Assembly: GCA_017431255.1 (NCBI GenBank)
Contig: JAFRLI010000185.1
Coordinates: 1 to 39,814 of the forward strand
DNA: 39,814 nt
Source of the DNA: Victivallales bacterium
Lineage (GTDB): Bacteria > Verrucomicrobiota > Lentisphaeria > Oligosphaerales > Oligosphaeraceae
Reading direction: 5' to 3'
The translations under genes were made by a program, and so were the position numbers. How positions within the stretch are numbered: the first letter of the stretch is position 1; each line of letters opens with the position of its first letter. Under the pieces are notes generated by a model. The model was given only the letters and a program-made list of their open reading frames with translations, ran no database searches and was not told the origin of the DNA. Shown one piece after another: positions 1 to 39,814 of this stretch.

Positions 1-150
1 CCTCTATCCCTTCCCTTGGGAATCGCCGCCGCTGCGCGGCGCCGATTCCGGCCCTTTTCTTCTGGAGGTGAAAAACGCGCCCCCCACCTTCCTCTATCCC
101 TTCCCTTGGGAATCGCCGCCGCGGCGCGGCGCCGATTCCGGCTCTTTTCT
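1..150. repeat. 90-bp tandem repeat with internal hairpin (about 1.7 copies)
   Basis: The block starting at 1 recurs at 91 with a period of exactly 90 bp and only a few substitutions. Each unit carries a near-perfect palindrome (arms 19-32 and 36-49; second copy about 109-139) formed by GGAATCG-type arms around a GC-rich centre. A pyrimidine run containing TTTT follows, so each unit looks like a terminator-type hairpin. The array runs off the left edge, so total copy number is unknown. Confidence 0.8.
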
Positions 151-258
151 TGACCGAAAGACAGTTTTCGGAATTGTGAATCGTCCAGTGCAGGTCACTG
201 TACTGATGTTGTGGGTCGCATTTGTCTTCTGGATTTTTATGAGAGTGGAATTATAGTA

Positions 259-362
259 GAGGTATTTGCAAAACTACCGCCAAAACGCCACAACGCCGCA
301 AGCGAGGAAGCCATCACGACGCGCCGTGAAGGCTGTTGAGAGGAGAGTTTTGCAATTACCTC
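259..362 (+). repeat. MITE-like palindromic intergenic element, copy A
   Basis: A 104-bp element bounded by 17-bp inverted termini: GAGGTATTTGCAAAACT at 259-275 and AGTTTTGCAATTACCTC at 346-362, which match 16/17 as inverted repeats. The interior (CCGCCAAAACGCC...CAAGCGAGGAAG...CGCGCCGTGAAGG) is shared with copy B (7654-7756) and, reversed, with copy C (24651-24791). It ends 37 bp before the BtuF-like gene. No ORF or transposase is inside, so it is non-autonomous if mobile. Confidence 0.85.
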
Positions 363-399
363 GTATATTCATTCTCTGAGAAGGAGTGTTCCTTTTTCC

Positions 400-1305
400 A
401 TGCACAAAATCGTTTCCATCCTCTGTTGCCTCTGCGTTCTTCTGTTGTCTGAAGAGACGCTCTCGTACAAGCAGCCAGATGGCGTAGTGATACAGATTCA
501 CCGCAGCCCAAAGCGGACGGTGATCGTGAATGCTTCGTTGGCGAAATTGTGGGCATTGGCGGGAGGCACTGCCGTGGCCGTGCCGTCCACCCCGACTAAG
601 GAAGCCTTGCCGGAATCCATGCGACATCTGCCGACCTGCGGCTCGCCACGTGGGGCAAGCCTCGAACAAATCGTTGCATTCCAGCCAGACTTCGTCCTGC
701 TCTCCGCACGTGTCCCCTCCCACCGCCAGACCGCAGAACTCCTGCGCAACATGAACATCGACGCCCTCTGCGTCTCCTACGTCAACTACCGGGATTTCCG
801 AGAACTCACCGCACTCTTCGCCGACATCCACCGGAAAAACGTCCAGGAACTGCCCGAGCTCACGAACACCTTGCACGAATGCGAACAGATCATCGCATCC
901 GCTAAGGATCGAACTGGGCCGACCGTCGCCATCCTGCTGGCAAGTTCGCACGGCTTCCAAGCAGAAAACGCGGGCACCAACACCGGCCACATGGTGAAAC
1001 TGCTCGGCGGACGCAACATCGTCCCCGGCGAATCCGAAGCCAGAATGCCCTTCAGTTACGAGACTTTCCTGGCCGCCGACCCAGATGTCGTGCTGCTGGT
1101 CCCGATGGGGAAGTTCCCCATGCTCAAGGAGAAGTTCGAGAAGGAACTTGCGACCTTGCCGGCGTGGGGGAATCTCAAGGCCGCCAAGGCGGGACGCGTC
1201 CATTTCCTGCCGGCAGAACTGTTCCTGTATACGCCTGGACCGGAGTTTCCGCAGGCCTTCCGCCATCTGGTTCCTCTGCTCTACCCGGAGGCGTCCAAGC
1301 CATGA
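400..1305 (+). CDS. btuF: Periplasmic cobalamin/metal-chelate-binding protein, BtuF-like
   Basis: A 301-residue substrate-binding protein of the BtuF/FhuD/FepB type (Peripla_BP_2 family). It should capture corrinoid, or possibly haem or siderophore, in the periplasm and deliver it to the permease. Residues 1 to about 22 are a hydrophobic signal peptide. The fold signature is visible as two lobes: the first with CGSPRGASLEQIVAFQPDFVLL near residues 80-105, the second with VKLLGGRNIV near 200 and DPDVVLLVP near 229. AAGGAG at 381-386 is the likely ribosome-binding site, spaced rather far. The stop overlaps the permease start in ATGA, and the downstream genes make cobalamin. That context favours B12 over iron chelates, but ligand choice is inferred. 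Confidence 0.85.
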   Translation: MHKIVSILCCLCVLLLSEETLSYKQPDGVVIQIHRSPKRTVIVNASLAKLWALAGGTAVAVPSTPTKEALPESMRHLPTCGSPRGASLEQIVAFQPDFVLLSARVPSHRQTAELLRNMNIDALCVSYVNYRDFRELTALFADIHRKNVQELPELTNTLHECEQIIASAKDRTGPTVAILLASSHGFQAENAGTNTGHMVKLLGGRNIVPGESEARMPFSYETFLAADPDVVLLVPMGKFPMLKEKFEKELATLPAWGNLKAAKAGRVHFLPAELFLYTPGPEFPQAFRHLVPLLYPEASKP

Positions 1306-2564
1306 CCCGCATGTTACAAGACACGACCAGCCGCTGCTTCGCCTGCCTGTTTCTGGCAGGGTTGCTCGTATTGGCCTGCCTGTTCAGCATGCAAATCGGC
1401 GCGGTCAAGGTCCCTGCCAGCCGCATCCTGTCCCTGCTGTGTCATCCAGAGCCACAGAGCACGGACTGGCTGATTCTGTTCCACGTTCGCCTTCCGCGCA
1501 TCCTGTTGGGCGCGATGGTGGGTGCGTGCCTCGCCGTTTCGGGCGCAATCCTGCAGAGCATCATGCGGAATCCGCTGGCCTCGCCCGGCATCATCGGCGT
1601 CTCCTCCGGCGCGGGCTTGGCGGGGATTCTCATCATGCTCGTGCTGCCGCAGTTCAGCCTGTTGTTCATTCCCGTCGCGTTCTGCGGTGCGATGGCGACC
1701 GCCGCCATCGTGTATATTCTTGCGTGGAAGCACGGTGCCTCCCCCGTGCGCATCATCCTCGCGGGCGTCGCCGTCTCGGCGCTCCTGGGAGCCTTGAGCA
1801 ACGCTATCCTGCTTTATCACGCGGAGCAGGCGGGAAGCGTCCTGAACTTCTCCGTCGGATCGCTCGCCACGCGCAGCTGGCCGCAGATTCGGCAGGTCGC
1901 CCTCTACATGGCAATCGGCCTGGCGGGCGCGCTGCTGCTGAGCCGGCAATTGAACGTACTTGCACTCGGTGACGACCTGGCGGGCGGGCTGGGTCTGTCC
2001 GTCGAAAAGACGCGCTTTGTGTTGCTGGCGCTGGCGGCATTGCTGGCGGCGTCAGCCGTGAGCGTTGCGGGTCTGCTGGGTTTCGTGGGACTGATGTCCC
2101 CGCACATCGTTCGCATGCTGCTCGGGGCGGACAACCGCTTCGTGATTCCCGCCTCCGCGCTCTTCGGCGCGTTGCTGGTCGTAGTCTGCGACACGCTGGG
2201 ACGCATCGTCATCGCGCCCAGCGAGCTGCCCGTCGGTCTCCTGATGGCGCTGCTGGGGGCGCCGTTCTTCCTCTGGCTTCTGCGGAGGCGCGCAAATGGA
2301 ACTAGAACTCCAGCGAATCCAGGCCGGATACGGGAGCCACGTCGTGCTCGACGGACTTTCCCTGCGCATCGCTCACGGAAAGATCACCGCTCTGCTCGGT
2401 CCCAACGGCTGTGGGAAGTCCACCCTCCTCAAGGTCATGGCACGCTCCCTGAAACCCTTCTCGGGACGCGTCCTGCTCGATGGACGCGACATCGCGGACA
2501 CCGCCCCTGCAGACCTTGCGCGCGTCATGGCGCTCCTTCCGCAGGTGCACCAGGCCCCCGATGA
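1302..2564 (+). CDS. btuC: FecCD/BtuC-type ABC importer permease with out-of-frame C-terminal tail
   Basis: Inner-membrane permease of the FecCD/BtuC family, with multiple hydrophobic helices. It has family-typical stretches such as RLPRILLGAMVGACLAVSGAILQ (residues about 65-87), RNPLASPGIIGVSSGA and GLLGFVGLMSPHIVRMLLG, the last being the region that couples to the ATPase. The start at 1302 overlaps the btuF stop (ATGA). The conserved protein ends at about residue 331 (GAPFFLWLLRRR, near 2294), matching the usual length. No stop follows there, so the frame runs 89 codons further inside the ATPase gene. Those residues are an alternate-frame reading of the ATPase (Walker A appears as SQRLWEVH), so the tail is probably due to a lost stop, an indel or a sequence error. 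Confidence 0.85.
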   Translation: MTRMLQDTTSRCFACLFLAGLLVLACLFSMQIGAVKVPASRILSLLCHPEPQSTDWLILFHVRLPRILLGAMVGACLAVSGAILQSIMRNPLASPGIIGVSSGAGLAGILIMLVLPQFSLLFIPVAFCGAMATAAIVYILAWKHGASPVRIILAGVAVSALLGALSNAILLYHAEQAGSVLNFSVGSLATRSWPQIRQVALYMAIGLAGALLLSRQLNVLALGDDLAGGLGLSVEKTRFVLLALAALLAASAVSVAGLLGFVGLMSPHIVRMLLGADNRFVIPASALFGALLVVVCDTLGRIVIAPSELPVGLLMALLGAPFFLWLLRRRANGTRTPANPGRIREPRRARRTFPAHRSRKDHRSARSQRLWEVHPPQGHGTLPETLLGTRPARWTRHRGHRPCRPCARHGAPSAGAPGPR

Positions 2565-3096
2565 GGTCACCGTGCAGGAACTTGTTGAACTGGGACGTTT
2601 TCCGCACCGAAGCTGGAAGCCGTTCCTTTCCCGGCAAGACCGCGCCGTCGTCGAACACGTCCTGGAGCTGACGCAATTGCGCGAACTACGCATGCGTCCC
2701 GTCCAGTCCCTTTCCGGAGGCGAACGGCAGCGTGCCTGGATCGCCCTCACCCTCGCCCAGGAACCCAAACTCCTCCTCCTCGACGAACCGACCACCTTCC
2801 TCGACATCTCGCACCAGTTCGAGGTCCTCGAACTCATTCGCTCCCTCAACCAAAGCCAGGGCATCACCGTCGCGCTGGTCCTCCACGACCTCAATCTCGC
2901 CGCTGCATGTGCCGACACTCTGGTCCTGCTCAAGGACCGCAACGTCCACTGCACCGGCACCCCATCCGAGGTTCTGACCGAGGAGAATCTCCGCGACGTC
3001 TTTCACATCCAGGCGCACATCCTGCGCCAGCCAGACGGGATTCCCCACTGCATCGTGGAAGGCGTCGCAAAATCAGGCATGGAGGCAAGTACATGA
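2296..3096 (+). CDS. btuD: ABC importer ATPase, BtuD/FecE-like
   Basis: A 266-residue ATP-binding subunit that powers the BtuF-BtuC importer. Walker A GPNGCGKST is at residues 35-43, the Q-loop is near Q83 (LLPQVHQAP), and the ABC signature LSGGERQRA is at 139-147. Walker B LLLLDEP with catalytic E164 lies at about 159-165, the D-loop follows, and the switch His is at 197 (LVLHDLN). Spacing matches the FecE/FhuC/BtuD family. GGAGG at 2284-2288 is a good ribosome-binding site. The gene lies partly within the extended reading frame of the permease and its stop overlaps the CbiL start. The family is secure; the corrinoid substrate comes from context. Confidence 0.93.
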   Translation: MELELQRIQAGYGSHVVLDGLSLRIAHGKITALLGPNGCGKSTLLKVMARSLKPFSGRVLLDGRDIADTAPADLARVMALLPQVHQAPDEVTVQELVELGRFPHRSWKPFLSRQDRAVVEHVLELTQLRELRMRPVQSLSGGERQRAWIALTLAQEPKLLLLDEPTTFLDISHQFEVLELIRSLNQSQGITVALVLHDLNLAAACADTLVLLKDRNVHCTGTPSEVLTEENLRDVFHIQAHILRQPDGIPHCIVEGVAKSGMEAST

Positions 3097-3803
3097 CGGC
3101 ACTGGGAACATTCTACGGGGTCGGTCTGGGTCCGGGCGATCCTGGACTCGTCACCTTGAACGGACTGAAGGCGTTGCAGTCTGCGCGGCACATCTTCACG
3201 GTCGCAGGAAGCCATACGGGACGCAGCGTCTCGCGGGACATCGTGACTGAGCTGCCGGGAATCACCGCTGTGTTGCACGACCTCCCCTTCCCGATGACAA
3301 CGGAAAAGACGCAGTGGACCGAAAACTGCCGCCGCAACGCGGAGACGATTGCGGCGCATCTCCGCGACGGCGAGGACTGCGCCTTCGGAACCATCGGGGA
3401 CTGCTCCTCCTACAGCACCTGCACCTACCTTCTGGATGAACTGAAACATATCCTGCCGGAACTTCACGCGGTTCTCATTCCAGGCGTCAACTCCTGGAGC
3501 GCGCTTGCCGCGAAAACACAGCTCCCGCTGGCGGGCATCCAGGAGATTCTGCGCGTCGTCCCCGCGCACTCCCCGGACCAGCCTGCACCTGAGTTTCCAC
3601 AGGGCACGACCACCGTCCTCCTGAAAACCTACCACACGCGGAACCAACTCCTTGCACAACTCCCGCCCGACGCGCAAATCGCCTACGGCGAGAATCTGGG
3701 CTTGCCGCAGGAATACGTCTCCACGAATCCAGACGAGATTCTCTCCCGTCCCGAAGCCTATCTTTCCATGCTTCTGGTAAAACGACCGAACGACCATGAT
3801 TGA
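3093..3803 (+). CDS. cbiL: Precorrin-2/cobalt-factor-II C20-methyltransferase (CbiL/CobI)
   Basis: A 236-residue SAM-dependent tetrapyrrole methylase. The N-terminal GVGLGPGDPG (residues 9-18) is the family's glycine-rich motif. The following LVTLNGLKALQSARHIF and the central GDCSSYSTCTYLLDEL are typical of the C20-methyltransferase branch, which methylates C20 of precorrin-2 or cobalt-factor II in corrin-ring construction. The chosen ATG at 3093 overlaps the ATPase stop as ATGA; a longer frame upstream is only out-of-frame ATPase sequence. The end overlaps the CobD-CobQ start by 8 nt, indicating coupled translation. The sequence alone does not decide whether the aerobic (CobI) or anaerobic (CbiL) substrate is used. 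Confidence 0.9.
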   Translation: MTALGTFYGVGLGPGDPGLVTLNGLKALQSARHIFTVAGSHTGRSVSRDIVTELPGITAVLHDLPFPMTTEKTQWTENCRRNAETIAAHLRDGEDCAFGTIGDCSSYSTCTYLLDELKHILPELHAVLIPGVNSWSALAAKTQLPLAGIQEILRVVPAHSPDQPAPEFPQGTTTVLLKTYHTRNQLLAQLPPDAQIAYGENLGLPQEYVSTNPDEILSRPEAYLSMLLVKRPNDHD

Positions 3804-6288
3804 ACACGGTGGCAACAAGATTCTGATGGCGAAGCAAGCGGGCTGCCGTCCCGAGGAGCTGCTGGACTTCAGCGTGAACCTCCATCCCGACGGTCCTCCC
3901 GAAGGCCTCCTCGCCGAATGCCTCGGCGCGTTCGATTCCATCCAGGAATATCCCGAACCCCATGCAGAATCCCTCTCCTCTCTCGCCGCAGTAAAATGGA
4001 ACCGACCGGCGGACGATTTCCTCTTCGGCAACGGCTCCAGTGAACTGCTCGGACTCGTCCCACGCGCACTGCCAGTGCAGGACGCGCTCATCGTCACGCC
4101 AGGCTACCTCGAATACGAGAACGCCTGCCGCGCCGCAAACCTACCCGTCCGCACCTTCCCTCTTGCGGAAACCGAGGAGTTCCAGTTGAATCCCGAACGA
4201 CTAGCCGCTTCCCTGCAAGGGCGCGAACTCGTCATCCTCGGAAATCCCAACAATCCCACAGGAAACACCCTTCCCGCAAATACCCTCCGCCAGCTCGCAA
4301 AGGAGCATCCTGATACCTTCTTCCTGCTTGACGAGGCGTTCGCCGACTTCACTGGCGATTCCTCCATCGGAAACACGCTTCCCAATCTCCTCGTATCTCG
4401 TTCCCTCACAAAATACTACGCCTGCCCTGGAATCCGCATCGGCTATCTCTGGGGTTTCCCCGAAATCATCGCGAGAATCCGGGAATTGCAGCCGCCCTGG
4501 AGCGTCAGTGCGCTCGCCACGCATGCCGCGACCTTCCTGCTGACCCACGCCCGTCAGACCGCCGACGGGATTCCCGCGCTTCGCGAGGAATTGGCAAACG
4601 GGCTCCGCGCCGCTGATCTGAAGGTCTACCCTTCCCAAGCAAACTTCCTCCTCTGCCGTGGCGAAACCGGGCTTGCCGCGAAACTGCTTCAGAAACGCAT
4701 CGCCGTCCGCGACTGCTCCAACTACCCCGGACTGGACGCGCGTTTCATCCGCGTGGCGGTGCGTTCCCGCGAGGACAATGCGCGGCTGCTGGCAGCATTG
4801 ACTCCGAAGCACGTGCGTCTCCCGAAGCGGAAGACGCCTGCGCTGATGCTGCAAGGCACCTGTTCCAACGCCGGCAAAAGCGTGCTCGCCGCAGCATTCT
4901 GTCGGCTTCTCCTACAGGATGGTTTCTCCGTAGCACCCTTCAAGGCGCAAAATATGGCGCTGAACTCCTTCGTCACACCAGATGGCGGGGAAATTGGGCG
5001 GGCGCAAGCCGTCCAGGCCGCCGCCTGCCATCTCGCGCCTGACGTCCGAATGAACCCCATCCTCCTCAAGCCCAACAGTGACCTGGGAAGCCAGGTGGTG
5101 TTGCTGGGGCAGCCCATCGGAAACTTCCGCGTGCGAGACTATTTCCGCAAAAAAGCCGAACTTTGGCACGAAGTTGCCCTAGCCTACGACTCCCTCGCCT
5201 CCGAACACGATTGCATCGTTCTGGAAGGCGCGGGAAGCCCGGGCGAAGTCAACCTCAAACGCTCTGACATCGTCAATATGAACATGGCACGTCACGCAGA
5301 CGCAACCGTCCTTCTGGTTGGTGACATCGACCGTGGCGGCGTCTACGCATCCTTCCTCGGCACCTACCAGACCCTCGAACCCTGGGAACGTTCCTTGCTC
5401 CACGGCTTCCTCGTCAACAAGTTCCGTGGCGACCCTTCCTTGCTGACCGACGCCCACGAATATATTCTTCGCACGACTGGCAAGCCCGTTCTCGGTGTCA
5501 TTGACTGGCAGCGCGACCTCGGTCTCCCCGAAGAGGATTCCGTCAACTTCGCCTTTACCCGCCCAGTAGAACGCGATTCCCGCACCCTGGACGCCGCGCT
5601 CATCGCCCTCGGTCACACCGCCAACTTCACGGACTTCGCACCTCTGGAAATCGAACCCGATGTGCGCCTCCGCCTCGTTCACACCGCCGCGGATTTCGGG
5701 ACGCCCGATTTGGTTCTCCTGCCCGGCAGCAAGAACGTCGCCGCTGACATGGAGGTTCTTCACCAAAACGGCCTCGCAGAACGCCTGCGCTCCTATCACG
5801 GGTTCCTCGTCGGCATCTGCGGCGGTCTCCAACTTCTCGGGCTTTCCTACGAAGACCCGTCCCACATCGAATCCTTTTCCCAAGTCACCGAATGCCTCGG
5901 CATTCTTCCCATTCGCACCATCCTGCGCCCGCAAAAAACACTCCGCCAGACGCATGCCGTCCTTTCCGACGGCACGAAAATCCACGGCTACGAAATCCAT
6001 CACGGAGAATCCTTCCCAACCGCTCCCATCGAGTCCATCTTCGACGATTCGCAGCGCACCGTCGGCTTCCTTACGTCCAACTGTTTCGCAACCTACCTCC
6101 ACGGCGTCTTTGACGAGGATTCCTTCCGCCGCTCCTTCCTCGACCGTCTCCGCATGCGCATGGGCTTGCCTCCGCGCAATACCCTCTCCCACTATGGCTT
6201 CGAAGAGGCTCTCGACCGCCTCGCCGAACATCTCCGTTCCCGGATTGACATTTCCTCCCTCTACCGCAAACTAAATCTCCGCTCATGA
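3796..6288 (+). CDS. cobQ: CobD-CobQ fusion: threonine-phosphate decarboxylase plus cobyric acid synthase
   Basis: An 830-residue two-enzyme protein. Residues 1 to about 340 form a PLP aminotransferase-fold CobD/CobC-like domain: HGGN at 4-7, DFSVNLHP, NPNNPTG, and probable PLP lysine K206 in SLTKYY. It would make (R)-1-amino-2-propanol phosphate for the nucleotide loop. Residues about 350-830 form cobyric acid synthase (CobQ/CbiP): nucleotide loop GTCSNAGKS at 354-362, then FKAQNMALNSFVT and LVGDIDRGGVYAS. A class I glutamine amidotransferase domain follows, with C675 (GICGGLQLLG) and H769 (YLHGVFDED). It amidates adenosylcobyrinic diamide to cobyric acid. Both halves keep their key residues, so both are probably active. 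Flanking genes overlap it. Confidence 0.93.
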   Translation: MIEHGGNKILMAKQAGCRPEELLDFSVNLHPDGPPEGLLAECLGAFDSIQEYPEPHAESLSSLAAVKWNRPADDFLFGNGSSELLGLVPRALPVQDALIVTPGYLEYENACRAANLPVRTFPLAETEEFQLNPERLAASLQGRELVILGNPNNPTGNTLPANTLRQLAKEHPDTFFLLDEAFADFTGDSSIGNTLPNLLVSRSLTKYYACPGIRIGYLWGFPEIIARIRELQPPWSVSALATHAATFLLTHARQTADGIPALREELANGLRAADLKVYPSQANFLLCRGETGLAAKLLQKRIAVRDCSNYPGLDARFIRVAVRSREDNARLLAALTPKHVRLPKRKTPALMLQGTCSNAGKSVLAAAFCRLLLQDGFSVAPFKAQNMALNSFVTPDGGEIGRAQAVQAAACHLAPDVRMNPILLKPNSDLGSQVVLLGQPIGNFRVRDYFRKKAELWHEVALAYDSLASEHDCIVLEGAGSPGEVNLKRSDIVNMNMARHADATVLLVGDIDRGGVYASFLGTYQTLEPWERSLLHGFLVNKFRGDPSLLTDAHEYILRTTGKPVLGVIDWQRDLGLPEEDSVNFAFTRPVERDSRTLDAALIALGHTANFTDFAPLEIEPDVRLRLVHTAADFGTPDLVLLPGSKNVAADMEVLHQNGLAERLRSYHGFLVGICGGLQLLGLSYEDPSHIESFSQVTECLGILPIRTILRPQKTLRQTHAVLSDGTKIHGYEIHHGESFPTAPIESIFDDSQRTVGFLTSNCFATYLHGVFDEDSFRRSFLDRLRMRMGLPPRNTLSHYGFEEALDRLAEHLRSRIDISSLYRKLNLRS

Positions 6289-6815
6289 TTTCTCCCCAAG
6301 AAAAAGACGCAGGTCTCCTACTCAACATCACAGGCGATGGCAAAGGGAAAACCACCAGTGCCCTGGGAGTCGTCATCCGCGCCCTCGGCTGGGGCTGGAA
6401 AGTCGCCATCTGGCAATTTCTCAAGGGAACCCGCGAAACGGGTGAACGAGATTACTTCCAGAAGTTCCATCCCGAAGTCCCATTCGTCTCCTGTGGCCTC
6501 GGAAACGTCTTCGCAAACCTTGATCACGCTTCCGCAGCGCAAAAAGGCTGGCAACAGGCCACACAATTCCTTCACTCCTTCGACGGCAATCTCCTCGTCC
6601 TCGACGAACTCAACGTCGCCCTCGGCAAAGGATACCTCTCCTGCGATGACGTCCTACCCGTCCTCCTGAACCGCCCCAAACACCTCAATATCATCGTCAC
6701 TGGACGATATGCCCCGCAACCCCTCCTCGACGCCTCCGACCTCGTCTCCGACATCCAAAACATCAAGCATCCACTCCAACATGGAATCCCCGCCCGAAAG
6801 GGACTAGACTTCTAG
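6285..6815 (+). CDS. cobO: Corrinoid adenosyltransferase (CobO/BtuR/CobA family)
   Basis: A 176-residue ATP:corrinoid adenosyltransferase that attaches the 5'-deoxyadenosyl ligand to reduced cobalt. P-loop GDGKGKTT lies at residues 17-24. Further family motifs are GVVIRALGWGWKVAIWQFLKG, LLVLDELNVAL (Walker B-like), VLLNRP and IIVTGRYAP; the end ...HPLQHGIPARKGLDF is the usual C-terminus. Length is close to typical members. The ATG overlaps the CobQ stop in ATGA, so it is translationally coupled to the enzyme that uses its adenosylated product. Family assignment is firm. Confidence 0.94.
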   Translation: MISPQEKDAGLLLNITGDGKGKTTSALGVVIRALGWGWKVAIWQFLKGTRETGERDYFQKFHPEVPFVSCGLGNVFANLDHASAAQKGWQQATQFLHSFDGNLLVLDELNVALGKGYLSCDDVLPVLLNRPKHLNIIVTGRYAPQPLLDASDLVSDIQNIKHPLQHGIPARKGLDF

Positions 6816-6894
6816 ACGCACTAGATGCCCTTGCCTTTTCGATTTTGCAGGGCCGCACGTCTCCACAAACCCTTCTCCTTCAAACACAACAGCA

Positions 6895-7572
6895 ATGGCA
6901 AATCCCGATTTTTCCAGCATCCTCTGGGAGGCTGATGGCCTCGAAATCGAACGAGAGAGTTTCCGCCGCATTGACGCAGAAGCCACCCCGGTACAGCGTG
7001 CACGCTTCTCTGCCGATGAGTGGCACGTTGCCCGTCGTCTTGTGCACACGACCGCGGACTTTGCCATCCTTGATACCCTGGAGTTTTCCGGACAACCGAT
7101 TACGGCTGCCCTCGACGCCTTGCGCCGTGGTGCAACCATCTATTGCGATTCCAATATGATTAAATCGGGGCTTTCCGTTCCAAAGTTGCAGAAGTTCCAC
7201 GCCGGATACACGAGAGAAAGCATCCTGTGCCCCATTATGGAACCTGCTGTTGCCGCCTACGCGAAGGAACATCATATCACACGAGCCCTCGCTGGCGTGA
7301 CCCTCTACCGCGAACGTCTGGAAGGTGCCATTTTCCTTTCGGGAAATGCTCCCCTTGCACTCGCTGGCCTCGTGCGCATCTGCGTGGAGACTGGGCTGCG
7401 TCCTGCCCTCATCGTCGGAATGCCCGTCGGCTTCGTCAACGTCGTCGAATCCAAAAAACTGCTTTCCCTCGTACAGGACATCCCTTGGATTCGGCTGAAT
7501 GGACGACGTGGCGGCAGCCCCCTCGCCGTCGCCACCCTCCACGGCATTATGGAACTCGCGATTCAGAGCTAG
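6895..7572 (+). CDS. cbiC: Precorrin-8X/cobalt-precorrin-8 methylmutase (CbiC/CobH)
   Basis: A 225-residue methylmutase that moves the C11 methyl group to C12, giving hydrogenobyrinate or cobyrinate. The catalytic histidine is visible as H51 in RLVHTTAD. Other family blocks are GATIYCDSNMIKSGL, the glycine-rich LIVGMPVGFVNVVESK near residues 180-196, and GRRGGSPLAVATLHGI near the C-terminus. It follows cobO after 79 nt with no strong ribosome-binding site and is the last cobalamin gene before a palindromic repeat. Several other ring-building enzymes are absent here and must lie elsewhere. Confidence 0.94.
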   Translation: MANPDFSSILWEADGLEIERESFRRIDAEATPVQRARFSADEWHVARRLVHTTADFAILDTLEFSGQPITAALDALRRGATIYCDSNMIKSGLSVPKLQKFHAGYTRESILCPIMEPAVAAYAKEHHITRALAGVTLYRERLEGAIFLSGNAPLALAGLVRICVETGLRPALIVGMPVGFVNVVESKKLLSLVQDIPWIRLNGRRGGSPLAVATLHGIMELAIQS

Positions 7573-7797
7573 CCAAATATCGTTGAGCATTGAGCGGAGT
7601 TTTGTTGCAATCCTGGTTCGCGAAATGGCAATCTGGGATTATAGTATGAGGTAGAGGGAATTGTAAAACAACCGTCCGACCGCCAAAACGCGCAAGCGAG
7701 GAATGCATCGAGCCGCGCCGTGAAGGCGGTTGGAATGAGAGTGTTGCAATTTCCTCGGTAGTTTTTAGTCGTGTCATATTTACAAAAGGAACAAACG
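7573..7797. other. Intergenic region with repeat copy B and TATAGT motif
   Basis: This gap after the cobalamin genes holds copy B of the palindromic element. It also contains a degenerate terminus-like stretch (AGTTTTGTTGCAATCCT near 7599-7613) and TTATAGTA at 7639-7646. A closely similar TTATAGTA stands at 251-258, just before copy A. It could be a -10 box, but no convincing -35 accompanies either site. Confidence 0.4.
7654..7756 (+). repeat. MITE-like palindromic intergenic element, copy B
   Basis: A 103-bp element, same orientation as copy A. The left terminus GAGGGAATTGTAAAAC and right terminus GTGTTGCAATTTCCTC match 13/16 as inverted repeats. The shared core CCGCCAAAACG...CAAGCGAGGAA...CGCGCCGTGAAGGCGGTTGG aligns with copy A. 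GGTA occurs on both sides (7650-7653 and 7757-7760) and could be a short target duplication. Confidence 0.85.
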
Positions 7798-8286
7798 ATG
7801 ACAAGCATTCACTGGAGACAAGTGAAACGTTTTCTGTTGGCCTTCGGGTTGATGTTCTGCTGCTTGGGATTCACCAGTTGGGGTGTAGTCCGTGCAGACA
7901 ATCCCACGACAGAAGTGATGGAATCCCTGGACAAGGCACAACAGGAGCAGCAGGCGCGTCCCAAACGCAAGAAGACGCCTCCGACCCAACTCAAACAACG
8001 CCCCCAAATGTCCATTCAAAATGCAAAATGGCATCAGGGCAACCTCGAACGCCATTGGGACAAGCACAAGGCAGAATTCCCCGAATACCATTCCGCCAAG
8101 GAATACGGCGACGCAGCCGTCAATCTCCTCGCAAATCCACCGCAAGGCTCCCTCTGGAAGTCTTCGCCCGATGACCGCAAGTTCTTCTTCCCACCCAAGA
8201 AAGACTTCATCGTCGTCACCCAAGATGGATACATCAAAACGTATTTCCGTCCCAACGCAGGCATCAACTACTGGAATCGACAATAA
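7798..8286 (+). CDS. Small secreted protein resembling BECR-fold toxin nuclease domains
   Basis: 162 residues, starting at the ATG at 7798 behind AAAAGGA (7783-7789). An in-frame GTG at 7771 would add nine residues but spoils the signal peptide. Residues about 10-33 form a signal peptide (hydrophobic core LLAFGLMFCCLGF). A Lys/Gln/Pro-rich linker follows. The C-terminal 90 residues carry HWDKHKAEFPEY, SAKEYGDAAVNLLANPP, a QDGYIKTYFRP strand pair and a terminal NYWNRQ. This pattern resembles predicted RNase domains of the Barnase-EndoU-ColicinE5/D-RelE group at polymorphic-toxin C-termini. The resemblance is by memory of the motif, not a search. Stop and next start overlap in TAATG. A non-toxic secreted role is possible. 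Confidence 0.6.
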   Translation: MTSIHWRQVKRFLLAFGLMFCCLGFTSWGVVRADNPTTEVMESLDKAQQEQQARPKRKKTPPTQLKQRPQMSIQNAKWHQGNLERHWDKHKAEFPEYHSAKEYGDAAVNLLANPPQGSLWKSSPDDRKFFFPPKKDFIVVTQDGYIKTYFRPNAGINYWNRQ

Positions 8287-8723
8287 TGGCTAGAACGACC
8301 AAACACCCCTGCCCCTGCTGCGGACAAAAGACCATCGCGAAACCAGGCGACTTCGAAATCTGCCCTGTCTGTGGCTGGGAAGACGACCCTGTCCAGTCGA
8401 AAGACCCGACCTTCGCCGGCGGTGCCAACGAACCTTCCCTCGAAGACGCACGCAAGGCCTGGACGCAGAAGAACGCTCCCAAGCCCGCAACAAAACCCGC
8501 CAAGGCTGCGAAACCCGCCAAGGCCGCGAAACCCGCCAAGGCGGCAAAGTTTCCCTGCCCCGTCTGTGGCAAAAAAGTCTTTGCCAAGGCAGGCGATTAT
8601 GAAATCTGCCCGCAATGCGGCTGGGAAGACGATCCCGTGCAGTCCGCCGACCCGACCTTCACGGGCGGTGCGAACGCCTCCTCCCTCGAACAGGCACGAG
8701 CCGCCTGGAAACGCAAGAAGTAA
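8286..8723 (+). CDS. Double CPCC zinc-ribbon protein with Lys-Pro-Ala linker
   Basis: 145 residues with two copies of the cysteine-rich CPCC domain. The first has C9, C11, C12, C26 and C29, then GWEDDPVQ...PTFAGGANEPSLEDARKAW. The second starts at about residue 93 with CPVC and CPQCGWEDDPVQ. Each probably binds zinc. The domains are joined by three 18-bp repeats (8493-8546) encoding KPAKAA, a histone-H1-like basic linker. No signal peptide, so it is cytoplasmic. The start overlaps the stop of the secreted protein before it (TAATG), so the two are made together. An immunity or accessory role is inferred from that pairing only. Confidence 0.8.
   Translation: MARTTKHPCPCCGQKTIAKPGDFEICPVCGWEDDPVQSKDPTFAGGANEPSLEDARKAWTQKNAPKPATKPAKAAKPAKAAKPAKAAKFPCPVCGKKVFAKAGDYEICPQCGWEDDPVQSADPTFTGGANASSLEQARAAWKRKK
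8493..8546 (+). repeat. Three in-frame 18-bp repeats encoding a KPAKAA linker
   Basis: Three consecutive 18-bp units of the form AAACCCGCCAAGGCNGCN each encode Lys-Pro-Ala-Lys-Ala-Ala. They lie between the two CPCC domains and keep the frame, so slippage would change linker length without breaking the protein. Confidence 0.9.
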
Positions 8724-8801
8724 CGGCAAACCTTCCAGGTTCCATAAGGTTCCCTGGACGTTGTTTTTGCCATTCGTTCTCGCAAGCAAACAGAACAAGA
8801 A

Positions 8802-9779
8802 ATGACTTCTGAAACCTCTTCCAAACCGCTGTTTCAGCGAATCTTGGACGGTATTTCGAAAAGCATGGCGCTGCTGGTGGTTCTGGCCGGCGTGCTGGCA
8901 TTTTGTTTTCCGTCCCAAATCCAATCGGTGTTGCCGACAAGTTGCATTCCCTGGATGCTGGGCGTGGTGATGTTCGGCATGGGACTGACGCTGAAAGGCC
9001 GTGACTTTGCCCTGGTCCTCAAGCGTCCGTTGGACGTGGGGATTGGCGTTCTTGCGCAGTTTATTCTCATGCCGCTTGTGGCGTGGATTCTAGCGAAAGT
9101 TCTTCGGTTGTCGCCCGAGTTGACACTGGGAGTGGTGCTGGTGGGAACATGTCCTGGTGGAACAGCCTCCAACGTGATTGCGTATCTGGCCAAGGGAGAT
9201 GTCGCCCTTTCGGTGACGATGACCTCTTGCTCCACCTTGCTGGCACCCGTGATGACACCATTGCTCACGCAGTTGTACACTGGTGAATCCATCCAGGTTC
9301 CGACACTGGCGATGTTCCTTTCCATCGTGAAAATCGTCATTGCCCCCATTGTCATCGGTGTGCTTGTGAACGAGTTTCTGCCCCAGTTCTCCGCGCGGGT
9401 CCAGAAGGGTCTTCCTGCATTTTCCTCCTTGGTGGTCGCCATTATTGTAGCTGCAGTCGTTGCCGCCTCCGCCGCAAACATCTTGCGGCACCTCGGGCTT
9501 ATTCTGTTGGTCGTCATCCTGCACAATCTGCTGGGAATGGTTCTGGGCTACCTCGCAGGACGCCTGACGCGGATGGACACCTGCAAATCCCGCACCCTTG
9601 CCATCGAGGTCGGCATGCAAAACTCGGGTCTGGCCACATCACTGGCCGCCCTGCATTTCGCGAACTATCCGCTGGCAACCGTTCCTGGCGCGCTCTTCAG
9701 CGTCTGGCACAATATCTCAGGTGCCCTCTTCGCCAACTACTGCAACTGGAAATCCTCCAGAACTCCTCAAGACAAATGA
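8802..9779 (+). CDS. BASS-family sodium-dependent transporter
   Basis: A 325-residue membrane protein with about nine or ten hydrophobic segments from residue 22 onward. GMGLTLKGRDF (near 60), the conserved GTCPGGTASNVIAYLAKGDVALSVTMTSCSTLLAP (about 114-148) and the late EVGMQNSGLATSLAALHF (about 268-285) are hallmarks of the bile acid:sodium symporter family. Bacterial relatives carry ketopantoate, pyrimidine or thiamine precursors, 2-keto acids or bile acids; nothing here selects among them. No strong ribosome-binding site is visible. Its end overlaps dxr by 4 nt (ATGA), so the two share a transcript, though a metabolic link is not obvious. Confidence 0.9.
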   Translation: MTSETSSKPLFQRILDGISKSMALLVVLAGVLAFCFPSQIQSVLPTSCIPWMLGVVMFGMGLTLKGRDFALVLKRPLDVGIGVLAQFILMPLVAWILAKVLRLSPELTLGVVLVGTCPGGTASNVIAYLAKGDVALSVTMTSCSTLLAPVMTPLLTQLYTGESIQVPTLAMFLSIVKIVIAPIVIGVLVNEFLPQFSARVQKGLPAFSSLVVAIIVAAVVAASAANILRHLGLILLVVILHNLLGMVLGYLAGRLTRMDTCKSRTLAIEVGMQNSGLATSLAALHFANYPLATVPGALFSVWHNISGALFANYCNWKSSRTPQDK

Positions 9780-10915
9780 AGAATATCGCCATCCTTGGCA
9801 GCACAGGTTCCATCGGGACCAATGCGCTACGCGTCGTCGATTCTCTCGCCACGCGGTACCGCGTTGTCGGCCTCGCCGCTGGCAAACGCTCCGCCGAACT
9901 CGCACAACAGGCCAGCAAATACCAGCCGGCCTGGATTTATGGAACCCACCCCGAAGAACTCAAGACACAACCTCTTCCAGGCAATACACGAGTCCTGGAT
10001 AACGAACGAGCCCTTTGCGATGCCGTTGCCGCCGACAATGTGGATGTCGTCCTCTGCGCGATTTCAGGCACAGGCGGACTCCGCCCTGTCCTCTCCGCAA
10101 TCGCCGCCCGCAAGACCATTGCGCTAGCCTCCAAGGAGGTTCTCGTAATGGCTGGAGCCATTGTCGCTCCAGCGGCACAGGCGGCAGGCGTTCCCCTGCT
10201 GCCTGTAGACAGCGAACACTGCGCCATCTTCCAATGCCTGGACCAGCACCGCGACGCCCCGCTCAACCGCATCCTCCTCACTTGCAGCGGTGGTCCCTTC
10301 CGCACCCAGAAAGATCTGGACTTCGCCACTGTCACTCCCCAGATGGCACTTCATCATCCCACCTGGAACATGGGACCCAAAATCACCATGGATTCCGCAA
10401 CTCTCATGAACAAGGGGCTGGAAATCATCGAGGCGGGCTGGCTCTTCCACGTTCCCGAAGACAAAATCGAGGTCGTCATCCATCCGCAGTCCATCGTGCA
10501 TTCCATGGTTGAGTTCGCCGATGGAAGCATTCTCGCGCAACTCGGCAATCCCGACATGTGCCTCCCCATCCACTACTGCCTCAACTACCCCGAACGCGTC
10601 CCCAGCCGCGCCGTCCCAATGGACTTCACAAAACAACTTACCCTTACCTTCGAACCACCAGACAACCGACGATTCCCCGCACTTGCCCTCGCGCGACGCG
10701 CCATGCGTGCCGGCGGCGCGTCCGGCGCCATCTTCAACGCCGCCAATGAAGTCGCAGTCGCTCGCTTTGTGGAAGGCTCCCTCCGCTTTGACCAAATTCC
10801 CGCCGTCGTGGAACATGCACTCGACAGACTTGCGCCCGCTTCCGCCGCAACTCTAGACGACATCCTCGACGCCGACCGCAACGCTCGTTCCCTCGCCTCC
10901 CGCCTCTTCCGCTAA
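9776..10915 (+). CDS. dxr: 1-deoxy-D-xylulose 5-phosphate reductoisomerase
   Basis: 379 residues, close to the usual length. It converts DXP to 2-C-methyl-D-erythritol 4-phosphate with NADPH, the committed step of the MEP isoprenoid pathway in the cytoplasm. Visible features are the Rossmann loop GSTGSIG (residues 7-13), ALASKEVLVMAG and the metal- and substrate-binding VDSEHCAIFQCL. Next come HHPTWNMGPKITMDSATLMNKGLEIIEA and HPQSIVHSMVEFADGS, then the C-terminal NAANEVAVARF. The start overlaps the transporter stop. Downstream is a 153-bp AT-rich gap leading to the next operon. Confidence 0.96.
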   Translation: MKNIAILGSTGSIGTNALRVVDSLATRYRVVGLAAGKRSAELAQQASKYQPAWIYGTHPEELKTQPLPGNTRVLDNERALCDAVAADNVDVVLCAISGTGGLRPVLSAIAARKTIALASKEVLVMAGAIVAPAAQAAGVPLLPVDSEHCAIFQCLDQHRDAPLNRILLTCSGGPFRTQKDLDFATVTPQMALHHPTWNMGPKITMDSATLMNKGLEIIEAGWLFHVPEDKIEVVIHPQSIVHSMVEFADGSILAQLGNPDMCLPIHYCLNYPERVPSRAVPMDFTKQLTLTFEPPDNRRFPALALARRAMRAGGASGAIFNAANEVAVARFVEGSLRFDQIPAVVEHALDRLAPASAATLDDILDADRNARSLASRLFR

Positions 10916-10993
10916 CGACTCGAAGCACTATGAAAAAATCAGGGAAAATCCATTGTTTTTCATCTATTGTGTGGCACATCCAATAAATGACGC

Positions 10994-10999
10994 TATATT
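10994..10999 (+). promoter_or_regulatory. Possible -10 box for the ABC exporter operon
   Basis: TATATT lies in an unusually AT-rich stretch 70 bp before the ABC operon. It resembles the -10 boxes proposed before rpsB and before the glycosidase at 27914. A clear -35 at 16-18 bp is missing (TTGTGT is 21 bp away), so support is modest. Confidence 0.35.
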
Positions 11000-11016
11000 A
11001 TATGAAATTTTAATCT

Positions 11017-11040
11017 TCTAGAGCATCAAGTTCCTCTAGA
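11017..11040. other. Inverted repeat in the leader of the ABC exporter operon
   Basis: TCTAGAG (11017-11023) and CTCTAGA (11034-11040) form a perfect 7-bp inverted repeat with a 10-nt loop, about 30 bp before the first gene. It could be a protein-binding operator or a leader hairpin; nothing distinguishes the two. Confidence 0.4.
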
Positions 11041-11068
11041 TATTCCCTTTCGAGCCAGGTGAAATTTC

Positions 11069-13438
11069 ATGAAACGAGTCATTGCGTGTTTTGTGTTGTT
11101 GTTTCTTGTTGGAGTTGTTTATGGGAAGCCTGAACTAGTGTCGGCATCATTGCGTCAAGGTTCTGGTGTTTTGCGCCAGATGAACACGGTAGCCGACTTC
11201 CAATACTCGGTCAAAAATCCAGATTCGGTGACGCGCAGCGTGACGTTGACGCTGTTGCCGAAGAACAACTCGACGGCGATCTACACGAAACTAGTGGAAG
11301 TCCCGCCGAAGAGTCTGATTTCCGGGTCGGTACCCGTGTTTATTCCCTCCACCGATTCCTGCGTGGTGCAATTGCAGATGAACGGAAACATCATCGGCAA
11401 AGACAGCCTGCTGTTGTGGAATGCCTTCACGAACAAGTTTGAAATGGCGGTATTCCATGATGAGATCAAGATCTCCATCAACCCGATGCGCGTCATCCAC
11501 AAAGATGTCTTCCCGTATTTGGCATCCTACTGTCCCTTCCAGAGTAGTTCAGCGCCAACCAATTGGGCGGAGCTCGAACGGTTTGCGATGGTGGTTCTGA
11601 CAGATGTCAACTGGAATCAAATGACCTATCCCAAGCAATTGGCATTGCGGGACTACGTCCTGCATGGAGGAACGATTGTACTGGCGTCGCCCAGCAATCA
11701 GATGGACATGGAAAAGAGTTTGCTGGCTCCCCTTTCTCCCTGGATTCCAGAAGATTTGGTCAAACTGGATGATTTCACGTCCGTCTGCAAAGCATTCGAT
11801 GTACCGCCTCGCACCATTCTTGAGAACAATTCCGTGCCCTTGTGCCTGGATGCCCTGCAAACGCTCGTGAAGCCTGAAGGAATTGTCCTGCGCGAAGCGG
11901 ACGGCGTCCCCTACGCAGCCATGTCCCGCCACGGCGAAGGCCGTGTCATCGCCCTGGCCGTCAATCCCTTTTCCCTTCTGGACGGAGAGAAAGCGTTCCA
12001 GCCCGCCATCTGGAACATGATTGCGTTCCTGACAGGCTACCGGAACCTCATTATGCAATTGTACGAGCCGGATCCCATCAATAGCACGATGCAACAACTC
12101 CAGGGATACTCCATTCCTGGAATCGGCACCATCCGTTCCCTCCTTCTCCTTTACTTGATTGGAAGCGCCATCATCATCATCGTGATGTTCCGCCTACGCA
12201 GACACGCCGCCGGCTGGCTTCTCGTCTGCCTCTTCGGTCTCCTCCTGACCTGTTTCGTGATGTACCAGTCCAAGCACGTCGTCAAAGGACAATCCCCTTT
12301 CAACATGACGACCATCGTGCAAAACACCTACGAAGACGGCTTTGGCGGCGAACGTACGGACGCCATGCTGGTCGCGCAGTCGGACTGCCGTCCCGTCGTC
12401 AAGGCAAACGAGGCGCGCGTATTCTTCTCACCGCAATTCCCCCGTCCCACGCTTGTGGGGCTTGAGAACAAAGGACATGAGGTTGTGACGGCTTCGCCGT
12501 TGTGGTTCCAGGCCGACCGCAATTCCTTTGGCACACACAACATGCTTCTCCAGCAGATGAAGCCGCGTTCCTTCCGTTTACTCACCGCCATGCAGGACTT
12601 CGGGAAGGCTCCCTTCAAGCAGCCGATTATCCGCGTGACCACCGATGGACGAGCCATCTTCCCAGAGTGGGAGGTTCCCCAGTGGTACGGTGCCCCAAGC
12701 CATGCCATTCTCGTGCTCCCCGGAAAACTCACCCCCTTGAGCGTCTCCGCCAGAACCGTCACCGAATCACGCACCAACGCCGTCGCCACCGATACCGTCT
12801 TCAACGACATCCTTGACATCCTTCGCAAAAAGCCGCATCTCAACCCCGGCATCTTCCTCCTGCGAATCAACCGCAAATCCAGCGAAATCATCTCCGCGAC
12901 CAACGACGACACGCCTTTCTCCTCCTATCAATACGAAATCACCTTCTTCCCCGCCAAACTCGACATCCCTGACAAGCTTAGCGAACTCAGCTCGGATTTC
13001 CTCCGTTGGCACACTCCCGACTCTTCCCAAATCCGTTCCATCTACCGCAACGGCGACTGGGCCGAAACCTCCCTCAACTTCCTCGGCGACTATAAATATC
13101 AAATCGACTACGAGATTCCTCCCGAACTCAAACACCACAAACCAGCCAAGTTCATTTTCGACGTCCGTCTCGCCGACTCCAGTAACTCCATCAAAGTCAA
13201 TGGCTTCCTCCTGACCAAAGACAATGAACGCATATCCCCGCAAATCGAGGGAACCCGACTTATCTTTGACCTCGCAGGCAAGGAAATCCTGCGCGACGGC
13301 GGATGCTCCTTCCCCGTCCACCTCCTCCTTTCCCCCAAAGAACGTAACTCAAATAACTTGGAAACCACGCGTATCTCAAACTGGAAAATCCAGTCTTTGA
13401 CCGCAACCATCCATTACCAGGATTCCTCCAATGATTAG
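11069..13438 (+). CDS. Large membrane-anchored protein of an ABC-2 exporter locus
   Basis: 789 residues. A signal peptide spans 1-19 (VIACFVLLFLVGVVYG) and the start is set by AGGTGA at 11057-11062. Residues about 20-340 are a predicted periplasmic region with a GATase/ThuA-like stretch (FAMVVLTDVNWNQM...LRDYVLHGGTIVLASPS). Two adjacent transmembrane helices follow at about 353-372 and 378-397, then a long C-terminal soluble region. This layout resembles the extracytoplasmic partner proteins (DUF4350- or GldG-like) next to ABC-2 exporters. The gene overlaps the ATPase gene by 8 nt, pointing to one complex. No catalytic residues are recognised and the exported substrate is unknown. Confidence 0.7.
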   Translation: MKRVIACFVLLFLVGVVYGKPELVSASLRQGSGVLRQMNTVADFQYSVKNPDSVTRSVTLTLLPKNNSTAIYTKLVEVPPKSLISGSVPVFIPSTDSCVVQLQMNGNIIGKDSLLLWNAFTNKFEMAVFHDEIKISINPMRVIHKDVFPYLASYCPFQSSSAPTNWAELERFAMVVLTDVNWNQMTYPKQLALRDYVLHGGTIVLASPSNQMDMEKSLLAPLSPWIPEDLVKLDDFTSVCKAFDVPPRTILENNSVPLCLDALQTLVKPEGIVLREADGVPYAAMSRHGEGRVIALAVNPFSLLDGEKAFQPAIWNMIAFLTGYRNLIMQLYEPDPINSTMQQLQGYSIPGIGTIRSLLLLYLIGSAIIIIVMFRLRRHAAGWLLVCLFGLLLTCFVMYQSKHVVKGQSPFNMTTIVQNTYEDGFGGERTDAMLVAQSDCRPVVKANEARVFFSPQFPRPTLVGLENKGHEVVTASPLWFQADRNSFGTHNMLLQQMKPRSFRLLTAMQDFGKAPFKQPIIRVTTDGRAIFPEWEVPQWYGAPSHAILVLPGKLTPLSVSARTVTESRTNAVATDTVFNDILDILRKKPHLNPGIFLLRINRKSSEIISATNDDTPFSSYQYEITFFPAKLDIPDKLSELSSDFLRWHTPDSSQIRSIYRNGDWAETSLNFLGDYKYQIDYEIPPELKHHKPAKFIFDVRLADSSNSIKVNGFLLTKDNERISPQIEGTRLIFDLAGKEILRDGGCSFPVHLLLSPKERNSNNLETTRISNWKIQSLTATIHYQDSSND

Positions 13439-14351
13439 AATCGAAAACCTCACTCGTGACTTCGGCGGTGGCCGCGGCATCCACAACCTCACCATGCATA
13501 TCCCCAAAGGCTCCATCTTTGGGTATATCGGACCCAACGGTGCCGGCAAGTCCACCACTATTAAAATCCTCTGTTCCCTCTATCGCCAGGAATCTGGAAA
13601 GGCCTTCATCGACGGCATCGAGGTCTGCCCCCAGAACTCCGCCAAAATCAAGAAAATCGTCGGCTACATGCCTGACAATTTCGGGGTCTACGACCAGATG
13701 TCCGTTTGGGAATACCTCGACTTCTTCTGCGCCGCCTACCACATCCCCGCAAAACAACGCCAGAAGCGCATCCAGGAGGTTCTCGCCATCACGGGTTCCG
13801 AGCATATGATTGACTACCAGGTCGCCTCCCTCTCCAAAGGCATGACGCAGCGCATCGGCCTCGCCAAGACCCTTCTTCACGACCCGCAACTCCTCATCCT
13901 GGACGAACCCCAGGCCGGCCTTGACCCGTATGCCCGCATCGAAATGCGCCAGACCATCGTGCGCCTGCGCGACCTCGGCAAGACCATCATGCTCTCCTCG
14001 CACATTCTCCCCGAACTCGCGGGTGTCTGCGACCTCATCGGCATCCTCGAAAAAGGGAAACTCCTCGCTTTCGGCACCGTTGAAGAAGTCTCTCGCAAAG
14101 TCCAGGAAAACCTGCGCATCTCCATCACGCTGGCGGACAAACCGGAGAAAGCGCTGGAAATCTGCAAGGCGAACCCGAATGTCGCAGAGCCCAAAGTCCA
14201 CGAGAATGAGATTCACCTGACCTTCAACGGGCCGCGTGGCGACCTGCCGAAACTCCTGGCCTCCCTGGTGAGCGCAGGGGTTCTGGTCACTGAGTTCAAG
14301 GAAGACCACGCAAACCTGGAACAGGTCTTCCTGTCCGTCACCCACCATTGA
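13431..14351 (+). CDS. ABC-2 exporter ATPase
   Basis: 306-residue ATP-binding protein. Walker A GPNGAGKST lies at about residues 35-43, the signature SLSKGMTQRIGLAK (the ABC-2-type variant) at about 131-144 and Walker B LLILDEPQAGLDP at about 152-164. The switch His is in LSSHILPEL. The C-terminal 80 residues are the extra domain common in CcmA/GldA/NodI-like subunits. The start overlaps the preceding membrane protein by 8 nt. It should drive the permease encoded next. The type is certain, the substrate unknown. Confidence 0.92.
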   Translation: MIRIENLTRDFGGGRGIHNLTMHIPKGSIFGYIGPNGAGKSTTIKILCSLYRQESGKAFIDGIEVCPQNSAKIKKIVGYMPDNFGVYDQMSVWEYLDFFCAAYHIPAKQRQKRIQEVLAITGSEHMIDYQVASLSKGMTQRIGLAKTLLHDPQLLILDEPQAGLDPYARIEMRQTIVRLRDLGKTIMLSSHILPELAGVCDLIGILEKGKLLAFGTVEEVSRKVQENLRISITLADKPEKALEICKANPNVAEPKVHENEIHLTFNGPRGDLPKLLASLVSAGVLVTEFKEDHANLEQVFLSVTHH

Positions 14352-14377
14352 GTCCTCTGTCACGGGAGCCATCCGCC

Positions 14378-16159
14378 ATGTCCATAGCCACCAGCACCTG
14401 GGAGAATCCCATCCTGCGCAGGGAGTTCACAAGCGCCGCACGTTCCACCAAGACCATCTCTATGGCGGCGGCGGCGACCTTCGCCCTGTCCTTCATCATC
14501 TACTTCCTTTGGCCACGCACGGGAATCTTCTCCGATTCCAATTCCACCGAACTGTTCACCATCTTTCTGGGAGCCGAACTCACCTTCATGCTCCTGATGA
14601 CCGCCGGCTTCACCGCCAGCTCCATCACCTACGAACGCGAACGCAAAACCTTCGCCATGCTCCAGACCAGCCTTCTCACGCCAGGCGAAATCCTGTTCGG
14701 GAAACTAATCGGCACCCTCGGCATTTCGCTGGTTCTGTTCCTTGTCACCGTACCCGTCGCCTCCCTTTGCGCCCTTTCCGGAGGCATCAGCCTTCCCACG
14801 CTCCTCAAGGCACTCTCCATCGTCGCGATTGCAACCATTGTCTTCGGCTTGATGGGACTCGCCATCAGCGCCCTCTGCAACCGCACCTACGTCTCCCTCC
14901 TGCTCACCTACATCGGCATCGCCGTCCTCGCCGGCGCAACCTGGCTCCCCTACGCGCTTTTTGACATTCCCTCGCTCAAACCACTCTTCATCAAACTCCG
15001 AGCCATCTCCCCCTACGAGGCACTCTTCGCACTCCAGTTCTCCGAAGCCTATGAAATCGACGTCGCAGGCGCAAATGCCGCCGCCGTCTTCCATACCTTC
15101 CTCATCGCGATGCTCATCATCGGCGGCCTGAGTTTCTGCATCTTCGCCAAGTTCATCTTCGCGCCACCGAACTTCAAGCGCACGCGGACCGTCGAACAGT
15201 ACACAGATACCAAGACAATGCTCAAGCGCAAGTTGGGTTTCCCCTTCTACCTCATCGATCCGCTCCGCCGCAAGAAGCCCATCGCCAACTACCGCAACCC
15301 CGTCTTCGTCGCCGAAATCCGCAGCAAAATCTTCGGCAATCCCAAGTTCATCATTCGCTCCCTCACCACCTGCATCTGCATCTCCCTCTGCCTGCTCGTC
15401 GCCATCCTCCAGCAAATCGGCAACACCGATTTGGACAAGATTCGCGCCGTCGCCATCATCTTCCAACTGGGTCTCGTCGCACTCCTGGCGCCGACAGTCT
15501 CCAGCGGCAGCGTAACCGATGAACTTTCCAACAACACCTTCCTGCTGTTGCGCCTCTCACCGCTCTCATCCTTCACCGTCGTCATGGGCAAAATCAAAGC
15601 CGCGTTGATGTACGTGATGATTTTCCTGCTGAGCAGCCTTCCGGTGCTCATCGTGCTGGTCTTCCTGGAGACCAACGACAGCCCCGACTTCGGGGCGATG
15701 TTCCCCAGGACATTCAACGAACAAACCATGCACGATATGGGACTTGCCTGGGAGAACTTCTTCCAAATCTACTCACGCGTCTTCTCCTGGTGCGCCATTC
15801 TGCTGACGACGTGCCTTCTGTTGACCTCGGCGGGTCTCTGCGCCTCCTGCTTCTGCCCGAACACGGGCGTTGCAACGGCGGTCAGTTATGGCTTTGCATT
15901 GGTGACGATGGCGGGTTCCCTGGCCATCCTTCTGTTCGGCTCCCGCACCAGTCCAGAAATGCAAGCATGCTTCCTGATGTTCAACCCCTTCCTGGCGGCT
16001 CTGGAAATCACGTTGGATTCCTCGCTGGCTTCGCGGCTGCCGCTCATCTGGGGCAACCATCTCTGGGTCAACCATCTCTACCTGGCATGCGGCATCACCT
16101 TCCTGCTTCTGCTGGTTTCCGCGATCCGCGTCCATTTCCTCTTCCGCGAACAAAAATAG
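14378..16159 (+). CDS. Double-length ABC-2 type permease
   Basis: 593 residues from the ATG at 14378, which has GGGAG 10 bp upstream; an in-frame TTG at 14348 would add ten residues. The protein opens with NPILRREF, typical of ABC-2 permeases. About six helices occur in residues 30-270 and a second set of about six in 330-585, separated by a basic loop that contains a second NPVFVAEIRSKIFG motif. The protein therefore looks like two fused half-permeases, able to form the pore with one ATPase dimer. It sits between its ATPase and a secreted HEAT-repeat protein. Confidence 0.85.
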   Translation: MSIATSTWENPILRREFTSAARSTKTISMAAAATFALSFIIYFLWPRTGIFSDSNSTELFTIFLGAELTFMLLMTAGFTASSITYERERKTFAMLQTSLLTPGEILFGKLIGTLGISLVLFLVTVPVASLCALSGGISLPTLLKALSIVAIATIVFGLMGLAISALCNRTYVSLLLTYIGIAVLAGATWLPYALFDIPSLKPLFIKLRAISPYEALFALQFSEAYEIDVAGANAAAVFHTFLIAMLIIGGLSFCIFAKFIFAPPNFKRTRTVEQYTDTKTMLKRKLGFPFYLIDPLRRKKPIANYRNPVFVAEIRSKIFGNPKFIIRSLTTCICISLCLLVAILQQIGNTDLDKIRAVAIIFQLGLVALLAPTVSSGSVTDELSNNTFLLLRLSPLSSFTVVMGKIKAALMYVMIFLLSSLPVLIVLVFLETNDSPDFGAMFPRTFNEQTMHDMGLAWENFFQIYSRVFSWCAILLTTCLLLTSAGLCASCFCPNTGVATAVSYGFALVTMAGSLAILLFGSRTSPEMQACFLMFNPFLAALEITLDSSLASRLPLIWGNHLWVNHLYLACGITFLLLLVSAIRVHFLFREQK

Positions 16160-16181
16160 AACCTTCTTCTGGAAACGCCTT

Positions 16182-18050
16182 ATGATAGCGCCTACCCTCC
16201 TGATTACCTCCGTGATGATGTTCCCCATCTGGGTCAGCGACGCCTGGAAGGAACGTCCCTTATTGTCAAAGGACCTCGATTACCAAAGTCCCGTCCAGAT
16301 GCGCGAGGAGACCTATCCCATGCTCACGAAGGCTCTGGCCGTCTCGGATTCCAAAATCCGCGGTACCATCTATGTCGTCTTGGGCAAGGATCCCATCCCC
16401 GCCAACTATGCGTTCCTCGTCAAGGTTCTTTCCACCGAAAAGGAGCCCACGCTCCAGGCCACCATCCTGCAGCAACTTGGCAACCACGCGGGTCCCTCCC
16501 TCCAGCCCGAGGCCATTCAACCCTGGCTTGCTCCCGAACACAGCACCATCGTCCGCCTCGCCGCACTCCGCCTCTACGCCAAAACGAAAAACTTCCATCG
16601 CTCCGAAATCGGCAACTTCCTTGCTCCTGAAGTCCCCGCTGTCCTGAGACAAGCTGCCATGGAAATCATCAACGATTCCCCGGAACTCGCCGAAGACTTC
16701 AACCCCGCCATCCTTGCATACAAGGAAGACGCCGACCCGCAAATCCGCATGCTCGCCCTGCAAATCGCACTCCAGCAATCCGCCCACAGACCAGAAGTCA
16801 AAACCTGGATTGCCGAAGCGCTGGAAGGTCCCCAGAACCTCAAACTCAGCCTTGCCAAGAAGGCCTTCCGTCTCCCTCCCGAAATGACCGCCACCCTCCT
16901 GAAGGAACCCGCAGTCGCCATCCGTGTCGCCGTCTGCAAAAACGCACCGACAGAAGCATATGAAGCTGTGACGGCCGCTGTGGACGATCCCTCCCCACTC
17001 GTCCGCCTCACCGCCTTGGCCACGCTGGCGCGTTTCAGCGAACAAAAGGTCTTTCCCGCCAATGCCCTTCCCCATCTTCTGGAACGCGTCCTGGAACACT
17101 GCAATGACCAGTCCGAAGTCATCCGAATCCAATCCCAGGATGTCCTGATGCACCTGGCCGTCTCCTATCAGGAATCTGTCACCGACACCTTGCGGAAGCA
17201 ATTGACGATGCAGGTGCCGCCCAAAGTCCGCTTCCACACCGTTCCCGTCCTCCAGGCAACCTGCCCCGCGTCGTTGCCAGCCATTGCCGCGCTCCTCAAG
17301 AGCGAGACCGTTCCCGAAAACCTCGTGGTGGAACTGCGAACGTTGGTGAACGCGGACAAGCGGGAAGACGTCCTCCGCCTCGCAAAGCATGCGTCCACCT
17401 CGGTTCGAGAAGAGGCAGCGAACACCATTGGCCGTCTCAAACTCGAAGGGACCTCCCAACTTCTCATCCAACTCTCCAAAGACAAGAACCTCAGCGTCCG
17501 CGTCGCCGCATTCATGGCCATGGGACGCCATCCGGACCTCGTATTCCTCCCCGTCTTCCTCAAATGCCTGGAAAACGTCCGTCGTGCTCTTCCCCAAGAA
17601 CGCAACGCCGTCGTCTGGGCTGCTGGCCAGTTCACCCCGGCCTCTCCCGATGAGTACAACAAAGTTTACTCCTCCCTCGCGCACCGCATCTACCTGCACT
17701 GCACGCGTCCCACGATTCCAGAGGAATCGGAGCTTGTCTTTGACGACACTACCGTCATTGTCAACGGGATGCAAACCCTGGTCCGCTGGGCAAAATCCAC
17801 GCAGGCGGAAGAAATCCTCGGCTTCGCCAAAACCACCATTGGCCTCTACAACGTCACCGCCGAGGAAGTTGCAGAACGCAATTCGAAGAATCCCGACCTC
17901 GCCAGCGATATGCCCAACGACCAACTGACCCGCTCCGTCGCCATTCAACTCCTCCAATTCCTCGAAGACAAGCCCATCACCCAACAGCAAATTGAGTTTA
18001 ACGAACCAGCCTTCCCCATCAGTTCCACAGACCAGTTGGAGCAGAATTAG
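16182..18050 (+). CDS. Secreted HEAT-repeat protein
   Basis: 622 residues. A short hydrophobic N-terminus (IAPTLLITSVMMFPIWV) acts as signal peptide or anchor. The rest is alpha-helical HEAT-like repeats, with recurrent patterns such as DPQIRMLALQIALQ, DPSPLVRLTALATLARF, STSVREEAANTIGRL and NLSVRVAAFMAMGRH. HEAT arrays bind other proteins and carry no catalysis. It starts 22 nt after the permease and ends 10 nt before the epimerase, so it is in the same operon. A scaffold role at the periplasmic face of the exporter is an inference. Confidence 0.75.
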   Translation: MIAPTLLITSVMMFPIWVSDAWKERPLLSKDLDYQSPVQMREETYPMLTKALAVSDSKIRGTIYVVLGKDPIPANYAFLVKVLSTEKEPTLQATILQQLGNHAGPSLQPEAIQPWLAPEHSTIVRLAALRLYAKTKNFHRSEIGNFLAPEVPAVLRQAAMEIINDSPELAEDFNPAILAYKEDADPQIRMLALQIALQQSAHRPEVKTWIAEALEGPQNLKLSLAKKAFRLPPEMTATLLKEPAVAIRVAVCKNAPTEAYEAVTAAVDDPSPLVRLTALATLARFSEQKVFPANALPHLLERVLEHCNDQSEVIRIQSQDVLMHLAVSYQESVTDTLRKQLTMQVPPKVRFHTVPVLQATCPASLPAIAALLKSETVPENLVVELRTLVNADKREDVLRLAKHASTSVREEAANTIGRLKLEGTSQLLIQLSKDKNLSVRVAAFMAMGRHPDLVFLPVFLKCLENVRRALPQERNAVVWAAGQFTPASPDEYNKVYSSLAHRIYLHCTRPTIPEESELVFDDTTVIVNGMQTLVRWAKSTQAEEILGFAKTTIGLYNVTAEEVAERNSKNPDLASDMPNDQLTRSVAIQLLQFLEDKPITQQQIEFNEPAFPISSTDQLEQN

Positions 18051-18060
18051 AGGAGACCCC

Positions 18061-19131
18061 ATGCTGTCGCCGAATGTCTTCCTGGAGGGCAAGTCCATTC
18101 TCCTTACAGGTGCCGCGGGGTTCATTGGAGCAAACCTCACTCGAAAGTTGCTTGCGGAATGCCGCAACGTCCGAATTGTCGGTCTCGACAATATGAACGA
18201 CTACTATGACGTCACGCTCAAAGAGCACCGTCTGCAACAAATCGAAGAGGCTTTTCAGGCGCGTCCTGACGCACAATGGAGGTTTGTGCGCGGCGATTTG
18301 GCGGACGCGGAACTCCTTCAGCGCTTATTTGACGAGGAGCGTCCCGCCGTCGTGGTGAACTTGGCGGCCCAGGCCGGCGTGCGGTATTCCATCACGAATC
18401 CACAGGCCTACGTGGATTCCAACGTCGTCGGCTTCTTCCACATCCTGGAATGTTGCCGGCACCACCCCGTCGAACACCTCGTCTACGCTTCCAGTTCCTC
18501 CATCTACGGCAACCACCACAAAATCCCGTTCTCGGTCGAGGACCGCGTCGACACCCCCGTCTCCCTCTACGCCGCCACCAAGAAAAGCAACGAATTGTTT
18601 GCGCACGCCTACAGCAAACTCTATGGCATCCCCTCCACGGGCCTCCGTTTCTTCACCGTCTACGGTCCCGCCGGACGCCCCGACATGGCCTACTTCAGTT
18701 TTACAAACAAACTCATCCAAGGCAAGACCATCGAAATCTTCAATTACGGAAACTGCAGACGCGACTTTACCTACGTGGACGATATCGTCGAAGGCGTTTT
18801 CCGCGTCATCCAATGCGCACCCGAAAAACAAACGGGAAGCGACGGACTGCCTGTCCCCCCCTACCGAATCTACAACATCGGAAACAACACCCCCGTCAAC
18901 CTTCTCGACTTCGTCAATATCCTCCAGCAGGAACTCATCCGCGCAAACGTCCTTCCTGCCGACTACGACTTCCCCGCACACACGAAACTCGTCCCCATGC
19001 AGGCAGGCGATGTCGAGGAAACCTATGCCGATGTCAGCGAACTCGAACGCGACTTTGGCTACAAACCCACCACCCCACTCCAGACGGGTCTGCGCAACTT
19101 CGCCACCTGGTTCAAAGCCTTCTATGGCTAA
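18061..19131 (+). CDS. NAD-dependent sugar-nucleotide epimerase, UDP-glucuronate 4-epimerase-like
   Basis: 356 residues from the ATG at 18061, with AGAGGAG just before it; the longer upstream frame is HEAT-gene sequence. This is an extended short-chain dehydrogenase: NAD loop TGAAGFIG at about 18-25, the aspartate in GLDNMNDYYD, and catalytic S/YxxxK as SSSSIYGN and YAATKKSNE. RFFTVYGPAGRPDMAYFSFTNKLIQGKTI is characteristic of the UDP-glucuronate/UDP-galacturonate 4-epimerase branch. It would supply a nucleotide sugar for surface polysaccharide. Its place at the end of the exporter operon suggests the exported material is a glycan, but that link is inferred. Confidence 0.85.
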   Translation: MLSPNVFLEGKSILLTGAAGFIGANLTRKLLAECRNVRIVGLDNMNDYYDVTLKEHRLQQIEEAFQARPDAQWRFVRGDLADAELLQRLFDEERPAVVVNLAAQAGVRYSITNPQAYVDSNVVGFFHILECCRHHPVEHLVYASSSSIYGNHHKIPFSVEDRVDTPVSLYAATKKSNELFAHAYSKLYGIPSTGLRFFTVYGPAGRPDMAYFSFTNKLIQGKTIEIFNYGNCRRDFTYVDDIVEGVFRVIQCAPEKQTGSDGLPVPPYRIYNIGNNTPVNLLDFVNILQQELIRANVLPADYDFPAHTKLVPMQAGDVEETYADVSELERDFGYKPTTPLQTGLRNFATWFKAFYG

Positions 19132-19331
19132 AACAACGGCATTTCCCCAAATCCCACCTGCCAGAAAGTCCTCCTTTCTACCGGAGAGTTTGAACAAATG
19201 GCAGCGTCATAACAACGTTTTCCGCAATCTTCCATAGCGAATTGCCCTCCTGCGGAATGCGAGGAGCCTCAGGGCAACGCATCATCGTACTGCTTCCAAG
19301 CTTCTGAACAAGAAAATTAAGGAACAAAACC

Positions 19332-21197
19332 ATGGAAATGCAGGAACACCCGACCCGCTTTATCTGGACATTCGGAAATCATGAGCCCTTGAATATGTAC
19401 CGGCGTATCGGCAAGAAATCGACCGGAGGAGTTCCCGGCGGTGCACATTGGCTCGAAAAATGGCATCACTGGTATGACAGCGAGGAGTGCGCCGAAACCA
19501 TGGCGAACCTCGGTCTGAACGTTCTTCACTGCCGCTGCTACAAAGGACTCGGATGGATGGAGGAGAAAAAAGATTTCCCGAATGTCGTCTCCTTTGCCCG
19601 CGCCTGCCGCAAACGAGGGATCAAGGTCCTTGCCTATGTCCAGTATTCCTCGCTCTATCCGGAGATCATGCGCAGGGAAATCCCAAATCTCATCGACTGG
19701 TGCCAGCTCGACCAGAACGGTCAGCCCCAAACGTATCTTGACAGTTACTGGAGATGGATTCCCTGCCCCAATCGTCCCGGTTTTCTGGAATATATGGACG
19801 GCATCCTTGGGCGGATCGTCGAATCCGGCGAGTTTGATGGCGTGATGTTCGACAACACCTTGAACTTCCCCTGCTATTGCCCGGAATGCAGAGAGAAGTT
19901 CAGCAGAAGGCTGGAAGAAAGAGGGTTCGATTTTCTCGATCCGAAATATGTCATTCTTCCGCCGTCCGACAAAACCAGAGAGATGATCGGGTCCCAGTCG
20001 GAAATTATGGATCCGGTGATCATCGAATATATCCGATTCCGCCGCGATACCATCAAGGGAGCCTTTGCCAGGTTCCGCCAACGGATCAAGTCGATGGATC
20101 CGGAATGTGTCATTTCCGCCAATATTCCATTGATGCCGCGCCGCCAGAATCTGGTCTATTACAACACCCCGACAATGGACCTGGCTCCGCTGATGGATGT
20201 CGTTCTCTCTCAGACGGGAAATCAGCCGGAATGGAACGGGTCCGATGGCGTCATCTCCCAGCAGCATGAAATCAAGTTTGCCAATGCGCTCCATCTGACT
20301 TCGGTTCCGCTCAACGACAACGATGCCGGCGGCTCCGTCTTTTCCGGAGGCTCCTATTCGGGTCCGCTTTTCGAATCTCTCTTCGGCGGAACGACTCCGG
20401 TAGACCGAATCATTATGAAGCCTCTTCCGGGAGGTGCTCTCAATACCGCAAAGATGGAATCCCGAAAACCTGTTCTGGAACGGCTCCGCTTCCTTTCCAA
20501 GACATACGAAGAGGTTCTAGAATTGCCGGAATATGCGCCCATCGGGCTTCTGTACAGCGAGGATTCCTGTACCCTCTCGCAGAAAGCAATCGAAGCCTAT
20601 TACCGCTGTGAAACGAGTCTCCTTGCCAATCATCTTCCCTATCGGATGATCGCGGTCAAAGAAGACCAAATCAATCAGGCAGAACTGAATGAATGCTCGG
20701 TGCTGATCCTTCCAAATGCGAACTGCCTGAGCGACGCCTTGGTCGAAATCCTGAAAAACTGGGACGGCAGGCTGATCCTTGCCGGCGATGAAAACGGATG
20801 GAACGATGAGAATTATCGCCAACGCGCCGAACTTCCGTTCGCCGGAAAGGAAACTATCGAAATCCCCCAGCATAAAATCATCAACCTGAACTGGAAAGTC
20901 AATCTCCAGATCGTCCCGGACAACTGGAGCGAACTGTTCGCGGACGTTTCCGTCGTTCGACTGAACCTGAGTCCAGCTGCCCATTGCGTCATCAAGCGAA
21001 ATGCCGCCGGGAAAATCGTGGCCCTTCTGATTTCCGCACCCACGGCAATCTCGAAGGGCGAGGCTTTGATTCCGAAGGAGTTTCAGGCAAATACCTACAA
21101 GTTTGTGACGCTGACAGGCGAAGAGCCTGCGGTGTTCCATGGAAACACTTTGAAACTGCCCGCATTCGAAGGCATGCTGATGGTCATTGCACTCTAG
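19332..21197 (+). CDS. Glycoside-hydrolase-like TIM-barrel protein (GHL6-type), possibly acquired
   Basis: 621 residues, no signal peptide, AAGGA before the ATG. Residues about 40-330 look like a TIM barrel with FDGVMFDNT and the CYCPECREKFSRRLEERG motif. That motif is seen in GHL6 and related proteins close to alpha-fucosidases and beta-galactosidases. Residues about 400-500 resemble a trimerisation-type alpha/beta domain (YAPIGLLYSE...VLILPNANCLSD). A beta domain ends the protein. Codon use differs from the neighbours: proline is mostly CCG and arginine often AGA/AGG or CGG, where neighbours prefer CCC and CGC/CGT. The stop codon abuts truncated repeat copy D. Horizontal acquisition is likely; the substrate is unknown. 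Confidence 0.65.
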   Translation: MEMQEHPTRFIWTFGNHEPLNMYRRIGKKSTGGVPGGAHWLEKWHHWYDSEECAETMANLGLNVLHCRCYKGLGWMEEKKDFPNVVSFARACRKRGIKVLAYVQYSSLYPEIMRREIPNLIDWCQLDQNGQPQTYLDSYWRWIPCPNRPGFLEYMDGILGRIVESGEFDGVMFDNTLNFPCYCPECREKFSRRLEERGFDFLDPKYVILPPSDKTREMIGSQSEIMDPVIIEYIRFRRDTIKGAFARFRQRIKSMDPECVISANIPLMPRRQNLVYYNTPTMDLAPLMDVVLSQTGNQPEWNGSDGVISQQHEIKFANALHLTSVPLNDNDAGGSVFSGGSYSGPLFESLFGGTTPVDRIIMKPLPGGALNTAKMESRKPVLERLRFLSKTYEEVLELPEYAPIGLLYSEDSCTLSQKAIEAYYRCETSLLANHLPYRMIAVKEDQINQAELNECSVLILPNANCLSDALVEILKNWDGRLILAGDENGWNDENYRQRAELPFAGKETIEIPQHKIINLNWKVNLQIVPDNWSELFADVSVVRLNLSPAAHCVIKRNAAGKIVALLISAPTAISKGEALIPKEFQANTYKFVTLTGEEPAVFHGNTLKLPAFEGMLMVIAL

Positions 21198-21238
21198 CGC
21201 TGTGACGGCGGTTGAAATGAGAGTTTTGCAATTTCCTC
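21197..21238 (+). repeat. Palindromic element, copy D (right half only)
   Basis: GCGCTGTGACGGCGGTTGAAATGAG followed by AGTTTTGCAATTTCCTC matches the right 42 bp of copies A and B. The left half is missing and the sequence begins at the stop codon of the glycosidase-like gene (19332-21197), so it was truncated by whatever placed that gene here. Confidence 0.8.
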
Positions 21239-21287
21239 AAAATTATGAATCAGGAGGCCAAAAGAGGAAAATCTTGCTTAGACGGGA

Positions 21288-21315
21288 TTGTCTTTTGGGG
21301 AAGATGGGTTATATT
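21288..21315 (+). promoter_or_regulatory. Predicted sigma-70-type promoter for rpsB-tsf
   Basis: TTGTCT (21288-21293), a 16-bp spacer, then TATATT (21310-21315). The next 147 bp to the GTG start of rpsB would be the leader, long enough for autoregulation by S2, though no S2-binding structure was identified. Confidence 0.5.
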
Positions 21316-21462
21316 AATGAGTTGACGCGTCTAGTTTTTCCGTCGAATGGCGGAAACGGCAGCCTCCCCTGCTGGGGCGCGACATAAAGCACGCATCCGT
21401 TTCGAACTTGGCTGGGAGAAATAGCCAGGTGGCAAAGCGGACAAGCCAGAAGGAATTGCATC

Positions 21463-22242
21463 GTGGCAACCACAAGCATCCTCGATCTCATGAACGCCGG
21501 CGTACACTTTGGTCACAAAACCAAGCGCTGGAACCCCAAAATGAAGCCGTACATCTACGGTGTTCGCAATGGCATCACCATCTTTGATCTGACGATCACG
21601 ATGAAGCAACTGGCTGCCGCGTGCGAATACCTGAACCAGTTGGTCGCGGACGGAAAGCAGGTCCTGTTCGTCGGCGCGAAGCGCCAGGCGCAGGAATGCG
21701 TCAAAGGCATTGCGGAATCCCTGGGGATGCCGTATATGTGCGACCGTTGGCTGGGCGGCACTCTGACCAACTCCAAGGTGGTCATGAGCCGCGTGGAATA
21801 TATGAAGAAACTCCAGAAGTCCGTGGAAGACGGCTCGATGGACAAACTGCCGAAGAAGGAAGTCGCCGGTCTGAAGCGCGAACTGGGCAAACTGGAAACC
21901 ACCCTGGGCGGTATCTCCAACCTGAAAGGCCTGCCTGCGGCATTGGTGGTCGTGGACGTCATGCACGAGCACATCGCAGTGGAAGAAGCAGCCAAACTGA
22001 AGATCCCCGTGGTCGCCATCGTTGACTCCAACTGCAATCCCGACAAGATCGAATACGTGATCCCCGGCAACGACGACGCGCTGCGCTCCATCAAAGTCGT
22101 GATGGAAACCCTGCAGGCCGCGATGTCCGAGGGCGTTGCTGTCGCCAACAAGAAGCTGGAAAAGGCCGCCGAAGAAAAGGTCGCCCCCATCGCTGACGAT
22201 GACGACGCCAAGCCCGAGGCGGACGCGCCCAAGGCCGAGTAA
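21463..22242 (+). CDS. rpsB: 30S ribosomal protein S2
   Basis: 259 residues starting at GTG (21463) behind AGAAGGA. The N-terminus LMNAGVHFGHKTKRWNPKMKPYIYG, the central RWLGGTLTN and the DVMHEHIAVEEAAKLKIPVVAIVDSNCNPD block are S2 signatures. The C-terminus ends in an acidic Asp/Pro/Ala tail (DDDDAKPEADAPKAE) longer than the conserved core. It binds the 30S body with S1. It is the first gene of the classic rpsB-tsf-pyrH-frr order. Confidence 0.98.
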   Translation: MATTSILDLMNAGVHFGHKTKRWNPKMKPYIYGVRNGITIFDLTITMKQLAAACEYLNQLVADGKQVLFVGAKRQAQECVKGIAESLGMPYMCDRWLGGTLTNSKVVMSRVEYMKKLQKSVEDGSMDKLPKKEVAGLKRELGKLETTLGGISNLKGLPAALVVVDVMHEHIAVEEAAKLKIPVVAIVDSNCNPDKIEYVIPGNDDALRSIKVVMETLQAAMSEGVAVANKKLEKAAEEKVAPIADDDDAKPEADAPKAE

Positions 22243-22284
22243 GGACCACTCTAGTTTCACCTTAGCGAAAGAAGGATTTTTCAA

Positions 22285-23103
22285 ATGGCTATTACTGCTG
22301 CACAAGTTTCTGCCCTGCGCGAAAAGACGCAGTGCGGTATGATGGATTGCAAAAAGGCTCTCGAGGCCAGCGATGGCGACATCGAGAAGGCCGTGGAATG
22401 GCTCCGCAAGAAGGGCATGGCCCGTGCCGAAGAAAAGGCCGGCCGCGCCGCGAACCAGGGCATCATCGTCATCAAGGCGGAAGGCAACGCCGCTGCCATG
22501 GTCGAACTGCTTTGCGAAACCGACTTCGTCGCCCGCAATCCCCAGTTCAAGGCATACGGTGCCAAACTCGCTGACGCCGTTCTGGCGTACGATGGCGAAG
22601 GTGATGTCTCCGCGAAACTCGCCGCACAGTTCTGCGACGACCTCAAGGAGTTCATCGGCGTCATCAAGGAAAACATGAAGATTCGCCGCGCCCTGCGTTG
22701 GGTCTCCACCGAGGGCAAACTCGGCTTCTACGTGCACACTGCCACCCCGTACGCGGCACTGGTCGAACTCACTGGCGAAGTCAGTGACGAACTCCCCCAG
22801 CAGGTTGCCATGCAGGTTGTCTCCGCCGACCCGAAGTTCATCTGCCCGAAGTGCATCCCCGAAGATCGCATCGCCAAAGAGCGCGAAATCGCGCTGGCCA
22901 CCGCTCCCCAGGGCAAGCCGCAGAACATCATCGATGGCATCGTCAACGGCAAACTCAACAAGTGGTACAGCCAGGTCTGCCTCGTGAAGCAACCCTGGAT
23001 TTTCGATGACAAAACCACCCTCGAAAAGGCTGCCCCGAAGGCACGCGTCCTCCGTTTCGTCCGCTGGACCGCCGGCGAACCTCTCGAAGGCGAACAGGCA
23101 TAG
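22285..23103 (+). CDS. tsf: Translation elongation factor Ts
   Basis: 272 residues. It exchanges GDP for GTP on EF-Tu. The N-terminal UBA-like domain (VSALREKTQCGMMDCKKALEASDGDIEKAVEWLRKKG), the TDFVARN core motif (residues about 80-86), and the KEREIAL and GKLNKWYSQVCLVKQPW regions identify it. An unusual CPKC pair (FICPKCIPED, near residue 190) replaces the normally cysteine-free loop before KEREI and could bind a metal. AGAAGGA precedes the ATG. A hairpin and then a strong terminator lie directly downstream. Confidence 0.97.
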   Translation: MAITAAQVSALREKTQCGMMDCKKALEASDGDIEKAVEWLRKKGMARAEEKAGRAANQGIIVIKAEGNAAAMVELLCETDFVARNPQFKAYGAKLADAVLAYDGEGDVSAKLAAQFCDDLKEFIGVIKENMKIRRALRWVSTEGKLGFYVHTATPYAALVELTGEVSDELPQQVAMQVVSADPKFICPKCIPEDRIAKEREIALATAPQGKPQNIIDGIVNGKLNKWYSQVCLVKQPWIFDDKTTLEKAAPKARVLRFVRWTAGEPLEGEQA

Positions 23104-23112
23104 CCTTACCGA

Positions 23113-23138
23113 CTCCTCCGTGCTTCGGCGCGGAGGAG
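23113..23138 (+). other. UUCG-loop hairpin after tsf
   Basis: CTCCTCCG and CGGAGGAG pair, extended by TGC/GCG around a TTCG tetraloop, giving an 11-bp stem starting 10 nt after the tsf stop. No T-run follows, so it looks like an RNA-stability or processing hairpin. Confidence 0.7.
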
Positions 23139-23144
23139 CATTTC

Positions 23145-23190
23145 GGCAATCTCCCCGATGTCTTTCCAGACCGAGAAGATTGCCTTTTTT
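23145..23190 (+). terminator. Intrinsic terminator between tsf and pyrH
   Basis: GGCAATCT (23145-23152) pairs with AGATTGCC (23177-23184) and six Ts follow. An inner GTCT-TTCC-AGAC stem-loop lies in between. Only 49 bp separate it from the pyrH start and no promoter is visible there, so it probably attenuates and does not isolate pyrH completely. Confidence 0.75.
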
Positions 23191-23239
23191 GTAAAAGCGA
23201 TTTTCCTCATCAGTCACCCTCTAGGAAAGCGGTATTGAC

Positions 23240-23965
23240 ATGCCAGAAACACTGAAGTTCAAACGAATCCTTCTGAAAATCAGCGGCGAAATGCTCAAAG
23301 GCAAGGCGGGCTACGGCATTGACCCCGAAGCGACTCTCGAGGTTGCGCAACGCATCGCGGAACCTGTTGCCTGCGGTTGCGAAACCGCCATCATCCTGGG
23401 AGCCGGCAATCTCTTCCGGGGACTGGCAGGCTCTCGCACGGGCATGGATCGCACCACCGCCGACCAGATGGGAATGCTCGCCACCTGCATGAACGCGCTC
23501 GCCATTCGCGATGCGCTCGAATCCATCGGCGTCCCGGCGGAAATCCAGTCTGCCCTCCCCATCGCCGGCGTCCTCGCACCATTTGATCAACGGCGCGCCA
23601 TGCGACTCCTCGCCGACCACAAGGTCGTCATCTTCGCCGCCGGCACGGGACACCCCTACTTCACCACCGATACCTGCGCAGCACTCCGCGCCTGCGAAAT
23701 CCAGGCCGACGCCGTCTTCAAGGGAACCAAGGTAGACGGCATCTACACCGCCGACCCCGTCAAAAATCCCAACGCCACACGCTACGAACGCCTCACCTTC
23801 GCAAAGGCTCTCGCGGACAATCTGCAGGTGATGGACGCCGCCGCTTTCTCCCTCTGCCAGGACAATCATCTCCCAATTTTGGTCTTCCGATTTGGCAAAG
23901 AGGGTATTCTGCGTAATATTATGTATGGCGACCTCAGCGCCGCCACTCTCGTCAGCAACGACTAA
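23240..23965 (+). CDS. pyrH: UMP kinase
   Basis: 241 residues of the amino-acid-kinase fold. It phosphorylates UMP to UDP for nucleotide and sugar-nucleotide supply. RILLKISGEML (residues about 9-19), GAGNLFRG (about 54-61), MDRTTADQMGMLATCMNALA, the GTGHPYFTTDTCAALRA loop and KVDGIYTADPVKNP are all diagnostic. AGGAAAG lies before the ATG. It follows a terminator but keeps the conserved gene order, so expression likely depends on readthrough. Confidence 0.98.
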   Translation: MPETLKFKRILLKISGEMLKGKAGYGIDPEATLEVAQRIAEPVACGCETAIILGAGNLFRGLAGSRTGMDRTTADQMGMLATCMNALAIRDALESIGVPAEIQSALPIAGVLAPFDQRRAMRLLADHKVVIFAAGTGHPYFTTDTCAALRACEIQADAVFKGTKVDGIYTADPVKNPNATRYERLTFAKALADNLQVMDAAAFSLCQDNHLPILVFRFGKEGILRNIMYGDLSAATLVSND

Positions 23966-23989
23966 CCTTCCATACAAAGGAGCAACCCC

Positions 23990-24652
23990 ATGGGCAAAAA
24001 AGACAAAGACAAAGACAAGAACAAGAAAGGTGGTTCCGCCCCCGCCGCAGCCTCTGCCGCGATGGCCGCCCCCGCCATCTCCTACAACTTCAACGATTCC
24101 ACCAAAATCACCGAGACCGCAACCGCCGCCATGAACCAGGCACTCGCCTTCATGGAAAAGGACTTCGCGTCCTTCCGCACGGGAAAGGCCTCCCCCGCGA
24201 TGCTCGACGGCGTCATGGTCGAGGCATACGGTTCCCAGATGCGCCTCAAGGACATGGCCGCCGTCACCGCTCCCGAACCCCTCCTCCTCGTCATCCGTCC
24301 CTTTGACATCAATTCCATCAAGAACATCGAAAAGGCCATCATCGCCTCCAACATCGGCATCAGTCCCGTTTCCGACGGACGCGTCGTGCGCCTCCCCGTC
24401 CCCGAACTCTCCGCCGAACGTCGCGCCGAACTCTCCAAAAACATCAAAAAGCGTTCCGAAGACGCCAAAATCCAGGTCCGCAACGTCCGTCGCGACGCCA
24501 ATGACGCCATCAAGAAGTTCGAAAAGGACTCCTCCTTCACCGAAGACGAGGCCGACGCACTCACCGAGAAAATCCAGAAACTGACCGACCAGACCGTCGA
24601 TAAAATCCAGAAGGCTACCGACACCAAAATCGCCGAACTGGAACACATCTGA
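23990..24652 (+). CDS. frr: Ribosome recycling factor with N-terminal extension
   Basis: 220 residues, about 35 longer than usual. The extra N-terminus (residues 1 to about 32) is a Lys/Asp-rich run (KKDKDKDKNKKGG) followed by an alanine-rich linker. The RRF fold then starts at TETATAAMNQALAFMEKDFASFRTGKASPAMLDGV and continues with RLPVPELSAERRAELSKNIKK and the long coiled helices. It releases ribosomes after termination together with EF-G. AAAGGAG places the start clearly at the extended N-terminus. The TGA stop is partly supplied by the first bases of repeat copy C. Confidence 0.96.
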   Translation: MGKKDKDKDKNKKGGSAPAAASAAMAAPAISYNFNDSTKITETATAAMNQALAFMEKDFASFRTGKASPAMLDGVMVEAYGSQMRLKDMAAVTAPEPLLLVIRPFDINSIKNIEKAIIASNIGISPVSDGRVVRLPVPELSAERRAELSKNIKKRSEDAKIQVRNVRRDANDAIKKFEKDSSFTEDEADALTEKIQKLTDQTVDKIQKATDTKIAELEHI

Positions 24653-24791
24653 GGGAATTGCAAAACTCTCATCCCAACCGCCTTCACGGCGCGGCGCGAT
24701 GGCTTCATCGCTCAAACTCAGCGTGGTCACCACGCTTTGCTTTCGCTCTTCGCCCTCGCTTGCGGCGTTTTGGCGATTGGGCGGTAGTTTT
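24651..24791 (-). repeat. Palindromic element, copy C (inverted, expanded)
   Basis: Read on the minus strand this matches copies A and B. On the + strand it starts GAGGGAATTGCAAAACTC and continues with CCGCCTTCACGGCGCGGCGCGATGGC. It ends with CGCTTGCGGCGTTTTGGCG and GGCGGTAGTTTT. About 46 extra bases sit in the middle and include the perfect hairpin AGCGTGG-TCA-CCACGCT (24720-24736). The far terminus is decayed. The first GA belongs to the frr stop codon. Confidence 0.8.
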
Positions 24792-24814
24792 CTTCCAACC
24801 GTTTCTTGAAACAT

Positions 24815-24850
24815 ACAGGGCCCGCAAGACGTCTTGCGGGCCCTGTTTTT
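24815..24850 (+). terminator. Intrinsic terminator of the rpsB-frr unit
   Basis: A perfect 32-bp palindrome (arms 24815-24830 and 24831-24846, GC-rich) is followed directly by TTTT. It lies between frr and the convergent glycosidase gene, so it should stop + strand transcription and may also act on the opposing transcript. Confidence 0.88.
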
Positions 24851-24866
24851 GAGTAAAGGAGCGTGG

Positions 24867-26465
24867 TTAGATTCCCTGGATGGTGAAGTTTCGGATTTCC
24901 GCGTTAACGTTGAGTTGTTTCCAGAAGAAGATAACGACACTGAGGGCGGATTCGTCGGCTGGGACGGTGAGTTCAAGGGTGACGCTCTGCCACTTGTCGG
25001 AAAGTTTTGTGACAGGAAAGTCGGTGCGTTTGAGAACCTTGCCGTAGGTCATGGCGGAAAGGTTGCCCGTACCACGTGCCTCGAAGGACAGCCGATAACG
25101 GACGCCCGGGGTGAAGGGAATATTGCTTGCTTGGATTCCTGCGCCGCCCTTGTTGTCGAGGGATTGAATGGTCGCGATTTCTCCAGAAGTGACTTTGGCG
25201 TCCTGGAACTTGGCAGTGAGGAGTTTTTGGATGGAGTGCTTTTGGGTATCGGCGCAGAGGGTGAGATCACCGTACTTTGAGGTGGCCTTGGGGCCACCGA
25301 TGCCGTCGGCCCATCGGAGATATCCATCGCGTCCCTTGCCATCGTTGTTGTTGACGAGGAGGGAGAAACGGAGCGGGATGTTCTTCTTGCAGATGAAGGG
25401 GAAGAGGTCGCCCTCGGAGACATGGATGTCGTAGGAGGTGGTGGTTCCGTTGCGGGTGACCTTGACGGTGCTCTTCGTGAGGGGGACGTTTGCCTCGGAG
25501 TAGTCGGCGGGGAGGTCGCCCTTGAGGCGCGGGGTGAATGTCTTGTAGATGATTTCGCGAGGACCGGCTGCGAACTCGATACGGTCGTCGGGATAGCCTT
25601 GTCCGACGCCGTCGAGCGCGAACTGGACACTGTCGCATTCCCAGAACTTCAAACCGTCGCATTTGTCGAAATGGACCTTGTCCTTGACGTCGATGTGCAG
25701 ATCGATGCCCTTGGTGTGGTAGGAGACGGTGAAGGAGGCGTCCAGGCCGTCCTGCATAGGACGAGAGTTGCAGGCTTCGTAAGTGAGGTTGGAGATGGGA
25801 ACGGAAGGCTGTCCCGGTGATGTGTATTTTGCGCGGACAAGATGCTGCAAGACGGGGCGAGAGCGGCGATAGTCCACAAAATCGTCATATCGGTTTTTCT
25901 GGGGGAAGGCCTCGGGGACGATTCCCTTTGCAAAATAGACCATTCGCGGGCGGAGCGCAGCCGTATCGACGGGGCGTCCCTGCCAGTCAATGAGCGTGGC
26001 TCCCTGCAGAGCCTTGACCAGCTCAGGATCCACAATGAACTTCTGTGTTTTATCCATAGCCCAGAACATCGCGAGAGTGCCATTTGGGGTGCGGAAAAGG
26101 GAAGCAAACTGATCACTCTCCTTGGGACCAAAACGGTAGTTGCCGAGCCGCTCCACCTTGCCCGGGAGGAGGTCGACGGCATTTCGCAGGGCGAGCGCGG
26201 CTTCGCGAGGTTCAATCCAAGGTTTCGAACGGAAGATGCCCAGAATCTGCTGGATTCCTGGTGCTTTGGCGAAGAATTGCACGGTTTCGGGAATCCAGGA
26301 ATCGGCAACCATGCCGAAGCCAGTGACGCGCGAATGACCCGCTTGGATAAGGTCGGCGAGGCCAACAAGCATCCGGAAAGTGACCTCCTGCTCCGTGGGA
26401 ATTTCGGGAGCACTGCAGTTGTAGAGGACGGTGTGCCATTCCCCTTCCAGGTACGGCTTGGACTT
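24867..26465 (-). pseudogene. C-terminal part of amber-interrupted secreted glycosidase
   Basis: This is the in-frame continuation after the TAG at 26466-26468; the first ATG is at 26372, but the frame is open from 26465. It opens with KSKPYLEGEWHTVLYNC, which looks like the strand carrying the GH-A nucleophile (E490 or E492 in full-frame numbering). The end of the barrel follows, then a CBM9-like domain (GLKFWECDSVQFALDG, RIEFAAG) and a terminal carbohydrate-binding-type beta sandwich (YRLSFEARGTGN...VTLELTVP). No ribosome-binding site is visible before the internal ATG. Alone it would lack a signal peptide and half the catalytic domain. Confidence 0.8.
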
Positions 26466-26468
26466 CTA
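26466..26468 (-). other. In-frame amber codon inside glycosidase gene
   Basis: TAG at codon 483, in the lysine-rich context K-N-K-stop-K-S-K. The flanking codons are AAA and AAG, so a single AAG-to-TAG or CAG-to-TAG change would create it. Other genes here end in TAG (tsf, btuR-type gene at 6815), so general amber recoding is unlikely. Confidence 0.9.
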
Positions 26469-27914
26469 TTTATTCTTTTGCTCGACGATGCGGTAGGGTG
26501 TGAGGAGAAGCCCGCAGTGGGTCTCCACCACGTCCAGATATTGCTGACCGCCCTTCTGCAGGAACTCGTCATAGAAGTTCATATACGGCCCGCCACCAAG
26601 CCCACCCAGGACGATGGATACATTGGGATTGGCCTCCTTGGCCCCCGTGTAGCCTTCCTTCATCAGTTCGACGAAGCGGTCCACGGTCGATTCCTTCCAG
26701 AAGATGCTGCCGCCGCGAACGTTGGGCTCGTTCCAGAGTTCCAGCAACGCCATTTCAGGATAGCGCTTGACGAAGGCGTTGATATAGTTGTGCCAAGCTT
26801 TCAAATCTTTTGGCGAATAATACTGGTATTGACTATCTTTCGGACTCATGGAATTCCATCGCGGGGTGCCGAGAGTGTTGAAAAGGATATTCTTCATCGG
26901 GAGACCGTTGCGTTTGGCGGCGGCGATGGCTTCGTCGACGATCCGCCAGTCATATTTTCCGGGTTCCCTTTCGATGTCATCCCAGCGGAACCAGTGGAAT
27001 CGCACGAATTGGTCCATATGCAGGGCGCGGATCAGTGCGAACTGCTGATCCATGGTAGGGGTGCCATATGAAAGCGCATTTTCAACTGTCTTAGGACTGA
27101 TATTGTAGCCAAACATATTCGGGACACGCTTCGAGCCGGCGGGTGTAATGCCGAACCCGATGCGGTCGCGCGTGTATACCATCTTCGTCTTGCGGAAGAT
27201 TCCCCGGCTTTCGTGGCGGAAATCGCAGATGTACAGGTTTCCTACGACGGGCTCGACTTTGCCGCTTGCGTCCAGCCAGGAGAACTTCGCCTGGTAGAAC
27301 CCGGGAAGAGTAGGACAGAACTTCCATTTTGCACCCTTGGCATCGATGGTAGCGACGGGTTTGCCATCAAGGTCGAAGACTTCCCCTCGAATGCCGGTCT
27401 TGCCTTCGGGGAGTACCGCAGTGAAGGAGGCACCGGTTTCGTATTCGAAGATGCCGCCGTAGTTGTCCGGGAAGACGAAATAGAACCAGGAGAGTTTCGA
27501 GTTGAGGATGGTGATTCTGGAGTCCCCTTGGATTTTGCGATCGTTGATGGCGGAAATCCTGTAACGCAGGGAGACGGCTTTTTCGGGATAGACTTGCGGC
27601 AACGCCTGCACTGCGTGAAAGTCTTTCTTGCCCCAGGTGTCTTCGACCGGATAGTGCAGCGGCGGGCGCATAAGAAAATCCTCTCCAATCTTCTTGCCGT
27701 CCTTGTCCAGGAACTGCAAGAACACGAAAGCCTGCTGCGGACCGTGGCAGATGTACTCGAAATGCACCTCCAGACCAGGTCGCGACGACGGAATCGCATA
27801 CGTCTGCGACCACCAGGTGGGATTCATTCCCGGCTTGTCCGACAATTCAACCGGCTCCGCCAATGCCACCATGCACAACATTACAAAACTCAATGCACAT
27901 GCCAATCTCTTCAT
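26466..27914 (-). CDS. N-terminal part of secreted GH-A (GH39/GH5-like) glycosidase, ends at in-frame TAG
   Basis: 482 residues ending at an amber codon. Signal peptide 1-19 (MKRLACALSFVMLCMVALA), start set by AAGGAG seven bases upstream. Residues about 20-260 are beta domains. A TIM barrel begins at about 285 (MDQQFALIRALHMDQFVRFHWFRWDD) and carries the acid/base E396 in LLELWNEPN. The frame stops in VEQKNK before the strand expected to bear the nucleophile, and resumes in the same frame immediately after. Full frame: 1,015 sense codons. As it stands the product would be inactive unless the TAG is read through. Confidence 0.85.
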   Translation of the reverse strand: MKRLACALSFVMLCMVALAEPVELSDKPGMNPTWWSQTYAIPSSRPGLEVHFEYICHGPQQAFVFLQFLDKDGKKIGEDFLMRPPLHYPVEDTWGKKDFHAVQALPQVYPEKAVSLRYRISAINDRKIQGDSRITILNSKLSWFYFVFPDNYGGIFEYETGASFTAVLPEGKTGIRGEVFDLDGKPVATIDAKGAKWKFCPTLPGFYQAKFSWLDASGKVEPVVGNLYICDFRHESRGIFRKTKMVYTRDRIGFGITPAGSKRVPNMFGYNISPKTVENALSYGTPTMDQQFALIRALHMDQFVRFHWFRWDDIEREPGKYDWRIVDEAIAAAKRNGLPMKNILFNTLGTPRWNSMSPKDSQYQYYSPKDLKAWHNYINAFVKRYPEMALLELWNEPNVRGGSIFWKESTVDRFVELMKEGYTGAKEANPNVSIVLGGLGGGPYMNFYDEFLQKGGQQYLDVVETHCGLLLTPYRIVEQKNK

Positions 27915-27971
27915 GATGTATCTCCTTGCTAGGAATCACAACACAATAACTCAAGTTCCATTCATCCTATG

Positions 27972-28000
27972 AATATACCCTATCTTTGGAAATTATTCAA
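27972..28000 (-). promoter_or_regulatory. Predicted promoter of the 27914 glycosidase gene
   Basis: On the minus strand: TTGAAT (28000-27995), a 17-bp spacer, then TATATT (27977-27972), 58 bp before the ATG. The bases preceding the -10 (AGATAGGG) resemble those before the rpsB -10 (AGATGGGT). Confidence 0.55.
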
Positions 28001-28121
28001 TTTCTGGCAAGTAACTTTTTTGCATAACTTCCCAAAACTTCCTGCAAGGGGTCATGATTGCCAGGGAATAGGAGCCGCTCTGTCACCGCCCAACCGCCTT
28101 CGCGCCACCGTAAAGGAGCCT

Positions 28122-28146
28122 GGGATGAGAGTTTTGCAATTTTCTC
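28122..28146 (+). repeat. Palindromic element, copy E (right terminus)
   Basis: GGGATGAGAGTTTTGCAATTTTCTC matches the right end of copies B and D. Upstream bases (CAACCGCC at 28091-28098) are only loosely similar to the element, so this is a remnant. Confidence 0.6.
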
Positions 28147-28193
28147 CATCCCCAAATCCGTTCCAACAGGACAAAACAATCCGAAGTCGTGAT

Positions 28194-28221
28194 TTGAAAT
28201 CAGCGATTTTTCTAGTAAAGT
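28194..28221 (+). promoter_or_regulatory. Predicted promoter of the orn-dapF operon
   Basis: TTGAAA (28194-28199), a 16-bp spacer and TAAAGT (28216-28221) form a good sigma-70-type promoter. The leader to orn would be about 260 nt and would contain all of repeat copy F. Confidence 0.5.
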
Positions 28222-28279
28222 AACTAATGAAGAAAAAAGCAGGCCCCCCGGGTTTTGTCTCCTTCCGTCTTTGTCAATG

Positions 28280-28469
28280 GAGATAATTGCAAAACTCTTT
28301 TGAAGTTCTCAGAACACACATAATACACACACCTGTTTGTCCGCGCCACGCACGGCCAAACACTTGAAATAAAACAAAATACAAAGTGCAAGCCGCTGCG
28401 AAGCGGCGGATTGCCTTCTGTGTATTCTGTGTGTTCTGTGGACTCAAAAATGAGTTTTGCAACTACCTC
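28280..28469 (+). repeat. Composite nested palindromic element, copy F
   Basis: The 190-bp element has the family termini GAGATAATTGCAAAACTC (28280-28297) and GAGTTTTGCAACTACCTC (28452-28469), but a different interior. Inside is a 19-bp inverted repeat (AGAACACACATAATACACA at 28311-28329; its partner at 28419-28437, 18/19 match). At the centre is the hairpin GCCGCT-GCGA-AGCGGC (28392-28407). Three nested palindromes thus share one axis. It lies 20 bp before the orn start. Confidence 0.85.
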
Positions 28470-28488
28470 AATAAAATCCCTTTTCCCC

Positions 28489-29028
28489 ATGCAAAACGAA
28501 AACCATCTCATCTGGATAGACATGGAAATGACGGGACTCAATCCCGAAACCGATTCCATCCTCGAAATCGCCACTCTCATCACCGACAATGATTTGCGCA
28601 TTGTCGCGGAGGGTCCCGTCCTCGCAGTTCACCAGTCCGACGAAGTGCTTGCCTCGATGAACGAATGGTGCATCGAGCATCACACCGCCTCGGGGCTGGT
28701 CGACCGCGTGCGCGAATCGCGAATCGACACGGCGCAGGCGGAGGCACTCACGCTTGACTTCGTGAAGCAATGGGTTCCCGAAAAGAAGAGTCCGTTGTGC
28801 GGCAACAGCGTCGGCCAGGACCGTCGATTCCTGTACAAATACATGCCTGCGCTGCAGTCCTACCTGCACTATCGCACGTTGGATGTCTCGACTGTGAAAA
28901 TCCTGGCGCAGCGGTGGTTCCCCACCCTGCCCCCGTTCGAGAAAAAGGAGTGTCACCTCGCCCTGGATGACATCCGCGAATCCATCGCCGAACTCGCATA
29001 CTACCGCAAGCACTTATTCCATCTTTAG
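28489..29028 (+). CDS. orn: Oligoribonuclease
   Basis: 179 residues from the ATG at 28489; upstream in-frame codons fall within the repeat element. It is a DEDDh 3'-to-5' exonuclease that degrades two-to-five-nucleotide RNAs. D11 and E13 (WIDMEMTGL), [15 protein letters not shown], the [11 protein letters not shown] aspartate and the H/D of [13 protein letters not shown] are present. The length matches the family. There is no clear ribosome-binding site in the pyrimidine-rich CCCTTTTCCCC before the start. dapF begins 3 nt after its stop. Confidence 0.95.
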
Positions 29029-29031
29029 AGA

Positions 29032-29922
29032 ATGACCCACCTCCGCAAATACCACGGTCTCGGCAACGACTACCTCGTCCTGGACGCCTCCGAACTTTCC
29101 GGGCGTACCCTCCCCCCGGATTCCATCCGCCTCCTCTGCGCCCCACACTACGGCGCCGGTTCCGACGGAATCCTCACGGGTCCCTTCCTCCCAGGCTCCC
29201 CCGACTACCAGGACATCACCTCGCGTGCCGGCATCACTACCCCCTGCCTCTGCGCCTTCCGAATCTGGAACCCTGACGCCTCCGAAGCAGAAAAATCAGG
29301 CAACGGCGTCCGCATCTTCGCACGATACCTCTTTGACCAGGGCCTCGTCCGCAAAAACAAGGAGTTTGCGCTGGCGACGCTCGGCGGCGTGGTCCGCGTC
29401 ACCATCCTCGACCCAGACAGTGCCATTCGTGCCGACATGGGGCACGCACGCTTCCAATCCCCGGATTTTCCCGTGGAAGGGACTCCTCATGACGCTCTGA
29501 AGGAGCATATAGAAGTCAACGGACGCGGATTCCGCTTCTGCGCGGTCTCCGTCGGCAACCCGCACTGTGTCGTGCTCGGGGAACGTCCCACGCCCGAACT
29601 GGCGCATACGTACGGTCCCTGTCTGGAAACGCATCCACGCTTCCCGAACCGCATCAACGTGCAATTCCTCGAGGTTCTGGGCGAACACGACATCCGCATC
29701 GAAATCTGGGAACGCGGCGCAGGATACACCCTCGCGTCAGGAACCAGTTCCTCCGCCTGCGCCGCCGCGGCCGTCCGCCTCGGGCTCTGCCAATCCCCTG
29801 TGAGCGTACATGCGCCTGGCGGCGTCCTGCAAGTCGAAGTCGCCCCCGATTGGAACATCACCCTGACGGGTCCCGTCGCCCCCGTCTATGACCTCATCTG
29901 GCGAGGGAAACCGCTTTTCTAA
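29032..29922 (+). CDS. dapF: Diaminopimelate epimerase-like protein lacking both canonical cysteines
   Basis: 296 residues of the DapF fold, which interconverts LL- and meso-diaminopimelate for lysine and peptidoglycan. KYHGLGNDYLVLD opens the protein. The first active-site motif reads NPDASEAEKSGNGVRIFARYL, with S89 where E. coli has the catalytic Cys of CGNG. The second reads WERGAGYTLASGTSSSACAAA, with S236 where the second Cys of ACGSG should be; C243 lies seven residues on. I recall the SGNG/ASG variant from a divergent DapF-like clade, but activity and substrate are not proven. It lies between orn and a phosphatase gene in one operon. Confidence 0.85.
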   Translation: MTHLRKYHGLGNDYLVLDASELSGRTLPPDSIRLLCAPHYGAGSDGILTGPFLPGSPDYQDITSRAGITTPCLCAFRIWNPDASEAEKSGNGVRIFARYLFDQGLVRKNKEFALATLGGVVRVTILDPDSAIRADMGHARFQSPDFPVEGTPHDALKEHIEVNGRGFRFCAVSVGNPHCVVLGERPTPELAHTYGPCLETHPRFPNRINVQFLEVLGEHDIRIEIWERGAGYTLASGTSSSACAAAAVRLGLCQSPVSVHAPGGVLQVEVAPDWNITLTGPVAPVYDLIWRGKPLF

Positions 29923-29936
29923 AGGACGAAACCGCA

Positions 29937-30767
29937 ATGGAATGGAACTGCAAAAACATCTCCGAACTCCTGCATCAGTCCGCTATGAATGTGTTCGCAC
30001 ATCGCGACGAGGCTTCCTGGGACCTCAAGGACGACGGCTCCCTCGTCACCAAAGTCGATACCAGCAACGAACAATTCCTACGAGAAAATCTGACTGCCGA
30101 CGGCTCTTTCTTTCTCGGCGAAGAAACCATCTACCAACTCGGTGAAGCATATGTCCGAAAGGCTCTCGCAGGAACGACTTATGTCGTCGATCCCATTGAC
30201 GGCACGGCCCCCTTCGCGCACCGTTGGCCGACCTGGGCCATCTCCGTCGGCAAAATGGTCTCTGGCACTCTGGTGGATGGCGCTGTCATTCTGCCTGACT
30301 TCGACGAATGCCTCATGACCGAAGGTCCCCGCGTCCTCCTCGCGCATGGAATCCGCAAACCGTCCAATTCTTGGCAATGGCAGGAACTGACACCACCTCC
30401 CAACACCTGGTCTCCGGGAGGCATGATTATCACGGGACAGGACTACACCAAAAAACACACCTTTGACATCCCGAACCCCGTTTTTGCACCCGGCTCCGCC
30501 GTACAGTCCTTGTCAGGCATCCTCACCCGTCGTGCCATCGCCTACATCGGTCACATGAAACTCTGGGACATCGCCGGCATTCTTCCCATGCTCGAACGCC
30601 TCGGCATTCAAACCATCCTTTTCGACGGCACCCCCGTCACCACAAAACTCTCCTCCAAGTGCTTCGTGATGGATCTTTCGTCTAAAAAATGCTGGCATCT
30701 CACGCAGTCCATTCTCTGCGCCATGCCCGAAGTCTGCAAACAGCTCATCCCCATCCTCCAAAAATGA
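29937..30767 (+). CDS. Inositol-monophosphatase-family phosphatase
   Basis: 276 residues of the Li+-sensitive, Mg2+-dependent phosphatase family. The metal ligands appear in order: GEET (near residue 60), the signature VDPIDGTAPF (near 84-93) and WDIAGILPML (near 210-219). Members hydrolyse inositol phosphate, histidinol phosphate, fructose bisphosphate or 3'-phosphoadenosine phosphate. The last would fit next to orn because both clear nucleotide by-products, but nothing in the sequence proves it. AAAGGA precedes the ATG; the stop overlaps the lipoprotein start. Confidence 0.88.
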   Translation: MEWNCKNISELLHQSAMNVFAHRDEASWDLKDDGSLVTKVDTSNEQFLRENLTADGSFFLGEETIYQLGEAYVRKALAGTTYVVDPIDGTAPFAHRWPTWAISVGKMVSGTLVDGAVILPDFDECLMTEGPRVLLAHGIRKPSNSWQWQELTPPPNTWSPGGMIITGQDYTKKHTFDIPNPVFAPGSAVQSLSGILTRRAIAYIGHMKLWDIAGILPMLERLGIQTILFDGTPVTTKLSSKCFVMDLSSKKCWHLTQSILCAMPEVCKQLIPILQK

Positions 30768-31249
30768 GACACGCACTCCTCGCACTCGCCTGCCTTGCAG
30801 TTTTTCTAACCTCTTGCGACAACGATTCCTCCGCCAAGTCCCACTACCAACGTGGCCTCGACCTTGTCGGACAGGATTCCCGTGCCGCCACCCGACAGTT
30901 CCTCCTCGCCATTGGACGCGACCGCGACGCTGCACTCGCACACTATCAACTCGCCATACTCTATGACCAGGACCCGCAGCAGGCCCCCTTCGTCGTCTGG
31001 AATCTCCAACAGTATTTAGTTCTCAAACCCGACGCAGAGAACCGCGAAGAAACTCTCCAGTGGCTCACTCGCGCAGAAAAGTCCTGCGTCGCCGTTCTTT
31101 CCAAAAAGTCAGGAGCCACCCAACTTCAAGAGTTCCAAGTTCGCCTCAAACTCCTCGAAGAACACGCTCTCCGCCAAAAACAGTGGATTTCCGACCTCTC
31201 ACGCGAAAACATCGAACTGCGACGCAAACTCGCCGAGGTCTCCAAATAG
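30764..31249 (+). CDS. Small TPR-like lipoprotein
   Basis: 161 residues from the ATG that overlaps the phosphatase stop (ATGA). Residues 1-17 are a lipoprotein signal with lipobox LTSC, so C18 is the lipidated residue. The mature part contains TPR-like helices (SHYQRGLDLV, AATRQFLLAIGRDRDAALAHYQLAILY, VVWNLQQYLVLKPDAENRE). It ends in a probable coiled coil (LLEEHALRQKQWISDLSRENIELRRKLAEV). It is likely an envelope protein-interaction factor; no specific function is recognised. It ends 14 bp from the convergent glycosyltransferase gene. Confidence 0.8.
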   Translation: MRHALLALACLAVFLTSCDNDSSAKSHYQRGLDLVGQDSRAATRQFLLAIGRDRDAALAHYQLAILYDQDPQQAPFVVWNLQQYLVLKPDAENREETLQWLTRAEKSCVAVLSKKSGATQLQEFQVRLKLLEEHALRQKQWISDLSRENIELRRKLAEVSK

Positions 31250-31263
31250 AGTTCGGGGAATTA

Positions 31264-33117
31264 TTATTTCTTTTCCCAGTGGAGTTCCATGGCGAGTTCG
31301 CCAGAGAGTGGGACGAGACCATTGGAAGTGACGATGGAGGTGCGTCCGTAATCCACGCCCTCGTCGAGGAGAAGGATACAATGAGGGGGAATAATCCAGC
31401 GGAAAGTCGTCTGAGGGGACAGGCCAGGCAGGGAAACGCGAATGGCAAAGCCGTTACCTGAGGTCGAAATGAGATTCTCCGTGTGGAAAGGATGGCGTTG
31501 TCCATCCACTTCCAGGACTCCATCTACAGGGGCCTTTTCCTGGAAACGCACGGGAAGTTGCACGGTGCAGGCTCTCGTCAAATCCGCTGGAATCAACATT
31601 TTCTTTTCAACGATGAGGCGATCCCTGCCCGCCAGCACGTTGGTCCGTCCGGGTTCCAGGAGGGGGCCATTGTCCTGAAGAATGGTCTCGTTGGGGAAGG
31701 ACAGCAATTGGCCGTTTGGCCGTTGGAAGCGATTGACGCAAGGCAGGACGGTGTGGCACCACTGGACATACGCAAAGTCACAGAGGAACAGTGCGCCAAG
31801 AAGGCAGAGGGCAAGGACAGCCAGGCGCTGGCGGCGAACTTCTGGCGTAAATGCCTTCAAGCGCTTCGGCAGCGCAAGAAGTTCCGCCAAGCCAAAGCCA
31901 GCATAGATACAGAAGAGCGGCAAAGTGCAGATGCGGAATCGCGCCAGAATGTAGAAGAGTGCAGTCCCAAGCCAGCAAATGAGGAACATCCCGAACAGGA
32001 AGGCGTGTCCGGGACGTCGCAACCGCCGTTCGCGGAACAGTCCGAACATCGCAAGTGGTCCAAGCAGTGCAAACGGAAGCAGCCAGGGAACGCCGACAAT
32101 CCAACTGGAACGCCCTTCGTAGTCCAGGGAGACATTGTTCGCGATCTCCATCTTGTCCCAAAACAGCAGGCACTTGCGGAACTCCAAGTCCAGGAAGACG
32201 AGTGGTTCCTGGCACATCCATTTCAGGATGCGTCCCACGACGCCCACGCGCGTCTCGGGAGGCTTGCGTTCAGAATCCGCAACCCACCAGTGATAGGTCG
32301 GCGGATACAGCAGCCCACCTGCAGGTGCTTCGGGAGAGTTGCCCAGCACGAGCACCTTGTCCCCTGCTGTCGAAGCCCCCACCCAACGCCCTGCATAATG
32401 GTAGTTGCGAATCGCATACGGAAGTTGTGGAACTTCAAACAGCGCAACGAATGCAAGTGCCAGCCAGATGGTGCGCAAATGCCGTCCATTCCGCCACACC
32501 AACAACACCAGAAACACGGGGAGGAGCAGAAGTGCATTCCCGCGCGTGAGGGTCGCCGCGGAGAGTGTGAGCGCAGTCACGAGCCAGAGCCAGGCGCGGT
32601 TGCGTGTCCAACAGAGCAGCCCCAGCCAAAGCAGAAGCGCCATCCAGAAACTCTGCAACACCTCATACAGTGCAAACGGCGTGTAGAATACGTGCATTCG
32701 ACTCAAAGCCAGCAATGCGGCCGCCGCAATCCCCGCACGTCGCCCGAACAACTGCGCCCCGCAAATCCCCGCCAGCCATACCGCCGCCGTAGACGCCAGA
32801 ACATTCAGCAGCATCAACGGCCACCGCGAATCCCCTCCGAGCATTCGGCAGAAAGGAAGAATGACCGTGTAGTACAGCGGCTGGTAATCAAAATGGTCGG
32901 GCCACTGTCCCTGGCAGATTTCCTTCGCCAGACGCAAATACGTCGCCATATCCGTATCTCCAATCGGAGAAACCACGGTTGGATGGTGCGCCAGTTCCAG
33001 GCAGATTCCAAGGCGAAGTGCCAACGCCAGGAGGCAGACTGCAGCAAGCAATTGCAGAAAATGCCGTTCCAGCCAGGGAGTGTTCGATTGGGGCAGTTGT
33101 TTTGTCGAAGAAGTCAT
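31264..33117 (-). CDS. GT-C membrane glycosyltransferase (ArnT/PMT-like)
   Basis: 617 residues. The first 430 residues hold about ten or more transmembrane helices. The first loop carries the acidic motif IGDTDMATYLRLAKEI (near 52-67) and QPLYYTVILPF, as expected for GT-C enzymes using a polyprenyl-phosphate sugar donor. SRMHVFYTPFALYEVLQ and ATLTRGNALLLLP match the PMT_2 family. The last 185 residues are a soluble, beta-rich periplasmic domain. It starts 6 nt after the second giant glycosidase, so it is the last gene of that operon. The acceptor is unknown. Confidence 0.82.
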   Translation of the reverse strand: MTSSTKQLPQSNTPWLERHFLQLLAAVCLLALALRLGICLELAHHPTVVSPIGDTDMATYLRLAKEICQGQWPDHFDYQPLYYTVILPFCRMLGGDSRWPLMLLNVLASTAAVWLAGICGAQLFGRRAGIAAAALLALSRMHVFYTPFALYEVLQSFWMALLLWLGLLCWTRNRAWLWLVTALTLSAATLTRGNALLLLPVFLVLLVWRNGRHLRTIWLALAFVALFEVPQLPYAIRNYHYAGRWVGASTAGDKVLVLGNSPEAPAGGLLYPPTYHWWVADSERKPPETRVGVVGRILKWMCQEPLVFLDLEFRKCLLFWDKMEIANNVSLDYEGRSSWIVGVPWLLPFALLGPLAMFGLFRERRLRRPGHAFLFGMFLICWLGTALFYILARFRICTLPLFCIYAGFGLAELLALPKRLKAFTPEVRRQRLAVLALCLLGALFLCDFAYVQWCHTVLPCVNRFQRPNGQLLSFPNETILQDNGPLLEPGRTNVLAGRDRLIVEKKMLIPADLTRACTVQLPVRFQEKAPVDGVLEVDGQRHPFHTENLISTSGNGFAIRVSLPGLSPQTTFRWIIPPHCILLLDEGVDYGRTSIVTSNGLVPLSGELAMELHWEKK

Positions 33118-33123
33118 AGTTCG

Positions 33124-36100
33124 TTAGCGTGTCAGGAGATAGACAAAGACGCCTCCCTTGCGGGCGGAGTTGTCCGCGGTGAACTTGAGAAGGCCGTTGG
33201 CAAAAGTTGCGGGGACCTCGCCGTTTTCGGCACCGTCAAGTTTGAGAGCGGTAATCTTGGCGGCGGGGAGTTTCAATTCCACCTCGACCTTGGCCTTGCG
33301 GTAGAGTCCGGGAAGTTTCCCCCAGCTTCGCAGGAGGACACGGTCGGCCGTATCGAACTTCTGTTCGGTATTGGCAAGGTTCACCTGATGGACAAAGAGA
33401 GCCTTCTTGGAGGTCGCGAGCGGTTCCCCATCCAGGGAAATCAGATAAAAGGCCTGCGGAGAAGTTACACCCTTGACGGCGATGGTGTCGCTGGAAGCGT
33501 CCTGGACGCAAGTGAGCGCCCAGGAACGCGGCGAGGTAATCGCCAGGCGCTTCGCCCTAGGTTCCACCACAATTTCCCCCGTAGAACTAACAATGCTCGT
33601 TCCCTCTTTCACGTTTGCCAAGACTGCCTTGTGAGCCGCATCCAGAGAATCCGCCCAGTTCGGGGAAAGGATATCTACCTTTTGGACATTCTGGAACTGC
33701 GCGTCGTCCATCAGGGAGCCAATGCGGGAGTACAGTCCAAGAATCGTGTATTTTTCGGGGTACTTTCCTTCGCTCTTCGGGACGTCAATCAGCCGCTTGC
33801 TGTCAATTTGGGCGGCAACGGCTTCCTTGGCGGGCTGGATGTCCCCGCGGAGGAACATCGCCCAGATGATTCGTTCCCCAAGTTGTTGCAGGAAGTCGTT
33901 CACCTGGTTGAATCCCGAGGGGATTCCAGGCTTGATGATGGCACTATCACCGTGTGACCAGGCGAAACGGTAGAGACCGTCCCAGTCCTGGAGGCTGGCG
34001 TAGGCTCCCATCAGACCGGCAGCCTCGACACGGTACATGTTGGGATTGCAGTAGTTCCATTCCGTGATAGTGAAGGGCTTGCCAAACATTCGAGTGGGCA
34101 TCACGACACGCGGGAGTTGCGCAAAGTTGCCTACCATCGAAGTTTGCTGGTAAAGGGTCGGGGCACGCCACTTTTCGCCGGGGAAGCGTGGGTGGGAGGC
34201 ATACTGGTGATTGTCCACGACATCCAGTTCCTGACGTGCAAGCGAGAACTGCATGTACTGATGCCAGTTGACGTCCGTGATAAGCGCAGGGGTTTTGATT
34301 TCCTCGCGAAGGAAACGCTTCATTTCACGAATGCAGGCGATTTGCGTACGGTTGAGCCAGTCGTCATATGCGCCTGGATGTGCCTTCCCATCGATCTTGT
34401 TCTTTTTCGCATATTCCGCGAACTTGGCACGATAAATCTTCTCAATGACAGGATTGCGGTTGCTCTGGGTCATGGGATGGTCTTCGTTCATCAAATCCAG
34501 GAAGGCAAGCACGGGGTCCTGTCCCAGCGGGAGTTTCGTGTAGGGATTGACGGTCGTAAGGATGAGACGCGCATACGCCTTCCAGTTCTCCAACGCACTG
34601 GGGCTGATGGGCGCGAGTGCCTTCATCTCCTTGGCGGAGAAGTTATCCAGTTCCTCAATCCCGTCCCCTTTCTGCAGTTTTCTGCTGCAAAACAGGTCGA
34701 TGGTAACATAGATTCCCGCTTTCTTGCAGGCATTCACCAGATAGAACCACTTGTCGACCTTCTCCGGTTCGAAGTGCAAGGAATCCGTATGGTTCTTGGT
34801 GTCCAGGATGGGATTTTCCATATGGTGAAGGCGAAGCGTATTATAGCCGCAACGGACGAGCTTCCGCACGACTTCATCCGCGTCCTCGTGCGTCAACGTG
34901 TTGGCGCTCCCACAGAAGTTGGTGCCTAACAGACGGAAACGAACACCTGGACGCTGCGCGAACTGGAAATGCCCGTCGGCATCAGTCTGCAGGAATCCGT
35001 ACTTGCCAGCGGGAGCGTCCTGCAGGGAGGAGAAATCAAGCGGCGAACCTGGAATGGTGTTGCGGTTGAACTCGTAGACGCCCCAGTCCTGGTTCTCCAC
35101 GATGACGCATGGAGTGGAATGGGCCTCCAGGGCGAACAGGCGGTTGGAAAGGGTCATTCCGCAGACGAACCAGAACCCTTTTTCAACATCGAAAGTAACG
35201 CTTTGCGCCTCGGAACGAAGCGGGAACCGGGAGAGATACAACCCGATTTTTGAATCGTTTTTGACCGATGCCCATGCAATGGCCGCATTGGGGTAGCCGT
35301 GGTCGAGCTGCCAGTCTCCGACATCCAGACCGTTCCGAAGCACCTTCGTGGAACTGGTGCCGTCCGTGTAGTTGATGGTGATGGAACCGACATCCTCACC
35401 GACGGAAGGCGGGCTGCCCGCCGCGTGGAGAAGATACAAATAGGACATTCCTTTTGTCTCCTGAAGGGGGACGGTCACCTTTCGAGGAAGCACCGCAAAC
35501 TCGCGGTCTGGTCCCGCCAGCGCAAGAACGCCCTTGCCGCCATTCTTGCCCTCTTTCACGACATCAAACGGCACACGTTCGGCAACAAGAGACTCTTGCG
35601 GGAAGGAACGCAAATCCTTCCCGGGACCTTCATCTGTCCAGCCACCTTTTCCATCGCCCGCTATGGCGTCCGTATACCCCCAGTTGCAGAATGTTGTCAT
35701 ATCGATTTTCTTGAACAGGTTTTGCACATAAGAAACCACCATTTCCTTGGAAATCCGCGTAAGTGGCTTCTCCTTGGTGGAACGCGGCAACTGCAACCGA
35801 ATGCTGTAAGTCTGGCCTCGCTTGTGATTGTCCTGCAAAAGATACGCCCCCGCCTCTTCAATGCGCAGATTTCCTTCTGGATAAGTTACTTCCACAATCT
35901 TTGCCTTGCCTGTCTTGAGAAGCCCCTTGATGTGCTCCTGCGGAAACTGGTATGCCTTGCCATCGAACGACAGTCCTGCCCCCGTATGGGGAATGCTGAA
36001 CGTGATCACCGTGGACGCAGAAGGAGGAAGCCCCCCTTCTGCGGAAAGCGTCATCGTGACGCGAGACTTGTCCCCTTCTTGGATACAAATGGTCTCCATC

Positions 36101-36348
36101 TGGACAGGTGTGTCAGCAACCTTCCAACTCCCCGTGAATGTCTCCCTCCCATTCTCGCGCGAAATCTTCCCTTTTGACAATGTCCTGCCATTCGCCGACA
36201 CCGCTTTCCAGTCCGCTAAGTAATAAACCACATTCAGGTCCAAATGCCCGGCTTTGATTCCTCCTTGCTCCTGAAGTTTCACAGGTTCCGACCGAAGACT
36301 ACACGAAAACACAAATAAACATACGAAAATGATCACTTGATTCTTCAT
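33124..36348 (-). CDS. Giant secreted GH5-like (clan GH-A) glycosidase, paralogue 2
   Basis: 1,074 residues from the ATG at 36348, behind AAAAAGGAAG; an in-frame TTG at 36369 adds seven residues before the signal peptide and is less likely. The signal peptide spans 1-20. Residues about 21-460 are beta-rich. A TIM barrel spans about 470-830: CGYNTLRLHHMENPILD near 495, acid/base E622 in LDLMNEDHP and nucleophile E763 in ITEWNYCNPN. A C-terminal beta domain ends FTADNSARKGGVFVYLL. It is closely similar along its whole length to the gene upstream, evidence of tandem duplication. A plant or host polysaccharide is the likely substrate, not identifiable here. Confidence 0.82.
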   Translation of the reverse strand: MKNQVIIFVCLFVFSCSLRSEPVKLQEQGGIKAGHLDLNVVYYLADWKAVSANGRTLSKGKISRENGRETFTGSWKVADTPVQMETICIQEGDKSRVTMTLSAEGGLPPSASTVITFSIPHTGAGLSFDGKAYQFPQEHIKGLLKTGKAKIVEVTYPEGNLRIEEAGAYLLQDNHKRGQTYSIRLQLPRSTKEKPLTRISKEMVVSYVQNLFKKIDMTTFCNWGYTDAIAGDGKGGWTDEGPGKDLRSFPQESLVAERVPFDVVKEGKNGGKGVLALAGPDREFAVLPRKVTVPLQETKGMSYLYLLHAAGSPPSVGEDVGSITINYTDGTSSTKVLRNGLDVGDWQLDHGYPNAAIAWASVKNDSKIGLYLSRFPLRSEAQSVTFDVEKGFWFVCGMTLSNRLFALEAHSTPCVIVENQDWGVYEFNRNTIPGSPLDFSSLQDAPAGKYGFLQTDADGHFQFAQRPGVRFRLLGTNFCGSANTLTHEDADEVVRKLVRCGYNTLRLHHMENPILDTKNHTDSLHFEPEKVDKWFYLVNACKKAGIYVTIDLFCSRKLQKGDGIEELDNFSAKEMKALAPISPSALENWKAYARLILTTVNPYTKLPLGQDPVLAFLDLMNEDHPMTQSNRNPVIEKIYRAKFAEYAKKNKIDGKAHPGAYDDWLNRTQIACIREMKRFLREEIKTPALITDVNWHQYMQFSLARQELDVVDNHQYASHPRFPGEKWRAPTLYQQTSMVGNFAQLPRVVMPTRMFGKPFTITEWNYCNPNMYRVEAAGLMGAYASLQDWDGLYRFAWSHGDSAIIKPGIPSGFNQVNDFLQQLGERIIWAMFLRGDIQPAKEAVAAQIDSKRLIDVPKSEGKYPEKYTILGLYSRIGSLMDDAQFQNVQKVDILSPNWADSLDAAHKAVLANVKEGTSIVSSTGEIVVEPRAKRLAITSPRSWALTCVQDASSDTIAVKGVTSPQAFYLISLDGEPLATSKKALFVHQVNLANTEQKFDTADRVLLRSWGKLPGLYRKAKVEVELKLPAAKITALKLDGAENGEVPATFANGLLKFTADNSARKGGVFVYLLTR

Positions 36349-36374
36349 GCGTTGCTTCCTTTTTAACAATTATG

Positions 36375-36411
36375 ACAAGCAACCAGCGTTTTGAGACCGC
36401 TGGTCGCTTGT
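36375..36411 (-). other. 14-bp stem-loop between the glycosidase paralogues
   Basis: Arms 36375-36388 and 36398-36411 pair fully in minus-strand RNA if one G-U is allowed, with a 9-nt loop. Only a weak T-rich run (CATAATTGTT) follows. It could be a partial terminator or an RNA-stability hairpin that sets unequal expression of the two genes. Confidence 0.65.
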
Positions 36412-36419
36412 TAGAGATT

Positions 36420-39400
36420 CTATCGTGACAGGAGATAGACGAAGAGGCCTTCCTTGCGAGCGGTGTTGTCCGCGGTAAACTGGAGTTTGCCGTTGGCGAA
36501 CGTTGCAGGGACCTCGCCGTTTTCGGCACCGTCGAGTTTGAGAGCCGTGACTTTGGCGGCAGGAACTGCAAGAGAGACATCGACTTTTGCCTTGCGGTAG
36601 AGTCCAGGAAGCCTGCCCCAGGAGCGAAGCAACGTGCATTCGTCGGTATCGAACTTCTGGTCGGTGTTCGTCAAATTGACCAGGTGAATGAACAGAATCT
36701 TCTTGCTGGTTTCCAGAGGCTGTTCATCCAGCGACACCAAGTAGAATGCCTGCGGACTTTTGACGCCCTTGACCGTGATCACTTCGGATGCCGCGTCTTT
36801 GACGCAAGTCAGCGCACAGCTTCGCGAGGTCTTGACGGCCAGGCACTTCTCTTTCGGTGTGATGAGGATTTCCCCCGTGGAACTCCGAATCGAGGTTCCT
36901 TCCTTGACATTTTCCACAACCGCTTTCATCCCTGACGACGGCAGTTTCTCCTCCCAGTTCTCAGCCAAGATTTCCACCTTGGGGACGTTCTGAAACTGCA
37001 AATCATCCACCAAGGTGCCAATGCGGGCGTAGAGTCCGAGCATCGAAAAGTTGGCGGGGTAGCGAGTACGATTTGGAAGAGTTTTGAGCGACTTGCTGTC
37101 AAAGGTAGCAGCGACCGCTTCTGAGGCGGGTTTCACGTCGCCTCGCGCAAACATCGCCCAGATGACGCGCTCCGCGAGCTGCTGCAGGAAGTCGTTGGCC
37201 TGGTTGAATCCAGAAGGATGTCCGTTCTTAAGAATCGTGCTGTCGCTGTGAGACCAGGCAAAGCGGTAGAGACCGTCCCAGTCCTGAAGGCTCGCGTAGG
37301 CCCCCATCAAAGCGGCTGCTTCGACACGGTACATGTTCGGGTTGCAATAGTTCCATTCCGTGACGGTAAAAGGTTTGCCAAATACGCGTGCCGGCATCAT
37401 GGCACGCGGAAGACTCGCGTGGTTGCCAACCGCCGAAATCTGCTGGTATTCCGTTGGCAGGCTCCAGGGCTTGACGGGGAATCGGGGGTGTGAGGCGTAC
37501 TGATGGTTGTCAACGATATCAATTTCCTTTCGTGCGCTGGCAAAATGGAGGTTGGACTGCCAATTGATATCCGTAATAAGTGCCGGAGTCTTGATTTCCT
37601 CGCGGAGGAATCGCGTCATCTCACGAATGCAGGCAATCTGCTTTTGATTGAGCCAGTCATGGAAGGCACCAGGATTTTTATTTTCATCAATGTTGTTTTC
37701 ACGGAGATATTCCTGGTATTTTTGCTTGTAGACTTTGGTGATTTCGGGATATCTCGTCATCTGGGTGATGGGATGGTCCTCGTTCATTAAGTCGAGGAAT
37801 GCGAGGACAGGGTCCTGCGCCAACGGAAGTTTCGTGTACGGATTGACGGTAGTGAGAATGAGGCGCGTGTATGCCTTCCAGTTTTCCATCGCCGTGGGGC
37901 TGATGGGCGCAAGCGCCTTCATCTCGTGACGCGAGAAGTTGTCCGTTTCCGCGATGCCATCGCCCTTCTGGAGCAGACGGCTGCAATACAAATCGATGGT
38001 GACATAGAGACCCGCCTTCTTGCAAGCATAGACAAGATAGAACCAGTGGTCGATTTTCTCCTTGTCGAAATGGAGGGAATCCTTGAAGTTCTTCGTATCG
38101 AGAATGGGGCGTTCCATATGATGGAGACGAAGGGTATTGTAGCCGCACTGGGCGAGTTTCTTCACGACCTCATCGGCCCCCTCGTGGGTGATGGTATTTG
38201 CGGAACTGCAGAAGTTGGTCCCGAAGAGACGGACGCGCTTGTTTGGAATCTTTTCAAAGTAGAAGTGTCCATTGGAGTCGGCCTTGAGGAAGCCGTGCTT
38301 GCCAGCGGGGGTCTCGTTGTGTCCGGAGAAGTCCAGCGGCGAACCGGGAATGGTCTCGCGGGTGAACTCGTAGACTCCCCAATCCTTGTTCTCGTGGAAA
38401 ATCGTGGGGACCGTACTCTGGGCAAAGGAAACCGAACGGCTTCCCAGTGTCATTCCACTCAGGAACCAGAACCCCCTCTTGACCTCGAACTTCACACTCT
38501 TCGCGTCCGATTTCAACGGGAAACAAGAAACGTAAAGCCCAATTTTGGAACTGCTGTTTGCCCCCGTCCAACCAATGCCTCCATTGGGCAGGCTAAGCCC
38601 GCCAAGCCACCAGTTGCCGCAGTCACGTCCCTGCTGAACATTCTGTGTATCGCTCGTGCCATCCATATAATTGACAGTTAAAGTACCAATGTCCTCGCCG
38701 CCTTTCGGAGTCCAGCCTGCTGCATGCAGCAAGAACAGATACCGGTAGCCTTTGGATTTGACAAGCGAAACGGTGATGTCCCGGGGAAGCGACGGAAGGT
38801 CGCGATCCTCCGCGGCCAGAGTCAAGTTGCCCAGCCCATTGTTTTTCTTTTCGTCAACGACTTTGAAGGGCACGCCGAACGCAGTCAAATCTGCCATGGG
38901 GAAGGAACTCATATCATTGTCGGGGCCCTGGTCGGTCCAACCGCCCTTTCCGTCGCCCGCCACGGCGTCGGAATATCCCCAGTTGCAGAGTTTCGTGATG
39001 TCAATCTTCTGAAACTTGTCCTTTGCATAGGTCAAAGTGACTTCCTTGGAGATGGTTGTAAGAGGCTTCTCCTTGGTAGAATTCCCAACCAACAAGCGGA
39101 CGCTATAGGTGTTTCCCCACTTGTAATTGTCTTGAACCAAGTACCTTCCAACGCCCTCGATACGCAGCACACCGCCGTAGGTTCCGACCTCCACATTCTC
39201 GGCAGTTCCAGTTTTGAGAGACTGCTGATTGTGTTCATAGGGAAGTTTGAGGGGCTTGTCGTCAATGGAGAGAGACGCACCTGCCACGGGCAGGCTGACG
39301 CTGATGGCAATCGTCTCGGACGCAGGCAAGCCTTCTTTTGCGCTCAAAGACATGCGGAGGCGGTACTTGTCTCCTTCCTGGGTCAAGATCGATTCCACCT

Positions 39401-39647
39401 GTACCTCGGTATCCTCAATCTTCCAAACGCCCGTGAGCGTTTCACTATTTTTCCCCTTCGTATGCTTCTTATTGTAAAAGGTCTTTTCATTCAACGGTGT
39501 CCCTTTCCAACCTGCACGGTAATACGCCCAACCCAATCCCAGTGCCCCAGCCTTGACGCCCCCAAACTCCGAAATACCCACTGGCGCACCAAACAAACTG
39601 CACGCCATTGCTGCAACACACAACACAATTGCCAGCCGTTTCCTCAT
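36420..39647 (-). CDS. Giant secreted GH5-like (clan GH-A) glycosidase, paralogue 1
   Basis: 1,075 residues from the ATG at 39647, behind GGAGAAAGGA; the TTG at 39689 would place 14 residues before the signal peptide. Signal peptide about 1-21 (RKRLAIVLCVAAMACSLFGA). N-terminal beta region, then a TIM barrel with CGYNTLRLHHMERPILD, acid/base E623 (LDLMNEDHP) and nucleophile E764 (VTEWNYCNPN), then a beta domain ending FTADNTARKEGLFVYLL. Domain order and most motifs are shared with paralogue 2, with differences concentrated in the N-terminal third. First gene of the operon; a 26-bp tandem array lies 68 bp upstream. Confidence 0.83.
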   Translation of the reverse strand: MRKRLAIVLCVAAMACSLFGAPVGISEFGGVKAGALGLGWAYYRAGWKGTPLNEKTFYNKKHTKGKNSETLTGVWKIEDTEVQVESILTQEGDKYRLRMSLSAKEGLPASETIAISVSLPVAGASLSIDDKPLKLPYEHNQQSLKTGTAENVEVGTYGGVLRIEGVGRYLVQDNYKWGNTYSVRLLVGNSTKEKPLTTISKEVTLTYAKDKFQKIDITKLCNWGYSDAVAGDGKGGWTDQGPDNDMSSFPMADLTAFGVPFKVVDEKKNNGLGNLTLAAEDRDLPSLPRDITVSLVKSKGYRYLFLLHAAGWTPKGGEDIGTLTVNYMDGTSDTQNVQQGRDCGNWWLGGLSLPNGGIGWTGANSSSKIGLYVSCFPLKSDAKSVKFEVKRGFWFLSGMTLGSRSVSFAQSTVPTIFHENKDWGVYEFTRETIPGSPLDFSGHNETPAGKHGFLKADSNGHFYFEKIPNKRVRLFGTNFCSSANTITHEGADEVVKKLAQCGYNTLRLHHMERPILDTKNFKDSLHFDKEKIDHWFYLVYACKKAGLYVTIDLYCSRLLQKGDGIAETDNFSRHEMKALAPISPTAMENWKAYTRLILTTVNPYTKLPLAQDPVLAFLDLMNEDHPITQMTRYPEITKVYKQKYQEYLRENNIDENKNPGAFHDWLNQKQIACIREMTRFLREEIKTPALITDINWQSNLHFASARKEIDIVDNHQYASHPRFPVKPWSLPTEYQQISAVGNHASLPRAMMPARVFGKPFTVTEWNYCNPNMYRVEAAALMGAYASLQDWDGLYRFAWSHSDSTILKNGHPSGFNQANDFLQQLAERVIWAMFARGDVKPASEAVAATFDSKSLKTLPNRTRYPANFSMLGLYARIGTLVDDLQFQNVPKVEILAENWEEKLPSSGMKAVVENVKEGTSIRSSTGEILITPKEKCLAVKTSRSCALTCVKDAASEVITVKGVKSPQAFYLVSLDEQPLETSKKILFIHLVNLTNTDQKFDTDECTLLRSWGRLPGLYRKAKVDVSLAVPAAKVTALKLDGAENGEVPATFANGKLQFTADNTARKEGLFVYLLSR

Positions 39648-39715
39648 TTGTCCTTTCTCCTTTCTCATTTCGTTTCTTGCCAATCTCAAAAAATCTTTCC
39701 ATCCAACACCACATT

Positions 39716-39814
39716 CCTACGAGTACCCTAAGAGTCGCGCCCCTACGAGTACCCTAAGAGTCGCGCCCCTACGAGTACCCTAAGAGTCGCGCCCCTACGA
39801 GTACCCTAAGAGTC
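39716..39814. repeat. 26-bp tandem repeat array, 3.8 copies, continuing past the window
   Basis: Units begin at 39716, 39742, 39768 and 39794 with CCTACGAGTACCCTAAGAGT followed by CGCGCC, period 26 bp, identical in all visible copies. There are no spacers, so it is not a CRISPR array. It lies directly upstream of the glycosidase operon, where its promoter is expected. Confidence 0.95.

Follow-up and report, generated by a model that had tools for sequence, protein, structure and literature searches.

The locus raises the question of why a large gene for a putative secreted glycosidase is split by a single amber codon between its two presumed catalytic glutamates, and whether this codon terminates translation, is read through, or exists in the assembly but not in the organism. 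The gene resides in a window of 39,814 nucleotides within a genome of 3.54 Mb that is distributed over 352 contigs and is 90% complete.

The interrupted frame and its protein

The gene is encoded on the minus strand, which the preliminary description had not stated. In the reverse complement of 24867-27914, the frame extends over 1,015 codons to a final TAA, with the TAG at codon 483 as its sole internal stop, while the plus strand of the same interval is not open. The preliminary description, which had reported one amber codon in an otherwise open frame and had placed it between the two catalytic glutamates, is therefore borne out in both respects: E396 and E492 are invariant in an alignment of 16 sequences, and the TAG is found nine codons 5' of E492. 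The individual features are as follows.

24867-27914, minus strand: interrupted gene of a putative secreted multidomain glycosidase of clan GH-A type; 1,015 codons when read through, one internal TAG
26466-27914, minus strand: 5' open part of 482 amino acids, comprising a signal-peptide-like start, the N-terminal region and the barrel short of the second catalytic glutamate
27858-27914, minus strand: putative signal-peptide-like N terminus, MKRLACALSFVMLCMVALA, as judged by eye
26727-26729, minus strand: E396 in WNEP, presumed acid/base, invariant
26466-26468, minus strand: in-frame TAG at codon 483; its alignment column, in a loop, is variable and holds many different residues in homologues
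26439-26441, minus strand: E492 in EGEWH, presumed nucleophile, invariant
24867-26465, minus strand: 3' part, 532 codons that follow the TAG in frame, still conserved
26384-26389, minus strand: AGGAGG, 11 nucleotides 5' of an internal ATG at 26372
25257-25763, minus strand: CBM9_1-like carbohydrate-binding domain

A Shine-Dalgarno-like AAGGAG is present at the gene start, and codon usage displays a coding signal both 5' and 3' of the TAG. Since the Pfam matches to glycoside hydrolases (GH39, GH10 and GH42) all remain under their curated cut-offs, with 23.1 bits against 26 in the case of GH39 (PF01229), no single GH family can be assigned to the protein. Comparison of a profile of 16 homologues with solved structures yielded matches to PslG (5bx9, E 4e-16) and to GH39 xylosidases, which span the first part of the barrel including WNEP, and a weak GH42 match is seen in 14 of the 16 alignment members. 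The WNEP acid/base motif is common to the present protein, to GH39/PslG and to other families of clan GH-A (GH42, GH10 and GH35), and it is by analogy that E396 and E492 are presumed to act as acid/base and nucleophile, respectively. The two conserved catalytic glutamates, the first of which is part of NE(P), are those of a retaining clan GH-A glycosidase, and the protein as a whole appears to fit such an enzyme with accessory carbohydrate-binding domains. The CBM9_1-like domain scored 25.8 bits in the search of its own genome, above the curated cut-off, and 21.7 bits in the scan of the whole protein, below it.

Paralogue, homologues and age of the stop

An intact paralogue is present in the same genome (G000:C1:288-3326). 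It covers residues 1-1015 of the query at 71% identity and is devoid of a stop; moreover, it adjoins an amidohydrolase gene, and its neighbourhood thus differs from that of the window copy. Some 20 other homologues, drawn from the levels of family, class and phylum, are 27-42% identical and continuous across the TAG. Because the paralogue is intact from end to end and the homologues continue over the TAG, the two halves constitute one gene and not a chance arrangement, and a stop within the frame with homologues intact across it is what characterizes a nonsense pseudogene. A protein scan of GTDB contigs retrieved no relative. Recoding within the family was considered on account of apparent stops in relatives, namely TAA in one genus of the family, TAG on contig C93 and TGA in genome G059, and was rejected: upon translation, the seven apparent stops that were examined all turned out to be natural gene ends just past the CBM9-like domain. 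Another locus of the genome (G000:C217:14573-19777) encodes two tandem homologues of the glycosidase in one open frame of approximately 1,849 codons, with WNEQ instead of WNEP.

The preliminary description had regarded the protein as well conserved and undecayed, which agrees with the comparison of the two copies. In a relative-rate test comprising 281 sites at which three outgroup homologues are in agreement, 17 sites have changed in the window copy alone versus 11 in the paralogue alone (one-sided p = 0.17), and past the TAG the corresponding numbers are 8 and 6 (p = 0.40). In addition, dN/dS between the two copies amounts to 0.22, before and after the TAG alike. According to a simple model, the time without constraint corresponds to about 2% of the branch, with upper bounds of 5.7% for the whole gene and 7.5% for the part past the TAG, all of which are rough values that presuppose equal branch lengths and unsaturated dS. 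Since changes at conserved sites are not in significant excess over those of the paralogue, the loss of constraint would date back no more than about 6% of the divergence time. Judged by these substitutions, the window copy is not decayed, and the lack of detectable decay implies that the stop is either very young or not real.

Reading of TAG in the genome

In 0.8 Mb of the genome, genes of at least 150 codons with a coding signal end more often in TAG (125) than in TAA (117) or TGA (92). TAG likewise closes several genes of the window, including the neighbouring tsf at 23103, and RF1 is intact, scoring 452.7 bits at a cut-off of 423. Reassignment of TAG would entail a codon that is rare or absent as a terminator and loss of RF1, neither of which is found here; reassignment, as well as dedicated readthrough, is not supported.

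Suppressor tRNA or pyl genes, which the preliminary description had named as something to look for, did not emerge. None of the 35 tRNA genes recovered by a whole-genome Rfam search bears the UAG-reading CTA anticodon, a result qualified by the possibility that the tRNA model overlooks tRNA-Pyl and by a genome completeness of about 90%; several other tRNAs of a full set are absent as well. As the genome is incomplete, the absent CTA tRNA is no proof on its own. In the same genome of about 90% completeness, the best match to PylS reached 28.3 bits against a cut-off of 178 and encompassed 33 positions only, and MttB was not found. Pyrrolysine and selenocysteine act at special positions. Pyrrolysine-containing proteins resemble the present one in having a gene that is open but for an in-frame TAG, yet differ from it with respect to these missing components and to the residue position, which in the glycosidase is variable and non-catalytic. 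Furthermore, the local RNA at the TAG shows no excess of structure over shuffled sequences (z = +0.68).

Internal stops were found in none of 107 other domain matches of four families in the same genome (FAD_oxidored 31, Cellulase 25, CBM9_1 7 and ABC_tran 44). A scan of 0.8 Mb for interrupted frames yielded mostly neighbouring genes in the same frame, where a start codon follows only a few codons away. Of the frames that lack such a close start, ten were checked, and none of them has a Pfam domain across the stop; the only domain-bearing frame among the ten corresponds to an ExbB/ExbD gene pair.

Origin of the stop and genomic surroundings

The finding is an ordinary one, either a gene broken recently or an error of one base in the sequence. 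Probably, the TAG is a very recent nonsense codon in one of two related glycosidase genes, whose truncated product would be inactive and whose loss would be tolerated by virtue of the intact paralogue. One of the two genes for closely related secreted glycosidases would have newly gained a single nonsense codon, at which RF1 would terminate translation and thereby release a piece of 482 residues. This piece would contain neither the barrel strand with the second catalytic glutamate nor the CBM9-like domain, and is therefore predicted to be inactive. Translation of the downstream half could begin only within the barrel, its product would have no signal peptide, and rescue by it would not be expected. 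Since an intact copy of the enzyme remains, the lesion may well be tolerated through redundancy.

Bacterial genomes commonly contain single nonsense changes of recent origin. With pseudogenes of this type the present gene shares one in-frame stop, a frame that is otherwise intact, and intact homologues including a paralogue, and no tested feature sets it apart from them. A study of in-frame stops describes such codons as widespread within bacterial genes, reports that dN/dS stays below 1 for many of them, and proposes readthrough (Belinky et al. 2021, PMC7918605). The stops of that study resemble the present one in that they interrupt a gene whose dN/dS is low to either side; by contrast, the present stop is seen in one genome only, and the value of 0.22 pertains to the divergence of two paralogues, which mostly predates the stop. 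The readthrough interpretation needs a stop that persists through divergence, whereas the present one is seen in a single genome.

The preliminary description had listed a very recent nonsense change, a sequence or assembly error and deliberate readthrough, of which the first two stand while the last is unlikely, given the use of TAG as the main terminator, the presence of RF1, the UAG tRNA and pyl genes not found, the variable residue and the lack of a special RNA fold. Functional readthrough, i.e. insertion of a residue at the TAG by a suppressor or near-cognate tRNA at a low level that provides some full-length enzyme, has in its favour that the stop column tolerates many residues, that the tRNA gene could be missing from a genome of 90% completeness, and that the 3' half is conserved to the same degree as the 5' half, although a stop so young would look alike whether or not it is read through. 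No other genome with a homologue carries the stop. Such readthrough is very improbable, and it is scarcely to be expected that an undetected tRNA permits readthrough at a useful rate, with termination at codon 483 damping the expression of one of the duplicate glycosidases. Even harder to credit, to the point of being nearly negligible, is a split enzyme with two independently translated halves, of which the second would begin at the internal ATG at 26372, the first ATG of the 3' part. The resulting ORF of 501 amino acids lacks a signal peptide, the break falls inside the catalytic barrel, and the nearest ATG, GTG or TTG past the TAG is 32 codons away. The AGGAGG preceding this ATG, which is missing in the paralogue through synonymous differences that preserve the amino acids, would speak for a second start, but its spacing exceeds the usual one and the motif is short enough to arise by chance, which is probably its origin.

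The main rival to a recent nonsense codon is an error of base calling, consensus building or strain mixing in a metagenome-type assembly, with the gene being intact in the organism, which is possible though on balance unlikely. The fragmentation and incompleteness of the assembly (352 contigs, 90%), the restriction of the lesion to one codon in undecayed surroundings and the fact that the 0.8-Mb scan confirmed no second interrupted gene of like quality are consistent with such an error. It is opposed by the absence of any direct sign of poor quality at the site, where no long homopolymer run occurs and the neighbouring genes are open, and by the 107 domain matches free of stops.

In practical terms, annotation of the truncated ORFs as two enzymes should be avoided, and the intact paralogue is identified as the copy to study instead. 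Otherwise the observation carries little weight, as it concerns one recently broken gene, or one wrong base, in a genome that encodes many polysaccharide-degrading enzymes.

The glycosidase gene is preceded upstream by genes for an exonuclease, dapF and a member of the inositol phosphatase family, and is followed downstream by the convergent rpsB, tsf, a gene of the amino acid kinase family that occupies the position of pyrH, and frr. Neither Pfam nor NCBIfam yielded a match for two neighbouring proteins of about 1,085 amino acids (33124-36369 and 36420-39689, both minus strand), apart from a weak sub-threshold Cellulase match of the former. RpoC found a single relative in the GTDB scan, at 59% identity, on a contig of a yak rumen MAG (JAGDCW010000182.1). 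Finally, an ORF of 830 amino acids (3796-6288, plus strand) combines class I/II aminotransferase, CbiA and GATase_3 domains and thus resembles a fusion of two cobalamin genes, one CobD-like and the other cobyric acid synthase-like.
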